Assembly (NCBI RefSeq): GCF_900107645.1
Contig: NZ_FNQN01000004.1
Coordinates: 124,001-188,000, forward strand
Source of the DNA: Desulfuromusa kysingii
GTDB taxonomy: Bacteria; Desulfobacterota; Desulfuromonadia; Desulfuromonadales; Geopsychrobacteraceae
Direction: 5' to 3'
DNA: 64,000 nt
The notes under the pieces were generated by a model, which was not told the DNA's origin, did not search any database, and worked only from the letters and a program-made list of their open reading frames with translations. The translations under genes were made by a program, and so were the position numbers. How positions within the stretch are numbered: the stretch's first letter is position 1; each line of letters starts with the position of its first letter. This document shows, one piece after another, positions 1 through 64,000 of this stretch.

Positions 1-415
1 GCAAATCGACCCTCTCAATCCCTTGTTGCTGTAAAAAGAAACAGGCATGGGAGTTCTCTTCTTGCAGTATCGCCGCAAGCAGATCTCCAACGCCGACCGC
101 ATCTTGCTGAGACGCCTGCATGTGCAGAACCGTCCGCTGTAACAGCCGTTGTAAGGCCAATGTCTGCCGCGGAACATCCTCAGCCCCGGAAATTTCAGTG
201 TCGACAGGGAGAGATTCAAGATGATCCTCAAAGAAGGTTTCCAGATCTTTTTTTAAGGCGTCTATATCACCACCGCAAGAGGCTAAAATCTGTGAACCAA
301 CCCCTTCAAGTAGCAACGCATAGAGGACGTGCTCAGTCGTCAGATACTCGTGCCTGCGTCGTTGTGCCTCACGAACTGCTAAAGTAAAAGCAATCTGAAC
401 ATCTTGTTTAAACAT
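1..415 (-). CDS. clpA: ClpA, ATP-dependent Clp protease ATPase subunit (5' part only)
   Basis: Reading the minus strand from ATG at 415-413 gives an open frame that runs off the left edge, so only the first ~138 residues are present. The start MFKQDVQIAFTLAVREA followed by RRHEYLTTEHVLYALL is the Clp N-domain (double repeat) that docks ClpS. ClpA is the AAA+ unfoldase feeding ClpP. The AAA modules lie outside the window. clpS ends 15 bases upstream of this start on the same strand, the classical clpS-clpA operon, which supports the name over ClpB or ClpC. Confidence 0.88.
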   Translation of the reverse strand, partial: MFKQDVQIAFTLAVREAQRRRHEYLTTEHVLYALLLEGVGSQILASCGGDIDALKKDLETFFEDHLESLPVDTEISGAEDVPRQTLALQRLLQRTVLHMQASQQDAVGVGDLLAAILQEENSHACFFLQQQGIERVDL

Positions 416-430
416 TTCTGCCACCGGTTA

Positions 431-751
431 TCAGGCCTCCTCAAGGGTGCATCGTAGTGGAAATCCAGCTTTACGCGCCTTTAAGCGTGCCCGTCCAGCT
501 TTTGTTTCTGCTATCGCAAAAGGAAATGTTCCACAACATCCAACGCCTTGAAAGTGAATAGTTAACATAATTTTTTCTGCTTCATCTGCCGGCTTACGGA
601 AGACTTCACGTAAAACTTCAATGACAAATTCCATCGTTGTATAATCGTCGTTATGCATCAACACTTTAAACAGTGGTGGTGTCGATACCTGCTCTTTGAT
701 TTTTTCACAGACCTTGGTTTTCTGTCCGCTATTGGTGTCTGACTTTTCCAT
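431..751 (-). CDS. clpS: ClpS, N-end rule adaptor of ClpAP
   Basis: About 106 residues, normal for ClpS. It has a flexible N-terminal tail (~25 residues) and the folded core starting at LFKVLMHNDDYTTMEF. The HNDDYT loop near residues 33-38 and the downstream IHFQGVG histidine form the family's pocket for N-degron residues. ClpS delivers N-end rule substrates to ClpA, encoded immediately downstream. ATG at 751 is preferred over an in-frame TTG at 754, with AGGA about 11 bases upstream. A TATAAT-like element and a TTGATA lie in the divergent region at 755-845 but at poor spacing for this strand. Confidence 0.93.
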   Translation of the reverse strand: MEKSDTNSGQKTKVCEKIKEQVSTPPLFKVLMHNDDYTTMEFVIEVLREVFRKPADEAEKIMLTIHFQGVGCCGTFPFAIAETKAGRARLKARKAGFPLRCTLEEA

Positions 752-762
752 CAATTTAATTT

Positions 763-791
763 TTCCTGTTCCGAATAATTCAGGTTATAAT
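763..791 (+). promoter_or_regulatory. Candidate sigma70-type promoter for the 846 gene
   Basis: A perfect TATAAT at 786-791 sits 17 bases after a weak -35 (TTCCTG, 763-768), about 55 bases before the ATG at 846. The element lies in the divergent clpS / 846 intergenic region. The call is by sequence only. Confidence 0.45.
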
Positions 792-845
792 AGCACAAAT
801 AAATATCAACTAACAGTCCCGCGCACCCTTAAGGGAGAGTGAATA

Positions 846-1214
846 ATGAGTTTGAGGTTAAACAACCGACGCAAACAACCAGATCTCATTCTTCGTTGCC
901 TTGCCTGGTCGAACGGCATCGCGGTCATATCCCTGTTTGTTGCCATCTGCCTTGTCGCCATAGCCAAACCCAAACAGATGAACTTCCTTGACCACTTCTA
1001 TGGCGTCCAACGCTTGAGTCCCGCCTGGGATACAAGCTTGATCAGCTATATAGGGGCGATGCTTCTCATCAGTTTCTTCGCGAGCCTTATCGGGCTTTTC
1101 CTCAACAGCAACAGACTCAGACGCAAAAAGGATCACGTTCATGCAACCTTATTTTTAACTCTGGCGGCATCGACTATCAGTCTGTTTTTTTACCTCAGAT
1201 TCACGTTAAGTTGA
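846..1214 (+). CDS. Small three-helix membrane protein, function unknown
   Basis: 122 residues that I do not recognise. A basic N-terminus (residues 1-16) is followed by three hydrophobic stretches at about 19-41, 64-86 and 99-120. A loop of about 20 residues follows the first helix (KQMNFLDHFYGVQRL) and a very basic loop (NRLRRKKDHVHA) precedes the third. This fits an inner-membrane protein with the basic loop in the cytoplasm. GGGAGAG lies just before the ATG. It stands alone between the divergent clpS and an SH3 protein, with no operon partner to suggest a role. Confidence 0.7.
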   Translation: MSLRLNNRRKQPDLILRCLAWSNGIAVISLFVAICLVAIAKPKQMNFLDHFYGVQRLSPAWDTSLISYIGAMLLISFFASLIGLFLNSNRLRRKKDHVHATLFLTLAASTISLFFYLRFTLS

Positions 1215-1253
1215 AAACATTATAATCTAAATTAAAAAATAGCTTCCTACCCC

Positions 1254-1282
1254 TTGAATTTGCACTTTTATGCCTGTAGTAT
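1254..1282 (+). promoter_or_regulatory. Promoter for the SH3-anchor gene
   Basis: TTGAAT (1254-1259) and TAGTAT (1277-1282) are separated by exactly 17 bases, 4/6 and 5/6 matches to the sigma70 consensus, and lie 46 bases before the ATG at 1328. Confidence 0.5.
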
Positions 1283-1327
1283 CCAGCAAAAGAATGCTCA
1301 ACCAACTTGATCTAAAGAGAGCGTGAG

Positions 1328-1999
1328 ATGAAACCCTTCCGAAACTATATTCTTTGCACATTATTATTTGTACTTTTAGCTTCTTCGGCGTATGCAGCCA
1401 CTGGCTATATTTCTGATCAACTCATAGTGACAGTTCGAAGTGGCAAAGGCAACGAATACAAAATCCTCGAAACTCTTCCGACAGCGACACCGGTAGAGAT
1501 TCTAGAAGAGGACAACGCCTACGTCAAAGTGATCACCCCAAAAGGGACAGAGGGATATATCCAGCGTCACTATGTCAGCAAGACTTCACCAAAAAGTGTT
1601 CAAATCTCCCAGCTTAAAAACACAATCAAGACGTTAGAGGAAAAACTACAGGACGAGCAGCAACGCCTTCAAACCAATGAAGAGGACACCAATACCTATC
1701 AACAACAGATAATTGACCTCTCAACACAACGAGACCAGATCCGTAAAGAGCATGAAAAGGTGGCCAGTGAATATAAAAACCTTCTGAGTAAGTCTGATAA
1801 TGTCCTTAACCTGAGTACAGAGAATGATAAATTAATCGAAGAAAACAATCGATTGAATAGTGAACTTCTGCTTTTACGCGAGGAAAACCAAAACTTTCAT
1901 CGTTCAAATATGATTCAATGGTTTCTAGCGGGTGGCGGCGTCCTCTTTCTTGGTTGGATCATCGGCAAGTTTTCTCAAAAAAGACAACGACGATTTTAA
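1328..1999 (+). CDS. Bacterial SH3 domain protein with coiled coil and C-terminal membrane anchor (YgiM/TIGR04211 type)
   Basis: 223 residues. A signal peptide at 1-23 ends SSAYA/A. An SH3b domain (about 25-88) contains VRSGKGNEYKILETLPTATPVEIL and GTEGYIQRHYVS. A long charged coiled coil (about 92-192, rich in Q/E/K) leads to a single membrane helix (about 196-214, WFLAGGGVLFLGWIIG) and a short basic cytoplasmic tail. This is the full architecture of the SH3-and-anchor (YgiM-like) family: the SH3 and coil face the periplasm. The exact role is not established; binding of wall peptides is inferred from SH3b domains generally. It has its own promoter and no operon partner. Confidence 0.85.
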   Translation: MKPFRNYILCTLLFVLLASSAYAATGYISDQLIVTVRSGKGNEYKILETLPTATPVEILEEDNAYVKVITPKGTEGYIQRHYVSKTSPKSVQISQLKNTIKTLEEKLQDEQQRLQTNEEDTNTYQQQIIDLSTQRDQIRKEHEKVASEYKNLLSKSDNVLNLSTENDKLIEENNRLNSELLLLREENQNFHRSNMIQWFLAGGGVLFLGWIIGKFSQKRQRRF

Positions 2000-2318
2000 G
2001 CCCATAAAACAATGACCAGAAGTGATCTTTTACCCCGTAACTTATTTATCGTCCCAAAAGAGCAACTACAGCTGTGGTCAGTGTTCGCCATAAGGCCGAC
2101 TATTTTCAGCGCTCTCTTGTCCTATTCTGATTAAATATCCCAACCTAAAGACTCCGGTTTTACCCATCAGCTTCAATACGTCAACGCAAAGATAAAAAAC
2201 GGTTAACAAATACTCCTATTTGTGACACAATGAGGGGCGTTGGTCACAGTTCCATAGTGCTCCAAGACCATTGGCATCTTGTTGTAGCGCAAGGAATTAT
2301 ACGGATGGATTTTGTTAT
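2000..2318. other. Intergenic stretch of 319 bases
   Basis: No convincing coding frame. The only signal seen is a good sigma70-type promoter near the 3' end (listed separately) and a leader of about 90 bases before the REC-HDOD gene. No terminator with a T-tract was recognised after the SH3 gene. Confidence 0.6.
2203..2231 (+). promoter_or_regulatory. Candidate sigma70-type promoter upstream of the REC-HDOD gene
   Basis: TTAACA (2203-2208, 5/6) and CACAAT (2226-2231, 4/6) are spaced by 17 bases, 88 bases before the chosen start codon. Confidence 0.4.
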
Positions 2319-3557
2319 ATGAATCAAGGCATTCCCACAATACTGTTTGTCGATAAAAATCAACACATTCGTGACCAGTTACAACAGCTGCTGCACGAAG
2401 AAACGTGGGTTTGTCAATTCATCTCCAGTGCCCCAGAAGCCATGGTGTTTCTGGAAAACCATCGTGTTGATCTCATCGTCTGTGACACTCAAACAGGGAA
2501 CGTGGATCAATTTCAACTGCTCACCAAAGTACATAAACAGTATCCCGCAGTTGTCCGCATTGCCATGAACGGGAACAACAAACAGGATAATTTGGTTCAG
2601 ACATTATCTGAAGGACACCCCCAGCAAGTCATTCCAAAACCCTGGGTCGACCAGGAGTTCAAAGAAATCATCCGTAGCGCCATACGTCAAAGCTCTCTGC
2701 AAAAGCAACATAGCCCCAAATTTCAAGCCCTGATTAATTCGACCACATTGCTTCCAGCCCTTCCGGAAAGCTATACAAACGTGCGCTCCTGCATTGGTGA
2801 GGATGAGGTTGATATAGAAAGGATGGCTTTTTTCATCGGTCAGGACGTTGCCATTTCCAGCGCCCTATTGCACTGGGCGAACTCAGCCTTGTTTGGGCAG
2901 CGTTTTCAAGTCGACACAATCAAAAAGGCAATCATTGTCCTTGGAACTGATATCGTCGAAAACCTGGTTCTCGCAGAGGCCATTACTCAAGCGATAGCGC
3001 AGAAACTGCCCAAAATTGAAGGATTTGACCTAGGCCAATTCAAAAAACATGCAATGGCATCTGCAGTTCTCGCAAGGTTGCTCATTAAATCCCTGTTCCC
3101 CTCAGACATTGTCCAACAGGATCGCGCCTTTGTTGCTGGGCTTCTGCATGATCTGGGGAAATTGGCCGCAGTGAGTTTTTTTCCGACTCAGTTCGAAGCA
3201 GCGATAACCCTTGCTATTACAAGAGAATGCCCCTTACCGGATGCTGAAGTTGAAATTTATGGAACGCAGCATGCCGAGCTTGGTAGTTTTCTCGCTGAAT
3301 GGTGGACATTACCACCGTTTATTGTCAGTGCGATTCTATGGCATCACTATCCTCACGAAACGCCGATGGACAAAGAGGTTATTATTGCTGCATATGTTGC
3401 CAACCTGCTCAGTTATCAGTTTGGCTATGGTTCAAATGGAGAGACCTGTCCGCGTGTCATTACTGAAAAGTATCGTGAGAAGTTCTATCTGTCTGAAGAG
3501 GAAAATGAAATCCTCCGTTCTGAAACTGAAAAAACCGTCAACGCGCTAGCATCATGA
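2319..3557 (+). CDS. Receiver-HDOD signalling protein
   Basis: 412 residues from ATG 2319. An upstream in-frame start at 2271 would add 16 residues that do not belong to a receiver fold. The N-terminal receiver domain (about 5-120) has its phosphoacceptor candidate in DLIVCDTQ and the conserved K in VIPKPW. The acidic pocket reads VDKN rather than VDD(E/D), so one metal-binding acid is missing. The HDOD domain (about 140-330) contains PALPESY, the FIGQDVAISSALLHWANSALFG helix region and AGLLHDLGKLAAV. HDOD proteins are metal-free or altered HD relatives linked to c-di-GMP and stress signalling. The GGDEF-EAL regulator lies 52 bases downstream and could be its partner. Confidence 0.85.
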   Translation: MNQGIPTILFVDKNQHIRDQLQQLLHEETWVCQFISSAPEAMVFLENHRVDLIVCDTQTGNVDQFQLLTKVHKQYPAVVRIAMNGNNKQDNLVQTLSEGHPQQVIPKPWVDQEFKEIIRSAIRQSSLQKQHSPKFQALINSTTLLPALPESYTNVRSCIGEDEVDIERMAFFIGQDVAISSALLHWANSALFGQRFQVDTIKKAIIVLGTDIVENLVLAEAITQAIAQKLPKIEGFDLGQFKKHAMASAVLARLLIKSLFPSDIVQQDRAFVAGLLHDLGKLAAVSFFPTQFEAAITLAITRECPLPDAEVEIYGTQHAELGSFLAEWWTLPPFIVSAILWHHYPHETPMDKEVIIAAYVANLLSYQFGYGSNGETCPRVITEKYREKFYLSEEENEILRSETEKTVNALAS

Positions 3558-3609
3558 TTTGTAACTTTTTTATTGATTCATCACAACCGACTGGTTAGGG
3601 ACATTACTT

Positions 3610-5796
3610 ATGGAACCACGCAAGAGCCCAACGATCCTGACAATTGACGATGAAGAAAACATTCGTGACGGTTTGCGGATGTTTTTAGAGGATTACGATT
3701 ATCGAGTCATCGAGGCTAGAAACGGTCAAGAAGGTTTGGAAATTTTTGCCCGCGAAAAACCCGACCTGGTCCTCTGTGATTTACGGATGCCAGAAGTTGA
3801 TGGACTGGAAGTCATAGAAAAAATTAAAAGCGCTTCCCCCGACACCCCGATCATTGTGGTTTCTGGAACAGGTGTCATCGGCGATGCCATAGAAGCTATC
3901 CGCTGTGGCGCGTGGAATTATCTGTTAAAACCAATACAGGACATGCCCGTCCTCCTCCACGCCATCAATCAGGCTCTGGAACGTTCCCGGTTGATCATCG
4001 AAAATCGTGTGTACCAAGAACACCTGGAGGAAGAAGTCACCAGACGGACACATGCGCTGCAAAAAGCAGTCAAAGACCTGAATCAATCCAATGTAAAATT
4101 AAAAAATAGCGAGCAGAAATATCGACTCATCTTTGATAACTTGCAGGACGTTTACCTGGAAATGCGTCTGGATGGGACCATCACCGAAATCAGCCCCTCA
4201 ATTTCGCACATATCACAATACCATCGCGAAGAAATTATTAATCAGAATATCGATAAAATTTTTCCCAGCTTAAGAGACCGAGAGCGTCTGTTCGACCGCT
4301 TGAGAGCTGATAATAAAATTTATGATTACGAACTCCATTTGCAGGACAAAGACGCAACACTCATTCCCTGCTCACTCAATGCCAGCTACCAACAAGGGTC
4401 AGAGCAGACCGGTGACAAGCTGTGTGCAACGCTGCGTGACGTCACCGATCGCAAGCTCGCTGAAGCTAAAATTCAACATCTCGCCTTTTATGACGCCTTA
4501 ACCGAACTGCCCAACCGCCGCTTGCTTCTGGATCGCTTGGAACAAAATATTTCTCGCGCACGACGTTATGGCCATTATGGTGCGATGCTTTTCCTCGATC
4601 TGGATCGGTTCAAAAATATTAATGATTCACTGGGACACCCGGTTGGAGATTCACTATTAAAAGCGGTCTCCGCGCAACTACTCAAAGATCTGCGCAGTGA
4701 CGATACGGTTTCGCGACTCGGTGGAGATGAATTTGTCATGCTTCTCTCCGACCTTGGCAACGATCCAACCGTCGCAGCGGCACGTGCACAACAAAAAGCG
4801 GAACATATCAAAGTTAAACTCTCAGAGAAGAATATGATTGACGGTCATGAGCTCCATATCACGCCAAGTATCGGTGTGGCCATGTTCCCAGCAGGAAAAA
4901 ACAGCCAAGAAACCGGTGATGATATTCTCCGTTATGCCGACACGGCTATGTACCGGGCCAAAGATGATGGCCGCGATACAATCAGGTTTTTTCTCCCCAG
5001 CATGCAGGCGGCAGCAGACAACCGTCTCGCCATTGAAAAAGAATTACGTCACGCCTTGGACCGGGGAGAGCTCTCTCTTAATTTTCAACCCCAGGTCAAT
5101 AGCCGTGGGACAATCCTCGGAGCAGAGACGCTGGTACGCTGGAAACACCCGGAAAAAGGCTATATTTCCCCGGCAACATTCATCCCGATTGCAGAGGCAA
5201 CAGGTCTGATTCTGCCTATAGGTGAGTGGGTTTTACAGACCGCCTGCGAACATTTAAAGGATTGGAACAATCAGGGTTTATCGGTCCATCACCTTGCCGT
5301 CAATGTCAGTCCCCGGCAGTTTCGTCAGCCCAATTTTATCAGCCAGGTGCAAACCATTCTTGATAAGACGGGCGCGGACCCACGGCAACTCGGTCTTGAG
5401 TTGACCGAAGGGATGGTCATTGACAACATTCTGGACACTATTGAAAAAATGGAAGCACTTAAAAAGATGGGGATCGAGCTCTCAATTGATGACTTTGGAA
5501 CAGGCTACTCATCATTGACTTATCTGAAAAAAATGCCCTTGGACATCCTCAAAATTGATCAATCATTTGTTCACGATATTGAAACAGACAGCAACGATGC
5601 AGCAATTGTCGATACAATCATCTCCATGGCAACCCATTTAGATCTTAAAGTCATTGCTGAAGGGGTAGAAACCAAATATGAGCTTGAGTTCCTGGAAGGA
5701 AAAGGTTGCCCCCTCTTTCAGGGATATCTGTTCAGCAAACCTGTGGCAAATGAGACATTCGTCGAATTGCTAAAAACCGGCAAGACACAGGGTTGA
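3610..5796 (+). CDS. REC-PAS-GGDEF-EAL cyclic-di-GMP response regulator
   Basis: 728 residues, apparently soluble. The receiver domain spans about 8-122 with Asp57 (VLCDLRMPEVDG) and K in LLKP. A coiled linker covers about 125-165 and a PAS domain about 168-285. The GGDEF domain (about 288-462) has an intact GGDEF motif at 371-375 and an inhibitory I-site RSDD at 362-365, exactly five residues upstream. The EAL domain (about 472-725) has the signature varied to ETL (506-508), but NVSPRQF, ELTEG, DDFGTGYSS and KIDQSFV are all present. Both synthesis and hydrolysis of c-di-GMP look possible; the net direction cannot be read from sequence. ATG 3610 follows the REC-HDOD gene by 52 bases. Confidence 0.92.
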   Translation: MEPRKSPTILTIDDEENIRDGLRMFLEDYDYRVIEARNGQEGLEIFAREKPDLVLCDLRMPEVDGLEVIEKIKSASPDTPIIVVSGTGVIGDAIEAIRCGAWNYLLKPIQDMPVLLHAINQALERSRLIIENRVYQEHLEEEVTRRTHALQKAVKDLNQSNVKLKNSEQKYRLIFDNLQDVYLEMRLDGTITEISPSISHISQYHREEIINQNIDKIFPSLRDRERLFDRLRADNKIYDYELHLQDKDATLIPCSLNASYQQGSEQTGDKLCATLRDVTDRKLAEAKIQHLAFYDALTELPNRRLLLDRLEQNISRARRYGHYGAMLFLDLDRFKNINDSLGHPVGDSLLKAVSAQLLKDLRSDDTVSRLGGDEFVMLLSDLGNDPTVAAARAQQKAEHIKVKLSEKNMIDGHELHITPSIGVAMFPAGKNSQETGDDILRYADTAMYRAKDDGRDTIRFFLPSMQAAADNRLAIEKELRHALDRGELSLNFQPQVNSRGTILGAETLVRWKHPEKGYISPATFIPIAEATGLILPIGEWVLQTACEHLKDWNNQGLSVHHLAVNVSPRQFRQPNFISQVQTILDKTGADPRQLGLELTEGMVIDNILDTIEKMEALKKMGIELSIDDFGTGYSSLTYLKKMPLDILKIDQSFVHDIETDSNDAAIVDTIISMATHLDLKVIAEGVETKYELEFLEGKGCPLFQGYLFSKPVANETFVELLKTGKTQG

Positions 5797-5962
5797 GCTC
5801 GACAGACTACGTCTTATACCGAGAATACAATTCTAAATCCCCTTATATTTCTTATCCATCATTCAACAAAATATGGTATCAACTGCATTCTATAAGAGTC
5901 TGTCTATTGAGCTAGCGTCCAAACAGGATTCTAAGTGACCACGATTTTAAAGGGAGGTACAC

Positions 5963-6487
5963 ATGAGCACGCAACCAATTGTAGAAATGCAAACCAACAA
6001 AGGGCTGATTATTATTGAATTAGACGCAGAGAAAGCCCCCATCACCACTGAGAATTTTCTTAGTTATGTTCGCGATAACTTCTTCGACCAAACTATTTTT
6101 CATCGCGTTATCCCCAATTTCATGATTCAAGGTGGAGGGTTCACCCCCGAAATGGGGCAGAAGAAAACCAAAACAGAAATCAAAAACGAAGCACACAACG
6201 GGTTGAAAAATCTGCGGGGGTCGATTGCCATGGCTCGGACTCAAGTTGTCGACAGTGCCAGCAGTCAGTTTTTTATTAATTTAGCCGACAACGACTTCCT
6301 TAACCATCAGGGGAAAACACCCAACGGTTACGGTTATGCCGTTTTCGGGCAAGTGATAAAAGGAATGGATGTTGTCGATGAGATCGCCAAAGTCAGTACT
6401 GGCAATAACGGACACCATCAGGATGTTCCCACAGAAGCAATCATTATTGAAAGTGTATCAATTCAGGAAGCGGCGGAAACGAAGTAA
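5963..6487 (+). CDS. Cyclophilin-type peptidyl-prolyl cis-trans isomerase
   Basis: 174 residues without a signal peptide, so cytoplasmic like E. coli PpiB. It has the cyclophilin core [15 protein letters not shown], the [30 protein letters not shown] region and [18 protein letters not shown]. The catalytic arginine is in FHRV. It catalyses X-Pro isomerisation during folding. GGGAGG stands just before ATG 5963. aguA starts 25 bases downstream, so the three plus-strand genes to 8437 may be one transcript. Confidence 0.93.
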
Positions 6488-6512
6488 GTCGTTTTTTTGG
6501 AGCAAGAGCAAA

Positions 6513-7553
6513 ATGAACTTTCCCCCGGTAACGACGCCTCGGCTCCCCGCTGAATGGGAGCCGCAGGATGCAGTGCTACTGGCCTGGCCACATGTGCAGA
6601 CAGACTGGCGACCTATTCTTGATCAAGTGACAAAGGTTTATATCGAGCTTATCCGTCAGATCAGCCGATTTGAAACAGTCATTGTGATTGCGCCAGAACT
6701 GCAGATTGTTCGTGATGCGGTCAAACAAGCCGGAATTGACCACTCCCGTCTTATTCTCATCCAAATTGATACCAACGACACCTGGACGCGTGATTTCGGG
6801 CCAATCACCATATACACAGGCAACAAACCCCAACTCCTTGACTTTACTTTTAACGGTTGGGGCTTGAAGTTTCCGGCAACCAAGGACAACCAGGCGACCT
6901 CACAATTATACAATACGGGGAGATTCAGCAACGCCTTGAAAACCACCATCGACTTCGTTCTTGAAGGTGGCAGTATTGAAACCAACGGTTCGGGAACGAT
7001 GCTGACAACATCGGCATGCCTTCTCAACCCGAACCGCAATCCACACATGGATAAAAAAGCCCTGGAATTAACCCTTTCACAATATTTTGGATGTGATCAC
7101 GTTCTCTGGCTCGAACACGGCTGGCTCGCAGGAGATGATACCGATTCACACATTGACACCTTAGCCCGCCTTTGTCCTGATGATGTCATTCTCTATGTCC
7201 GTTGTAACGACAGCGAAGACGAGCATTATTCAGAACTTAAATCCATGGAACAACAACTGCAAACATTTAAAACCCCCGATGGACGCCCTTACCAGTTAGT
7301 GCCCCTTCCCTGGCCACACGCATGCTATGACGACGGTGACCGTTTACCAGCATCCTACGCCAACTATCTGCTTATCAATGCGGCAGTGCTGGTTCCGACC
7401 TATAATGACCCTGCGGACTCCCAGGCCATAAACATTATCGGCAAAGTCTTCCCAGATCGAGAGATTATCGGCGTTGATTGCCGCGCTCTGATCAAACAGC
7501 ATGGTTCCCTCCATTGTATTACGATGCAAATACCTCAAGGAGTTTTAGCGTGA
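6513..7553 (+). CDS. aguA: Agmatine deiminase (agmatine iminohydrolase)
   Basis: 346 residues from ATG 6513, preceded by GGAG; an earlier in-frame start at 6369 lies inside the isomerase gene and is rejected. It belongs to the peptidyl-arginine-deiminase-like family: WPHVQTDWRP near the N-terminus, DTWTRDFGP, FVLEGGSIETNGSG, GWLAGDDTDSHIDTLARL, and the catalytic cysteine near the C-terminus in LHCITMQIPQG. It converts agmatine to N-carbamoylputrescine and ammonia. Its stop overlaps the aguB start (GTGA), tying it to the next pathway enzyme. No arginine decarboxylase is in the window, so agmatine comes from elsewhere. Confidence 0.95.
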   Translation: MNFPPVTTPRLPAEWEPQDAVLLAWPHVQTDWRPILDQVTKVYIELIRQISRFETVIVIAPELQIVRDAVKQAGIDHSRLILIQIDTNDTWTRDFGPITIYTGNKPQLLDFTFNGWGLKFPATKDNQATSQLYNTGRFSNALKTTIDFVLEGGSIETNGSGTMLTTSACLLNPNRNPHMDKKALELTLSQYFGCDHVLWLEHGWLAGDDTDSHIDTLARLCPDDVILYVRCNDSEDEHYSELKSMEQQLQTFKTPDGRPYQLVPLPWPHACYDDGDRLPASYANYLLINAAVLVPTYNDPADSQAINIIGKVFPDREIIGVDCRALIKQHGSLHCITMQIPQGVLA

Positions 7554-8437
7554 GCCGTCTAAAGACCGCCTTGGTGCAACAGAGTTGCGCTGCGAATCAA
7601 GAGGAGAATGTCAGCAAAAGTTGTGAACAAATCCGGCTTGCAGCAGCAGCTGGGGCCGAACTTATTATATTGCCGGAGTTACACTGCACCCCTTATTTTT
7701 GCCAAACAGAAGATCTGGCTAATTTTGATTTAGCAGTAAATGTTCCTGGTCCTATCACCCATAAGTTTGCTCAACTGGCAGAAAAATTGGGCATCGTCCT
7801 CGTCATTTCACTGTTTGAGAAGCGTGCAGCGGGGCTGTACCACAACACTGCCGTTGTTTTGGAAAAGGACGGCTCCATTGCCGGCATCTATCGAAAGATG
7901 CATATCCCTGACGACCCTGGTTACTACGAAAAATTCTACTTCACCCCCGGGGATCTCGGCTTCACTCCGATTCAAACCTCTGTAGGGAAACTTGGTGTTC
8001 TTATCTGTTGGGACCAATGGTACCCCGAAGCAGCTCGATTAATGGCTTTAGCGGGCGCAGAAGTATTGATCTATCCAACCGCCATTGGCCACGACCAAAG
8101 AGACGACTGCGAAGAACAGCAACGGCAGACAACCGCCTGGATGACCGTACAGCAAGGACACGCTATAGCCAACGGGACCCCAACCATTGCGGTTAATCGA
8201 GTCGGTTATGAAGCTGATCCAAGTCAGGTCACGCCAGGGATACATTTTTGGGGAAACAGTTTTATTGCCGGTTGTCAGGGAGAAATACTGGCTCAGGCGA
8301 GTGCAAATAAGGAAGAAATTTTATACGGTGATATCGACCTGACCCAAAGCGAGAAAGTCAGGAAGATCTGGCCATTCTTCCGTGACCGGAGGATTGATCA
8401 ATATCAAGAAATCTTAAAACTATATCGCGAGGAGTGA
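7550..8437 (+). CDS. aguB: N-carbamoylputrescine amidase
   Basis: 295 residues starting at GTG 7550, with AAGGAG about 9 bases upstream; the frame is open further upstream but that overlaps aguA. It is a nitrilase-superfamily amidase with the Glu-Lys-Cys triad in LPELHCTPYFCQ, IYRKMHIPDDPGYYEKFYF and LGVLICWDQWYPEAARLMAL. The long motif around FTPGD and the strong match to plant and bacterial AguB type fix the substrate. It hydrolyses N-carbamoylputrescine to putrescine, CO2 and ammonia, completing the pathway begun by AguA (4-base overlap). Confidence 0.95.
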   Translation: MSRLKTALVQQSCAANQEENVSKSCEQIRLAAAAGAELIILPELHCTPYFCQTEDLANFDLAVNVPGPITHKFAQLAEKLGIVLVISLFEKRAAGLYHNTAVVLEKDGSIAGIYRKMHIPDDPGYYEKFYFTPGDLGFTPIQTSVGKLGVLICWDQWYPEAARLMALAGAEVLIYPTAIGHDQRDDCEEQQRQTTAWMTVQQGHAIANGTPTIAVNRVGYEADPSQVTPGIHFWGNSFIAGCQGEILAQASANKEEILYGDIDLTQSEKVRKIWPFFRDRRIDQYQEILKLYREE

Positions 8438-8444
8438 TACGAAA

Positions 8445-8482
8445 GAAAAAAGGGCAAACCAGCAGGAGCTTGCCCTTTTTTC
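8445..8482. terminator. Bidirectional terminator between aguB and metK
   Basis: AAAAAAGGGCAA (8446-8457) pairs with TTGCCCTTTTTT (8470-8481), leaving a 12-base loop. The A and T runs on either side give a U-tract in both directions. It lies between two converging genes, which it can serve together. Confidence 0.9.
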
Positions 8483-8515
8483 TTATCCTCGGTTGACGCT
8501 ACGATCTGCTTAGAT

Positions 8516-9685
8516 TCAGAGTCCAGCGCGAGAACGGAGTGAATCCACGCGGTCGGTTACTTCCCAGGTAAAACCAGGCAATTCTCGCCCAAAATGACCA
8601 TAGGCTGCGGTCTGCCGATAAATAGGCCGGAGAAGATCAAGCTGTTGGATAATCGCAGCAGGTCGCATATCAAATTCTTCCCGAACAATTTTAGCAATTT
8701 TATCTGAGGGAACCTTTCCGGTGCCGAAAGCATTGATCATCACCGAAACGGGCTCAGCAACTCCGATGGCGTAAGCAAGTTGAACTTCACATTTACTGGC
8801 TAATCCAGCAGCGACAATATTCTTGGCAACATAACGTGCCATATAAGACGCACTGCGATCAACCTTTGAAGGGTCCTTGCCACTGAACGCCCCACCGCCA
8901 TGAGACCCTTGACCACCATAAGTATCAACAATGATCTTCCGCCCCGTTAAGCCACAATCGCCCATTGGACCTCCGACAACAAAACGACCGGTCGGGTTGA
9001 TGAGATAACGGGTTTGACTATCCAGAAGATCGGCTGGCAAAAGAGGCTTAATGACCTCCTCGATAATGGCATCTCTCAGATCTTCGTAGGCAACTTCGGG
9101 ACTATGTTGAGTCGAAATGACAACTGTGTCAATGCGGGTTGGTTTGTCATCAACATACTCTATAGAAACTTGTGATTTACTGTCTGGACGCAAAAAATCA
9201 AGGGTATTGTTCTTGCGAACATCGGCCAGCTTTTTTGTTAATTTATGCGCGAGGGTAATCGGCATCGGCATGAGTTCTGGGGTTTCATCACAGGCAAAAC
9301 CAAACATCAGCCCCTGATCACCAGCCCCTTGTTCGACAAAAAGACCTTCCCCCTCACTGACTCCTTGAGAGATGTCGGGAGATTGTTGATCAATTGAAGT
9401 CAACACTGCACAAGTTTTATAATCAAATCCAATCGCGGAATCGTTATAACCTATATCTTTAATAGTTTGGCGGACAATTGCCGGCAAATCAGCATAAGCT
9501 GTTGTCGTAATTTCACCAGCAATAACAGCCATACCGGTTGTAACTAATGTTTCACAGGCCACCCGGGCCTTTGGATCCTGTTCTAGAATAGCATCCAGAA
9601 CAGCATCGGAAATCTGATCTGCAACCTTATCGGGGTGCCCCTCTCCAACAGATTCAGAAGTAAATAAAAAATCGGTCATTGCCAT
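8516..9685 (-). CDS. metK: S-adenosylmethionine synthase
   Basis: 389 residues, the family's usual size. N-terminal [25 protein letters not shown] holds the ATP/methionine-binding [17 protein letters not shown] and [17 protein letters not shown] are the two MetK signatures. It makes SAM from methionine and ATP in the cytoplasm. ATG 9685 follows AAAGGG at good spacing; a second ATG two codons later is possible. It is the last gene of the long minus-strand array, 37 bases after ptsI. No SAM-riboswitch structure was seen in that short gap. Confidence 0.97.
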
Positions 9686-9722
9686 ATCTCAGTACCCTTT
9701 CAATTTCACTTTATTATTCGCT

Positions 9723-11507
9723 TTATTGTATTGGTGGTTGCGCGAAAATCGCTGGCAACCGTCTACGCATTTCTGCTTCAATTATTGTAGAGACTTCTTT
9801 ACTTGTCGACAACAATAATAATTGTTTGACTAGGGTGGCACCATCTTGCTTGGAAACTTGACGTAAAACCCGCTTTACCCTGGGAACACATGCTGGATTC
9901 ATGGAAAGCTCATGAAACCCCAAACCAACAAGGACAAGAGCATAAAGCGGTTCTCCTGCCATCTCACCGCAAATACACACCTCTATCCCTGCTTCATTTG
10001 CAGCATCACAGGTCATTTTCAGAGCTCGCAATATTGCCGGATGCAAAGGGTCATACAGGTAGGCGACATGTTCATTACCACGATCTACAGCGAGGAAGTA
10101 TTGGATCAAATCATTTGTCCCAACCGAGAAAAAATCGACCTCTTTGGCTAACAGCGGAGCAATCATCACTGCTGAGGGCGTTTCGATCATAATTCCAATA
10201 GCAAGATCGGGATCATAGCTGATCCCTTCCTTGTCCAACTGAGCCTGGATATCGCCAAGCATTTTCTTACAGGCACGAATTTCGGCAACGCCACTGATCA
10301 TCGGAAATAAAATTCGAACACGTCCACAACTAGAGGCCCTCAATATGGCCCTTAACTGGATTTTAAACAGTTGTTCTTCATGAAGAGAGAAACGGATCGC
10401 TCGCAATCCCATGGCCGGGTTTGCCTCATCATCAAGATTAAGTTCAGGGACAAATTTATCACCACCGATATCGAGAGTTCTAATCGTAACGGGATCACCT
10501 TCAGCCTGTTTAAGAATTTCACAATACGATTGGAATTGCTCCTCTTCATCTGGCGGGGCACTACGGCCAAGATAGAGAAACTCTGTCCGATATAGACCGA
10601 TCCCTTCGGCAGCATGTTTTTTAATCTGGATCACATCACTGCTAATCTCAAGATTTCCGCGCAAAGGGATATGAACCTGATCTTTAGTGATTGACGGAAG
10701 GTCTCGATATTGTTCAAGGTCTTGCTCCAAACAGTCATAAGACTGCTTGTGGATGAGGTATTCCTGCAGGGTCTTTTCCGAAGGTTTAAGAATAACGACG
10801 CCAGAAAAACCATCAACAATGGCTGTCATCCCATCGACGACCATTGCGGTTATCGACTCCAGACCGACGACGGCAGGAATGTCTAATGACCGTGCAAGAA
10901 TTGCGGTATGAGAAGTTCGCCCTCCCTTACCGGTAATAAATCCGAGGACATGAGAGCGGTCCATCTGTATCGTTTCAGCCGGTGACAGGTCATGAGCAAC
11001 GACGATAGACGAGCTCCCAATCTTGTCAATGTTCCGTTCGCTGACTCCCATCAATATTCGGAGTAGCCGATCACCGACCGCGTCAACATCTGAGCGTCTC
11101 TCGCGCAAATATTCATCATCAATACTATCAAACAGCGCACGCAGCTTCTCAAGGACCCGCGTCAACGCACCCTCAACATTGACCAATGCACGGATCTCTT
11201 TCTTTGTCCCTTCGACCAACATTTCATCTTCAAGAATAAGCAGATGGGTATCAAGAATATAGAGATGTTCACGTAAATGAGGTTGCTTCGAAACGGTTTT
11301 TTTAATTTTTTGTAACTGCTCACGGGCTTGATCGATCGCCTGTTGAAAGCGGGATATTTCCGCATCCACCTCAGATCCGTTGATGAGGGACTGGTCCACC
11401 AATGGGCGTTGGTCAATCAAGTTGACCTTGCCGATAGCAATTCCCGGTGAAACCCCCATGCCAACCAGGTATGTATCTGTTGCGACGTTAATCTTCCCCA
11501 AAACCAT
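9723..11507 (-). CDS. ptsI: Phosphoenolpyruvate-protein phosphotransferase, PTS Enzyme I
   Basis: About 594 residues. EI N-domain (about 15-220) has the swivelling phosphohistidine in GGKGGRTSHTAILARSLDIPAV. The C-terminal PEP-binding barrel shows GLYRTEFLYLGR, FFSVGTNDLIQYFLAVDRGNE and the cysteine acid of ICGEMAGEP. It takes phosphate from PEP and passes it to HPr, encoded just upstream. ATG 11507 overlaps the ptsH end by 20 bases; its ribosome site is poor and a TTG at 11513 or a later start before LVGMGVSPG are alternatives, so the exact N-terminus is uncertain. Confidence 0.95.
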   Translation of the reverse strand: MVLGKINVATDTYLVGMGVSPGIAIGKVNLIDQRPLVDQSLINGSEVDAEISRFQQAIDQAREQLQKIKKTVSKQPHLREHLYILDTHLLILEDEMLVEGTKKEIRALVNVEGALTRVLEKLRALFDSIDDEYLRERRSDVDAVGDRLLRILMGVSERNIDKIGSSSIVVAHDLSPAETIQMDRSHVLGFITGKGGRTSHTAILARSLDIPAVVGLESITAMVVDGMTAIVDGFSGVVILKPSEKTLQEYLIHKQSYDCLEQDLEQYRDLPSITKDQVHIPLRGNLEISSDVIQIKKHAAEGIGLYRTEFLYLGRSAPPDEEEQFQSYCEILKQAEGDPVTIRTLDIGGDKFVPELNLDDEANPAMGLRAIRFSLHEEQLFKIQLRAILRASSCGRVRILFPMISGVAEIRACKKMLGDIQAQLDKEGISYDPDLAIGIMIETPSAVMIAPLLAKEVDFFSVGTNDLIQYFLAVDRGNEHVAYLYDPLHPAILRALKMTCDAANEAGIEVCICGEMAGEPLYALVLVGLGFHELSMNPACVPRVKRVLRQVSKQDGATLVKQLLLLSTSKEVSTIIEAEMRRRLPAIFAQPPIQ

Positions 11508-11754
11508 CCTCAATCAATTCTGTTATAATTTTCATTGCTTGCTCTTCGTCGGCACCTGTCACGGTCACAGAAATGTCGGTGCCCTGTGGTGCTGCAAGAA
11601 GTAAAATTCCCATAATACTCTTGCCATTTACTTCCACATCATCCTTAACCAGAGCGATCTCTGAATCAAATTTATTCGCCGCCTGCACCAGTTGAGCAGC
11701 AGCCCTAGCATGCAATCCAAGTCGATTTCTTATTGTAAAACTTTTATTTTGCAT
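11488..11754 (-). CDS. ptsH: HPr, PTS phosphocarrier protein
   Basis: 88 residues from ATG 11754 with GGGGG about 11 bases upstream. His15 lies in RLGLHARAAAQL (EI phosphorylation site) and Ser46 in NGKSIMGILLLAA (the HprK site). Both sites being present matters because hprK is in the same array. It passes phosphate to the mannose-type EIIA and probably to PtsN. The longer upstream frame (to 11787) overlaps the IID end and is rejected. Confidence 0.96.
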   Translation of the reverse strand: MQNKSFTIRNRLGLHARAAAQLVQAANKFDSEIALVKDDVEVNGKSIMGILLLAAPQGTDISVTVTGADEEQAMKIITELIEDGFGED

Positions 11755-11756
11755 AA

Positions 11757-12542
11757 TTATTTCAACCCCCAGGATTCCAGCAAACAAATCATGTCAGCCC
11801 CAAATAAACCAATCAAAAAAATGCTGCCTCCGGTGATAAGAATGAGCAATAAGGGAGACAAACCCTGTCGAGCCACAAGCACTAAGATCACCATCGGGAT
11901 AAGAGTTAGCATCCCTAACCAACTCGGCAAACCCACTTGGTTTAAATGAGAATAGACCATAAAGGCACTCAGGCCACCAAGGACAACAACAGCAGCTTCT
12001 TTCGTATGGATGGCCCAATCAGGAAGCCTGTGTTGTTGGATAAATTCAACTGACCTCATCCCCTGACGGTAACCCCGCGCGAAAAAAACAGTACGAAACC
12101 ACATCGGCAAAATATTGTACACAAGAAGAAAAATCAGGGGCGCCCACAATATCCCTTTAATGGCAAAGAACAGCGCAACACCCGCTGCGAGTGGACGCAC
12201 TCCCCCCCAGAAAAGGGCATCACCAATCGCAGCGTATGGCGCTGCCACCATCTCTTTAAAATCATCAGCCTCAAGTGCCGGATCCACGATTCCTTGCGCA
12301 CGATCTTCTTCTAACTTTAAAACAGCGCCTGCAACCATAGGGGCAAGATAGACATGGGTATTAAAATAACCGGCATATTTGCGACTGACAGTTAGCAGTT
12401 TTTCTCCACTATAGAGCTTTTTTAACCCCGGTAAGAGACAATAGAAAAAACCAATCCCCTGGAGACGCTCGAAGTTCCAACTCGCCTGCAATAGGAGCAA
12501 GCGAAACCAGATATAAATACGGGTCTTTCGAGGGATAGCCAT
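11757..12542 (-). CDS. PTS mannose-family IID membrane component
   Basis: 261 residues from ATG 12542, two bases past the IIC stop. Contains the EIID core: LLLQASWNFERLQGIGFFYCLLPGL, KYAGYFNTHVYLAPMVAGAVL, a GDALFWGGVRPLAAGV stretch, and several hydrophobic helices toward the C-terminus. With IIC it forms the sugar channel in the inner membrane. An in-frame extension to 12590 lies within IIC and is not needed. Substrate cannot be read; mannose-family systems take hexoses, amino sugars and related compounds. Confidence 0.92.
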   Translation of the reverse strand: MAIPRKTRIYIWFRLLLLQASWNFERLQGIGFFYCLLPGLKKLYSGEKLLTVSRKYAGYFNTHVYLAPMVAGAVLKLEEDRAQGIVDPALEADDFKEMVAAPYAAIGDALFWGGVRPLAAGVALFFAIKGILWAPLIFLLVYNILPMWFRTVFFARGYRQGMRSVEFIQQHRLPDWAIHTKEAAVVVLGGLSAFMVYSHLNQVGLPSWLGMLTLIPMVILVLVARQGLSPLLLILITGGSIFLIGLFGADMICLLESWGLK

Positions 12543-12544
12543 CT

Positions 12545-13234
12545 CTACACCAACCACATCAGCAGAAAAGCCATACCAAACGAGGTACAAAACAGTGTCA
12601 ACGCCCTACTGACATTAATTGTTCCAAGGATAACGGCGATACCAACCAGAGGAAAAGCTAACTGAATCCAACCCGATGAATGGCTCAAAGGGTGTTGCAG
12701 AAACGGCCACAGTAAAGGAATCGTCAATAATCCACCGAGCATAATGACCGCGTAAGTCCCGATTGCTGCGAGTGAAAAGCTTCCCAAGCCTCGCAAGTGC
12801 TGTAATTCTGCTGTTAACAATGAACCATTCTCAAGGGCCGAATCCACTTTTTTGGTTAAGCGAATATTGTATTGTCTGGCATAGTGATCGAAATATTGAC
12901 CGACTTTTCCAAGCGGAATAGCTATCAACAAACATAAGAGAAACAACTCAGTCCCTGAAGCCGATAAGGTCTTTGCCATGATAATGGCCAAGACACTTGA
13001 AGAGATCGCAACTTGAGTATCATCGGGTGGAATAGCGGCCCCAACAGGTAACCGGGCTAACCATAATAATTCCACCATAACACCGATCTGTAAACCGATC
13101 AGAGGTTCGCCCAGCAACAAAGCCGTCAGCGGTGCGGCGACAATAGGTCTGGAAATCATAATCTGGAGGATCGCGACACGATCCAAGCCGCAAACTAAAG
13201 AGACCAGGGCACCAATAGTCAAGCTAGCAACCAT
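12545..13234 (-). CDS. PTS mannose/fructose/sorbose-family IIC membrane component
   Basis: 229 residues, hydrophobic throughout. It has the EIIC signature region GLDRVAILQIMISRPIVAAPL, GEPLIGLQIGVMVELLWLARLPVGAAIPPDDT, then four to five further helices. It is the transport-channel partner of IID. Its ATG shares one base with the IIB stop (TAATG), implying coupled translation. It is slightly shorter than many IIC proteins (about 250) but no core motif seems missing. Confidence 0.9.
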   Translation of the reverse strand: MVASLTIGALVSLVCGLDRVAILQIMISRPIVAAPLTALLLGEPLIGLQIGVMVELLWLARLPVGAAIPPDDTQVAISSSVLAIIMAKTLSASGTELFLLCLLIAIPLGKVGQYFDHYARQYNIRLTKKVDSALENGSLLTAELQHLRGLGSFSLAAIGTYAVIMLGGLLTIPLLWPFLQHPLSHSSGWIQLAFPLVGIAVILGTINVSRALTLFCTSFGMAFLLMWLV

Positions 13235-13728
13235 TATTTTTTCCCTTTACAAGCAGGAATCAGCTTCCTCCAAGAGCGCTCACTCTCAGCAGGAACACAA
13301 CGTGAGGTAATCTTGATACCGGCCTGATCCAGTATTTCCAAGTCATCCAGATCGCTTGGATTTAAGAACAAAGTACAACTGAACCGTTCCTTACCTTTGT
13401 CTGCCTGCAAATTACCAAGATTGAGGCGGCTATATACCAACCCTTCGCGATATGCAGAGACAGCATCTGCTGTGGTACCGAACAGCAAGAGAACCCGGCA
13501 GCAGTCAAGCTTGGTAGATTTCAATAAAGCAACAGACTCTGCTACGGTTCCTATTTCTACCCGTATCCGGCTGGGAACAGAGACTTGCATCATCATTTTT
13601 TTAAGAGGATTGCCAGCGATATCATCATTCGCGACAACAATACAGTCCGCCCTGACAAACGGGACCCAAGCCTCTAAAACTTGACCATGGATTAATCGGT
13701 TATCAATGCGAGTCAATACAAGATTCAT
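13234..13728 (-). CDS. PTS mannose-family IIB component
   Basis: 164 residues from ATG 13728 (an adjacent TTG at 13731 is less likely). The phosphorylated histidine is in RIDNRLIHGQVLEAWVP, the family hallmark, followed by CIVVANDDIAGNPLKKMMMQ. Cytoplasmic; takes phosphate from IIA and gives it to the incoming sugar. It lies 20 bases downstream of IIA and is translationally coupled to IIC. Confidence 0.93.
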   Translation of the reverse strand: MNLVLTRIDNRLIHGQVLEAWVPFVRADCIVVANDDIAGNPLKKMMMQVSVPSRIRVEIGTVAESVALLKSTKLDCCRVLLLFGTTADAVSAYREGLVYSRLNLGNLQADKGKERFSCTLFLNPSDLDDLEILDQAGIKITSRCVPAESERSWRKLIPACKGKK

Positions 13729-13748
13729 CAATTCTCCAGGATGTTGAC

Positions 13749-14156
13749 CTATCGAACCGAACGTAGAAGTTCAGAAGGACGCATAATTGCATTTTGAGCA
13801 TAGTCTTTAAGGAGTGTCGCCAATCCATTTAAGTCGTGATCTTCGCGAGAACTGATCCCTTTGAGAAGCATGGGTAAATTAACCCCGGTCAGAATTTCTA
13901 TATCACCGTCCTGCAAAAATTCAGCACTGAGATTCGTAGGGGTTCCACCGAACAGATCAGTCAAAATAATCACCCCGTCTTGATTGTTGTTCACCGCCTT
14001 TAAAGCCTGCTGGAGTTTCTCTTTGGCAACATCAATGGACATGTCACGACTGATGCTGACAGCTGCAATAGACCTGACTGGCCCGAGTATTAACTCTGCA
14101 GCGTGCAGGAGCTCATCAGCGATTCCAGCATGAGAAACCAAGACAATACCAATCAT
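13749..14156 (-). CDS. PTS mannose-family IIA component
   Basis: 135 residues, the size of a free EIIA(Man) domain. His9 in MIGIVLVSHAGIADELL is the phosphorylation site, and IILTDLFGGTPTNLSAEFL is the strongly conserved second motif. It receives phosphate from HPr. The gene starts three bases after the rapZ stop, so the PTS genes continue the regulatory block upstream. Confidence 0.94.
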   Translation of the reverse strand: MIGIVLVSHAGIADELLHAAELILGPVRSIAAVSISRDMSIDVAKEKLQQALKAVNNNQDGVIILTDLFGGTPTNLSAEFLQDGDIEILTGVNLPMLLKGISSREDHDLNGLATLLKDYAQNAIMRPSELLRSVR

Positions 14157-14159
14157 CGG

Positions 14160-15020
14160 CTATCCTTTTTCAATATCACGATGATTGATACGCAAGGCAA
14201 CCTCTGGAGCAGGAAAACTTCGGTAAAGGTCCTCAACAATTGATACGCTTCTGTGCCGTCCACCGGTACAACCAATGGCAATAGTCAAATAACTCTTCCC
14301 TTCATCTCGGTAATGAGGCAGTAAAAAAGCCAACAAAGGGTCGAGATAATGGCGAAAATCACAGCAAGCCTGTTGGGACGTAACATATTGGCGTAACCGC
14401 GAATCCAACCCCGTAAGTGGCCTTAACTCTTCTATATAATGGGGGTTAGGTAAAAAACGGACATCAAAAACCAGATCTGCTGCAGGTGGAAGGCCGTAAC
14501 GATAGCCAAAAGACTCCAGGTTGACAATGAGATGAGAGGTGTTTTTTTCACCGATAAAAGCCAGCATCAGATCGCGTAGCTGCCGGGAATTCAAGCTACT
14601 GGAGTCGATCACCTTGGTTGCGCTATCCCGCAACATCCGCAGTTGTTGCCGCTCTTTATCGATCCCCTTCTGAACAGTCTGTGACTCTGCCAGTGGATGG
14701 GCACGACGGGTCTCTGAATAACGCCGCTGCAGGACTTCATCTGCAGCTTCAAAAAACAAGATATCCAGTTTATATCCATTGTGGGTTAATTGCTTGAAGG
14801 TCTCTTGGTAATCGGTCAGGAAGCCTCGATTCCGGACATCAATAACAACGGCAACATCTGCGTTCGGGTTCAGCCCCTCACCAACCCGGTGCATAAAATC
14901 AGGGAGCATCACCAAAGGCAAATTGTCGACGACAAAAAAACCCTGGTCTTCAAAAACATGAGCGGCGGTACTTTTCCCAGAGCCAGACAGGCCGGTGATG
15001 ATCAGAAGTCGCCGACTCAT
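14160..15020 (-). CDS. rapZ: RapZ-type nucleotide-binding protein (YvcJ/RapZ)
   Basis: 286 residues. P-loop GLSGSGKST at 10-18, Walker-B-like ADVAVVIDVRNR, and the C-terminal domain with LTIAIGCTGGRHRSVSIVEDL. In E. coli RapZ binds the small RNA GlmZ and senses glucosamine-6-phosphate; in Bacillus YvcJ is a GTP/ATPase. Which role applies here is not shown. Starts inside the last four bases of hprK. The rapZ/ptsN/rpoN neighbourhood is widely conserved in proteobacteria. Confidence 0.93.
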   Translation of the reverse strand: MSRRLLIITGLSGSGKSTAAHVFEDQGFFVVDNLPLVMLPDFMHRVGEGLNPNADVAVVIDVRNRGFLTDYQETFKQLTHNGYKLDILFFEAADEVLQRRYSETRRAHPLAESQTVQKGIDKERQQLRMLRDSATKVIDSSSLNSRQLRDLMLAFIGEKNTSHLIVNLESFGYRYGLPPAADLVFDVRFLPNPHYIEELRPLTGLDSRLRQYVTSQQACCDFRHYLDPLLAFLLPHYRDEGKSYLTIAIGCTGGRHRSVSIVEDLYRSFPAPEVALRINHRDIEKG

Positions 15021-15991
15021 TCAAGATCCTCCCCAATGATGGAATGAGAATGAAGATGCGCCGCTGCTGCCATCCGTTTTTCTAAAAGTTCCTGAAACTC
15101 CCGCGCACTATGATAGCCCATCTCTTTCAAGAGTTGATTCCTTGCTGCCACCTCAACAATTGTACTGATATTCCGCCCTGGTGCGACAGGTATGCGGGCA
15201 AACGGGAGATCAACCCCATGGAGACTAAAAGTCTTTTCATCGACACCGAGTCGATCATATTCTTTCCCATCTTCCCATTTGACCAATTCGATAACCAGAT
15301 CAATTTTTTTACGTTCCCTGATTGCCGCGACACCAAATAGATGCTTGATATTCAGAATCCCCAAGCCCCGTATTTCCATATGATAATTGAGCAGATCCAT
15401 TCCTTCGCCAAAAACGACGGCAGGGAGTTTAAACCGCACCTTAATGATATCGTCAGCGACCAGACGGTAACCGCGTAAAATCAACTCCAGCGCACATTCA
15501 CTTTTACCGACACCACTTTTCCCCTGTAACAAAACCCCAAGACCAAGGACATCCACCAACACGCCATGCAAGGTCGAAGTCGGTAGCAACCTCTCTTCCA
15601 AAAAACGGGTCAGCAACGCAATAAAGTTTGAACTGAGGTGCTTAGTCCGCAAGAGGGGAGTCCCTCCCACCTCTGAAAGTTCAATAATGTAGTCTGGAAC
15701 TTGTTGATTTTTAGTGACAATCAGGCAGGAAAGATTGTTGCTGCAGAGGCTCCGCAACACTCCAATGGCTTTATCTTCCGGCATCATTTTCAGAAAACTC
15801 AATTCAGTTGAGCCAATGATCTGCACCCGTTCTGGATGCAAGCTATCGGTATACCCGGCGAGGGCAAGACCAAGTTTCTGAATTCGCGGAACAGAGACAG
15901 TCTTCGACAATCCAACAGCCCCTGACAACAGCTCAAGGTCAAGGCCTGCTTCTTTTTCATCAAGGATTTCCTGGATTGTCAGTTTTGTCAT
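15017..15991 (-). CDS. hprK: HPr kinase/phosphorylase
   Basis: 324 residues. N-terminal domain about 1-130. The C-terminal kinase has His142 in LHGVLVDVLG, P-loop GKSGVGKS at 157-164 and the signature MEIRGLGILNIKHLFG. It phosphorylates HPr at Ser46 and removes it, setting PTS and catabolite control. HPr with an intact serine site is encoded in the same array. The start ATG 15991 is 51 bases after ptsN; the stop overlaps rapZ by four bases. Confidence 0.96.
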   Translation of the reverse strand: MTKLTIQEILDEKEAGLDLELLSGAVGLSKTVSVPRIQKLGLALAGYTDSLHPERVQIIGSTELSFLKMMPEDKAIGVLRSLCSNNLSCLIVTKNQQVPDYIIELSEVGGTPLLRTKHLSSNFIALLTRFLEERLLPTSTLHGVLVDVLGLGVLLQGKSGVGKSECALELILRGYRLVADDIIKVRFKLPAVVFGEGMDLLNYHMEIRGLGILNIKHLFGVAAIRERKKIDLVIELVKWEDGKEYDRLGVDEKTFSLHGVDLPFARIPVAPGRNISTIVEVAARNQLLKEMGYHSAREFQELLEKRMAAAAHLHSHSIIGEDLE

Positions 15992-16042
15992 AATATTATG
16001 GGCTGATCACCATCGCATTGATATCAGGTCAGGCAATCAGTC

Positions 16043-16498
16043 TTATCCTTCGGCATCAAGAATAACCTGATAAATCGCTTTTTGGTCAGCAGCCTCTAGC
16101 AATTTTTTTCTAACAGCAGCGTCTTTCAAGAGTTTGGAGATTCTAGCCAAAGTCTTCAAATGAATGCCAACCGATTCTTCAGGTGCAATTAACAAAAAGA
16201 ACAGATAAGCCGGTTGACCATCCATTGAATCAAAATCGACCCCAGAACGGCTACGGCCAAAGACTAACTTCAGCTCAGGAATGCCAGCGAGTTTGCCGTG
16301 GGGAATAGCCACACCATCGCCAATGCCAGTGCTACCGAGTCTCTCTCGTTCTTCGAGTACAGCAATAACGTCATCACGATTCAAGGTAGGTTCACAAGAG
16401 AGCAACGAGTCCGTCAGCTCACGAAGTGCATTGGGTTTATCTTTAGCCTGCAGATCGGCGACGATAGCCTTTGGGTCAAGAATCTCTGATATTTTCAT
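16043..16498 (-). CDS. ptsN: PTS EIIA(Ntr) regulatory protein
   Basis: 151 residues from ATG 16498 (GTG at 16504 is also in frame). Active histidine in IGDGVAIPHGKLAGIPEL, plus LVFGRSRSGVDFDSMDGQPAYLFFLLIAPEE. It is a regulatory, not transporting, EIIA. No EI(Ntr) is in the window, so the single EI/HPr pair probably supplies its phosphate. It sits between hpf and hprK, the usual place. Confidence 0.95.
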   Translation of the reverse strand: MKISEILDPKAIVADLQAKDKPNALRELTDSLLSCEPTLNRDDVIAVLEERERLGSTGIGDGVAIPHGKLAGIPELKLVFGRSRSGVDFDSMDGQPAYLFFLLIAPEESVGIHLKTLARISKLLKDAAVRKKLLEAADQKAIYQVILDAEG

Positions 16499-16530
16499 AA
16501 TCACAATCTTATTTGGACAGCAAATAAACT

Positions 16531-16563
16531 ACGGGCCCCCTCCTGTTACGGAAAAGGCCCGTT
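16531..16563 (-). terminator. Hairpin between hpf and ptsN (weak terminator or attenuator)
   Basis: ACGGGCC (16531-16537) and GGCCCGT (16557-16563) are perfect inverted arms around a 19-base loop. On the minus strand the stem is followed by a U-rich but broken run (AGTTTATTTG). It may reduce read-through from hpf into ptsN. Confidence 0.4.
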
Positions 16564-16572
16564 CACAAATGA

Positions 16573-17121
16573 TTAACTTCCCTGGGGAACAATTAATCCA
16601 TAGTTTCCATCTTTACGACGATAAACAACATTCATCTCTTCAGAATTATCATCGGTAAAAGCGAGAAAATCTTTATCCAGAAGATCCATCTGCATCACCG
16701 CTTCTTCGACCGACATCGGCTTCACAGAAAATGAATGACTACGGATAATTTCTGGACTGCCATCTCCCTCATCAACGCTGGTTGCTGCAAATATCGTTTT
16801 TTCAAGTCGGCGTTGAGTGCCACTATCAACTTTATGTCGCTTTAATTTGTCTTTATAACGCTTCAACTGCCGCTCAATTTTATCAACCATTAAATCGATA
16901 GCAGCATACATATCTTCCCTGCTCTCAGTGCTTTTCATGGTCAGCCCTTTAGCGACCATAGTAACCTCTGCGCGGTGATTTATTTTTTTTTGCACCGACA
17001 GAACCACTTGTGCATCAATAGGTTCTTCAATGTACTTTTTAACTCGATCAAGCTTTTCTTCCACATAGTTGCGAATAGCATCACTGCTTTCCATGTGACG
17101 GAAGGTAACGGCAATTTGCAT
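16573..17121 (-). CDS. hpf: Long-form ribosome hibernation promoting factor
   Basis: 182 residues: N-terminal S30AE domain (about 1-100; MQIAVTFRHMESSDAIRNYVEEKLDR) and a C-terminal dimerisation domain (about 125-182; VKPMSVEEAVMQMDLLDKDFLAF and YRRKDGNYGLIVP). The long form makes 100S dimers directly, unlike the short E. coli HPF/RMF pair. ATG 17121 follows AAGGAGG. The 5' leader has its own -10 element and a hairpin, so it can probably be transcribed apart from rpoN. Confidence 0.95.
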   Translation of the reverse strand: MQIAVTFRHMESSDAIRNYVEEKLDRVKKYIEEPIDAQVVLSVQKKINHRAEVTMVAKGLTMKSTESREDMYAAIDLMVDKIERQLKRYKDKLKRHKVDSGTQRRLEKTIFAATSVDEGDGSPEIIRSHSFSVKPMSVEEAVMQMDLLDKDFLAFTDDNSEEMNVVYRRKDGNYGLIVPQGS

Positions 17122-17142
17122 AAGGCAACCTCCTTGCTTCTA

Positions 17143-17179
17143 CAGATTTCGGAATGAAATCTGGCTTAGTCTGATTATA
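17143..17179 (-). promoter_or_regulatory. hpf: hpf promoter -10 with a 5' leader hairpin
   Basis: On the minus strand a perfect TATAAT (17179-17174) has no clear -35. Immediately downstream is CAGATTTC / GAAATCTG, a perfect 8-bp inverted repeat with a 5-base loop (17143-17163). It lies at or just after the expected transcription start and before the ribosome site. It could be an operator or a 5' stabilising stem-loop. Confidence 0.5.
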
Positions 17180-17220
17180 ACGCAAATTCATCCATGAAAC
17201 ATCTCTATCTCACGGAAAAA

Positions 17221-18675
17221 TCAAAACAGCCTTTTTCGCTCTGTTGACGACCCTAAACCGAGCATCTCCCGATATTTGGTCACAGTACGACGAGCGATAT
17301 TTATATCTTGTTCTGCTAAAAGATGAACGATTTTCTGATCAGAATAGGGCTTTTGGGGGTTTTCTTCAGCAATAATCTCTTTAATGCGACTTTTGACGCT
17401 CTCTGAAGCAATGGATTCACCATCGGCAGTATTGATGCCACTGTTGAAAAAATATTTTAGTTCAAACAGCCCTTGTGGGGTTTGCACATATTTGTTGGTT
17501 GTCACTCGACTCACGGTTGATTCATGCATTTCAATATCATCAGCAACATCGCGCAACACCAAAGGTTTCAAATGTTCAATCCCATGATCGAAAAATTCTC
17601 TTTGGAATTTAACAATACTTTTTGTAACTTTATAGATAGTTCGTTGGCGCTGATGAATACTCTTTATCAACCAGAGCGCACTCCGCATCTTGTCCTGAAT
17701 ATACTCTCCGGCTTTCTTGTCCACGACCTTTGAATCGGTTAACGCATTACGATAAAAAGAATTAATCCGTAAATTGGGTAAGCCATCATCGTTTTGCGTT
17801 ACAACATATTCATCGCCGACCTTATGGACAAAAATATCGGGAGAGATGTAGTGAACATCCTCTTCATTATAAGCCCTACCCGGACGCGGATCTAAACCGG
17901 AAATCAGTTTGGCAGCACTCAAAATATCGGCTAAAGACACTTTTAACGCTTTGGCGATCACTGAGTACTTACGTCCTTCCAACTCTCCAATATAATCACG
18001 CAAAATGGTTGCAGCCAGAGATTCAGACAAATCCAGCCGCTCAAGTTGCAACAACAAGCACTCCTGAAGATTGCGACATGCGACCCCTGCAGGATCAAAT
18101 TGCTGTACCAGTTTGCAAGCTGATTCAAAAATTTCCACCTCACGACCGGAAGCAACCGCCATCTCTTCAAGGCTTGCATGGAGATAGCCGACATCATCCA
18201 GGTTACCGATAATTTCAGCGGCAGCTAAACGTTCTTCTTCTGGAAAGGATGAAAGATTCAGCTGCCACATCAGATGGTCATTAAGGCTGCTATGTCGCGT
18301 CAACAAACTCTCAAAAGAGGGGCGGTCCTCATGATCTTCATAACTGTTGCGGCTATCACTGCTATTCAGATTGTAACCTTCTAGATAGGTCTGCCAATCA
18401 ATATCGTTCATCCCCTCGGAGTCGGCCTTAACTTCCTGCTCAGGAGTAGATTCTGCAAGAGGACCCTCTTCTCCCTCTCGGTTGGAACCCCCATCTTCAT
18501 GTTCTTCCTTGCCCTCGACACCCTCTTCAAGTAATGGATTCTCAGCCAGTTCCTCAGTGACAACATCAACCAATTCCATCCGTGACAACTGCAAGAGCTT
18601 AATTGCTTGTTGCAGCTGAGGAGTCATCACCAACTGTTGACTGAGTTTAACCTGAAGTCGAAGATCAAGAGCCAT
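17221..18675 (-). CDS. rpoN: RNA polymerase sigma-54 factor
   Basis: 484 residues. Region I activator-interaction domain is glutamine/leucine rich (VKLSQQLVMTPQLQQAIKLLQLS). An acidic region II covers about 50-110. The core-binding domain is about 115-300, the HTH lies within about 355-400 (DIEMHESTVSRVTTNKYVQTP), and the RpoN box ARRTVTKYRE is near the C-terminus (about 461-470). It directs transcription from -24/-12 promoters. 88 bases separate it from lptB and 99 from hpf, the common lptB-rpoN-hpf-ptsN order. Confidence 0.97.
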   Translation of the reverse strand: MALDLRLQVKLSQQLVMTPQLQQAIKLLQLSRMELVDVVTEELAENPLLEEGVEGKEEHEDGGSNREGEEGPLAESTPEQEVKADSEGMNDIDWQTYLEGYNLNSSDSRNSYEDHEDRPSFESLLTRHSSLNDHLMWQLNLSSFPEEERLAAAEIIGNLDDVGYLHASLEEMAVASGREVEIFESACKLVQQFDPAGVACRNLQECLLLQLERLDLSESLAATILRDYIGELEGRKYSVIAKALKVSLADILSAAKLISGLDPRPGRAYNEEDVHYISPDIFVHKVGDEYVVTQNDDGLPNLRINSFYRNALTDSKVVDKKAGEYIQDKMRSALWLIKSIHQRQRTIYKVTKSIVKFQREFFDHGIEHLKPLVLRDVADDIEMHESTVSRVTTNKYVQTPQGLFELKYFFNSGINTADGESIASESVKSRIKEIIAEENPQKPYSDQKIVHLLAEQDINIARRTVTKYREMLGLGSSTERKRLF

Positions 18676-18763
18676 AAATTAATTATTCCACCGATGAGGT
18701 CAGCCTCACCAAAGTCGTTTCAATATCAATCAGGGTGAGGGCCATCCCCACCGTCCCATGTTA

Positions 18764-19489
18764 TTATAATCTAAACTTTTCTCCCAGATATATTTCCTTT
18801 GCAACTGGACTTGCCGCAATCTCTTCCGGCGTTCCGAACTCAAGCAGTTTGCCTTGATTTAAAATGTAAGCCTGATCGCAAACTCCAAGTGTTTCCCGGA
18901 CATTATGGTCAGATATCAAAATACCGATGCCCCGCTCTTTGAGATCAGAAATAATATTTTGAATATCGATAACCGCGATCGGGTCAATTCCCGCAAAAGG
19001 TTCATCAAGAAGCAAAAAAGCGGGATCAAGAACCAGCGACCTGGCAATTTCGACTCGGCGCCGCTCACCACCAGACAGAGCATACCCTTTTGAATCACGA
19101 ATGTGGGAAATATTCAAATCATCAAGTAATTCTTCCAACCGCTGTTGTTGTTCACCACGAGTCAGTTTCAGCGTTTCAATAATCGCTAGAAGATTTTCTG
19201 CCACCGTCAGTTTGCGGAAAACCGATGCTTCTTGCGGCAAATAAGATATCCCGGAACGCGCTCGCTGATACATGGGCAGATTGGTAATTTCCTGCTCATC
19301 GAGGAAAACAGCACCTGAATCCGGCTTGGCCAAGCCAACAACCATATAAAAACTGGTTGTCTTACCAGCACCATTGGGCCCCAAGAGTCCAATCACCTGG
19401 CCGGAATGAACTTCCAGACTGACACCGGAAACAACCTCACGACCAGCATAGGATTTATGCAACTGAGTGGCTTTAAGGATTCTACTCAC
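18764..19489 (-). CDS. lptB: LPS export ABC transporter ATPase
   Basis: 241 residues starting at GTG. Walker [10 protein letters not shown], signature [15 protein letters not shown], Walker [13 protein letters not shown]-loop SDHNVRET. LptB powers LptFG to extract LPS from the inner membrane and pass it through LptC and LptA. LptF and LptG are not in the window. Two bases after lptA. The LPS/organic-solvent family match, including [14 protein letters not shown], is unambiguous. Confidence 0.96.
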
Positions 19490-19491
19490 TA

Positions 19492-19989
19492 TTATTCCTG
19501 CCCCTTTTCGGGAATAATGGTCGCCTTAACCCGGCTTTTCTCTAAGCTTTTAATCACCGTGCGGTTATCTTTTAAATAGACCGTAATCTCATCGCCTGCA
19601 ACCTTATTGTTCCCTTGAGTCACCTCGGCATCACCAACCAGCACCAACGTCTCTTCCATCTGATGGAAAGTGGCCTTCTCTGCGGTTGCAACCCGATCAA
19701 GTTGGAGAACGCGCACGCCACCGATGGCGTCCAACCGTTCGACCTGATCCTGATCCTGCTGAAAAACAACGATGAGTTTTTCGGCATAAAGGGTCATCTC
19801 CCCCTGCTTGGCAACAACTTCACCGGTAAAAATAGACTGCCGTTGCTGCTGCAGCACTTCCAGTTGTCGAGACGTGATAACGATGGGTTGACTCCGGTCA
19901 ATCTCGGAACCAGCCTCAACAGCAAAAGTCAGAGGAATATCACATAGGGCAATCGTAAGCAAAGTCAGTAATAGCCACCTGAACATCAT
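19492..19989 (-). CDS. lptA: LptA, periplasmic LPS transport bridge protein
   Basis: 165 residues with a signal peptide (about 1-23, [17 protein letters not shown]). The OstA/LptA beta-jellyroll follows: [35 protein letters not shown] and [19 protein letters not shown] repeat-like strands. It bridges inner and outer membrane for LPS. It directly abuts the lptC stop with no gap. Confidence 0.9.
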
Positions 19990-20559
19990 TTATTTCTTCT
20001 CACTGTTAACGGGGTACAGCTTCATCCAAACGTTATCCTTGACCAACATCCGGCTGAGACCAATGTCGACCTGCAATCCTACACCTTTTAATTCCATTTG
20101 CGGCGAAACAAACCTGATGGGTTCCTCAGTACTTAACTGGCGCGCCTGATCATCATAATGCAACCGCTCGGTAAACAGTTGTTCCCCTCGTGTGGTCTCT
20201 AAAATGACATTGCCCCAAACATCGACCTGCCCTGTATCTTGAGCTAATTGTCCTTGATCAGCCCGCAGGCTGATATCACCACTCTCTTCTGTACTGTAAA
20301 ACCATAACTTAACTGCATCCAACTTTGCCAAGCTATTCCCACGCTGATACTCTGCCTTGTTGGCATCTAAAGTCCAACGCCGGTGTCCCTCTTCATTCTG
20401 CGTATAATGAAGATCTTCTAAGGCCAAATCAATATCATCTGGCAGCATCTCGAGAATTTCTCTTGGACTTTGTTGCTGCAAATGTCGGTAGATAACTGCT
20501 GTTAGCGCAATCACGGAAACCATGATTATTAGAGCCAGTAAGCGACGCAAATTAAACAC
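19990..20559 (-). CDS. lptC: LptC, inner-membrane anchored LPS transport protein
   Basis: 189 residues starting at GTG. One N-terminal membrane helix (about 6-26) then a periplasmic jellyroll with DLALEDLHYTQNEEG, LDAVKLWFYS and LRADQGQLAQDTGQVDVWGNV, the LptC pattern. It hands LPS from LptBFG to LptA, encoded next. Seven bases after kdsC. Similarity in this family is low, so the call rests on architecture plus position. Confidence 0.9.
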   Translation of the reverse strand: MFNLRRLLALIIMVSVIALTAVIYRHLQQQSPREILEMLPDDIDLALEDLHYTQNEEGHRRWTLDANKAEYQRGNSLAKLDAVKLWFYSTEESGDISLRADQGQLAQDTGQVDVWGNVILETTRGEQLFTERLHYDDQARQLSTEEPIRFVSPQMELKGVGLQVDIGLSRMLVKDNVWMKLYPVNSEKK

Positions 20560-20566
20560 CCGTTCT

Positions 20567-21091
20567 CTACTGATTCTGAGGAAAATAACGTTCTGTCAGT
20601 CCATCCCACTTGCCTGATGCTTGCAACAACAGATCACAAACCTCTCTGACCGCCCCACGACCGCCAGCCCGCGTAGCCACATAATCAACAAAAGGGACCA
20701 CGTCAGGGACAGCATCAGCGACAGTGGCACTAAATCCAACACGACATAAAATCGGAAGATCAACAATATCGTCACCGATGTAAGCGACCTGATCATCGCT
20801 CAAATCGAGGAGCGAGAGGATCTCCTGATAAGGATCCAGCTTTTGTAAAGCCCCCTGATAAAGGATTTTAATCCCCAATTCTTCGGCACGCAGGGCAACA
20901 ACAACAGATGAACGTCCGGTGATAATGCCAATCTTGATACCGGCACGTTGGAGCATTTTCAGTCCGTGCCCATCTTTAACATCAAAGGCTTTTAACTCAT
21001 TACCAGAATTGTCGTAAATAATCCGGCCATCAGTCAAAACGCCATCAACATCAAGGAGCAACAGCTTAATTTTAGCTAATTGTTTCCGCAT
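20567..21091 (-). CDS. kdsC: 3-deoxy-manno-octulosonate-8-phosphate phosphatase
   Basis: 174 residues. HAD phosphatase of the small tetrameric type: LLLDVDGVLTDG (nucleophile and acid/base Asp), GIKIGIITGRSS, and VAYIGDDIVDLPIL. It removes phosphate from Kdo-8-phosphate made by KdsA. ATG 21091 shares a base with the kdsD stop (TGATG); a GTG at 21094 is also possible. Confidence 0.95.
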   Translation of the reverse strand: MRKQLAKIKLLLLDVDGVLTDGRIIYDNSGNELKAFDVKDGHGLKMLQRAGIKIGIITGRSSVVVALRAEELGIKILYQGALQKLDPYQEILSLLDLSDDQVAYIGDDIVDLPILCRVGFSATVADAVPDVVPFVDYVATRAGGRGAVREVCDLLLQASGKWDGLTERYFPQNQ

Positions 21092-22053
21092 CACACAACA
21101 CCGGACTTGAGCAAATCGTGGAGATGGACAATACCAATCGGTTTTTTACTTTCATCATCAGCGAAAACAAATAGCGAAGTGATTGAATGTGATTCCATGA
21201 TTTGCAACGCTTTTGCTGCGAGATTCCGGCGTAAAATCCGTTTTGGCTTGGTTGACATCACCTGATGGATCGGCCGTTGTAAACCTTCCAAACCCAATTC
21301 CATAATCCGCCGCAAATCGCCATCGGTAAACACACCGGTCAAGGCGCCTTCAGCGTCGACAACACCAGTGACACCCAACTTCTTACTGGTTATCTCAAAT
21401 AAGGCTTCACGTAATAGAGTATCAGGCGAAACCAGCGGAATTTCATCACCCACGTGCATCAGGTCTTCAACCCGTAAAAGCAGCTTTTTACCGAGAGCTC
21501 CACCGGGGTGGAAAAGGGCAAAATCTTCAGCCTTGAATCCTCGCTCATTTAACAAAGCAACTGCCAGAGCATCGCCCATAGCCAGAGTTGCTGTCGTGCT
21601 GGCAGTTGGTGCCAAACCGAGAGGACATGCCTCTTCAGCCACGCTGACATCAAGATGGGTATCTCCGGCAATCCCTAAAGTACTCTGTGGATTTCCAGAC
21701 ATGGCAATCAAAGGTAGCCCCATTCGCTTGATGACCGGCAGGATGCGACACACCTCTTCGGTTTCACCTGAGTAGGAAACTGCGATCACAACGTCCCCCT
21801 TTGACAACATCCCCAGGTCGCCATGGATTCCTTCAGCCGGATGGAGAAAGAATGTCGGCGTCCCAGTAGAGGCCATGGTTGCAGCTATCTTCTGACAAAT
21901 CAATCCAGATTTCCCCATCCCAGTGACAACAACTTTCCCCTGGCAGGCCAGAACCATCTTAACCGCCTTTGAGAACGTATCATCGATCCGCGATTGCAGT
22001 GCCAACACAGCATCGGCCTCGATCCGCAGTACTTGCTTTGCAGTTTCAATCAT
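21091..22053 (-). CDS. kdsD: Arabinose-5-phosphate isomerase
   Basis: 320 residues from ATG 22053; the longer frame to 22095 overlaps kdsA. N-terminal SIS domain (about 30-165; VVTGMGKSGLICQKIAATMAS, FFLHPAEGIHGDLGML, SYSGETEEV) followed by two CBS domains (about 195-315). It converts ribulose-5-phosphate to arabinose-5-phosphate, the first step of Kdo synthesis. It overlaps the kdsA end by eight bases, with GGGAG upstream. Confidence 0.95.
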   Translation of the reverse strand: MIETAKQVLRIEADAVLALQSRIDDTFSKAVKMVLACQGKVVVTGMGKSGLICQKIAATMASTGTPTFFLHPAEGIHGDLGMLSKGDVVIAVSYSGETEEVCRILPVIKRMGLPLIAMSGNPQSTLGIAGDTHLDVSVAEEACPLGLAPTASTTATLAMGDALAVALLNERGFKAEDFALFHPGGALGKKLLLRVEDLMHVGDEIPLVSPDTLLREALFEITSKKLGVTGVVDAEGALTGVFTDGDLRRIMELGLEGLQRPIHQVMSTKPKRILRRNLAAKALQIMESHSITSLFVFADDESKKPIGIVHLHDLLKSGVV

Positions 22054-22891
22054 CAGAAATATCTCCCTGCCCACCTTGTTTAAAGGCGGCATCAAATTCC
22101 AAAATTTGCTGGAGTAAGGCCTTGACCTGCTTCAACGGTAATGAATTGGCACCGTCGCACAGAGCATGGTCAGGGTCTTCATGTACTTCCCAGAAGAGAC
22201 CATCAATCCCTGTTGCTGCTGCCGCACGGGACAAAGCACCGACATACTGACGTTGCCCTGAGGAAGAACCGCCTGCGCCACCTGGCAATTGCACTGAATG
22301 GGTCGCATCAAAAACAACGGGATAACCCATCTCACGCATAATCACCAACGAACGCATATCAACCACAAGGTTATTGTAACCAAAGGAAACACCACGCTCA
22401 GTCAACAAAATGTTTTCATTCCCGGTAGAGGCTATTTTACTGACACCATGTTGAATATCCCATGGAGCCAAAAATTGCCCTTTTTTCAAATTGATCGGCT
22501 TTCCTGTCTGTCCAGCGGCAACTAACAGGTCAGTCTGACGACTCAAAAAAGCAGGAATCTGAAGGACATCAAGGACAGCAGCAGCGGCATCCATCTGACT
22601 GACATCATGAACATCAGAGATAATAGGCAATTCGAACTCGTTGCTGACTCGTTCCAGAACGCGCAGGCCCCGATCGACCCCGAGACCGCGAAAAGAGGTA
22701 ACCGAGGTGCGGTTAGCTTTGTCATAGGAGGCTTTAAAAATCAACTCACACCCGAGGGAGGTGGTGATCTCTTTCAGCCCTTCCGCGATGCGCAAAGTAA
22801 GAGCTTCATCTTCAATGGCACAAGGCCCGGCGATCAAGACGAGCTGTTTAGAGCCACCAAAAGAGACCGGACCGACATTGACTTGTTGCAT
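22046..22891 (-). CDS. kdsA: 3-deoxy-8-phosphooctulonate synthase
   Basis: 281 residues. DAHP-synthase-like barrel: LIAGPCAIEDE, FKASYDKANRTS, FRGLGVDRGL, DVHDVSQMDAAA, DATHSVQLPGG. The NR motif in DKANRTS, together with the absence of the metal cysteine (IAGPCAIED, not a C-x-G type), suggests the metal-free class, an inference. It condenses arabinose-5-phosphate and PEP. It directly abuts pyrG. Confidence 0.96.
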   Translation of the reverse strand: MQQVNVGPVSFGGSKQLVLIAGPCAIEDEALTLRIAEGLKEITTSLGCELIFKASYDKANRTSVTSFRGLGVDRGLRVLERVSNEFELPIISDVHDVSQMDAAAAVLDVLQIPAFLSRQTDLLVAAGQTGKPINLKKGQFLAPWDIQHGVSKIASTGNENILLTERGVSFGYNNLVVDMRSLVIMREMGYPVVFDATHSVQLPGGAGGSSSGQRQYVGALSRAAAATGIDGLFWEVHEDPDHALCDGANSLPLKQVKALLQQILEFDAAFKQGGQGDISDD

Positions 22892-24496
<1,605 letters not shown>

Positions 24497-24663
24497 TTAC
24501 TTTTTCCGTCCTTCATAAATAGATGGCTACACAGCCACCAGAGTAAGCACCAATCTCCACTGCCAAAAGGATGATTCTACACAGAAACAGAGGCGAAAGA
24601 AACCCTGATCATGCAAAAAACCATCCATATTTACAATGGAGAAGAAGATTCTGCTTTAACCGT

Positions 24664-25416
24664 TTATTCTATCGACATAAGAGTGGCAACACGTTCGAGA
24701 TCTGCGGGCGTATCGACCCCATGACAATTGAATTCAGTCTCTGCCACATGTAATCGAACTCCCCGCTCCAGAGCACGTAATTGTTCCAGATTTTCAAGGC
24801 TCTCCAGTGGAGTTTTGGGCCAGGAAGGATAATCCAGCAACAGCTCCCGACGATACACATACAAGCCGATATGGCGCAGCAAACCGAGCTGCGGCAAAGC
24901 GGCAGCAAGTTGCTCAGAGCTCAAATCACGTGGCCAAGGGATCGGCGCACGCGAAAAGTATAAGGCCAGTCCATTCAAGTCCTTAACAACCTTGACGACA
25001 TTGGGGCTATAAAAATCCTCAATTTGATCGATCTTAGCAGCAAGCGTCCCCATTTGAATCCGCGTATCTTTTAACAGCGGAGCGATCGCTTGGTCAACCA
25101 TCTTTGGATTGATAAGCGGTTCATCTCCCTGAACATTGACAATTAACTCGGCATCAATCTTTAAAGCGACCTCAGCTAAACGATCCGTCCCCGTGGGATG
25201 ATCAGCACGCGTCAACATCACCTGGACGCCAAAACTCTCAACAGCAGCAACAATCCGGTCATCATCCGTTGCGACAATCACCTGATCGACCATCTCCGCC
25301 TGAGAGACTCGCTGGCAAACATGTTGAATCATCGGCAAGCCATTGATTAATGCCAGGGGTTTACCAGGAAATCGGCTGGAACCATAACGGGCAGGGATAA
25401 TTGCTGTAGCTTTCAC
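24664..25416 (-). CDS. kdsB: 3-deoxy-manno-octulosonate cytidylyltransferase
   Basis: 250 residues starting at GTG 25416, which overlaps the lnt stop (GTGA). IIPARYGSSRFPGKPLA, VATDDDRIV, DHPTGTDRLAEV, NVQGDEPLI and YFSRAPIPWPRD are the CMP-Kdo synthetase signatures. It activates Kdo with CTP for lipid A attachment. Confidence 0.96.
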   Translation of the reverse strand: MKATAIIPARYGSSRFPGKPLALINGLPMIQHVCQRVSQAEMVDQVIVATDDDRIVAAVESFGVQVMLTRADHPTGTDRLAEVALKIDAELIVNVQGDEPLINPKMVDQAIAPLLKDTRIQMGTLAAKIDQIEDFYSPNVVKVVKDLNGLALYFSRAPIPWPRDLSSEQLAAALPQLGLLRHIGLYVYRRELLLDYPSWPKTPLESLENLEQLRALERGVRLHVAETEFNCHGVDTPADLERVATLMSIE

Positions 25417-26963
25417 AATAAAGACCTTTCACGACAAACAAGGGGAAACTTCTGCCATTTTTTTGCCAACAACAATGCAAACAGAAAAACAGCGCTGATA
25501 CCGATGCAGATATAAGCAAATAAATCGCCAAAGCGCGTATAAAATGTTTCTCCAGCTCCCAAACCAACCGAACCAGTCAATTCCAAGGCTTCAAAGATAG
25601 GCCCAGATATGACCACATTCCCTGAGGGGGCGATCAACGCTGAGACCCCGGTATTTGCAGCCCTAGCAATCCAAACACGATTTTCTATCGCTCGAAATCT
25701 GGTCATCGCCAGCAATTGGTAAGGGGCGGAAGTGCGGCCAAACCAAGCGTCATTGGTTAAATTCACCAACAAGTCACTCCCGTTGCGAATATAATCGCGT
25801 GCCAACTGCGGAAAAATCGCTTCATAGCAAATTAAAACACCAAGGGCATGACCATCAAGCGGCAAGGATCTAACCTGTCCCGATGAAAAATCCCCCACCC
25901 CGACAACTAATTTGTCAACAAATCCAAGCAAATCCCCCAAAGGGACATATTCGCCAAACGGAACCAGATGTCGTTTATCTGAACGCCCCATCTCCAGTCC
26001 TGAGGGGGAAAAAAGATAAGCACTATTAAAATATCGATAGTTATCGGCAGCCAGTTGCTCATAAGCAGGGCTGCCAACAAGCAAAAACGCATTGAGCTTT
26101 GGGGGCAATTTTCTGACCTGGGTCGCAAACTGCGACCGATCTTGCAGATAAAATGGAGTCGCAGCCTCTGGCCAGATCACCAGCTCCGGACGATTTTCCA
26201 GCGCCAGCAATGACAGATCATGATAGATGTCAATGCTGGTCTGACGATACTCGGGATCCCATTTCTGCATCTGGTCAATGTTCCCCTGGATCAGGGATAC
26301 ACGTAAATGATCAGTTTGCTCATCAAGGGGTTGTGACTCCCTCCAGAAACCATAACCAAAGTGACTGATAGAAATACCGAGAGCAACAACAGCCCCCAAC
26401 CAGGCTAAACGGCTTTTAGGCGCGGCGATCATTCCGGCAACGGCGCAATTCACAACGATCAGGATGAAGCTGACGCCGTAAACACCAGTGACATCACAGC
26501 TCTGGATGGCCAAAGAAAAATCTTGCTGTGAGTAACCAATAAGCGCCCAGGGAAACCCGGTGAACATCACTCCGCGCAAATACTCCAGAGCCACCCAGAT
26601 AAATGGCAGGGTCAACAAAAACGGAAGCTTAAAAGTGACCTCAAGACGACTGGAAAGCCAGGTGGCCAAACCGATATAACTGGCGAGATAGACGACTAAA
26701 AACAGATAGGCAAGAACGGCAAACGGAAATGACAGTCCGCCATAGGTGATCATGACAAAATTCAGCCAATAGAGGACGATGGCAAAAAAAACGCCTCCGG
26801 CCGTAAATCCAGCGGCAAAAGGGCGACGACGCATCACCAGCAAGAGAGGGACCAATGCTACCCAAGCCAGCCAGAAGAGGTTGGGTCGGGGAAAAGCTGC
26901 CGCCAACAGGACCCCCGAAGTGGCGGCGAAAAATAAAGTCCGATCAAGCCTTGCTAGATTCAT
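25413..26963 (-). CDS. lnt: Apolipoprotein N-acyltransferase
   Basis: 516 residues. Six or so N-terminal membrane helices (about 10-200), then a periplasmic nitrilase domain with the Glu-Lys-Cys triad in VIWPEAATPFY, KRHLVPFGEYVPL and LGVLICYEAIFPQLAR, and a last helix near the C-terminus. It adds the third acyl chain to lipoproteins. At least three lipoprotein-like genes are in this window. Two bases separate it from the CBS-protein gene. Confidence 0.95.
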   Translation of the reverse strand: MNLARLDRTLFFAATSGVLLAAAFPRPNLFWLAWVALVPLLLVMRRRPFAAGFTAGGVFFAIVLYWLNFVMITYGGLSFPFAVLAYLFLVVYLASYIGLATWLSSRLEVTFKLPFLLTLPFIWVALEYLRGVMFTGFPWALIGYSQQDFSLAIQSCDVTGVYGVSFILIVVNCAVAGMIAAPKSRLAWLGAVVALGISISHFGYGFWRESQPLDEQTDHLRVSLIQGNIDQMQKWDPEYRQTSIDIYHDLSLLALENRPELVIWPEAATPFYLQDRSQFATQVRKLPPKLNAFLLVGSPAYEQLAADNYRYFNSAYLFSPSGLEMGRSDKRHLVPFGEYVPLGDLLGFVDKLVVGVGDFSSGQVRSLPLDGHALGVLICYEAIFPQLARDYIRNGSDLLVNLTNDAWFGRTSAPYQLLAMTRFRAIENRVWIARAANTGVSALIAPSGNVVISGPIFEALELTGSVGLGAGETFYTRFGDLFAYICIGISAVFLFALLLAKKWQKFPLVCRERSLL

Positions 26964-26965
26964 TG

Positions 26966-27823
26966 TTAATCATCCTGCGGGGAATTATCCACAGCTAGCG
27001 GAAAAACCTGAAGTTGACGAACGGCTCGCTGATCGCCCTTCTCGACCCGCATATCAAAATCACCGACCTTGATCCGTTCCCCGACAGCTGGAACTCTGCC
27101 ATGCTGCTCAACCACATAACCGCCAACCGTGTCAAATTTCTCACGGGCGACCTCAACATCAAAGTATTCTTCGAATTCTTCTATACTTAACCGGCCATCA
27201 ACCAGCAAAGTGCCATCCGGCTGTTCTTGTAACCACTCTTCCTCACGGTCATATTCGTCCTGAATCTCACCGACAATTTCTTCAATCAGATCCTCAATCG
27301 TCACCAGACCTGAGGTCCCTCCATACTCATCAATGACAATGGCGATATGAATACAGGCCTTCTGAAATTCCTTCAGTAAAACACTGACCTTTTTTGACTC
27401 TGGCACCAAATAGGGGGGCCGCATGATCTCATCCAGAGTGATCGCATTAATCGGGCGGCCCCAAAAACGGAGCAGGTCCTTGGCATAAACCAGACCAATA
27501 ATATTGTCGATATTGTTTTTATAGATTGGGATACGGGAATGACCAGAGTCGAGGATAACGTCAAGAACATGGCTGAAAGGATCTTCAGCGTCAGCACACA
27601 CCATATCTGTTCGGGGAATCATGATTTCGCGAAGAATTGTCTCATCCAGCTCCAGAATTGACTGAAGCATATCCCCCTCTTCCTCATCAATAATCCCTTG
27701 TTGCTCTGAAGCGTCTATCAACTCCTGCAACTCTTCTTCGCTGTTGGCCTGGGGACGATTACTCAACCTGCGTCCCAAGCGCTTTATCCAACTAGCAGGT
27801 TCCTGTTCGTGATCGGTGTCCAC
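26966..27823 (-). CDS. CBS-pair and transporter-associated-domain protein (CorC/HlyC family)
   Basis: 285 residues starting at GTG 27823. No membrane helices. Two CBS motifs (about 70-195; REIMIPRTDMVCADAEDP and IDEIMRPPYLVPESKKVSVLL-like region, with HIAIVIDEYGGTSGLVTIEDLIEEIVGEI) and a C-terminal CorC_HlyC domain (about 205-280). In E. coli YbeX/CorC lies next to ybeY and lnt, exactly as here. Links to Mg/Co efflux and to ribosome function have been proposed for relatives; no direct evidence here. Confidence 0.92.
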   Translation of the reverse strand: MDTDHEQEPASWIKRLGRRLSNRPQANSEEELQELIDASEQQGIIDEEEGDMLQSILELDETILREIMIPRTDMVCADAEDPFSHVLDVILDSGHSRIPIYKNNIDNIIGLVYAKDLLRFWGRPINAITLDEIMRPPYLVPESKKVSVLLKEFQKACIHIAIVIDEYGGTSGLVTIEDLIEEIVGEIQDEYDREEEWLQEQPDGTLLVDGRLSIEEFEEYFDVEVAREKFDTVGGYVVEQHGRVPAVGERIKVGDFDMRVEKGDQRAVRQLQVFPLAVDNSPQDD

Positions 27824-27862
27824 TTCTTTCCTGTTCTCCTTTTCATTGATAAGTTTAAACTT

Positions 27863-28315
27863 TTATAAAGAAAATTCTCGCTGCAACAGGGCAAATATTT
27901 CCGCCTCTCGGGCTTCCATCCGCTCAGCCTCTGCAGCGGTTCCACGCTCATGGTCGTAACCTAACAAATGGAGGATACCATGAAGCAGAAGAAACCAGAG
28001 TTCATGTTCAAAGGGGATATTGCTTTCGGCGGCGTCTGTCGCCGCTCTCTCTGCGGAGATAACGACATCACCAAGCAACAAAGGAGACACCCCGACATCC
28101 TCCCCTTCCTGCATAGCGAAAGAGATAACATTTGTCGGCCGATCTCGCTGTAAATATTTGCGATTGATTTCCTGAATTCCAGCATTATCAAGAATCAGGA
28201 TCGAGAGCTCTGCATCAGGATATCCCGAGACGCTTAAGATCTTCTGAGCTACCTTCCGGAGTGGCCGCTTCAGGATCTTGTGTTGTCTTTGACTGTTTTC
28301 TATCTGAATTCGCAC
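27863..28315 (-). CDS. ybeY: YbeY endoribonuclease / 16S rRNA maturation factor
   Basis: 150 residues. Zinc-binding signature HGILHLLGYDHE at about 114-125 is complete, with DRPTNVISFAMQEGE and LLGDVVISAE upstream. It acts in 16S rRNA 3' end processing and ribosome quality control. The start is GTG 28315; no later start codon precedes the conserved core, and the N-terminus RIQIENSQRQHKI aligns with the usual family start. This makes the gene overlap the upstream 7TM-HD gene by 101 bases, an unusually long overlap. No good ribosome site precedes the GTG. Confidence 0.93.
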   Translation of the reverse strand: MRIQIENSQRQHKILKRPLRKVAQKILSVSGYPDAELSILILDNAGIQEINRKYLQRDRPTNVISFAMQEGEDVGVSPLLLGDVVISAERAATDAAESNIPFEHELWFLLLHGILHLLGYDHERGTAAEAERMEAREAEIFALLQREFSL

Positions 28316-30626
28316 TTTTTATTTTCGCCTTTTCTTTTGTTGGTAACTTTTCTTCCACATCGCCCTCTTCTCGAACAATATGGACCGGTTCGGGATAATC
28401 GACACGCTGGTGAAACGACCCCGCCAGAATCCGGTTAAAGCTCTTCGCGATGAGATTCAAGTCCTTCAAGGTCAGATCACATTCGTTTAATTGCCCATCA
28501 ATAAAAATATTATTAATCAGCTTTTGCACCATCCCCTGGATTCTTGCAGGAGTGGGGTCTGACAGGGTGCGGCTCGCCGCTTCGACAGCATCAGCCAACA
28601 TAATCAGCGCCGCCTCACGGGATTGTGGCTTCGGCCCATGGTAGCGGTAGTCACGCTCGTCAATCTGCTGTACTCCTGGATCAGCTTGGCTCTTCGCCCG
28701 GTCATAGAAAAACTTGATCAATGTTGTTCCATGATGTTGCTGAATAATATCAATCAACTCGGACCCCAGCTTATGCTCCTTGGCCAGGTCGACGCCATCC
28801 TTGACATGGGAAGTCAAAATCAGCGCGCTCATAGACGGCGCCAGCTTGTCATGTTTATTGCGTTGTCCTCCGGAATTTTCAATAAAATAGAGGGGTTTTT
28901 TGATCTTGCCAATATCATGATAATACGCAGAGACACGGGTTAGCAGTGGATTGGCGTTAATTGCTTCAGCCGCCGCTTCACCAAGGTTTCCAACCAGAAT
29001 GGAGTGGTGGTAGGTTCCCGGAGCTTCAATCATCAATTGCCGCAGAATCGGCGCATTCATATTCGCCAATTCCAGCAATTTAATATCGGTGGTGTATTTG
29101 AAGAAGTATTCGACTAACGGGACGGTGCCATTCACAACAACGGCATTCACCAACCCACCAAAGAATCCGAACCCGAGCTTCCAGAGTAACGAGAGCTCAA
29201 AGCCGCGACCGGATAAGAAGTGGAAGCCGACAAGCAGCACAATGTTGCCTAAACCGATCCACAACCCCGCCCGGTAAAGAGTCGTCCGCTGCTGACAATG
29301 CCGGACACCATGCGAACCGATCAGACTGCCGACCAAGACATAGAGGGCCATGAGCAGGCTGTTGCCAAATAAAACCCCTACCAGCATTGCGCTACAAACC
29401 GCAAACAGAAAGGCCGTTTCTGAATTGAGGACAATCCTCACCAGCATGGCCCCAAGGGCGAAGGGGACGGCATAGAAATAGACGGAGGATTCAAAATAGG
29501 AGAAGGTATTCTCCATCCCTGCAGCGACGAAAATAGAGACTTTTATCATCATAAACAGGAACAGAAACACGCTCGCTAAAAACAGGAGATCGCGTGAATC
29601 AGGACGGAATTTGCTGATATTCGTATAGGCAAAAGTGAAGCCAACATAAATCAGGAGCAACGAACAAATCAGGAGCCCCGCAGCCATCTGCAAACTGCGA
29701 TTATCACGTCCAGATTGCCTGATCTCTTGCAACTTGAGGATTTGGTCAGCCGTAATCCGCTCCCCTTCCCGGACCACCATCTCCCCTTTTTTTACCTGAA
29801 AGAAAACCGGGGCAATCTGCTCACGAGCCAACACCTGCCCTTGCTTGGTCTTAACCTGATCAAACACCAAACTTGGTCGTAATTGTTGCTGTACCAGCTT
29901 TAATAACGTCTCTTGTTGTAGCGCTGTTATCCCGGGAATCAGCCCCAAGTCATTTTTGACCTGCAGCAGCGCCTCATTTAAACCGAGGACTTGGTCCAAA
30001 ATACGGGGGTCGACATCAGTGCCCCCATCGGTCTTAACAACCAGAATGCCTCGCGCCTTATCCCCTGCAAATGCCTGAAAATTAGCGACGATAGGTCGCT
30101 GCAGGATGGGGGTTAATAAATCCCCGGTTAAAGTGGCAATATTATGATTGAGAGCCAGATTAAAGAGGGGAAGAATTTCATCACCGTCCAGCGGCACGCC
30201 AAAATTCGACTCGAGCTGTAGTTGAAACTCCTCTGATTTTAAAGTTTCAACATCCTCTTGTAGTTGGAACAACAAATTGAGCCCTTGGCGAATTCTGGCA
30301 ACAGCCTGGTCTCCGGCAGTACTATCCAAACTATAAACAAGGGGGGCCTTTTTTTCAGCTTCATCCCGTTTTGCTTGAGTCAAGTGAATGTCTTCCACCA
30401 GCAGATCACGAGGAGATTTGATATTCCGCGTTGCGATATCTCCCGGAGCGTAATGGTCGGGAATCAATCCCCCTTTGGGGATAATGATGAAGGTGATCAA
30501 AGTGGCAACAAATAACAGCAACCATCCCCCCAATCGAGGCTGCTGCCGGTTACGTAAACCCTGAACACCGCTGGTTAAGATAGAGGTCCGGTTATGCAGT
30601 GACTTATCTTTTTCTTCCTTAGTCAT
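28215..30626 (-). CDS. 7TM-HD (7TMR-HDED / PgpH-like) membrane phosphohydrolase
   Basis: 803 residues. One N-terminal helix (about 30-50), a large extracytoplasmic 7TMR-HDED domain (about 55-310), seven helices (about 315-510), and a cytoplasmic HD domain (about 535-700) with YYHDIGKIKKPLYFIEN and QQHHGTTLI. The C-terminal ~60 residues are a charged, low-complexity tail, part of which is encoded in the overlap with ybeY. Listeria PgpH of this family hydrolyses c-di-AMP; the substrate here is unknown. 50 bases after phoH. Confidence 0.92.
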   Translation of the reverse strand: MTKEEKDKSLHNRTSILTSGVQGLRNRQQPRLGGWLLLFVATLITFIIIPKGGLIPDHYAPGDIATRNIKSPRDLLVEDIHLTQAKRDEAEKKAPLVYSLDSTAGDQAVARIRQGLNLLFQLQEDVETLKSEEFQLQLESNFGVPLDGDEILPLFNLALNHNIATLTGDLLTPILQRPIVANFQAFAGDKARGILVVKTDGGTDVDPRILDQVLGLNEALLQVKNDLGLIPGITALQQETLLKLVQQQLRPSLVFDQVKTKQGQVLAREQIAPVFFQVKKGEMVVREGERITADQILKLQEIRQSGRDNRSLQMAAGLLICSLLLIYVGFTFAYTNISKFRPDSRDLLFLASVFLFLFMMIKVSIFVAAGMENTFSYFESSVYFYAVPFALGAMLVRIVLNSETAFLFAVCSAMLVGVLFGNSLLMALYVLVGSLIGSHGVRHCQQRTTLYRAGLWIGLGNIVLLVGFHFLSGRGFELSLLWKLGFGFFGGLVNAVVVNGTVPLVEYFFKYTTDIKLLELANMNAPILRQLMIEAPGTYHHSILVGNLGEAAAEAINANPLLTRVSAYYHDIGKIKKPLYFIENSGGQRNKHDKLAPSMSALILTSHVKDGVDLAKEHKLGSELIDIIQQHHGTTLIKFFYDRAKSQADPGVQQIDERDYRYHGPKPQSREAALIMLADAVEAASRTLSDPTPARIQGMVQKLINNIFIDGQLNECDLTLKDLNLIAKSFNRILAGSFHQRVDYPEPVHIVREEGDVEEKLPTKEKAKIKSANSDRKQSKTTQDPEAATPEGSSEDLKRLGIS

Positions 30627-30676
30627 ACACCCTCGATAGCATCAGAACCAGTACCCCTGGTCATTCTGATGGTTAA

Positions 30677-31633
30677 TTACTTCCGATCAGCTTGCTGATA
30701 CGCTCTGACAATAGCTTGAACAATAGGATGACGAACGACATCCACATCACTGAAGTGAGTAAAGGCAATACCAGAGACACTGCTCAAGACGGCTATGGCA
30801 TGCAGCAAACCCGATTGTTTATCGTGTGGCAGGTCAATCTGGGTCACATCCCCAGTAATAACGGCCTGGCTGCCGAAACCAAGACGGGTCAGAAACATCT
30901 TCATCTGCTCAGCTGTCGTGTTTTGCGCTTCATCCAAAATCACAAAAGCATCATTAAGGGTCCGTCCACGCATAAAAGCCAATGGCGCAACCTCGACAAC
31001 CCCGGTATCAAGCAGGTTTTGCACCTTCTCAAGTTCAAGCATATCGTAGAGAGCATCATAAAGGGGACGGAGGTATGGATTGACCTTTTCAGCCAGGTCT
31101 CCGGGGAGGAAACCCAGTTTTTCGCCTGCTTCAACGGCTGGACGGACCAGCATGATCCGGCTCACCTCTTTGCGCATTAAAGCTGCGACCCCCATCGCCA
31201 TCGCCAGATAAGTCTTCCCCGTTCCTGCAGGACCGACCCCGAAAACGACATGGTTTGAGCGGATATTATCGATATAGCTTTTTTGTGCCAGACTCTTGGG
31301 AGAGATATATTTGTTCCGAGCCGAGACAAAGACCGTATCACAAAAAATATCTTGCAGAGATGTAGTCGAATCGGAAGAAAGAATCCTGATGGCATAATCA
31401 ATATCACTGGGATAGAGCGGCAGCCCCTTATGAATCAGGAGGCACAGCTCCTCAAGGAGGCGAAAGCCAACACGAATCTGAGCGGGATCGCCGGAAAGAT
31501 GGATCACCGTTCCCTGGCTACCGAGGCGAATGCCCAGTTTTTTCTCAATTATTTTTAGATGCTTATTCTGCTGACCGAACAATTGGGCGGCCAGAGCCAC
31601 ATCAGCAACATCAAAATGCTTGCTGGAACTCAT
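30677..31633 (-). CDS. phoH: PhoH-like ATPase (YbeZ type)
   Basis: 318 residues. N-terminal KH-like segment (about 20-85; LKIIEKKLGIRLGSQGTVIHLSGDP region), then the PhoH P-loop domain with GVGPAGTGKTYLAMA, LVRPAVEAGEKLGFLPGD, FVILDEAQNTT and TGDVTQIDLP. It is an RNA-associated ATPase that interacts with YbeY in other bacteria. It is the first gene of the long minus-strand array (down to metK) and is divergent from the HEAT gene across 175 bases. Confidence 0.95.
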   Translation of the reverse strand: MSSSKHFDVADVALAAQLFGQQNKHLKIIEKKLGIRLGSQGTVIHLSGDPAQIRVGFRLLEELCLLIHKGLPLYPSDIDYAIRILSSDSTTSLQDIFCDTVFVSARNKYISPKSLAQKSYIDNIRSNHVVFGVGPAGTGKTYLAMAMGVAALMRKEVSRIMLVRPAVEAGEKLGFLPGDLAEKVNPYLRPLYDALYDMLELEKVQNLLDTGVVEVAPLAFMRGRTLNDAFVILDEAQNTTAEQMKMFLTRLGFGSQAVITGDVTQIDLPHDKQSGLLHAIAVLSSVSGIAFTHFSDVDVVRHPIVQAIVRAYQQADRK

Positions 31634-31762
31634 ACGCAGATATCCGCTGGTTTATTATTAATTTTCACGAGGCGGAATTTATCACCATAAGCAGACAAAT
31701 GCAACTTATGAGCGACAACCATCTTCTCTTCGCCCCCCCTCCATATTTTTTTTAAACCCTGC

Positions 31763-31768
31763 TATACT
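31763..31768 (+). promoter_or_regulatory. Candidate -10 element of the HEAT/HD-GYP genes
   Basis: TATACT at 31763-31768 (5/6), 41 bases before the start codon. No clear -35 box was found; the upstream sequence is a T-run. Confidence 0.3.
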
Positions 31769-31808
31769 CAGTCGATATTGGTTTCACCAATCTTAACGCG
31801 AGGAAGCA

Positions 31809-33974
31809 GTGACCAAACAACCGACTCATCAAGCAACAGAAAACGATGACAAACCACTCCTGTCGGTATTTCTGCATGAACTCAATATTTCCCGTCAGAA
31901 ATTGTCACTTTATCCGCCAGAACACCCGCAGATTGTTGCAAGCTGCGAAAGCACCCTGAATATCCTCAATGAACTGTTTCAAACGAATGCTATCATCACT
32001 CTGGGAATTTCTCCCGACGCCCTTTATTTTGAACAAGACTGGCTGGATAAAGAGAATGTCAGCAATCAACAATTTGCCCGGTTCTTCTCTGCAATGGGGA
32101 TTGCTTCAATCAGCTTCAAGCTCGGTTTAAAACCGCAGGAACTGATCCGTTTCAACCAGTTAATTCGCTCTGATCGCAAAACTATAGAATCGTTCGGGGG
32201 CTTTGATCGACTTCTGGAACAACAACTGATCGAGCACATTTCGGTGGTCCCGATCAACTATGATGCTTTCCAGACAAATCAGAACAATAGCGAAAAACAC
32301 CCCGAAGTGGGGGGACAGCTCTGGGAAAATTTTATTCTTGGGCTACACAATGGCATTCTCGATTTCGGGAGCGCGGCCGACATCGACACTGTCGCAGACA
32401 TTTTCAACCAGAGGCTCACCGGAACTGAGCTCGAACGTGAGCAGTCATCCCACTCGATCAATTTATTCGTCGAAAACAGTCTGCACCAGCAGCAAGACTC
32501 CTCAGCACAGAGCAAAAATGACGCGAATCTGATCTCTCTGCTTGAGCAATTAACTCCTGAAGCACAACAGCTCTTTCTCAGCAGTGCACTCCCAGCTCTG
32601 GATCGCGATCATAACGCTGCGTCTGGGCTGCTAAAAAAAATTCCTGCACATTTATTGCAAAATACCATTGCCGGGAAAAATCGTCAGGATCTGAACCTCT
32701 CTTCCCGACTATTTGGCCTGATTAACACCTTGGCAACATCGCCACAGCAAGACTTTCACCACACCATCAAAACCAAACCGGCTCCCCCTTCTGAAGACAT
32801 GGTGCGCGCCCGCCTCGATGTCTTGTTTACTGAAGAGAGGCAAGACCTATACATGCCTGACAGCTATCAGGCCGCGCTGTACAATATCCTCGGGGACAAT
32901 GTTATTGGGACGATCCCAGAAGATGAAAAACAGAAACTGAAAGACCAGATTGAAACCCAGTCTATTGAAATAAATTGCGCCGCTATCATCTTTGAGGTGT
33001 TGCAGCAACAATTAGATGCGGAACAAGAAATAGCGATACAGCAAAATCTCCTTGATTTGTCCCGCTACTTTCTTGACACGGGGAACTTTAAACTGCTGCA
33101 AGAAATCCACAATCACTGGTCAAAGTATCTCTACAGCGGGAACTCTTCTGCCAGTATTTTTAATGAAATGGTCTTATCACACCATGTGCAATCAACATTC
33201 ATGGCTGAAGTTCTCGATGGTATGGACCTTTGGGGAGAAGAGAAACAGCAACAAATTGCTGACTATATTGTCGCGGTCGGTGAGCCCTACACCGAGCTGG
33301 TTATTGAGTATCTAGGGTTGGCTCCAAATTGGTCTGAGCGGCAGACATGGATGAAAATCCTGGCAGACATCGGTGGGGACGCACAAAAAGTTATTGTCCG
33401 CTTCCTCAAAGATGACCGCTGGTATCTGGTGCGCAACCTGCTCATGATTTTAGGCGAGAACCTTGACCCACAGCACATCAAAGCCATCCATCAGCTGATT
33501 GATCACCCGCACCCCAAAGTACGGGTTGAGGTGATACGCATCCTTTTTTCCTGTAATCCGGCAACCGCCAATCGTCAATTGTTGCAAGAATTACAAAGTG
33601 AAGAGTTTGAAGCTCGCGCTTCGGCTGTGCTTATCGCTGATCTGAGTCGGGACCCTACGGTCTTATCGATCCTGCATAAAAATCTGGCAGGCACGCCAGA
33701 AAATGAGAACGATCTCGAATTAAGAAAACAGACCATTCAGACCTTGACCCGGATCGGCAACAGAGAGAGCATACCAGTCTTCAGACGGGTATTGCGTAAG
33801 CAAAGCCTGCTGCCATCGCGGCGGATAAAACAGCTGCATCGCGAAATCTTCGAAAATCTGGCGTTATTTCCCGGGAGTTCGGCTGAGAAGCTCCTGCAAG
33901 AACTCGTCTCTGGAAAACATAAACACCTTGCCGGACAAGCGCTGGAAAAACGGCAGGAACTGACAAGGAGTTAA
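31809..33974 (+). CDS. HEAT-repeat protein with an N-terminal domain shared with the next gene
   Basis: 721 residues from GTG 31809 with CGAGGA upstream. No signal or membrane segments. The N-terminal ~150 residues (SLYPPEHPQIVASC, NAIITLGISPDALYF, MGIASISFKLGLKPQELIRF) clearly resemble the start of the HD-GYP protein that follows (ALYHPEHRQV, HNDITLKVIDGLLIF, NGISYVQIESGVYAEELL). The C-terminal ~300 residues read as HEAT repeats (LMILGENLDPQHIKAIHQLI, HPKVRVEVIRILF, TIQTLTRIGNRESI). Two bases separate the two genes. Function unknown; a scaffold for the HD-GYP enzyme is inferred. Confidence 0.85.
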   Translation: MTKQPTHQATENDDKPLLSVFLHELNISRQKLSLYPPEHPQIVASCESTLNILNELFQTNAIITLGISPDALYFEQDWLDKENVSNQQFARFFSAMGIASISFKLGLKPQELIRFNQLIRSDRKTIESFGGFDRLLEQQLIEHISVVPINYDAFQTNQNNSEKHPEVGGQLWENFILGLHNGILDFGSAADIDTVADIFNQRLTGTELEREQSSHSINLFVENSLHQQQDSSAQSKNDANLISLLEQLTPEAQQLFLSSALPALDRDHNAASGLLKKIPAHLLQNTIAGKNRQDLNLSSRLFGLINTLATSPQQDFHHTIKTKPAPPSEDMVRARLDVLFTEERQDLYMPDSYQAALYNILGDNVIGTIPEDEKQKLKDQIETQSIEINCAAIIFEVLQQQLDAEQEIAIQQNLLDLSRYFLDTGNFKLLQEIHNHWSKYLYSGNSSASIFNEMVLSHHVQSTFMAEVLDGMDLWGEEKQQQIADYIVAVGEPYTELVIEYLGLAPNWSERQTWMKILADIGGDAQKVIVRFLKDDRWYLVRNLLMILGENLDPQHIKAIHQLIDHPHPKVRVEVIRILFSCNPATANRQLLQELQSEEFEARASAVLIADLSRDPTVLSILHKNLAGTPENENDLELRKQTIQTLTRIGNRESIPVFRRVLRKQSLLPSRRIKQLHREIFENLALFPGSSAEKLLQELVSGKHKHLAGQALEKRQELTRS

Positions 33975-33976
33975 AG

Positions 33977-35131
33977 ATGATCAGTCCTCAAGAAGATCAC
34001 CTGCAAAAGCTGATCAGACTATTAACAACCGCCGCTGCCAATGTCGCCCTCTATCATCCCGAGCACCGCCAAGTTTTAAGATTAAATAAACAGGCTTTAA
34101 ATGAATTACAACAACTCTTCAATATCCACAATGATATTACTTTAAAAGTCATTGATGGGCTGCTGATTTTTGCTAACAAACCGGTCAGCAGAAATCTGGC
34201 CATTGACCGCCTACTTGAGTCGCTATCCAGAAATGGAATAAGTTATGTGCAGATAGAGTCTGGCGTCTATGCAGAAGAGTTACTCAACCTCATCAATATC
34301 CTCAGTAAAGCTCCAGAGAAGCAGATCGACATCAAAGGCAGTGAGAATATTCATTTTGGTCAAGTTGAAATTCGTTATAAAGATAATCGCTTAAATCAAA
34401 GTCCCGAAATTCAATTCGAGGAGATTTCAGGCTATGAAGCCGACCGCTTTATGGATCTCTATCAAACGGTGCGGAGCAAAAAAAAGTTAGAAATGGCAGG
34501 CATCAACGAAATCGTCAATGGTTTTGTCCATGCTTTCAACAGCCAGAGCGACGCTTTTATGGCCATTGCACCGCTTCGATCTATGGATGAATACACCTAT
34601 ACCCACTCAACGAATATTTGCATGCTTAATCTGGCGCAAGCAAAAGTTCTTGGAATTGAAGGGCAGCTTCTGAACGATATCGGCATCGCGGCCATGTTGC
34701 ATGATGTCGGAAAAATGTTCATCCCCCCGGATATTCTCAGCAAAACAGGGAAACTTACTGCCGAAGAGTGGCAGATCATGGAGCAACATCCCCGCCTTGG
34801 TGCTGAGTACCTGCTGAACACTCCAGGGGTTCCGCGCTTAGCTGTCGTGACTGCCTTTGAACATCACATGCGTTATGACAATAGCGGCTACCCAAAAACA
34901 AAAGTGCCATGGACGCAACATATATGCTCCCACATGACCGCAATTTCAGATACTTATGATGCCATGAGGACCCACCGTGCCTATGATGATTCGATGGAGA
35001 TAGAGCAAATTATCTCCATCATGCTCGATCTTGCCGGGACCAAACTTCACCCGCAATTGACGTATAGCTTTCTCCAGGTTCTCAGTGAGCTTGATAAAAA
35101 AAACGCCCCCAGCAACTATACATCGTCGTAA
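33977..35131 (+). CDS. HD-GYP domain cyclic-di-GMP phosphodiesterase-like protein
   Basis: 384 residues. N-terminal domain (1-140) shared with the HEAT protein; HD-GYP domain about 175-365. HD pair at 242-243 in MLHDVGKMFIPP, then EQHPRLGAEYLL, FEHHMRYDNSGYP (GYP at 304-306) and AISDTYDAMRTHRAY. All metal-ligand motifs are present, so hydrolysis of c-di-GMP is likely. There is no receiver domain, so input must come through the N-terminal domain or the HEAT partner. Confidence 0.92.
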   Translation: MISPQEDHLQKLIRLLTTAAANVALYHPEHRQVLRLNKQALNELQQLFNIHNDITLKVIDGLLIFANKPVSRNLAIDRLLESLSRNGISYVQIESGVYAEELLNLINILSKAPEKQIDIKGSENIHFGQVEIRYKDNRLNQSPEIQFEEISGYEADRFMDLYQTVRSKKKLEMAGINEIVNGFVHAFNSQSDAFMAIAPLRSMDEYTYTHSTNICMLNLAQAKVLGIEGQLLNDIGIAAMLHDVGKMFIPPDILSKTGKLTAEEWQIMEQHPRLGAEYLLNTPGVPRLAVVTAFEHHMRYDNSGYPKTKVPWTQHICSHMTAISDTYDAMRTHRAYDDSMEIEQIISIMLDLAGTKLHPQLTYSFLQVLSELDKKNAPSNYTSS

Positions 35132-35222
35132 ACGAGTGTTATACAGTCGCAACTCCCATGGAAGATATCAATGATGGAATCTCGGCAGAGATAGATGCGG
35201 ATAAAAATCAAAAGGAATAATT

Positions 35223-36899
35223 ATGAGTGAAGATACAAAAAAAATTATCTATTCAATGATGCGGGTCAGTAAAAGTTACAACAAACAACCTATCATCAAA
35301 GACATTTCTCTCTCTTATTTTTATGGGGCGAAAATCGGCGTCCTCGGCTTAAATGGCTCAGGAAAGTCGACATTGCTGCGAATCATGGCGGGTGTTGACA
35401 AAGAATTCAACGGTGAAGCGGTGTTGTCCGAAGGCTACAGCGTCGGTTACCTGGAACAGGAACCACAACTGAATGGTGAAAAAACTGTCCGCGAAACCGT
35501 CAAAGAAGGGGTGCAGGAAGTGGTTGACCTGCTCGCTGAATTTGAAGAGATCAACAACGCCTTTGCTGACCCTGACTGCGATATGGACAAGCTCCTTGCA
35601 CGCCAGGCGGAGGTTCAGGACAAACTGGACGCTGCCGATGCCTGGGAACTTGATTCCCGCCTGGAGCTTGCGGAAGAAGCACTCCGCTGCCCGCCGCCGG
35701 AAACCTTAATCGCGACCCTCTCTGGTGGAGAAAAACGGAGAGTGGCTCTGTGTCGTTTATTACTGCAAAAACCTGACATCCTGTTGTTAGATGAGCCAAC
35801 CAACCATCTGGATGCTGAAACCGTCGCTTGGTTGGAACAACATCTGCAACGTTATCCGGGGACAGTCATTGCCGTCACCCATGACCGCTACTTCCTCGAC
35901 AACGTTGCTGGCTGGATTCTCGAACTGGACCGTGGTCAGGGGATCCCGTGGAAGGGGAACTACTCAAGCTGGTTGGAGCAAAAACAGGAACGACTACGTA
36001 AAGAAGAGAAGGCAGAGAGCAAACGGCAGCAGACCTTACAACACGAGCTTGAGTGGATTCGGATGTCCCCCAAAGGGCGTCATGCAAAGGCTCAAGCCCG
36101 AATCAAATCCTACGAACAGCTCCTCGGTAACGCCGGACTGGAAAAAGAGAAAACTCTCGAGCTCTACATCCCACCAGGTCCCCGTCTCGGTGACATTGTC
36201 GTTGAGGCGAAAGGGGTGAGTAAGGGTTTTGGAGAGCGGCTCTTGATGGACAACCTCAGCTTCAACCTTCCGGCAGGGGGAATTGTCGGGGTCATCGGCC
36301 CTAACGGTGCAGGGAAGTCAACCCTGTTTAACATGATCACCGATCAGGAAAAGGCCGATAGCGGCGAATTCAAGGTCGGTGAGACCGTCCAGCTCGGATA
36401 TGTTGATCAGGCCCGGACTTTGGATACCAGTAAATCCATCTGGGAAGAGATCACTGGCGGTCAAGACACGCTACAGATTGGGGGACAGTCGGTTAATTCC
36501 CGGGCTTACGTCGCCCGTTTTAACTTCTCTGGTTCCGATCAACAGAAAAAAATCAGTGTCCTCTCCGGCGGTGAACGCAATCGCGTTCATCTGGCAAAAA
36601 TGCTCCGTGAAGAAGCCAATGTTTTACTCCTTGATGAGCCAACTAATGATCTAGATGTCAACACCTTAAGGGCCCTGGAAGAGGGGTTGGAAAACTTTGG
36701 AGGTTGTGCGGTCGTTATCAGTCATGACCGCTGGTTTTTAGATCGAATTGCCACCCACATCCTCGCCTTCGAAGGAGATTCTCAGGTCGTTTGGTTTAAT
36801 GGGAACTATTCGGAATATGAGGAAGATCGCAAACGTCGCCTCGGTAAAGCAGCGGATCAGCCTCACAGGATCAGATACCGCTCTTTAACCCGCCAATAG
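35223..36899 (+). CDS. ettA: EttA-type ABC-F translation factor
   Basis: 558 residues, two ABC cassettes and no membrane segments. Cassette 1: [40 protein letters not shown]. Cassette 2: [39 protein letters not shown]. The linker carries the [19 protein letters not shown]-site tRNA-interaction motif region. The N-terminus [30 protein letters not shown] is typical of EttA. EttA binds the ribosomal E site and gates the first peptide bond by ATP/ADP. 91 bases after the HD-GYP gene. Confidence 0.95.
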
Positions 36900-36917
36900 A
36901 AAACTCACCTCAACATA

Positions 36918-36956
36918 TTTTTCATGGGGGAGGGGCGTTTCCTTCCCCATGAAAAA
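36918..36956. terminator. Bidirectional terminator between ettA and the solute-binding gene
   Basis: TTTTTCATGGGG (36919-36929 region) pairs with CCCCATGAAAAA (36945-36956). The terminal A/T runs give U-tracts on both strands, and the genes converge. Confidence 0.85.
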
Positions 36957-36992
36957 CAGAATAAACAGTCGTCCCGAATCATCGCTATCGCC

Positions 36993-37763
36993 CTAAAAAT
37001 TATCCAGTCTGAATAGATACTTTCCAACAATCCGGTCATACAAGGTCAAGCCATCAGCTCCGGGGCTCTTCATTTGATTCAGACAATTTTGTAGACTCTG
37101 CACCAGATTGCGATCCGTATTTTTATGTAAAGCAAGGTAGAGTTCAGCATATTTCAGCACAAAAACGGTTTCATAATCATCAGGATTTATCCCCAACTGG
37201 AGCATCAGATAGTGGGTTGTCTGTACATTAAAGACAAACACATCAATGCGTCCGGCTTCCAGTTTCTTAATATTCTGTTCGGGACCGGTCAGTCTTTCCA
37301 GGCCTTCCTGCGGGACCCCTCTCCCGATTAATAATTGTTCAGGGGCACCATCACGCACGGTACCAATGCGGTATCCTTCAAGATCATCGACAGAATCGAC
37401 GCTTATATGGTTTTTCTTTTTTGCAACCACCCCAATCGTTACATTATGCAGTGGGCCGACCCAACGAAACAGTTCTTCCCGCGCCTCGGTTCTTGCCATA
37501 CTGAACAGGGCCGTTCCGGGAATCGATTTAACGCGACGGTAAGCTCTGGCCCATGGGTAAATGTGAATATCCTCCTTCAGAGTAACCCCCGATTGCTTAA
37601 GAATATGTCTGACAATCTCCGTTGAAAGACCGACAACTTGATCGTTATCACGAAAATTAAAAGGGGGGAGTTCCTCAGCCATCACCAAAAGCGACGGTTG
37701 AGCAAAAGCCCAACCAGGGAAGAAGACAAAAAGGATCAGTAAGCAAGTCATTTTTTTCATCAT
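36993..37763 (-). CDS. Periplasmic solute-binding protein (SBP family 3), probable sensor partner
   Basis: 256 residues from ATG 37763; 44 residues of extra open frame upstream lie in the kinase gene. A signal peptide (MKKMTCLLILFVFFPGWAFA) precedes a family-3 fold: LVMAEELPPFNFRDNDQVVGLSTEIV, WARAYRRVKSIPGTALFSMARTEAREELFRWVGPL and GYRIGTVRDGAPEQLL. There is no transporter permease nearby. The gene follows the hybrid histidine kinase by seven bases, so a binding protein serving a sensor kinase is more likely than uptake. Ligand unknown; amino-acid-like is only inferred. Confidence 0.88.
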   Translation of the reverse strand: MMKKMTCLLILFVFFPGWAFAQPSLLVMAEELPPFNFRDNDQVVGLSTEIVRHILKQSGVTLKEDIHIYPWARAYRRVKSIPGTALFSMARTEAREELFRWVGPLHNVTIGVVAKKKNHISVDSVDDLEGYRIGTVRDGAPEQLLIGRGVPQEGLERLTGPEQNIKKLEAGRIDVFVFNVQTTHYLMLQLGINPDDYETVFVLKYAELYLALHKNTDRNLVQSLQNCLNQMKSPGADGLTLYDRIVGKYLFRLDNF

Positions 37764-37770
37764 TTGTCCG

Positions 37771-39609
37771 CTAACACGGCTCCAGAACCTGACGCACAAA
37801 GAGAGAGAGATCTTCAATCTTAAACGGTTTTTGCAGTAGCTTGTCAATGACCCCGGATTGCAGAGCCAATTCGTCCAACAAGTCAAAGTTGCCACTATAA
37901 AGAATAACCGGCATATCGGGCTTGTCCTGTTTTAATATGGTTGCAAATTCAACACCAGTCATCGCCGCCATATTCAGGTCGGTCACCACCAGATCAATCC
38001 TGTCCGTTTTTTGTAATAACTGCAAGGCAGCTACGGCACTGCTAGCAACACTGACCTGGTAACCGAGTGATTGCAACATGTCCTGCCCCATCTTAAGGAC
38101 AATGGCATCGTCATCCACCAATAAAATATGCTCGTCTCCTCCGAGAAGAGCAGAGGAATCATCCCGGTGTGGAGTTTCTGATTCTGGAACTCCCATCTGT
38201 TGCGGGAAGTAGATGGTGAAACAGCTCCCTTTGTCTACCTCGGGAGAGAGGATAATTCTACCACCATGGGCCTGCACAATCCCATGAACAACAGCTAACC
38301 CCATTCCAGTCCCCTTCCCGGTTTCTTTGGTGGTGAAAAACGGATCAAAAATCCGGTCCTGTATTTCAGCCGGAATACCAGAACCATCGTCACAAAAGAC
38401 CAGACGCAGGTAACCCCCAGCATCCAGACCCAAGATTTCAGCCTGACGTGATTGTAACTGGCAAGAGGTCAGAGATATTTGGATCTTTCCACCCGTTTCA
38501 GCAAGTTCATAAGCGGAGTTGGTCGCAAGATTCAACAAGACCTGATGAATTTGGCTGCTATCACCAACCATTCTGAGATCACTATCCAAATGGGTCTCGA
38601 TAGTCACACCATCGGGGAGTGACGCCTGAACCAACTCAAGGGCTTCGTTGACGATATCGGCAAGACAAAGTGTTTTTGTATAGGTCTCAGCCTTACGACT
38701 AAAAATCAAAATTTGAGCAATAAGATCTTTAGCCCGTTCACCCGCAACCATCACCCGCTCCAGACGCTTATGGGTCTGCGATCCCTTTTCTTCGGCATTG
38801 TAACAAAGCTGTACGTAACCAAGCATTGCAGCCAGGATATTGTTAAAATCGTGAGCAATCCCCCCTGCCAGAGCCCCCAGAGCTTCCATCTTTTGCGCCT
38901 GGTTGAGCTGCTGTTCGAGTTTTTTACGGCAGGTAAATTCGTCTTTCACCCTTTGGATGAGACCATTGATCGAGGTGACAAGACGATCGACCTCATCCAT
39001 CGATGCATTGTTTTTATCAAAAGTGAGGGGCTGGATTTTCTCCATCGCCGTCAAATCAATATTCTGAGCGTAGTTGGCGACACTGACAACGCGTCTGATT
39101 GCCTTTAAATGGAATAATAGAAAAATACTGATGGCGACCCCGAACACACCGAGACCATTCGTTAGAAATTCACTAAAGATATATTGTTGAAACAGACGTC
39201 CAAAAGGCTGATGGTTTAATTGCAAATAAACAGTTCCGACATTAACCCCTTCGCCAAAAGAAGAGGTGCGATACTCAACCACCCGAAAATACTCCTGAAA
39301 AGGTTCCTTCTTCCGGATTCCTCCCCGACCACAATCCAACTTGTCAGAATCACAAATCTCAATATAGGTCAGTAGCTGACTCACTTGACTGGTCGCAATC
39401 GTCTTCACCATTGAGTCGTTGTAATTCCAAAGAGCTTCACGAATGCTCGGCATAACACTGTGTTCAAAACTGGCAATCTGTTGCTCGACCAGCTCATGCT
39501 CTCGCTGCTGCAAGCGACTGATTTGATAGACGGATATACAGAGTGTAATTGACAAACAGATAAGGATGGAGCCGAAGAGTAGGCGTCTCTTCAAGCTAAT
39601 ATGTTTCAT
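37771..39609 (-). CDS. Membrane hybrid histidine kinase with C-terminal receiver
   Basis: 612 residues. Helix 1 about 9-28, periplasmic sensor about 30-150 (with CDSKLDCG, a Cys pair), helix 2 about 153-172, HAMP-like linker, HisKA with [17 protein letters not shown], HATPase with N, G1 (DDGSGIP) and G2 ([14 protein letters not shown]) boxes, receiver about 490-610 with Asp in [11 protein letters not shown] and LQKPF. Autokinase feeding its own receiver; the output partner is not obvious. In an operon with the downstream solute-binding protein. Confidence 0.92.
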
Positions 39610-39751
39610 AGGTAAAGCCCTCTTTTCATTTACAATGTAGAAATCTTCAACTATGAATGATACCTAAAAAGACCCTTCGAAACTGAGGTTCATCGCACAA
39701 ACAGTGTTAGGATAGCAAACAATTTGCGCTCTTTAAAGAAATAATTTTTAT

Positions 39752-41002
39752 TTAATTAGTCGTTGATAGCCGCAAAGGATAAAATATCCGTTGCCCTTGA
39801 CGCAGATACAGCTCGGGTAAGTCAATGATTTGTCGACCGTTTAAAGCAGTCGAATCTACCTCCAGCTGCAATTTATGCCGCCCAGCGGGCAACGGAATCC
39901 GCACCAGAGTTAAGCGTCCCGGTAAGGTTTGCCAGGAGCGGGTATCGGGTTCCTCCAACAAAAACAGGGCAACGCGGACAATAGCCTCAGCGGCAGCATC
40001 ATTTTTATTGCCAACCGACTGAGCAATAGCTTCCTTAGCTGCAACCCGAAGGCTCTCTTTGGCGATGATACGAGCTTTACGAGCATCCAGTGCTTTGCGA
40101 GCGACAACTCCCAAATCCGTTGACAGCGGTGGCAAATACCGCCAGTTAACTGGGCGAATATCGATCCTTGGCGGGGAGATCTTTGTTGCCGGGTAGTAAG
40201 GGAAGGCAAACCGGATTGATGGCGGCAAAACGACGTTGCCTGGCCGCTTCAGAGGGATTCGCCCATTGGCGACGAACAACACCAGCTCGGCTTCGCCTTG
40301 AGGCAGATTCTGAGGAATATAAGGTTGATATTTTTCTACTTCATCAACCATTCCCAATCGCTTGGCGTATCTGACAATATCTGCAGCGACCGGAGCTGGG
40401 CTCGGCAAATCATCTGCCAGCTGCCGGTAAACCAGATAAGCATCGTTATCCTCAGCAAGATTCGCAAAACAAAGGGCAATCAGAGATCGGGTAAAATAAT
40501 CGGCTTGCAGCTCTGGATGATCTTGCAGCCGCGTTAATGCCTGTTTTGCTTCAACCAGAGCATCATCATACTCACCCAGCAGCAGGTAATTCATCATCAA
40601 ATAGCTGTGCACCCATAGCCGTTCGCTAGACTCTCCCTTGTACCGGGTCAGCCATTCATTGGTGACCAGTGAACCGGCCTGTTCGCTGAGACTGACAATC
40701 TCAAACTGGTCAATCAGCTGCGCCGCTTTAAGGAGTTGAGAGATGCTCTGGCGGTATTCCCCCAGCTGATGTAACACCACTCCACGTTCAAATAGAAACA
40801 GAAGCTGGTTCCGGTTCCCCGCACTCTCGCCTTTATCAAGCAGATCCAAAGCCTGTTGAGGTTGACCAGAATAATAGTAACGACTGGCTCGATTCAGCTT
40901 GCCGACACAACCATTCAAGAGAAGGAGGAGCAGCAACAAAAGCAACCAACGGTAGCCGGGTCGGAAAATACCTCCGAACCCGGCTTGAAAGAAAGATATC
41001 AT
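39752..41002 (-). CDS. COG3014-type lipoprotein with TPR-like repeats
   Basis: 416 residues from ATG 41002. The signal peptide contains a run of ten leucines and ends with the lipobox LLNGC, giving an acylated cysteine around residue 32. The following region (ASRYYYSGQPQQALDLLDKG, FERGVVLHQLGEYRQSISQLLKA) reads as TPR-like helices. The family is uncharacterised. It is usually next to an LpoB-like lipoprotein gene, as here (19 bases). An outer-membrane or periplasmic envelope role is inferred. Confidence 0.82.
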   Translation of the reverse strand: MISFFQAGFGGIFRPGYRWLLLLLLLLLLNGCVGKLNRASRYYYSGQPQQALDLLDKGESAGNRNQLLFLFERGVVLHQLGEYRQSISQLLKAAQLIDQFEIVSLSEQAGSLVTNEWLTRYKGESSERLWVHSYLMMNYLLLGEYDDALVEAKQALTRLQDHPELQADYFTRSLIALCFANLAEDNDAYLVYRQLADDLPSPAPVAADIVRYAKRLGMVDEVEKYQPYIPQNLPQGEAELVLFVANGRIPLKRPGNVVLPPSIRFAFPYYPATKISPPRIDIRPVNWRYLPPLSTDLGVVARKALDARKARIIAKESLRVAAKEAIAQSVGNKNDAAAEAIVRVALFLLEEPDTRSWQTLPGRLTLVRIPLPAGRHKLQLEVDSTALNGRQIIDLPELYLRQGQRIFYPLRLSTTN

Positions 41003-41021
41003 CAGTGCAATACCGAATGGC

Positions 41022-41636
41022 TTACCAACCGATAAACGGCTTGGATGCCTCACGAATCACTTCGGCACTATCGGCCCATTCGATCAATCCGGTCTCAATA
41101 TCTGTCAGCTCCATATTCAAACTGTAGTACATCAAGGTTTTCTTTTTCAGCCGGAACTGTCGCGGTTGCTTTTTCTCGATAGAACGCAACGTTCCGGTCA
41201 ACATATATTGAGCACCAACCTGACGGGCTCGTTGGATGCGGGTTTCAGCAGCAACGTTGCCGCCATACTGATAACTGGATTCCTTTTGGATGTTGTCGCG
41301 TTGAATCTTATTGATAAAACGCACTCGACCAGAGCTGAGCAACGCCTGACGCATGTCATCGGTCATCGCACTGGTGCTGATATGTTCACTGGTTCGATTG
41401 GCAATCCCATAGACAATCAGCACCGGACGGTCCGTTGCGCGCACTAAAGGATATTTGGTCAACAGGGATGTCACCATGTTGTCGACAATTGCCTTTTTAT
41501 CTGAGAAGTGATAACCCTCATCGTAAATAACCTGCTCATCCGATCCGACTTCGCGGGTAGTCACCGAGCAGCCCGCCGCGACAAAAACAAGCAGACCAAC
41601 CAAGAGCATTTTTAATAACAATGAAACTCTGTTCAT
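41022..41636 (-). CDS. LpoB-like lipoprotein (penicillin-binding protein activator family)
   Basis: 204 residues. Lipoprotein signal ending FVAAGCSV (Cys around residue 23). The mature part has the LpoB core PVLIVYGIANRTSEHISTSAMTDDMRQALL, RFINKIQRDNI, and YMLTGTLRSIE. In E. coli LpoB activates PBP1b. Here the orthology is inferred from fold and from its pairing with a COG3014 protein. Confidence 0.85.
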   Translation of the reverse strand: MNRVSLLLKMLLVGLLVFVAAGCSVTTREVGSDEQVIYDEGYHFSDKKAIVDNMVTSLLTKYPLVRATDRPVLIVYGIANRTSEHISTSAMTDDMRQALLSSGRVRFINKIQRDNIQKESSYQYGGNVAAETRIQRARQVGAQYMLTGTLRSIEKKQPRQFRLKKKTLMYYSLNMELTDIETGLIEWADSAEVIREASKPFIGW

Positions 41637-41720
41637 AACGATCCTCCAAACTAGAAAAACTTCAGACTACGATTTTCTGTCATTTTAGCGCACTTTTAAC
41701 CTTTGTGCAGCAGGGTCATT

Positions 41721-42140
41721 TTAATCCTGTTTCAGTAAATCAGCAAATGCAATTGCGGTCGCCTGTCTCAGCACCTCGATTTCCTGTTGCGGATAAGGGA
41801 CTGCGGGACGATGCCCCCAAACCGGACCGGGCCATGCGGGGTCACTTTTTCGCCGTCCGACATGATGCAGATGCAATTGACTGACAATATTTCCTAACTC
41901 GGCAACGTTGAGTTTATCAAAATGGAAATACTGATCCATCCACAGAGACAGCTGGATGGATTCAACCCAGAGCTGTTGCCGATCAGCCTCTTCCAAATGA
42001 TAAAATTCACGCAAATTTTCACGCTGAGGAACCAGAATAAACCAAGGATAGCTACAATCATTCATCAACAACAACCGACTGAGGGGAAAACTTCCACAAT
42101 CGATGGTATCCTGGCGTAAACGTTGGTCAAGTTCAAACAT
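41721..42140 (-). CDS. HIT-family protein with a Gln-His-His motif
   Basis: 139 residues. The histidine triad region reads QLHLHHVGRRKSDPAWPGPVWG, so the first His of H-x-H-x-H-x-x is Gln. This is a recognisable HIT subgroup with the WPGPVWG tail. The active His (third position) is kept. Nucleotide hydrolase or transferase activity is likely; the substrate is unknown. It is a single gene between rlmKL and the LpoB-like gene. Confidence 0.85.
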   Translation of the reverse strand: MFELDQRLRQDTIDCGSFPLSRLLLMNDCSYPWFILVPQRENLREFYHLEEADRQQLWVESIQLSLWMDQYFHFDKLNVAELGNIVSQLHLHHVGRRKSDPAWPGPVWGHRPAVPYPQQEIEVLRQATAIAFADLLKQD

Positions 42141-42236
42141 TTCAAATTCCTAAATAGCTTGCAGTTTAAAGTTTATAAGATTAATTCCGGGCGTCCATTC
42201 CTATAGGACACAGCAGGATAGGTTCTTTGGAAACAC

Positions 42237-42295
42237 CAAGAGGTAGCGGCGTCGAATGGGGCTACAACCCGACCCATGCCATTTACGACCTCTTG
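42237..42295. repeat. Nested inverted repeat at the rlmKL 3' end
   Basis: CAAGAGGT (42237-42244) and ACCTCTTG (42288-42295) are perfect 8-base arms; inside lies ATGGG / CCCAT. It spans the rlmKL stop codon and has no T-tract, so it may be an mRNA-end stabiliser rather than a terminator. Confidence 0.35.
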
Positions 42296-44433
42296 ATCAA
42301 CCAGCAATTATGAATCCTCGGATTGCGTTCAAAATCGAGGGGGATCGTCTTGGCACTCATGTCTTCAATGTCCAGCCCAGTCAAGGCTTCACGATCCATG
42401 TTGAACTTACGCAGATTATTGGAGAAGATCAAAGCTCCCCCAGGAGACAATAAGCGAACTGTTTTTTGTAGCAACGAGACATGGTCACGTTGGACATCAA
42501 AGGTTGCATCCATCCCTTTGGAATTGGAAAAAGTCGGGGGATCAAGGAAAATCAGGTCATATTCTCCGGTTGCTGTCTCAATCCAGCTCAAGCAGTCAGC
42601 CTGAATAATTTCCTCATCAGCGGGATCAAAATGATTCAGAGCGATGTTCTTTTCTGCCCAGCTCAGGTAAGTCTTTGACATATCGACTGTTGTGGTTGTC
42701 AGGGCGCCCCCCATCAAGGCATGTACGGTGGCAGCACCAGTATAGGCAAACAGATTGAGAAAACGACCGCCGCCAGCCATTTGCTGAATCAACTGCCGGG
42801 TTAAACGGTGGTCAAGAAAAAGACCGGTGTCGAGATAATCGGTCAAATTAACCAGAAACTTGCAATTTCCCTCCTGAACCTCTTTCAGGACACCTCGACG
42901 CGCCTGTTTTTCGTACTGCCAATTGCCTTTTTGCTGCTGCCGGATTTTCAGATGAATCTTATCCGCAGGGAGATCTAAAACCAGCGGCAGAGCATCCTGA
43001 ACGTCACGCAACCGCTCAGCGCTCTTATGCTCGTCAATCTCTTTCGGAGCGCGATACTCCTGCAGATGGACTTCATCGCCATAGAGATCGACGGCCACCG
43101 CATATTCGGGAAGGTCAGCATCGTAGAGGCGATAACAATCAATCTTCTCACGGCCGGCCCATTTCTTCAGTTTCTTAGAGTTCTTGCGCAACCGGTTGGC
43201 AAACATTTCAGCACCCGCTGAAAGTTTTTTCTTGACCGCTTTTCCGGCTCCATCCTCGAGGGATTGCCAATGGTTGCTATCTTCCAGATCAAACTGTAAC
43301 AATTGACACTTCAAGGCACCGTTATAGAGGACATTAATTTTCCCCGCCCGCAAACCGATACTGCGACCGAGCTGGGGACTTGAAGTGATCACCGCCGCGT
43401 GCCAGCCAGGGCATTGCTTGGCCATTTTTTCGCCCAGCAGATTATAAAATACCGGCAACTCACTGGCGACACCAAGGCGCTCGCCATAAGGGGGGTTCGC
43501 CACCAGTAGCCCCGTTGATGCTCCCGCAGGTGGGGTAAATTCTCGCAAGGTCCGCCGCTCAAAGTGAATGACCTTATCCAGCCCGGCATTCTGAGCATGT
43601 TGCCATGCGGCTTTAATCGCCCGGTGGTCGCTGTCATAACCGACAATCGGGGCAATCTTTCTCTCTAATCCCCGCGCCTGACGCTGTCGCGCGGCTTCAA
43701 CCACAGCATCCCAAGCAGCAACATCATGTTGTTTCCAGCCAGTAAAACCAAAGTAAGAGCGCAACAATCCCGGAGCGGTATCGGTCGCTATCAGCCCGGC
43801 TTCAAGGGGGAGCGTCCCCGAACCACAAAGTGGATCAACTAATGCCCCACCGGCGGCACAGATATCAGGCCAGCCAGCACGAATCAGAATCGCAGCGGCC
43901 AAAGTTTCTTTTAACGGCGCATGGACACCATCAATCCGGTAGCCTCGTCGATGCAGACTATCCCCGGAAAGATCGATGCTCAAGGTCGCCTGATCCTTAT
44001 AGATATGGAGATTGAGTCGCACATCGGGACGTTCCACTGAGACGGAAGGACGCTCACCACTTCGAGAACGGAACTGGTCAACAATCGCGTCCTTGACACG
44101 TAAAGCCCCATAACGAGTGTGGTTGATTTTAGAGCTGACCAGAGTGCAATCAACAGCCAGAGTACTGGTCACCGCCAGATGCTCTGACCAATCAACTTTC
44201 AACACTTCATCATAGAGTTGATCAGCATCCAAAGCGGCAAAATTGGCGAGCGGCAAAAGCACACGATTGGCTAAACGGGACCAGAGACAGGCATGATAAG
44301 CCATCTCAAGATCACCGGAGAAACGGACACCAGCACGTTCCTGCTTAACATCAGCCGCACCCATATTTTCTAATTCTGTTGCCAACAAAGGCTCTAAACC
44401 GAGCGCAGCTGTGGCAAAATATTGTTGTTGCAT
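42283..44433 (-). CDS. rlmL: RlmKL, dual 23S rRNA methyltransferase (G2069 N7 / G2445 N2)
   Basis: About 716 residues from ATG 44433 (GTG 44439 possible). N-terminal THUMP (about 45-155), then the RlmL domain with DPLCGSGTLPLEAGL and LLVANPPYGERLG, and the C-terminal RlmK domain with FLNLFAYTGAATVHAL and LIFLDPPTFSNSKGM. Both active domains look intact; E. coli RlmKL is the same fusion (702 residues). The start has a weak ribosome site. Confidence 0.94.
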   Translation of the reverse strand: MQQQYFATAALGLEPLLATELENMGAADVKQERAGVRFSGDLEMAYHACLWSRLANRVLLPLANFAALDADQLYDEVLKVDWSEHLAVTSTLAVDCTLVSSKINHTRYGALRVKDAIVDQFRSRSGERPSVSVERPDVRLNLHIYKDQATLSIDLSGDSLHRRGYRIDGVHAPLKETLAAAILIRAGWPDICAAGGALVDPLCGSGTLPLEAGLIATDTAPGLLRSYFGFTGWKQHDVAAWDAVVEAARQRQARGLERKIAPIVGYDSDHRAIKAAWQHAQNAGLDKVIHFERRTLREFTPPAGASTGLLVANPPYGERLGVASELPVFYNLLGEKMAKQCPGWHAAVITSSPQLGRSIGLRAGKINVLYNGALKCQLLQFDLEDSNHWQSLEDGAGKAVKKKLSAGAEMFANRLRKNSKKLKKWAGREKIDCYRLYDADLPEYAVAVDLYGDEVHLQEYRAPKEIDEHKSAERLRDVQDALPLVLDLPADKIHLKIRQQQKGNWQYEKQARRGVLKEVQEGNCKFLVNLTDYLDTGLFLDHRLTRQLIQQMAGGGRFLNLFAYTGAATVHALMGGALTTTTVDMSKTYLSWAEKNIALNHFDPADEEIIQADCLSWIETATGEYDLIFLDPPTFSNSKGMDATFDVQRDHVSLLQKTVRLLSPGGALIFSNNLRKFNMDREALTGLDIEDMSAKTIPLDFERNPRIHNCWLIKRS

Positions 44434-44459
44434 GATCACATTAATCCATTAATTAGTAA

Positions 44460-44488
44460 GGGCAGACTGAGTGCCTGCCCGGTTTTTT
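44460..44488 (+). terminator. Plus-strand terminator-like hairpin in the rlmKL/M16C gap
   Basis: GGGCAG (44460-44465) and CTGCCC (44475-44480) are followed by GGTTTTTT on the plus strand. No plus-strand gene lies upstream, and on the minus strand there is no U-tract, so its role is unclear. Confidence 0.45.
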
Positions 44489-44567
44489 ACAGCAGATTTC
44501 TGATCGATACCCCACGATCAATAAACGCCACGCGGGCGACCACGAAGGGCCGCCCCTCAAGAAAAAG

Positions 44568-47519
44568 CTATATTTTACGTAACTCCAGAGCTTGCGCCCC
44601 CAACTGTTCATTCGCCTGTTGCAGCGCCGCTTCACCTGCCAGAACGGCGACTGAACTTTCCCCATTCTTGAGATATTTTTCTGCAACTCGCTGTAATGCT
44701 TCGGCATCGACAGCCAAAAGTTGCTGACGCATCCGGTTTCGCATATCTAACGTCATCCCCTGACGCAGATTGGCAAATTCATCCGCCCCTGCCCCGGCCG
44801 GTGAATGGGGTTTATCCAGATCACCAAAAACCGCCAGGATAGATTCTTTGATAGAATCCGCAGGGAAATCGCCAGCCACAGCCCAATCAATCGCCTGATC
44901 ATAGACCTGCAAAGTCCGCAGCAGCTGAGGATCTCGGTAAGAGAGCATACTGAACAGTCCAGACTCGGAATTGTATCCCGCCATGCCGCCGTAAGCCCCC
45001 CCTTTTTCACGAATTTCACGGTGCAGAAATTCGGACCGTAACAATTTGGCCAGGACGGTTAAGGCAGCACTATCCGGATGGGTGTAAGCGACAGCACTGA
45101 AAACCCGGGTCACATAGTTCACCGGAATAGACCAGAGCAACCCCTGTGACGCTGATTGAGGAGTCAATGTTGCAACCGTAGCGTTATCCGTTGTAGCCCC
45201 GGCAGGGAGGTGCTCAAGCAGTTGCCTCAAAGCGACTTTAAACGGAGGGAAATTTTCTGCTTCGACAGTCACCGCCGTCTGTAACTGACTCTGCGTGAAC
45301 AGCTGTGTCGCGATCCCTTTGAGCAGCGTTGCCAGCTCAGCTAAATCTTCAACTGATTTCGCTGCCAGTTCACGAATCAGAGCGACCTGAGAGAGCCCGG
45401 ACCACTGTTCACGTTGCCACCCGGACAAAGATAGCGAGGCCGCTGCAGCCCTTGCGGCATAGGTGTGCCCCGATTGGGGAACGGAATTTTCAAGGGAGAC
45501 CTGAAGCTGGTTCAATACCGTGTGAAGCCGTTGTAGATCACTGAAGTCAGGACTCAGCAACATTTCTTGCAGCAAAGCAAACAAGGGCTGACAATTCCGC
45601 ACCAAAGCTTTGCCCTTCAGTTCAAAGCTGGCCGCAAACTTATCGACATCCTGCGGGTCATCCAGCAATGAGGTCCGGGCGAAAATGCCACCGGTAACCG
45701 CCTCCATCGCCTCAGCCATTTGCAGATAATCGCGTTGACTGGTACCAACCTGGGTCAACAGACTACTAAAGACCGGAAGGTATTTATACTGTTCAGCCGT
45801 GAGTCCCTGAAGACCGAAATTCAGAGCGACGACACCAATACCATTGGTCGGTTGAGCAAACCAAAAAGTTTTAACAGACGCCTCCAGCTGTTGTTCAACC
45901 GGCACCGCCACCTCATGGGTGGGGATATCACTTAACTCCAAGGTTGGTAAACAAGAGAGATCCTCTTCCTCTTCCTGAGCGGTTTGTAACTCTTTGGCCC
46001 GCGCTACCAATTGTTGCTTTTCTGTATCACTGAGCTGTTGCTCAATTTTATCCAGCTCAGCACGGGTAGCCGCATCCTGCTGGGCGCCAAGATCGGTATC
46101 GGGTTGCAGCAACAGGGTAACCCGGTGTTGGTTATTGAGAAGTCGGTTGCGGATTAAATTCTCAAAAAACGGTTCAGCTGCTACTTTTTGCTGGATTTTT
46201 TGCAAGTCATCTTCAAACTTCAATGCTGCCAGCGGATCTCCCCCATGAATCCAGGGGCCAATCAGACGCATCAACAATAACAAGGAGTAAGGATAACTAT
46301 CACCGGTCACTTCGCGGTTGGAAAATTCGAGTCGATGGATCGCGGCATCAATCCGCTCCGGACTAAAACCTTCCGCCGCCACCTGTTCGAGAGTCTCCAG
46401 AATCAGCGTCTCAATAGCCTCAACCTGCTCTGGATCTGTCCCCTGTAAACCTGCAGCAAAATAGGTGGTACGGATATCGTCATGATAACCAGTCCCTGGA
46501 GCCAGATTGGCCCCCAGACCAGAATCCAACAGCGCCTTATAAAGCGGTGCCGCTGGATTTCCCAGCAGAAGAGCCGACAGCAATGACATCGCCAGCCGCT
46601 CAAAACTATCGTTAACGTCACCGTCGAGCCAGGCGATCTCAACCAGCGAACGTTTTTCAAGAGGCTCACCAGCATCCAGAGGATATTTTTCTGTCACCTT
46701 CAAGGGGGCGTCCAGCCGTTGTTCAACTGGAACTTCACTATCCAGATCAAGGCGGTCAAATTTTGTCAGCACCCGATCTTCCACGATAGCCAACAGTTCT
46801 GACAAATCGAGGTTGCCGGAGCTGAAGAACCAGGAATTGCTGGGATGATAATAGCGAGCATGAAAATCACGCAGCTCTTGCCAACTCAAAGCCGGGATAT
46901 CTTCCGGCTCACCACCAGAATTATGCCGATATGTCGTCGTCGGGTAGAGATGCTTATCCAGCCGTCGAGATAACAGCGATGAGGGGTCTGACATGGCCCC
47001 TTTCATCTCGTTATAGACAACCCCTTTGTACTCCAGTGGCGATGTTGGGTCGTCACCGACGGCATACTCAAGGCGATGTCCCTCCTGGCTGAAATCACGT
47101 TCCGTCAAACGGGGGAAAAAAGCGGCATCCAGATAGATATCCAGCAGGTTATGAAAATCTTTGCGATTCATGCTGGAAAAGGGATAGAGGGTCCAGTCAC
47201 TGGCGGTCATCGCGTTCATAAAACTGTTAAGACTGCGCTTGAGCATCGAGAAAAAGGGATCGCGGACTGGAAACCGCTCTGATCCGCAAAGCGCGGTGTG
47301 TTCCAGAATATGGGCGACACCGGTTGAATCATCGGGGGGAGTCCGAAACCCGACTGCGAACAAATGGTTATCATCATCCCGATCGAGATGCATAAAACGC
47401 GCACCGGTGACCTGATGATGCAAACGAATCATGGTCGCGTTAATCGCTGGGAGGGCATCGACCTGATCGACAATAAAACCGTGAATAGACTGTCCGGGAG
47501 AAAACTTACAATTGCTCAT
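44568..47519 (-). CDS. M16C metalloprotease (PreP/Cym1-like)
   Basis: 983 residues, the size of presequence proteases. The inverted zinc motif HILEH is at 70-74 (H70, E73, H74) in GVAHILEHTALCGSERFPVRDPFF, with the distal Glu in YNEMKGAMSD. The C-terminal half is the inactive M16 partner domain (RVFSAVAYTHPDSAALTV, GAYGGMAGYNSESGLFSMLSYRDP). There is no signal peptide, so cytoplasmic. It degrades unfolded peptides in relatives. 134 bases upstream of rlmKL. Confidence 0.93.
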   Translation of the reverse strand: MSNCKFSPGQSIHGFIVDQVDALPAINATMIRLHHQVTGARFMHLDRDDDNHLFAVGFRTPPDDSTGVAHILEHTALCGSERFPVRDPFFSMLKRSLNSFMNAMTASDWTLYPFSSMNRKDFHNLLDIYLDAAFFPRLTERDFSQEGHRLEYAVGDDPTSPLEYKGVVYNEMKGAMSDPSSLLSRRLDKHLYPTTTYRHNSGGEPEDIPALSWQELRDFHARYYHPSNSWFFSSGNLDLSELLAIVEDRVLTKFDRLDLDSEVPVEQRLDAPLKVTEKYPLDAGEPLEKRSLVEIAWLDGDVNDSFERLAMSLLSALLLGNPAAPLYKALLDSGLGANLAPGTGYHDDIRTTYFAAGLQGTDPEQVEAIETLILETLEQVAAEGFSPERIDAAIHRLEFSNREVTGDSYPYSLLLLMRLIGPWIHGGDPLAALKFEDDLQKIQQKVAAEPFFENLIRNRLLNNQHRVTLLLQPDTDLGAQQDAATRAELDKIEQQLSDTEKQQLVARAKELQTAQEEEEDLSCLPTLELSDIPTHEVAVPVEQQLEASVKTFWFAQPTNGIGVVALNFGLQGLTAEQYKYLPVFSSLLTQVGTSQRDYLQMAEAMEAVTGGIFARTSLLDDPQDVDKFAASFELKGKALVRNCQPLFALLQEMLLSPDFSDLQRLHTVLNQLQVSLENSVPQSGHTYAARAAAASLSLSGWQREQWSGLSQVALIRELAAKSVEDLAELATLLKGIATQLFTQSQLQTAVTVEAENFPPFKVALRQLLEHLPAGATTDNATVATLTPQSASQGLLWSIPVNYVTRVFSAVAYTHPDSAALTVLAKLLRSEFLHREIREKGGAYGGMAGYNSESGLFSMLSYRDPQLLRTLQVYDQAIDWAVAGDFPADSIKESILAVFGDLDKPHSPAGAGADEFANLRQGMTLDMRNRMRQQLLAVDAEALQRVAEKYLKNGESSVAVLAGEAALQQANEQLGAQALELRKI

Positions 47520-47574
47520 AACTATCCTGACTGCAGAGATTCGCTAACGCGATCCCGCACACTAAAAGTTTTGA

Positions 47575-50172
47575 TTAATACTTAATCCACTGATGACGCA
47601 ATAACCACTTTTCTAATTCCACAGCAACAAAAACGATCGTCGCCATGACAAAACAGAACGCCAACTCGACAATTCCAAGAGCTTGCGTATGAAATAACAT
47701 TTGCAATGCGGGAACATATATGATTCCCAGCTGGACTGCAACACTGACCGCCACCGCCAACAGCAGCAACCGGTTCGATGTCACCCCTTGACGGAACAAC
47801 GACTGTCTTTCAGAACGCAGCGCTAGAGAGTTAAATAACTGACTATAACAGAGTACGGTAAAAACCATCGTCTGCCAATGCCACCCCAACACAATCGCAA
47901 TTTTTTGGGTCACGAGACAGCTGGCCGCCATCAACAATCCAATCCAGAGAATTTGTTGCCAGATGCCTCGGGCGAACAAACTTTCATCGGGAGGAATGGG
48001 GTTCTGCCGCATGATCCCCTTTTCAGCCGGTTCGATCGCCAACGCCAGTCCGGGAGCACCATCGGTCACCAGATTAATCCAGAGGATATGGATCGGCAAC
48101 AACGGCAGTGGCAACCCTAGAAACGGAGCTAAAAAAATCGTCCAGATTTCACCGGCATTACAGGCCAGAATATATTTAAAAAATTTACGCAGGTTGGCGT
48201 AGACGACCCGCCCTTCACGTACCGCCTTGACAATCGTGGCAAAATTATCATCCAGCAGCACCATTTCCGCCGCCTCTTTCGCAACATCGGTTCCGGTGAT
48301 CCCCATCGCAATCCCGATCTCTGCCCGCTTCAACGCAGGGGCATCGTTCACTCCGTCCCCGGTCATCGCGACAGACTCACCGCGTTCCTGCAATGCCGCA
48401 ACAATTCTGAGCTTCTGCTCCGGCGCAACCCGGGCGTAAACCCTGACCTCACCAGCCACATCAACCAACTGCTCATGAGACAGAGCCGTAAGTTCAGAAC
48501 CGCTGATAACCCGTGCATCGACAGAACTGACAATACCGATCCGCGCCGCAATTCTGATTGCGGTCAAAGGATGATCGCCGGTAATCATCACCGGTGTAAT
48601 TCCTGCTTCTCGACATTGCCGAACCGCAGCGGCACTCTCCTTTCGGGGAGGATCAAGAGCACCACTCAGACCGATAAAGTGCAGATTTGTCTCCAAATCC
48701 AGAACAGCTAAATCCGACGGGACTTTTTTCAACCGATTCCAGGCAAACGCCAGAATCCGCAATCCATCGGTTGCCATCGTCGTAAGACAAGATTCCGCTG
48801 CCACATGATCAAACCACTGGCAGCGTGCAGAAACCGCCTCAAAGCTCCCCTTGCAGAAGATCAAAACCTCCCCTGACGGGGTGCGGTGCAGCGTACTCAT
48901 CGCCTGACGTTCAGAACTGAAAGGGATCTCCCCGATCCGCGGATATTCCTGCTTGAGGCGCTGCGGATCGTAGCCCAGCTGCTGCACGTTCAGATAGAGC
49001 GCCACCTCAGTTGGATCTCCCAGAGGCTTACCCTCGGCGTCAATCCTGATATCATTGTTCAAGGCAAGGGCGAGCAGCAGCGGATCATCTGCTGGAAATG
49101 GGGCACTCTCGACACGCTCATAGGCAGCATCAAAGAGCTGTTCGACATTCATCTGGTTCAGAGTCAACGTCCCGGTCTTGTCAGTGCAAATAAAGGTGGT
49201 GGACCCCAGAGTTTCCACTGCGGGCAAGCGGCGAATCAAACTATTCTGCAACACCAGCCGCCGCGCCCCAAGTGCCAGAGAAATAGTCACCACCGCTGGA
49301 AGCGCCTCGGGAACAGCAGCCACAACCAGACTGACCGCCGTCAGAAACATCACCACAATATCTTCTCCGCGTAACAAACCGGCGACAAAGACGATTCCAC
49401 AAATCAACAAGGTGACCAGAGCTAGGTTGCGCCCTACCCTTTCAAGGCGCTTTTGCAGCGGCGTTTTTATCTTCTCCGTGGTATCGAGAAGGTGGGCAAT
49501 CCGCCCCATCTCGGTATTCATTCCGGTCGCGGTGACATAGCCACTCCCATGACCATAGGTCACCATGGTTCCCCGGTAAACCATATTGCGCCGCTCACAT
49601 AAAGGTAAGTTCGCGTGATTTAAACATTCAACCGTCTTTTCAATGGCAACAGATTCTCCGGTCAGCGCCGATTCATCGACCTTTAGACTGTGGACTTCAT
49701 TAAGCCGCACATCGGCGGGAATAATCGCTCCGGTCTCCAGAAACAAAACATCCCCCGGCACCAACTCATCAGCAGGAACCTGTAGAATTTGCCCCTCACG
49801 CCGCACGGTCGCAAACGGGGCCGCCAATTGCTTTAAAGCCGCCAATGCCTTTTCTGCACGATATTCCTGAATAAAACCGATCAAACTGTTAAGGATGACA
49901 ATAATCAGGATAACAAAGGTATCTTTAAACTCACCGATCACCCCTGAGATCAATGCCGCAACCAACAAAAGGACAATCATCGGATTCCGGTATTGTTCAT
50001 AAATCATCTGCAACACAGAACGTTTCCGTTCATCTCGCAGTTGATTGCCCCCCACCTCCTGCAACCGTGCTGCCGCACGATCACCGCTCAGTCCAGCTGA
50101 CGAGGTCTCGAATTTCTCCTCAATCTCAGTAAGTTGCAACTGGTATAAATCTTTAAAATTCCCATCAACCAC
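47575..50172 (-). CDS. P2-type cation-transporting ATPase (probably Ca2+)
   Basis: 865 residues starting at GTG 50172 with GAGGAG upstream. Cation ATPase N domain (about 10-75), TGESV actuator loop, M4 PEALP, phosphorylated Asp in CTDKTGTLT, MTGDGVNDAPALK hinge, and C-terminal helices M7-M10. PEALP and an N-terminal domain of this kind point to the PacL/SERCA-like P2A group, but Na+/K+ P2C relatives cannot be excluded from motifs alone. It is a lone gene before the tRNA. Confidence 0.9.
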   Translation of the reverse strand: MVDGNFKDLYQLQLTEIEEKFETSSAGLSGDRAAARLQEVGGNQLRDERKRSVLQMIYEQYRNPMIVLLLVAALISGVIGEFKDTFVILIIVILNSLIGFIQEYRAEKALAALKQLAAPFATVRREGQILQVPADELVPGDVLFLETGAIIPADVRLNEVHSLKVDESALTGESVAIEKTVECLNHANLPLCERRNMVYRGTMVTYGHGSGYVTATGMNTEMGRIAHLLDTTEKIKTPLQKRLERVGRNLALVTLLICGIVFVAGLLRGEDIVVMFLTAVSLVVAAVPEALPAVVTISLALGARRLVLQNSLIRRLPAVETLGSTTFICTDKTGTLTLNQMNVEQLFDAAYERVESAPFPADDPLLLALALNNDIRIDAEGKPLGDPTEVALYLNVQQLGYDPQRLKQEYPRIGEIPFSSERQAMSTLHRTPSGEVLIFCKGSFEAVSARCQWFDHVAAESCLTTMATDGLRILAFAWNRLKKVPSDLAVLDLETNLHFIGLSGALDPPRKESAAAVRQCREAGITPVMITGDHPLTAIRIAARIGIVSSVDARVISGSELTALSHEQLVDVAGEVRVYARVAPEQKLRIVAALQERGESVAMTGDGVNDAPALKRAEIGIAMGITGTDVAKEAAEMVLLDDNFATIVKAVREGRVVYANLRKFFKYILACNAGEIWTIFLAPFLGLPLPLLPIHILWINLVTDGAPGLALAIEPAEKGIMRQNPIPPDESLFARGIWQQILWIGLLMAASCLVTQKIAIVLGWHWQTMVFTVLCYSQLFNSLALRSERQSLFRQGVTSNRLLLLAVAVSVAVQLGIIYVPALQMLFHTQALGIVELAFCFVMATIVFVAVELEKWLLRHQWIKY

Positions 50173-50285
50173 AGCTCATCTCCTCGGTTATAAGCCTAGC
50201 AGATTTGTTCCGGGTTAAAAGAGCTGTGAAAAAAGATAAAAAAAGATTGATTTTCTATTTTCAGCATGGTACCTATTTCGTCCGT

Positions 50286-50362
50286 CGGAGCGTAGCGCAG
50301 CCTGGTAGCGCGCTTGGTTTGGGACCAAGATGTCGGAGGTTCGAATCCTCTCGCTCCGACCA
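50286..50362 (+). tRNA. tRNA-Pro (anticodon TGG)
   Basis: 77 bases with encoded CCA. The acceptor arms CGGAGCG / CGCTCCG pair fully. D-arm GCGC...GCGC; anticodon arm CTTGG-TTTGGGA-CCAAG gives anticodon TGG, and T-arm GGAGG-TTCGAAT-CCTCT pairs. Upstream is a possible but weak promoter with TTGATT at 50247-50252. It is followed by a strong terminator. Confidence 0.97.
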
Positions 50363-50371
50363 AAACAAAAA

Positions 50372-50403
50372 TAACGCTGGCCTTTTAAGGTCGGCGTTTT
50401 TTT
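50372..50403 (+). terminator. Terminator of tRNA-Pro
   Basis: AACGCTGGCCT and AGGTCGGCGTT form an 11-bp stem with two wobbles around a TTTA-type loop, followed by seven T. Confidence 0.9.
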
Positions 50404-50416
50404 GTATCTGCACGAA

Positions 50417-50429
50417 GAGAGGATTCGAA
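50417..50429 (-). repeat. Inverted 13-base copy of the tRNA-Pro T-arm
   Basis: GAGAGGATTCGAA is the exact reverse complement of TTCGAATCCTCTC in the tRNA (50340-50352). It lies 55 bases after the tRNA end, just past the terminator. Confidence 0.75.
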
Positions 50430-50487
50430 GCGAAATGAGCGCTGACTGAATGTCAGAAAAGTGACCAGGGATGGCCGCGTCAGTGAA

Positions 50488-50521
50488 TGTAGGAGGTGAA
50501 TCTTCTCGCGCCGACCAAAAC
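50488..50521 (+). repeat. Degenerate direct copy of the tRNA-Pro 3' end
   Basis: 34 bases aligned to tRNA positions 50331-50366 with three substitutions and a 2-base gap; it keeps GGAGGT, TCTCGC and CCGACCAAAAC. It looks like a decayed duplicated attachment-type site. Confidence 0.7.
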
Positions 50522-50594
50522 TTGCGACAGTGAGCGTCAAGCGTGACGGGCTATCCTTGCTGGGGGACGGGTTATAAACTGCTTTTTTCTACAA

Positions 50595-51566
50595 TCATAT
50601 TTTAATGATGATTTTTCCAAAATGTAAATTTGAGACCATCCTATCTACCGCTTTTGGCAATTCATCAAACTTGTAAATTTCATCAATTATGGGTTTAATC
50701 TTTCCGTTGGCAATTGCAGGAAGAACATCCATTTTAAACTTATTCACCAATTCAAATGTTTCATTTTTCCCTCTCATTTTGCTTGAAACACCAAAAAACT
50801 TTAAACGTTTTGTATGTTGTAGACTTGAATCAAATTGTGCATTTTTTTCACCATCGACCGACCCAACTGTTGCCAATCTCCCCTTGTATGCCAACATACG
50901 AACACATTCAGCAAAAATACTAGCACCAATGTTATTAATAATGAGATCAACACCTTTGCCATTGGTTATTTCTAAAACCTGGGCTGCCAATGATTCACCC
51001 GGTAAAATCAGCCCATAATCAAGGTCATGTTTTTTTAATAGTTGGAGTTTTTGCAGAGATCGTGACGTGCCGATCACCCTTGCGCCGATAAGTTTGCCAA
51101 GTTGCAATGCTGCGAGGCCAACACCAGAAGAAATCCCTGCAATTAGAAGCCATTCGTTTTTCTGCAAAGATCCTCCAGGCCAGAGCATATCGAATGCAGT
51201 TTGGTAGGTTATGGATGCACAAGCTGCTGTTTCCCAAGACAGTCCTGACGGTAGCAACAAGGCGTTACCTGCAAGTAAAATAGCTTTTTCGGAAAAGGCT
51301 GCTCTGGATCGTCCCATGACCCGATCGCCTAAACGCAACTGCTTAACGTTTTCCCCCACTTTAATTACCACACCAGCACACTCTATCCCACAAGCTTGAT
51401 AATCAGTTTCATCCGCTGAAACAGTTTTGTTTAGAAATTCTCCACGATTTAATGCGGCGGCCTGTACCTGAATGAGTATTTCGTCAGATTTTGGTTCAGG
51501 TGACGGCACATCACGCAATTGAAAATGTCTACCTTGAATGCTGTTTTTCAAAAACCATGACTTCAT
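50595..51566 (-). CDS. Zinc-free MDR-family quinone/NADPH oxidoreductase-like protein
   Basis: 323 residues. GroES-like N-domain (about 25-110; ALNRGEF, GIECAGVVIKVGENVKQLRLGDRVMG) and Rossmann domain (about 145-275) with ISSGVGLAALQLGKLIGARVIGTSRS. No catalytic-zinc cysteines, so quinone-reductase-like. Its sequence is visibly more AT-rich than its neighbours and it sits between tRNA-Pro remnants and gene debris, so recent transfer is likely. The substrate is unknown. Confidence 0.9.
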   Translation of the reverse strand: MKSWFLKNSIQGRHFQLRDVPSPEPKSDEILIQVQAAALNRGEFLNKTVSADETDYQACGIECAGVVIKVGENVKQLRLGDRVMGRSRAAFSEKAILLAGNALLLPSGLSWETAACASITYQTAFDMLWPGGSLQKNEWLLIAGISSGVGLAALQLGKLIGARVIGTSRSLQKLQLLKKHDLDYGLILPGESLAAQVLEITNGKGVDLIINNIGASIFAECVRMLAYKGRLATVGSVDGEKNAQFDSSLQHTKRLKFFGVSSKMRGKNETFELVNKFKMDVLPAIANGKIKPIIDEIYKFDELPKAVDRMVSNLHFGKIIIKI

Positions 51567-51708
51567 TATACTTCATCCATTCTTGGTTAAATATCTAAGA
51601 TTGATATTGATGTTGTTCCCGCCCTTATGGCATTTTTTGACAATGTATCTGTGACGCTTTTGATCCACCGGTAATAAGGATCTCTCCTTTTACTCCCAAA
51701 ATACTACG

Positions 51709-51939
51709 TTATGACAACTTTGATATTTTGCGCCACTGAGCGATACGAAGTTGATACCCATTGGTTGTGCAAGCACACTGATCTTCAGCGTCCCAACAAT
51801 TATTCCGCTGGTTGACCCACCTGTATTGTTCCGAGGATAAAACTTCCCGCTGATCATAGGAGACAACCCCTGAAGCGCTAGAATAAACCTTTTTAGAATC
51901 GTTATCCAGTGCAGACAACTCAGGATCAAAAGAAATCAT
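51709..51939 (-). pseudogene. N-terminally truncated LprI/DUF1311-like fragment
   Basis: 76 residues reading FDPELSALDNDSKKVY and then EQYRWVNQRNNCWDAEDQCAC and YQLRIAQWRK. This resembles the C-terminal part of the LprI-like (DUF1311) domain, with its L-ALD helix, the W-x-x-(R)-N-C and the C-x-x-Y-x-x-R-I-x end. There is no signal peptide and a stop codon lies in frame just upstream, so the 5' part has been lost. Probably a remnant, although it could be a short real gene. Confidence 0.55.
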
Positions 51940-52066
51940 TGCGTTAAATAGTCACGTTTTTATTTCTCACCATCCTGATGTTGAGTTTGCTTCTCGAAGA
52001 GATAATGTCCATGGACAGAACCTCTATTTTCTGAAATCGGTATTATGTCCCCGTATACTCTTCCCC

Positions 52067-52210
52067 GAGTTTTGCGAGCGCAGCGCCGGTTTACGTAGCG
52101 GAAGCAACCTGCCTTGGCAGGCGCAGGTATCGGGGCGACCTCTTTTGGATACTTTTCTATGTCGCGATAGGAAAGTATCTCGGTTGGCGGGACGAAACCC
52201 GCTGGTCTGC
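52067..52210. repeat. Multi-hairpin intergenic element
   Basis: Three hairpins in a row: CCTGCC-TT-GGCAGG (52108-52121), GATACTTTTCTAT with ATAGGAAAGTATC (52148-52179, 13 bp with one wobble), and GCGGG-ACGAAA-CCCGC (52187-52202). It has higher GC than its surroundings and resembles dispersed intergenic repeats, but only one copy is in the window. Confidence 0.55.
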
Positions 52211-52328
52211 GTTGATCAGATATAAAAAAAGACTATCTCTGGCTGATACTTCCACCAGAGTGATAGAAGCTTGAACCTGCCCCTTTTTGCCAACTGAACA
52301 TTGATGACCCCTTATTGAAACTTCTCCA

Positions 52329-52357
52329 TTGACATTTATATATCAGAATACTATTCT
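52329..52357 (+). promoter_or_regulatory. Strong promoter of the FIST leader
   Basis: TTGACA (52329-52334, 6/6) and TATTCT (52352-52357, 4/6) are spaced by exactly 17 bases. Expected transcription start near 52364, just before the leader hairpin. Confidence 0.65.
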
Positions 52358-52363
52358 TTGATA

Positions 52364-52460
52364 AGCATATCCTAATTTTCCTCATTAGAGGAAAAATCGG
52401 CACCATCCGAGTAGCTAAAACTGCGGGTCTGTAAGAGAGAGTCGGGTTCTAAAAAATACT
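52364..52460 (+). promoter_or_regulatory. Structured leader, possible degenerate GEMM-like riboswitch or attenuator
   Basis: Begins with an 8-bp hairpin TTTTCCTC-ATTA-GAGGAAAA (52376-52395). The next segment (52397-52450) has CGGCA, AAAACTGCGGGTCT and AGTCGGGTT blocks resembling the c-di-GMP-I (GEMM) aptamer, but its middle helix is short. AGAGGAA (52387-52393) can pair with TTCCTCT (52466-52472) of the terminator, which would break the terminator stem. Confidence 0.4.
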
Positions 52461-52463
52461 AAA

Positions 52464-52496
52464 AGTTCCTCTTTAGCATATAGAGGGACTTTTTTT
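52464..52496 (+). terminator. Leader terminator upstream of the FIST operon
   Basis: AGTTCCTCT (52464-52472) pairs with AGAGGGACT (52482-52490), 9 bp with one G-U, followed by seven T. No gene precedes it on this strand after the promoter at 52329, which suggests a regulated attenuator. Confidence 0.85.
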
Positions 52497-52720
52497 GTAA
52501 CCGATCAGTCTTGAGGAAACATTGAGTAGACCGACGGCCTGACGGTTGTTGCGCAAGGTAGTGTAAAAAAAGAAATCTACAACCATAAAGGTCCTTACCC
52601 ACTGGTTGAAAAGTGGCGGTCAATATTGGCCCGTTTTATCTTAAGGGCAAGAGAACAGAACGAACACAGGATCAACGATGTCCCCTATATAACTTAGGTG
52701 GGGTCTGGCAGGAGATCACT

Positions 52721-53950
52721 ATGAATGTTGGAATTGGATATTGCAATGATCGGGATGCCTTCGGCGCTGGTCATAGTGCAGCGACTGAAGCAGCGCGTAA
52801 AGGTGGAATGACCAAACCCGATTTAGCTTTAGTTTTTTGCTCTGGACAATTAGATCCCGACGAATATGTCAAAGGGGTCAAAGAGGTCATCGGTGATACG
52901 CCAATTGTTGGTGGTTCTGCACTAGGGATCATCACCAACGATGAGTTATCTTACAAGGGCGCACCTTCCGGTGTGGCACTGCTTCAATCTGAACAAATAA
53001 AATTTCAAATTGTCTCCGCTGATCAACTTGATGTTGATACGGTTGCTGCGGGTCAAAACCTGGCTGAACAGCTTGTAAAATCAGCAACCGATCGCCTCCT
53101 GCTGATGTTCTATGATTCAGTAAAAACTCCTGCTTCTGCAACTTCTCCCCCTCAAATGAACGCCTCTCCGGCTTTAATCGCCGGGATAGAATCGGTTCTA
53201 TCCTCTGCGTTTCCGATCATTGGTGCCGGGGTCGTCGCTGATTTTCAATTTTCAAATACCCATCAATTCTGCGGTGACAGCATTGGTCAGCAAAGCGTCG
53301 TCGGTGCTCTGCTCTCCGGGGATATACATGTTTACAGCAGCGTGATCCATGGCTGCTCTCCAATTGATGGCCGCTATTACCAGATCACCAAAATGGATGG
53401 GGCTAATCTCTATGAACTGGATGGAAAGCCAATCGTTGACATTATTGACGAGCTGTATGGCAATCAAGACTGGCGCAATCAGTTTCCGCTCAAGCTATTG
53501 ACCATTGGCGTGAATAACGCGGAGAAATTTCAGCAAAACCAGCAGGACGAAAGCAATTATGTCAACCGTCTTATCACCGGGATGCTACCGGATGCCAGTG
53601 GCATCGGGCTTTTTGAGCCGGACTTGAAGGAAGGGATGGAGATTCAATTCATGCTCAGAGATGGGAACCTGATGATTGAATCCGCCCGAGATAATTCTGA
53701 AAGGTTACTCAAGCAAATCGTTGCAGAGGGGAAAACACCTGTTTTTGGACTGTACATCAACTGTGCGGGGAGATCGGCAGAATATTCGAATACTGAATCC
53801 GAAGAGGCCGCAGAAATCCAAACAACAATGAATAAATATTCTGTCCCCTTGTTAGGGTTTTATTCAGGGGTTGAGGTTGCCCCTATTTATGGACGCAACC
53901 GGGGACTTGACTGGACCGGCGTCTTAATGATCTTAGCAGAGGACACCTAG
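52721..53950 (+). CDS. FIST N/C domain sensory protein
   Basis: 409 residues from ATG 52721, with AGGAG eight bases upstream. FIST_N (about 25-215; GIGYCNDRDAFGAGHSAATEAA, LALVFCSGQLDPDEYVKGVKE, DTPIVGGSALGII) and FIST_C (about 220-390; YELDGKPIVDIIDELYG, PLLGFYSGVEVAPIYG). FIST domains are proposed small-ligand sensors that work with kinases. The kinase gene starts one base after its stop, so the two form a single system. No membrane segments. Confidence 0.93.
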   Translation: MNVGIGYCNDRDAFGAGHSAATEAARKGGMTKPDLALVFCSGQLDPDEYVKGVKEVIGDTPIVGGSALGIITNDELSYKGAPSGVALLQSEQIKFQIVSADQLDVDTVAAGQNLAEQLVKSATDRLLLMFYDSVKTPASATSPPQMNASPALIAGIESVLSSAFPIIGAGVVADFQFSNTHQFCGDSIGQQSVVGALLSGDIHVYSSVIHGCSPIDGRYYQITKMDGANLYELDGKPIVDIIDELYGNQDWRNQFPLKLLTIGVNNAEKFQQNQQDESNYVNRLITGMLPDASGIGLFEPDLKEGMEIQFMLRDGNLMIESARDNSERLLKQIVAEGKTPVFGLYINCAGRSAEYSNTESEEAAEIQTTMNKYSVPLLGFYSGVEVAPIYGRNRGLDWTGVLMILAEDT

Positions 53951-53951
53951 C

Positions 53952-55643
53952 ATGGAAGAACCTGTCTCTGGAACCGCAAACTTACAAAAAAGGTGTGCTG
54001 AGCTCGAAGCGCAATTGGCTTATTACAAAGCGATTGCTAACGATACGGGCAAAAAAAGATTGCGAGAAGTTGAGCAGTTAAATCACCTCATCGCGAAAAG
54101 CAGAAGCGCCGAACATGAAAAGCAACTTGGCTACGAGCGGCTACTGACGATATTAGAGAGTGTTGATGCGGGAATATATGTTGCAGATCTAGAAACCAAT
54201 GAAATCCTGTTTATGAATAAAAAAATGGCACAGGCTTTTGGTCATGATGCACTCGGAAAACCTTGTTGGAAAGTCTTTTACAACGCACCAAAACCCTGTG
54301 ATGATTGTATCAATAAACGGTTGGTCGACGAAAATGGAGAGCCAACCGGTCTACGCTCTTGGCAGGGAGAAAACCCACTGACAGGAAAACATTATGTCTA
54401 TTATGACCGGGTCATCCCCTGGACTGATGGCAGAATGGCCAAGATTCAAAGCGCGACAGATATTTCTCAGCTAAAAAGCATGGAAAAACAACTACAACAA
54501 AAGTACAAAATGGAAGCCATTGGGACAATGGCGGGAGGTATTGCGCATGATTTTAATAATATTCTCGCCATCATCATGACCAACCTGGAACTCATGCACC
54601 GCATGGTAGAAGACGGGAACCCGTTACTGCCCAGAATTGAGAACGCCAAATCAGCGTCTTTGCGCGCCAGTGAACTGGTTAAACAAATCCTCTCTTATTC
54701 CCGTCACAGCGAGCAAAAACTCATCCCATTGCAACTGTCTGCCGGGGTGGAAGCCTCCTGTAAATTGATGCGCTCAACGATTCCAGCAAGCATTGAAATG
54801 TCAATTCAGATTGAGGATGAAGCTCGCTCAGCCATGATTAAAGCGGACTCAACTCAAATTGATGAAGTGCTAATAAACCTTTGCAACAATGCCGCTTATG
54901 CTATGGGCGAAAAAGGATTACTGACGGTTGCATTAACGCGAGAAAGTTTGAAAGAAGGAACTTTCCCCATGCAACCTCGAGGAATGACAGAGGAGTGGTT
55001 AAAACTTTCCATCTCTGATACCGGGCCAGGAATTCAGCAAAAGATTCTTGAAAAAATATTCGATCCATTTTACACCACAAAGCCCATTGGCGAAGGAACA
55101 GGGATGGGGTTGTCGATCTGTTATGGAATCGCCAAACATCACAATGGCTTTATTGTCGTCGACAGTCTGCTCGGTCAAGGGACTCATTTTTCAGTTTACT
55201 TTCCTGTTGTCGAAGCCAAGGAACTTCAAAAGAAGGAGAAGCAAGTGAAAACTTCTCCAAGAGGCCATGAAAAAATATTATTGGTCGATGACGAGAAATT
55301 GCTCGCTCAATCAATCAGTGAATATTTAGGAGCGCATGGCTACAGCGTTACGGTTGAAAACAATAGCCTAAGAGCGCTTGAACTCTTCAAGAAAAACCCT
55401 GCCATGTTTGACTTTGTGATTTCGGACCAAACGATGCCAGAACTCACAGGGATTGAATTTGCCTCAGAACTATTAAAAGTACAATCAGATCTGCCTATAG
55501 TTTTGTGTAGTGGATATAGTGCTTCAGCCTCAAAACAAAAGGCCAAAGAAATGGGGATTAAAGCATTCCTGATGAAACCATTAGCGCCTCAACGTCTCCT
55601 TGAAAAGATAAGAACGATCCTGGATGAAAACGCGTGTCTGTAA
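53952..55643 (+). CDS. Soluble PAS hybrid histidine kinase, partner of the FIST protein
   Basis: 563 residues without membrane helices. N-terminal coiled coil (about 5-60); PAS domain (about 65-180) carrying three cysteines in GKPCWKVFYNAPKPCDDC; HisKA with [17 protein letters not shown]; HATPase with DTGPGIQ and GEGTGMGLSICYGIAKHH; receiver about 440-560 with Asp in FVISDQTMPEL and LMKP. The cysteines could bind metal or sense redox, an inference. Translationally coupled to the FIST gene. Confidence 0.94.
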   Translation: MEEPVSGTANLQKRCAELEAQLAYYKAIANDTGKKRLREVEQLNHLIAKSRSAEHEKQLGYERLLTILESVDAGIYVADLETNEILFMNKKMAQAFGHDALGKPCWKVFYNAPKPCDDCINKRLVDENGEPTGLRSWQGENPLTGKHYVYYDRVIPWTDGRMAKIQSATDISQLKSMEKQLQQKYKMEAIGTMAGGIAHDFNNILAIIMTNLELMHRMVEDGNPLLPRIENAKSASLRASELVKQILSYSRHSEQKLIPLQLSAGVEASCKLMRSTIPASIEMSIQIEDEARSAMIKADSTQIDEVLINLCNNAAYAMGEKGLLTVALTRESLKEGTFPMQPRGMTEEWLKLSISDTGPGIQQKILEKIFDPFYTTKPIGEGTGMGLSICYGIAKHHNGFIVVDSLLGQGTHFSVYFPVVEAKELQKKEKQVKTSPRGHEKILLVDDEKLLAQSISEYLGAHGYSVTVENNSLRALELFKKNPAMFDFVISDQTMPELTGIEFASELLKVQSDLPIVLCSGYSASASKQKAKEMGIKAFLMKPLAPQRLLEKIRTILDENACL

Positions 55644-56027
55644 TCAGGCTCATCATATTCTCTCTCCAGTCGGCACAGATCGAATCCAATAAACCCCAAC
55701 CCTCAATCGATACAAGCGGTGACCTTCTACCAAGTGCAGAATACATGATAAATTTTCTTTAGCCGTCGATGATCGGCTTTCGACAGTCTGGTTAGTGTTT
55801 CCCCGCCACAAGAGTTAGATTCACCTATTGTCAACCTGAGAAAAAATCAACAAATAGTAATATTTAATTTGACACCTATAATTATTAGCTTAAAATAACC
55901 TTCGAAATAAATGGGAAAAGTAGCGATATCTGTGATCCTTCACGCGCGATACATCTTCTACTTCAACCCCTGTCTGTAACGACTTTGTCCTGCGTCAAAT
56001 CATGATCAATTCAAGGAGAAAAAAAAG
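55644..56027. other. Intergenic stretch of 384 bases
   Basis: No gene seen. AGCCG-TCGATGAT-CGGCT (55761-55778) could be a weak end for the kinase transcript. A strong promoter for the TM2 gene lies at 55869-55896, leaving a leader of about 120 bases in which I see no further structure. Confidence 0.6.
55869..55896 (+). promoter_or_regulatory. Promoter of the TM2 gene
   Basis: TTGACA (55869-55874, 6/6) and TAAAAT (55891-55896, 5/6) with a 16-base spacer. Confidence 0.65.
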
Positions 56028-56393
56028 ATGAATGAAGTTGCTGTAGCCCCGATCAAAGCAAGTGATGAAAAATTCTGTTCAGAATGTGGTGCCACTATCA
56101 AAGAAAAAGCCGAAATATGTCCAAACTGCGGTGTGCGTCAACTCGCCCCTCCCTCTGGGGTCAATCTTGGTCCAGTCACCGCTAATGGTAAAAATAAGAT
56201 TGCTGCAGCGCTATTTGCATTCTTTTTAGGTAGTTTTGGTGCACACAAATTCTATCTCGGTCAAGTTGGCATGGGGATTTTGTACCTGCTTTTCTGTTGG
56301 ACTTTCATCCCCTCCATTGTTGCCTTCATTGAATTCATCCTTCTTCTGGTCATGAGTGATGAAACCTTCAACCGGAAGTATGGCAGAGCGTAA
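56028..56393 (+). CDS. Zinc-ribbon TM2 domain protein
   Basis: 121 residues with AAGGAG before the ATG. N-terminal zinc ribbon FCSECGATIKEKAEICPNCG (about 17-36), then a linker and a TM2 domain with two helices (about 60-82 and 85-108), including GSFGAHKFYLGQVGMGILYL. This is a common fusion in bacteria of unknown function; the membrane pair is separated by a short loop. The gene has its own promoter. Confidence 0.9.
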   Translation: MNEVAVAPIKASDEKFCSECGATIKEKAEICPNCGVRQLAPPSGVNLGPVTANGKNKIAAALFAFFLGSFGAHKFYLGQVGMGILYLLFCWTFIPSIVAFIEFILLLVMSDETFNRKYGRA

Positions 56394-56445
56394 ACATTAT
56401 CCCCAGTCGTTTGAACTGTCATCTCGATGACTAAAACCCATGACG

Positions 56446-56478
56446 CAGTGGAGTCATTCAGTGGCTCCGCTGTTTCTG
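56446..56478 (+). terminator. Probable terminator of the TM2 gene
   Basis: CAGTGGAG (56446-56453) pairs with CTCCGCTG (56465-56472), 8 bp with one wobble, followed by TTTCTG. The T-tract is short. It lies between converging genes. Confidence 0.45.
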
Positions 56479-56511
56479 CTTCCACATCAATCAACCGTTA
56501 TTGACTTATTA

Positions 56512-57414
56512 TTAGGGATGCAACAGCATCCTTCTGAGTCCTTTAATGACGGCATCAAGAGGTTTGGCCGGGATTGTGACTTGAATAGCAGTCGTATCGG
56601 TCAGTCGCTGTTGCAATCCCGGCAACAACGCTCCCCCGCCCGTCAACAGGATACCGCTCTCGATAATTTCGCAGTTACTCGTAGGGGGCAGTTTTTGTAA
56701 CAGCTTGCTGACCGTATCCAGAATCTCAACAACCAAGGGCTCGATCATTGCTTGTAAGGCAATCTGCCGTACCGAGAGATCCCATGCGACAGAAGTGCTA
56801 TCTTGTACTTTGACTTGAATATCGGTTGCCATCGGTCGCGCGGTGTAGGTCCCTGCCAAGGCAATCATTCTTTCGACTTCAGCGACATCGAGGCAATACC
56901 CCCAACAGCGTTGAATGGTCTCCTTGACCACGCTGCGAAAGGTGCCGCAACCGACGTTGGCGACCTGTGATTCAAGGATCTCACCGTCTCGAATAATGGC
57001 ACAATCGGTCACCCCGTCACCAATATCGACAACCATCTGCGCATAGGGAGAGAGAATATCAACATCAGCGCCGATGGCAGCAGCATAGGGTTCGGCCACA
57101 AAGGTGACGGCACTGGCCCCAGCTTGATGGAATGCCATAACCATCGTCTCACGTTCGACAACCGCTAAATTGGTGGAGAAACCGGCAACAACACGGGGAC
57201 AGAGCAGACCGAATCTTCTAGTTCTGGCGAGGAATGGGGTGAGTAAGTTCGCAACGGCTTCGGGATTGGTCAATACCCCATAATGGAGCAACGGAGACAG
57301 TACCGTAGGGATCGTCACAACCCCACTTTCTTTCGTCGCGACACGGACAAACGCGGTCCCCAGATCAATGGCCACTTCCTGACGGTAGCGGTTTTGACTC
57401 CAAGAGTTTGACAT
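56512..57414 (-). CDS. Divergent MreB/actin-like ATPase
   Basis: About 300 residues from ATG 57414, shorter than MreB (about 345). Phosphate-1 VAIDLGTAFVRVATKESG, FVAEPYAAAIGADVD, and phosphate-2 VVDIGDGVTDCAIIRDGEILES are recognisable, as is the ADP motif SGILLTGGGALLPGLQQRL. GGGTT in phosphate-2 is replaced by GDGVT. There is no mreC/mreD nearby. It could be a cytoskeletal paralogue or a regulatory actin-like protein. Confidence 0.82.
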   Translation of the reverse strand: MSNSWSQNRYRQEVAIDLGTAFVRVATKESGVVTIPTVLSPLLHYGVLTNPEAVANLLTPFLARTRRFGLLCPRVVAGFSTNLAVVERETMVMAFHQAGASAVTFVAEPYAAAIGADVDILSPYAQMVVDIGDGVTDCAIIRDGEILESQVANVGCGTFRSVVKETIQRCWGYCLDVAEVERMIALAGTYTARPMATDIQVKVQDSTSVAWDLSVRQIALQAMIEPLVVEILDTVSKLLQKLPPTSNCEIIESGILLTGGGALLPGLQQRLTDTTAIQVTIPAKPLDAVIKGLRRMLLHP

Positions 57415-57559
57415 ATCAGACAAATCTCAGTTCCAGTTATTGCGGTCGTGCAAACAAACCCTCGCGATCATAAATATTCACTTGGCGAGTGATAGTCATA
57501 AGCTGCGAGATCAATATGATTGCCTGACACGGCTGCCACGTTGATCGACGGCAAGATCG

Positions 57560-57976
57560 CTACAGGAGATAGTCCCCCGCCGCTTCAGGCTGATAGAGAA
57601 CTTCCTCAATGCGGATAGTTTTCTTCCCGTTAAAGATTTTCCAGGTCACCTCATCTCCTGCGGCATATCCCAGGATCGCCGCGCCAATGGGACTGGTAAT
57701 GGAAATTCTCCCCTCGGCAAGATTAGCACTGCTGGGAAAAACCAAAGAGACCGATCTCTCCTGCTGAGTGTCCAGATCAAGGTACCTGATCCGCGAATTG
57801 AGAGTCACGATATTGGCTGGGATTTCATGGGGAGGCACGATCGTACAGGTCTCCAACTCGTCTTCAAGAGAACTCAAATCTTCGCGGCTATTTTGTCCGC
57901 CCCGGCTCATACTTTCCAGCAGCAATTCTAAACGTTCGTAATCGTAGGCGGTGATGTAAACAGTTCTTGGCGTCAT
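57560..57976 (-). CDS. rnk: Rnk-like GreA/GreB-family regulator
   Basis: 138 residues. Short N-terminal coiled segment (YERLELLLESMS), then the GreA/GreB C-terminal FKBP-like domain: LNSRIRYLDLDTQQERSVSLVFP, ISITSPIGAAILGYAAGDEVTWKI. Rnk binds RNA polymerase but lacks the Gre cleavage coil. It was named as a regulator of nucleoside diphosphate kinase. It is a single gene. Confidence 0.92.
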   Translation of the reverse strand: MTPRTVYITAYDYERLELLLESMSRGGQNSREDLSSLEDELETCTIVPPHEIPANIVTLNSRIRYLDLDTQQERSVSLVFPSSANLAEGRISITSPIGAAILGYAAGDEVTWKIFNGKKTIRIEEVLYQPEAAGDYLL

Positions 57977-58064
57977 TCTAGCTTATCCTTTTTCAACCAC
58001 TGAAACGCAGGTCAGCGCACGGAAATCTCTTGGTGTCCCGCAGTCAGAAAGTTAACTTCGTTAT

Positions 58065-58493
58065 TCAAGCAGAAATGGAATCCCTGGCCGGCAAAGGGGC
58101 GTCGATATAGAGCATCTCGTTTATTTCATGGAGATAATAAAAAGCACTAATCTCTCGGCTGTGCATGGTTATCCCGTAGAGTTCGGACAACAATGCACCG
58201 GTATCCTCCCAGGTACGATCTGAGGCCCCACAAAAAAGGATATCGTTAATAAGCTGCGGGTTATTTAATTTCTGGCACATGAGCTGATAGACTTGTTTGG
58301 CTAACGATATGTGTTTCTCGTAGTAAGCCAAATCACCACTGTCCACAAGGTCGCAGTGCAGTGATGATGAGTGCTCAGCAAGCGCCAGACACTCTTTTCT
58401 TGACATGGTGTTCGTATGAAAATACGTCCCAAAATAGACAATCTGTTGATTGATATGGCTTGAAACCTTGATGTGATTTTCCAAAACCAGCAC
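58065..58493 (-). CDS. Hypothetical protein
   Basis: 142 residues from GTG 58493, with no clear ribosome site, so the start is uncertain. I do not recognise it. It is predicted soluble and mainly helical (AYYEKHISLAKQVYQLMCQKLNNPQLINDILF) with five cysteines and several His. No operon partner. It is divergent from the GAF-LuxR gene; the palindrome at 58652 lies in between. Confidence 0.6.
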   Translation of the reverse strand: MLVLENHIKVSSHINQQIVYFGTYFHTNTMSRKECLALAEHSSSLHCDLVDSGDLAYYEKHISLAKQVYQLMCQKLNNPQLINDILFCGASDRTWEDTGALLSELYGITMHSREISAFYYLHEINEMLYIDAPLPARDSISA

Positions 58494-58648
58494 TCCACCC
58501 TGTTTAGAAGATCTCCACAGCGAACAAATATCGAGTCAACGCAATACCATTCCCCTGTCGAGAAGATCGTTTTTACATCTGCCGCGAAACGTAATGTAAA
58601 GAATCCTACGATTAAGAGGTATCGGCGTAAATACCATTATGTTACACA

Positions 58649-58674
58649 TATAATGCCTATCAATTATAGGCATT
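58649..58674 (+). promoter_or_regulatory. TATAAT -10 with overlapping 9-base palindrome, candidate operator
   Basis: A perfect TATAAT (58649-58654) overlaps AATGCCTAT-CAATT-ATAGGCATT (58652-58674), a perfect 9-bp inverted repeat with a 5-base centre. The -35 is poor. It lies 22 bases before the ATG at 58696, suggesting regulator binding at the transcription start. Confidence 0.55.
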
Positions 58675-58695
58675 GCTTGCAGAGGAGAGTTCATC

Positions 58696-59634
58696 ATGTC
58701 AGAGAGAACCTGTCTCAAACCAGAAGAGTTGAAATCGTTGCCGACTCAGGTCCAGCCGCCCTGCCAAGGACAAAGTCTAGGAAAAGATCAAGCCGACAGT
58801 CAATTGACGATTCAACTCCGAGAGCGGGTCAAGGAGCTGAATTGTCTCTACAATCTCACTCGCCTGATCGAGCAGAGTGAGGCTTCAGTGGACCAACTGT
58901 TACAAGGGGTCGTCGAGCAACTCCCTGAATCCTGGCAGTATCCAGAAATTGCCTGCGCCCGGATTTGTCACAATAAGCAAACCTATCTATCAAATAACTT
59001 CAATGTGACACACTGGAAACAAGAAGCAGCGATTATGATTTCTGGTCGTCAAGAGGGGCTGGTTGAGGTTTACTACACGAAGAAGATGCCACAGCTCGAC
59101 GAAGGCCCATTTCTGCAAGAGGAGCGGCTCTTAATCAACACCGTCAGTGATCACTTGGCCAAAGCTCTGGAACGGATCAAAACCCAGCGGCAACTGCAGA
59201 TCGAGCGACAGGCACTGCAGGATGCCAATGCGGCACTGCATGATTCTCTGGCTCAAAGTCAGCGGGAAAAAAAGATGATCGGGGCATCGATTCAAGCCAA
59301 GATTGACAAGATCATCACCCCGATCTTTTATGCTTTAGAGGCAGAGATGGATGTTCGGCAACTCAAATATCTGCAGCTGCTCAAAAGAAACCTGACCGAC
59401 ATTGTGGCCCCTTTTGTCGAAGGACATCAGGAGATACTGACGCGACTCAGCCCGGCTGAACTGCTGATTTGCGATATGATCAAACATGGGCTGTCGTCTA
59501 AGGAGATCGCCAACATCCGCGGCATTTCACCTGCCACGGTGAATCGTCAGCGGGAAAGTATCCGCAGTAAACTCGGACTGACGAATCGTAAGATCAACCT
59601 CGTCTCGTATTTGAACTCTAGTCAGGAAGAATGA
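58696..59634 (+). CDS. GAF-like and LuxR-type HTH regulator
   Basis: 312 residues, no membrane segment. A GAF-like sensory region (about 40-160; ERVKELNCLYNLTRLIEQSEASVDQLLQGV), coiled coil (about 160-200), and a C-terminal LuxR/GerE helix-turn-helix (about 250-310; LSPAELLICDMIKHGLSSKEIANIRGISPATVNRQRESIRSKLGLTN). The kinase gene at 59692-61251 converges on it. The perfect palindrome upstream may be its own site (inference). Confidence 0.9.
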   Translation: MSERTCLKPEELKSLPTQVQPPCQGQSLGKDQADSQLTIQLRERVKELNCLYNLTRLIEQSEASVDQLLQGVVEQLPESWQYPEIACARICHNKQTYLSNNFNVTHWKQEAAIMISGRQEGLVEVYYTKKMPQLDEGPFLQEERLLINTVSDHLAKALERIKTQRQLQIERQALQDANAALHDSLAQSQREKKMIGASIQAKIDKIITPIFYALEAEMDVRQLKYLQLLKRNLTDIVAPFVEGHQEILTRLSPAELLICDMIKHGLSSKEIANIRGISPATVNRQRESIRSKLGLTNRKINLVSYLNSSQEE

Positions 59635-59691
59635 AAGCGACCGCTCAGAACAGAGAAACACACACTGACAGCTGGCATCAAGACAGAATCG

Positions 59692-61251
59692 TCAGCTGGA
59701 TTCTGGCTCGTCTATCATCTCCACCCAGAACGTACACCCGCCACCGGGGGTCTCTTCCACCCAAGCCCGGCCGCCGTAACAATGGGCGATTTTCTGTACC
59801 GTGGCCAAACCGACCCCAGATCCCGGAGACCCTTTCCCTGCCGTCCCACGAAAGAAAACTTCGAAAATTCGGCTCCGCTCTGCAGGAGGAATCCCAGGGC
59901 CATGATCACGGACAAAATAGCGAACCTTCGCCCCTTCGCGTTCTCCGCCGACCTCGATGGGCCCACCGTGAACTCCTGCGTATTGCAAGGCGTTACCAAT
60001 CAGATTGGCAAAAACTTGAAATAGTAATGACTGCGATGCATGGATAGTCACCGAAGGTCCATTGATCACATTCAATTCGGCCTCGGCAGATAAATATCCC
60101 AGGTCCAACAAAACATCATCGACCACCCCGTGAACCGAGATTGGCCTCTTCGACCGCTCAGCGCGTCCAACCCGGGCGAAACGAAGCAGGTCCTCCATGG
60201 TCCTCAGCATCCGCCTCCCCTGTTTCTCGATCTCAGACAAAACATCCAAACCTTGTTCATCCAACTGTTCTTGATACTGCTCCCGAAGAAACTCAGCAAA
60301 TCCGATAATCGGGGTCAGCGGTGTCCGCAAATCATGCGAGACGGTATAAACAAAAGCATCCAGTTCCCGGTTAGCCGCCTCCAGCTTCTCCTCAGCTTCC
60401 TTACGAGCGCTAATATCGCGGATGCTCGAACGAATCCCGATGTAGTCTTTGTTGACGTCGTAGATCGGCTGCCAGGATGCAGCAACCCAAAGAATGGTCC
60501 GATCTTTACAACGGATGCGAAAGCGCACGTCGTTCCCTGAAGATTGCTTAGTGAAGCTACACAGAAACTCTTTGGCATCAACCTCCCAATCTTCCTCATG
60601 GATCAGGGCGCGGGGGAAATCAGCCATGGACAGACACTCAGCAGGAGAATAACCGGTGATCCGCAGCACCGACGGATTGACCCACAACAGGTGCCCGTCT
60701 GGAGCCTGCCAGCTTTCCCAATCGTGAGTGAAATCGGCAATAGCCTGAAACCGCTCTTCATTCTTACGCAGCGCATCCACTACGCGGCGACGCTCTATCT
60801 CGACCGCTGCACGGACGGCAATGACCGACAGCATTGATTCCGCTGACTTGGTTAGCGTCATCGGTTGACGCTTGCAACCGGCCATTATCCCAATGGCCTG
60901 CCCAGCAGAATCGTACAGAGCGACCCCGAGAAAACTCTCAGCAGCGCTTGCAGCCAACCACTGGTCCTCAGGAAAATCAACACCCACATGTTCCCGATAC
61001 TGACAGCTGCCGTGACTGAGAATTTGCCCCCACACTCCATTCGTAGCCGATAAGTCTGTCAACTCGGTCAACTCCCCCTTTAGGGAGCGGGCAATAACAT
61101 TAAGCCGCTTTTCAGGATCGGCCGACAATTCGATTAAGAGGGTGGCATCGAAGTTCAAGGCTTCGGCAAGAAGTTCAGTTAACAGATGGAAAAAACCGTT
61201 GCCACTTGCTGACGAAATACCCTGCACAATTTTCTGAAATATCTTTTCCAT
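59692..61251 (-). CDS. Soluble GAF-PAS sensor histidine kinase
   Basis: 519 residues and no membrane helix. GAF (about 5-155; FLGVALYDSAGQAIGIMAGCK), PAS with PAC (about 165-285; WVNPSVLRITGYSPAECL and GIRSSIRDISARKEAE), HisKA with YTVSHDLRTPLTPIIGFAEFL, and HATPase with DHGPGIPPAERSRIFEVFFRG and GSGVGLATVQKIAHCYGGRAW. No receiver is attached and no partner regulator is adjacent, so it is an orphan sensor for an intracellular signal. It converges on the GAF-LuxR gene. Confidence 0.94.
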   Translation of the reverse strand: MEKIFQKIVQGISSASGNGFFHLLTELLAEALNFDATLLIELSADPEKRLNVIARSLKGELTELTDLSATNGVWGQILSHGSCQYREHVGVDFPEDQWLAASAAESFLGVALYDSAGQAIGIMAGCKRQPMTLTKSAESMLSVIAVRAAVEIERRRVVDALRKNEERFQAIADFTHDWESWQAPDGHLLWVNPSVLRITGYSPAECLSMADFPRALIHEEDWEVDAKEFLCSFTKQSSGNDVRFRIRCKDRTILWVAASWQPIYDVNKDYIGIRSSIRDISARKEAEEKLEAANRELDAFVYTVSHDLRTPLTPIIGFAEFLREQYQEQLDEQGLDVLSEIEKQGRRMLRTMEDLLRFARVGRAERSKRPISVHGVVDDVLLDLGYLSAEAELNVINGPSVTIHASQSLLFQVFANLIGNALQYAGVHGGPIEVGGEREGAKVRYFVRDHGPGIPPAERSRIFEVFFRGTAGKGSPGSGVGLATVQKIAHCYGGRAWVEETPGGGCTFWVEMIDEPESS

Positions 61252-61353
61252 AAAAACAGGTCTCCCTACCAGTCAATGGGGCACGACTCCAAAAAAAGGA
61301 ACAATCCAAGGAGAGATCATAGCAAAAGGTCTGACTTGACTTCAAACAGGCAG

Positions 61354-61384
61354 GAAAAAAAGTAACCCCCGGCAGTTTTCCGGG
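61354..61384 (-). terminator. Probable terminator after ppk1
   Basis: On the minus strand CCCGG-AAAACTG-CCGGG is followed after a few bases by TTACTTTTTTT. An inverted repeat CTGAGCCA / TGGCTCAG (61422-61429, 61467-61474) lies between it and the ppk1 stop. Confidence 0.6.
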
Positions 61385-61498
61385 AACGGAAAATCAGGGC
61401 TGATTCGGCAAGGCAAGAGGGCTGAGCCAGAGCCCCTTACCCCAGATGCGCAGGCCCAAAAGACCATGGCTCAGGACGTGGTTCGGGTGCAACGAGGG

Positions 61499-63724
61499 TT
61501 ATGACTTTTTCTTTAATGTCACGTCCCCTTTCTGACGTGATTTACGTTTGCGCAAACGCTGTACTTCATGTTGCCGTTTTTCAGCCAGTTTGATCAGCTT
61601 GTCCTGACAACTGGCGGCCCCTTTCCGTGGATTGGGATTTACCGACTGGTAACTGCCATCAGCTTGAAGCTCCCAAGCGCCTACTTTGTCGTGCAGTTGC
61701 AGTTCCATAAATTCTCGCAGTTGCTCTCGCAATGATTCCTTTTCAACCGGGACCAGTGCTTCTACGCGAAATTCCAGATTGCGCTTCATCGCATCGGCAG
61801 AGCCGATAAAGAACTCCTCGTTGCCGTTATTGTGGAAGTAATAAATCCGTGCATGTTCCAGAAAACGACCGACAATAGAGATGACCCGAACATTCTCGGA
61901 CACCCCCGGAATCCCGGGAAGAATCCGGCAACTGTCACGCACTAAAAGTTCAACCTTCACCCCTGCATGCGCTGCCCGGTAGAGCGCCTTGACGATGTCA
62001 ACATCCTCCAGAGCATTCATCTTGAAACGGATCAGCCCAGGATGGTTTTTACTGTGACAGGCCGCCTCCCTCCCGATTTTATCGATCAGCGTCTTTTTTA
62101 AGATTTTGGGAGCAGGAAGAAGTTTCTTGTAGTCACGTTTCGGGCTGAATCCCGTGGTCAGGTAATTAAACAGCTCTGTCGCATCCCGACCGACATCCTT
62201 ATTGTAAATGAAAATACCAATATCAGAATAGAGCCGAGAAGTGACGGGATGATAGTTACCGGTCCCAATATGCACGTAACGGCGTAACCCCTTAAAGTCC
62301 TGCCGGATAACCAGGATCACCTTGGCATGCGTTTTTAGACCGACAACCCCATAGGTGACGTGAATCCCTGCCTCCTCCATCCTTGATGCCAGCTTGATGT
62401 TGGCCTGTTCGTCGAAGCTGGCTTTCAGTTCAACAACCACGGCAACCTGTTTGCCGTTTTGTGCGGCTCGAATCAGATAATTGATAATTTCACTGTCAGG
62501 GTCGGTTCGATAGAGGGTCATCTTTATCCCTCTAACCTTCGGATCCGTTGCCGCTTCATAAAGAAAACGGCCGACAGAGGTCGCAAAAGATTCATACGGA
62601 TGCTGCAATAAAATCTCTTTGTGCTCACGGATGGTGTGAAAAATATTCCTCTCTTTGGTGAGCAAAGGATGGTCAATAGGCAGATGGTTCACCTCTTTGA
62701 GTTCGGGCATCTCCAAACGGTAAAGTTCCCAAAGGTCACGCAATCCAAGAAGACATCTGGAAACGGCAACATCCTTTTTCTCATCCAGACCCATTTCAGC
62801 GGCTAACTGACCACGGTGCAATGTGGACATATCAGGGACAACCTGAAGCCTGACAATCGGAGCAACTCTTCGATATTTCAGGGTTGTTTCAATCAGCTCT
62901 AACAAATCATCAGCATGCTCTTCATCTTTGCTGGTATTGGCGTTACGGGTCACCCTGAAGAGCTCACAACTGACGATTTCCATCCCGGGGAACAGCAGAT
63001 CCAGGTTGTTTTCGATTAAATCTTCCAGTAAAACAAACTTGAGATCATGGGGATTCACCCGCTGGAACCGGTCTGCACCAGAGCCGACAGGGACCTTGAC
63101 ACGAGCCAGAGAGATATCCTGCTCATCCGGGTAACGGAGGGTCACAAACAGGTTAAGAGAGAGATTCGAAATAAACGGGAACGGATGAGCCGGATCGATT
63201 GACTGCGGGGTAATCAGGGGAAAAATATTATCATAAAACTGTTCACGGATTTGTTCCTGTTCCTCACCCGTCAGTTGATTGCACTTGAGGATCTCGATCC
63301 CGGCCTTGGATAAGTCATTAAAAAGGAGATCTTTGGCTACCCGTTCTTTTTCGGATTGGTAGGTGTCGATGTACTGGTGACAAGCATCAATCTGCTGCTG
63401 CGGGGTTAAGCCGTCCACTGTGGTCTTCAGAATTCCGGCGATCACCTGCTGCTTCAGCCCGCCGATACGCTTCATATAAAACTCATCCATATTGGAACCG
63501 GAAATAGCGAGAAATTTAACCCGCTCCAATAGTGGACTTTTTTTATTTTTGGCCTGATAGAGGACGCGATCGTTGAATTTCAACCAGCTCAGTTCACGAT
63601 TCTGGTAGAGAGAGGGGTTGTTGAAGTCAATCCCTGGAACATTGCTTCCCACTGGAACCTCCTCCATAGGGAAAAGAGGCGAAGATAATAATTCATCAGA
63701 GACGTCTAAAGGGGTCAGATCCAT
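61499..63724 (-). CDS. ppk1: Polyphosphate kinase 1
   Basis: 741 residues. N-domain with NPSLYQNRELSWLKFNDRVL and ISGSNMDEFYMKRIGGL; head domain; C1/C2 domains with EKKD, MTLYRTDPDSEIINYLIRAA, the phosphohistidine region GLKTHAKVILVIR and FIGSADAMKRNLEFRVEALVPV. It polymerises the terminal phosphate of ATP into polyphosphate. A basic C-terminal tail (KRKSRQKGD) is extra. It stands apart from a ppx gene, which is not in the window. Confidence 0.97.
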   Translation of the reverse strand: MDLTPLDVSDELLSSPLFPMEEVPVGSNVPGIDFNNPSLYQNRELSWLKFNDRVLYQAKNKKSPLLERVKFLAISGSNMDEFYMKRIGGLKQQVIAGILKTTVDGLTPQQQIDACHQYIDTYQSEKERVAKDLLFNDLSKAGIEILKCNQLTGEEQEQIREQFYDNIFPLITPQSIDPAHPFPFISNLSLNLFVTLRYPDEQDISLARVKVPVGSGADRFQRVNPHDLKFVLLEDLIENNLDLLFPGMEIVSCELFRVTRNANTSKDEEHADDLLELIETTLKYRRVAPIVRLQVVPDMSTLHRGQLAAEMGLDEKKDVAVSRCLLGLRDLWELYRLEMPELKEVNHLPIDHPLLTKERNIFHTIREHKEILLQHPYESFATSVGRFLYEAATDPKVRGIKMTLYRTDPDSEIINYLIRAAQNGKQVAVVVELKASFDEQANIKLASRMEEAGIHVTYGVVGLKTHAKVILVIRQDFKGLRRYVHIGTGNYHPVTSRLYSDIGIFIYNKDVGRDATELFNYLTTGFSPKRDYKKLLPAPKILKKTLIDKIGREAACHSKNHPGLIRFKMNALEDVDIVKALYRAAHAGVKVELLVRDSCRILPGIPGVSENVRVISIVGRFLEHARIYYFHNNGNEEFFIGSADAMKRNLEFRVEALVPVEKESLREQLREFMELQLHDKVGAWELQADGSYQSVNPNPRKGAASCQDKLIKLAEKRQHEVQRLRKRKSRQKGDVTLKKKS

Positions 63725-63851
63725 ATAAATGCACTTTCTGTTCTAAACTGATTCCAGTATCGGGGAAAATACAAAGTAATGCAGAGTAGAAAAGAAATGT
63801 AAGCATCCTGTTAGAAATCCTGAAAAATCATTTATTCTCTGGAAATTAATT

Positions 63852-64000
63852 TTATTTTTCCTTAGAGTTTTTCTTTTCTTTATCTTTCACCTTTACAGGT
63901 TTACAAACCTGCGATTTTTTTTTCACCTGCGAACCACACTTTTCGCAGACAAACTGTGCTTCTTTTTTTTTGACCAGCGAAGAACCTTTTAAACAACTCA
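63852..64000 (-). CDS. Zinc-ribbon protein, C-terminal part only
   Basis: Minus-strand frame running in from the right edge and ending at TAA 63854-63852, about 49 codons present. It reads LVKKKEAQFVCEKCGSQVKK, then KSQVCKPVKVKDKEKK, a short C-terminal zinc-ribbon-like segment (CEKCG...C) and lysine-rich tail. Function cannot be judged without the rest. Confidence 0.6.
   Translation of the reverse strand, partial: SCLKGSSLVKKKEAQFVCEKCGSQVKKKSQVCKPVKVKDKEKKNSKEK

Follow-up and report, generated by a model that had tools for sequence, protein, structure and literature searches.

Ahead of the genes for a FIST domain protein and a hybrid histidine kinase lies a leader that carries, in this order, a promoter-like site, a perfect hairpin, a core resembling the c-di-GMP-I (GEMM-I) riboswitches and a predicted intrinsic terminator (Table 1). 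All positions are given in the window, which is the whole 64-kb stretch of DNA that was analysed.

Table 1. Features of the leader and of the two genes behind it (window positions).
Feature	Position	Strand	Basis
Sigma-70-like promoter site TTGACA-17-TATTCT	52329..52357	+	consensus match only
Perfect 8-bp hairpin (UUUUCCUC AUUA GAGGAAAA), overlapping the 5' strand of the GEMM-like core	52376..52395	+	folding, P 0.994
Core probably derived from GEMM-I (c-di-GMP-I)	52380..52454	+	covariance models, invariant columns, pair counts
P2 of core	52397-52400/52407-52410	+	
P3 of core	52419-52429/52437-52448	+	
Intrinsic terminator, 12-bp stem 52461-52493 and U-tract to 52496	52461..52496	+	folding, predicted
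FIST domain protein, first gene after the leader	52721..53950	+	Pfam FIST and FIST_C
PAS-HisKA-HATPase-receiver hybrid histidine kinase	53952..55643	+	Pfam domains

The ATG at 52721, where a preliminary description of this DNA had set the start of the operon, agrees with three relatives of the FIST protein that are 53-55% identical and match from residue 1. Relatives at E ≤ 1e-10 are present in 2 of the 44 genomes of the family, the own genome and one other (26% identical), and the own genome holds a second FIST gene with 25% identity to the leader-linked one. Past the kinase gene lies a gene (56028-56393) for a small protein that has a TM2 domain and, at its N terminus, a zinc ribbon. On the other side of the leader, a dispersed element at 52063-52219 recurs 15 times elsewhere in the genome at 76-93% identity and lengths of about 109-165 bp, and contig C14 carries eight of these copies in some 22 kb; a domain check of two short ORFs at 51690-51939 gave none above the cut-off; and at 50286-50520 a tRNA-Pro and, behind it, an imperfect copy of the tRNA 3' end (GAATCTTCTCGCGCCGACCAAAA near 50496) form an arrangement that resembles an integration scar.

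The promoter-like site is present as previously described, TTGACA (52329-52334) and TATTCT (52352-52357) being separated by a spacer of 17 nt and sharing 10 of 12 letters with the consensus; promoter-like matches across the region occur at chance level (3 found vs 4.0 expected). If the site acts as a promoter, transcription would be expected to start near 52364. The perfect hairpin that had been proposed was recovered with its ATTA loop, and the claim that no gene lies between promoter and terminator agrees with the absence there of + strand ORFs of at least 20 aa, the length from which ORFs were listed. The terminator and its run of seven T were also found, but the stem is of 12 bp with a loop of 9 nt (P=0.997) and not of 9 bp as had been stated; a terminator scan whose loop limit was 8 left this 9-nt-loop structure off its list. 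Folded with its terminator, the leader is more stable than its shuffled versions (z -2.87, 1 of 200 equally good); without it, the leader folds ordinarily (z -1.21, 28 of 200 as good).

Curated models do not assign the leader to a family. The only Rfam match at gathering score in the whole window is a tRNA, and in the Rfam check suggested by the preliminary description the leader gave no family at gathering, the clan of RF01051 (c-di-GMP-I; gathering score, 35 bits) being unlisted even at E ≤ 10. Ten cmscan matches to other RNA families at E ≤ 10 were rejected, none being close to its own gathering score; RefA9 had the best E (0.2), and msr (8.4) and PyrR (9) were among the others. When the genome was searched permissively with RF01051, the position of the leader was not listed. 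Five clear c-di-GMP-I riboswitches (L001-L005) are located elsewhere in the same genome, and 119 of 134 genomes of the order have at least one c-di-GMP-I match. By blastn over the 44 family genomes the leader matched only itself at E < 0.02; at E ≤ 10 matches appeared in 43 of the 44, the best non-self one having E 0.025 over 23 nt. Searches gave no match in plasmids and matches of only 30-41 nt in phages; in viral contigs a 19-mer of the leader had no match, and among the matches listed for a 14-mer the loci align over short stretches with E ≥ 0.13. Except around the start codon and for a chance match of 17 nt, the three closest FIST loci (L039-L041) show no similarity to the leader, and no GEMM-I at gathering score was found at any of the five FIST loci L037-L041, which include these three.

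A covariance model built on the leader and nothing else (R1; 81 nt, entered as two identical rows with the predicted fold) was searched over 136 genomes of the order, giving 15 non-self matches at E ≤ 0.5 with 15.9-20.8 bits. Six of them (L054, L055, L058, L062, L065 and L066), from three families, are riboswitches of the Rfam c-di-GMP-I clan at the matched coordinates; the remaining nine are not GEMM-I, and their loci contain no other Rfam family at gathering. From a base of at least 885 GEMM-I matches in 134 order genomes, about 9e-5 of strand positions, 0.001 GEMM-I would be expected by chance among the 15 matches versus the six observed, which are mutual homologues and not six independent events. 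Over 277 genomes of the class R1 gave four non-self matches at E ≤ 0.05, two of them GEMM-I, and no homologue of the leader itself in a scan whose filters can miss weak ones.

The reverse comparisons, from GEMM-I to the leader, depended on the model used. Scored with R2, a mixed model built from 37 GEMM-I copies, the leader comes third among the matches of the window, with 9.6 bits and E 0.78, and a sequence-only profile of the same copies gives it 0.9 bits, a score reached by 84 of 2000 shuffles and by 244 window tiles. The model R3, which was picked after the R2 result and combines 17 copies of the local subtype, excluding the leader, L054 and L055, with the Rfam structure, gives the leader the top score of the 64-kb window, over the full length 1-79 (15.6 bits). 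Its E-values, 0.0037 in the window and 2.3e-5 on the 392-nt finding alone, tend to be too low, as indicated by control loci of related genomes, 83.7 kb in all, in which R3 gave 17 matches at E ≤ 3; these loci had been chosen by short matches to the leader and hence are no random sample. Two of the 17 are GEMM-like stretches under the Rfam threshold, one in L022 (729-803, - strand, 36.1 bits) and one in L031 (1295-1357, + strand, 15.9 bits). The canonical copies of the genome itself score from 51.6 to 91.4 bits with R3, and in 41 family genomes the model matched in 38, with canonical scores down to about 46 bits among the matches listed. When R3 was run on the genome, 150 of 1168 candidates were scored and both the leader and the own copy L004 were missed, so that searches of this kind can miss homologues. 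Direct alignment to the 37 copies places the leader above nearly all shuffled sequences: its local mean was reached by none of 1000 dinucleotide and none of 1000 structure-keeping shuffles. For the same two kinds of shuffle the counts were 6 and 1 for the best local score, 3 and 0 for the global mean and 6 and 0 for the best global score. The window itself supplies 25,568 real 81-mers, of which 39 (about 0.15%, tiles on the leader counted in) reach the leader's local mean.

The distance between core and terminator can also be compared. In the leader the 5' arm of the terminator starts 7 nt past the core end (+7), versus +11 after the aptamer in L003 and L005, two of the five GEMM-I riboswitches of the genome; in L001 and L002 the terminator lies about 40-47 nt after the aptamer, and for L004 none was found by the script. 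Terminators starting within 60 nt follow 15 of 37 GEMM-I copies versus 18 of 3000 random places, and within 20 nt the figures are 2 of 37 and 3 of 3000. L003 precedes a response-regulator gene (Pfam Response_reg); hence a signalling gene behind a GEMM-I unit has a precedent in this genome. L001 and L002 form a tandem pair on one stretch of contig C23, about 240 nt apart, with a predicted terminator after each.

It is against these data that the possibility of a likeness by chance, in an unrelated small RNA or terminated leader, has to be weighed. The silence of RF01051 even at a permissive E-value, the third rank with R2, the unremarkable sequence profile and the fraction of window 81-mers that align equally well all speak for it and count against a GEMM-I descent. 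The descent is further opposed by the nine R1 matches that are not GEMM-I, by the choice of R3 after R2 and its low E-values, by the lower stability of folds with a GEMM-like P3, and by the lack of GEMM-I at gathering score at the five other FIST loci. However, GEMM-I riboswitches make up six of the 15 matches of the leader's own model, the leader is at the top of the window with R3, and the terminator spacing is similar to that of L003 and L005, and we regard a chance likeness as unlikely.

The computed relation to GEMM-I concerns both sequence and structure. The resemblance noted in the preliminary description is real, but it is not confined to 52397-52450, the stretch being the wider one of Table 1. 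The leader keeps 23 of 37 columns that are invariant across 17 GEMM-I copies and can form 14 of 18 GEMM pairs (9 of 10 in P3, 4 of 6 in P2 and 1 of 2 in the core). A normal second helix had been denied; UCGG and CCGA are nevertheless predicted to pair at the GEMM P2 position (P 0.945), and what is abnormal is the loop, CACCAU in place of the GNRA tetraloop, with A at the invariant G of column 23. The best fold has other pairs where P3 would be. In two of the retained pairs neither letter is that of the consensus: columns 20-29, with a G-C that is also seen in GEMM-I copies, and columns 18-31, where C-G is replaced by U-A, the only compensatory change of invariant letters. When GEMM-I was randomly substituted to an equal distance in a neutral simulation, means of 8.3-10.2 pairs remained and 14 were kept in 0.6-5% of runs (P 0.006-0.05). 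This excess, which counts against decay, only hints at selection on structure, because the match was itself found by structure models.

The letters of the ligand pocket are mostly lost. We take the pocket positions to be those numbered G20, G21, C22, G45, C46, A47 and C92 in Vc2. In the R3 alignment the equivalents of G20, G21 and A47 are kept and those of C22, G45, C46 and C92 are lost: columns 12-37 (G21-C46) are G-U, columns 13-36 (C22-G45) are A-C, and the equivalent of C92 is U. The GACGC motif ahead of the kept AAA is replaced as well. In addition, the 8-bp hairpin covers the 5' strand of the core at 52387-52395 and so would stand in the way of an aptamer. With GEMM-like P1, P2 and P3 formed and the terminator kept, the energy is -18.3 kcal/mol, and with GEMM-like P3 and the hairpin it is -30.4, versus -37.2 kcal/mol for the best fold, in which hairpin and terminator are predicted to dominate. 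A P1 pairing AGGA/UUCU was considered and is not claimed, because two of its letters, UU, also belong to P3 and the hairpin competes with it.

We therefore consider it likely that the leader is a c-di-GMP-I riboswitch that has diverged strongly, has probably decayed and at present terminates most transcripts, and the earlier suggestion of a riboswitch-like leader related to c-di-GMP-I is supported, 'decayed' being likelier than 'new class'. A slim chance is given to a working GEMM-I-descended aptamer whose c-di-nucleotide pocket was reshaped for another ligand and which would still control the terminator and thus gate the FIST/hybrid-kinase operon. The retention of pairs above the neutral simulation, the intact order of promoter, aptamer, terminator and signalling gene, and the pocket itself, in which the presumed equivalents of G20, G21 and A47 persist among changed letters, would suit such an aptamer. 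Moreover, according to PMC6456294, A-to-G at position 20 alone converts one GEMM-Ib riboswitch from cGAMP to c-di-GMP. It is opposed by the lack of a leader homologue in the class-wide R1 scan (weak ones may have been filtered out), by the hidden 5' core strand, by the loss of both the GNRA loop and the GACGC motif, and by the arms of aptamer and terminator, which do not overlap. Only the lost pocket and the hairpin that blocks the core favour decay over a changed ligand.

Two readings do without an aptamer. The palindrome 52376-52395, with its perfect 8-bp arms about 12 nt past the expected start, could be a DNA operator, the RNA hairpin being incidental; genome-wide site counts give it no support, since its core pattern with 6-bp arms has one exact site and no second, and sites with at most one mismatch are as numerous as those of the reversed control (6 and 6), which makes an operator very improbable. 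Attenuation by pairing of AGAGGAA (52387-52393) with UUCCUCU (52466-52472), as the preliminary description had proposed, is scarcely tenable: the complementarity is real (7 perfect pairs), but AGAGGAA is predicted to be held in the hairpin (0.994) and UUCCUCU in the terminator (0.997), leaving the antiterminator an equilibrium P of about 5e-10; two structures with the antiterminator come to -4.9 and -9.4 versus -37.2 kcal/mol for the best fold, not the similar stability of two exclusive folds; growing-chain folds complete the hairpin before the terminator arm is made; and no leader peptide is found among ORFs of at least 20 aa.

If the leader is a decayed riboswitch, a transcript from about 52364 would carry the old aptamer scaffold, with P2 and P3 still pairable, and within a few bases would meet a strong intrinsic terminator, an arrangement like that of L003 and L005. 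With the pocket residues mostly replaced and the 5' strand of the core sequestered by the hairpin, ligand control would probably be lost. Most transcription would then stop near 52496 and yield an RNA of about 130 nt, while the FIST and kinase genes would be transcribed by leak-through or from a promoter past 52496. The closest relatives of the FIST gene (53-55%, in three MAGs) have unrelated leaders, and the FIST gene may therefore have come to stand behind this leader at a later time.

As a probable riboswitch far under what curated models can detect, the leader offers a concrete case, and since intact relatives occur in its own genome, one can ask how such sensors die or switch ligand. The two further sub-threshold candidates in L022 and L031 suggest that GEMM-rich genomes may hold an uncounted layer of relics. 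The reading of a changed ligand, if true, would represent a natural re-purposing of the scaffold beyond the reach of Rfam, ahead of a FIST gene that is rare in the family.

The leader shares with GEMM-I (RF01051; RF03167 and RF03168 belong to the same clan) the positions of a predicted P2 and of a P3 that could form, the CGGGUC...CGGGUU segments, the AAA past the core, and a terminator and a signalling gene downstream. It differs in being unlisted by Rfam, in the replacement of C22, G45, C46, C92, the GACGC motif and the GNRA loop, and in the 8-bp hairpin over its 5' strand. With the GEMM-Ib cGAMP riboswitches of Geobacter, as presented in PMC6456294, it has in common the scaffold and the setting of transcription termination, but its equivalent of position 20 is G, as in the c-di-GMP types. 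For one of the latter, GSU1761, the same paper suggests that the ligand stabilises an antiterminator, whereas the leader has no competitive antiterminator. In Clostridioides difficile, class I c-di-GMP riboswitches that are less well conserved have been judged non-functional in PMC6200980 and PMC6366702; the leader resembles them in being related to GEMM-I and likely non-working, although they are annotated as class I and it sits under the Rfam threshold. With such non-functional copies in print, GEMM-I copies that do not work are a kind already described, and what is added here is divergence below the Rfam threshold.
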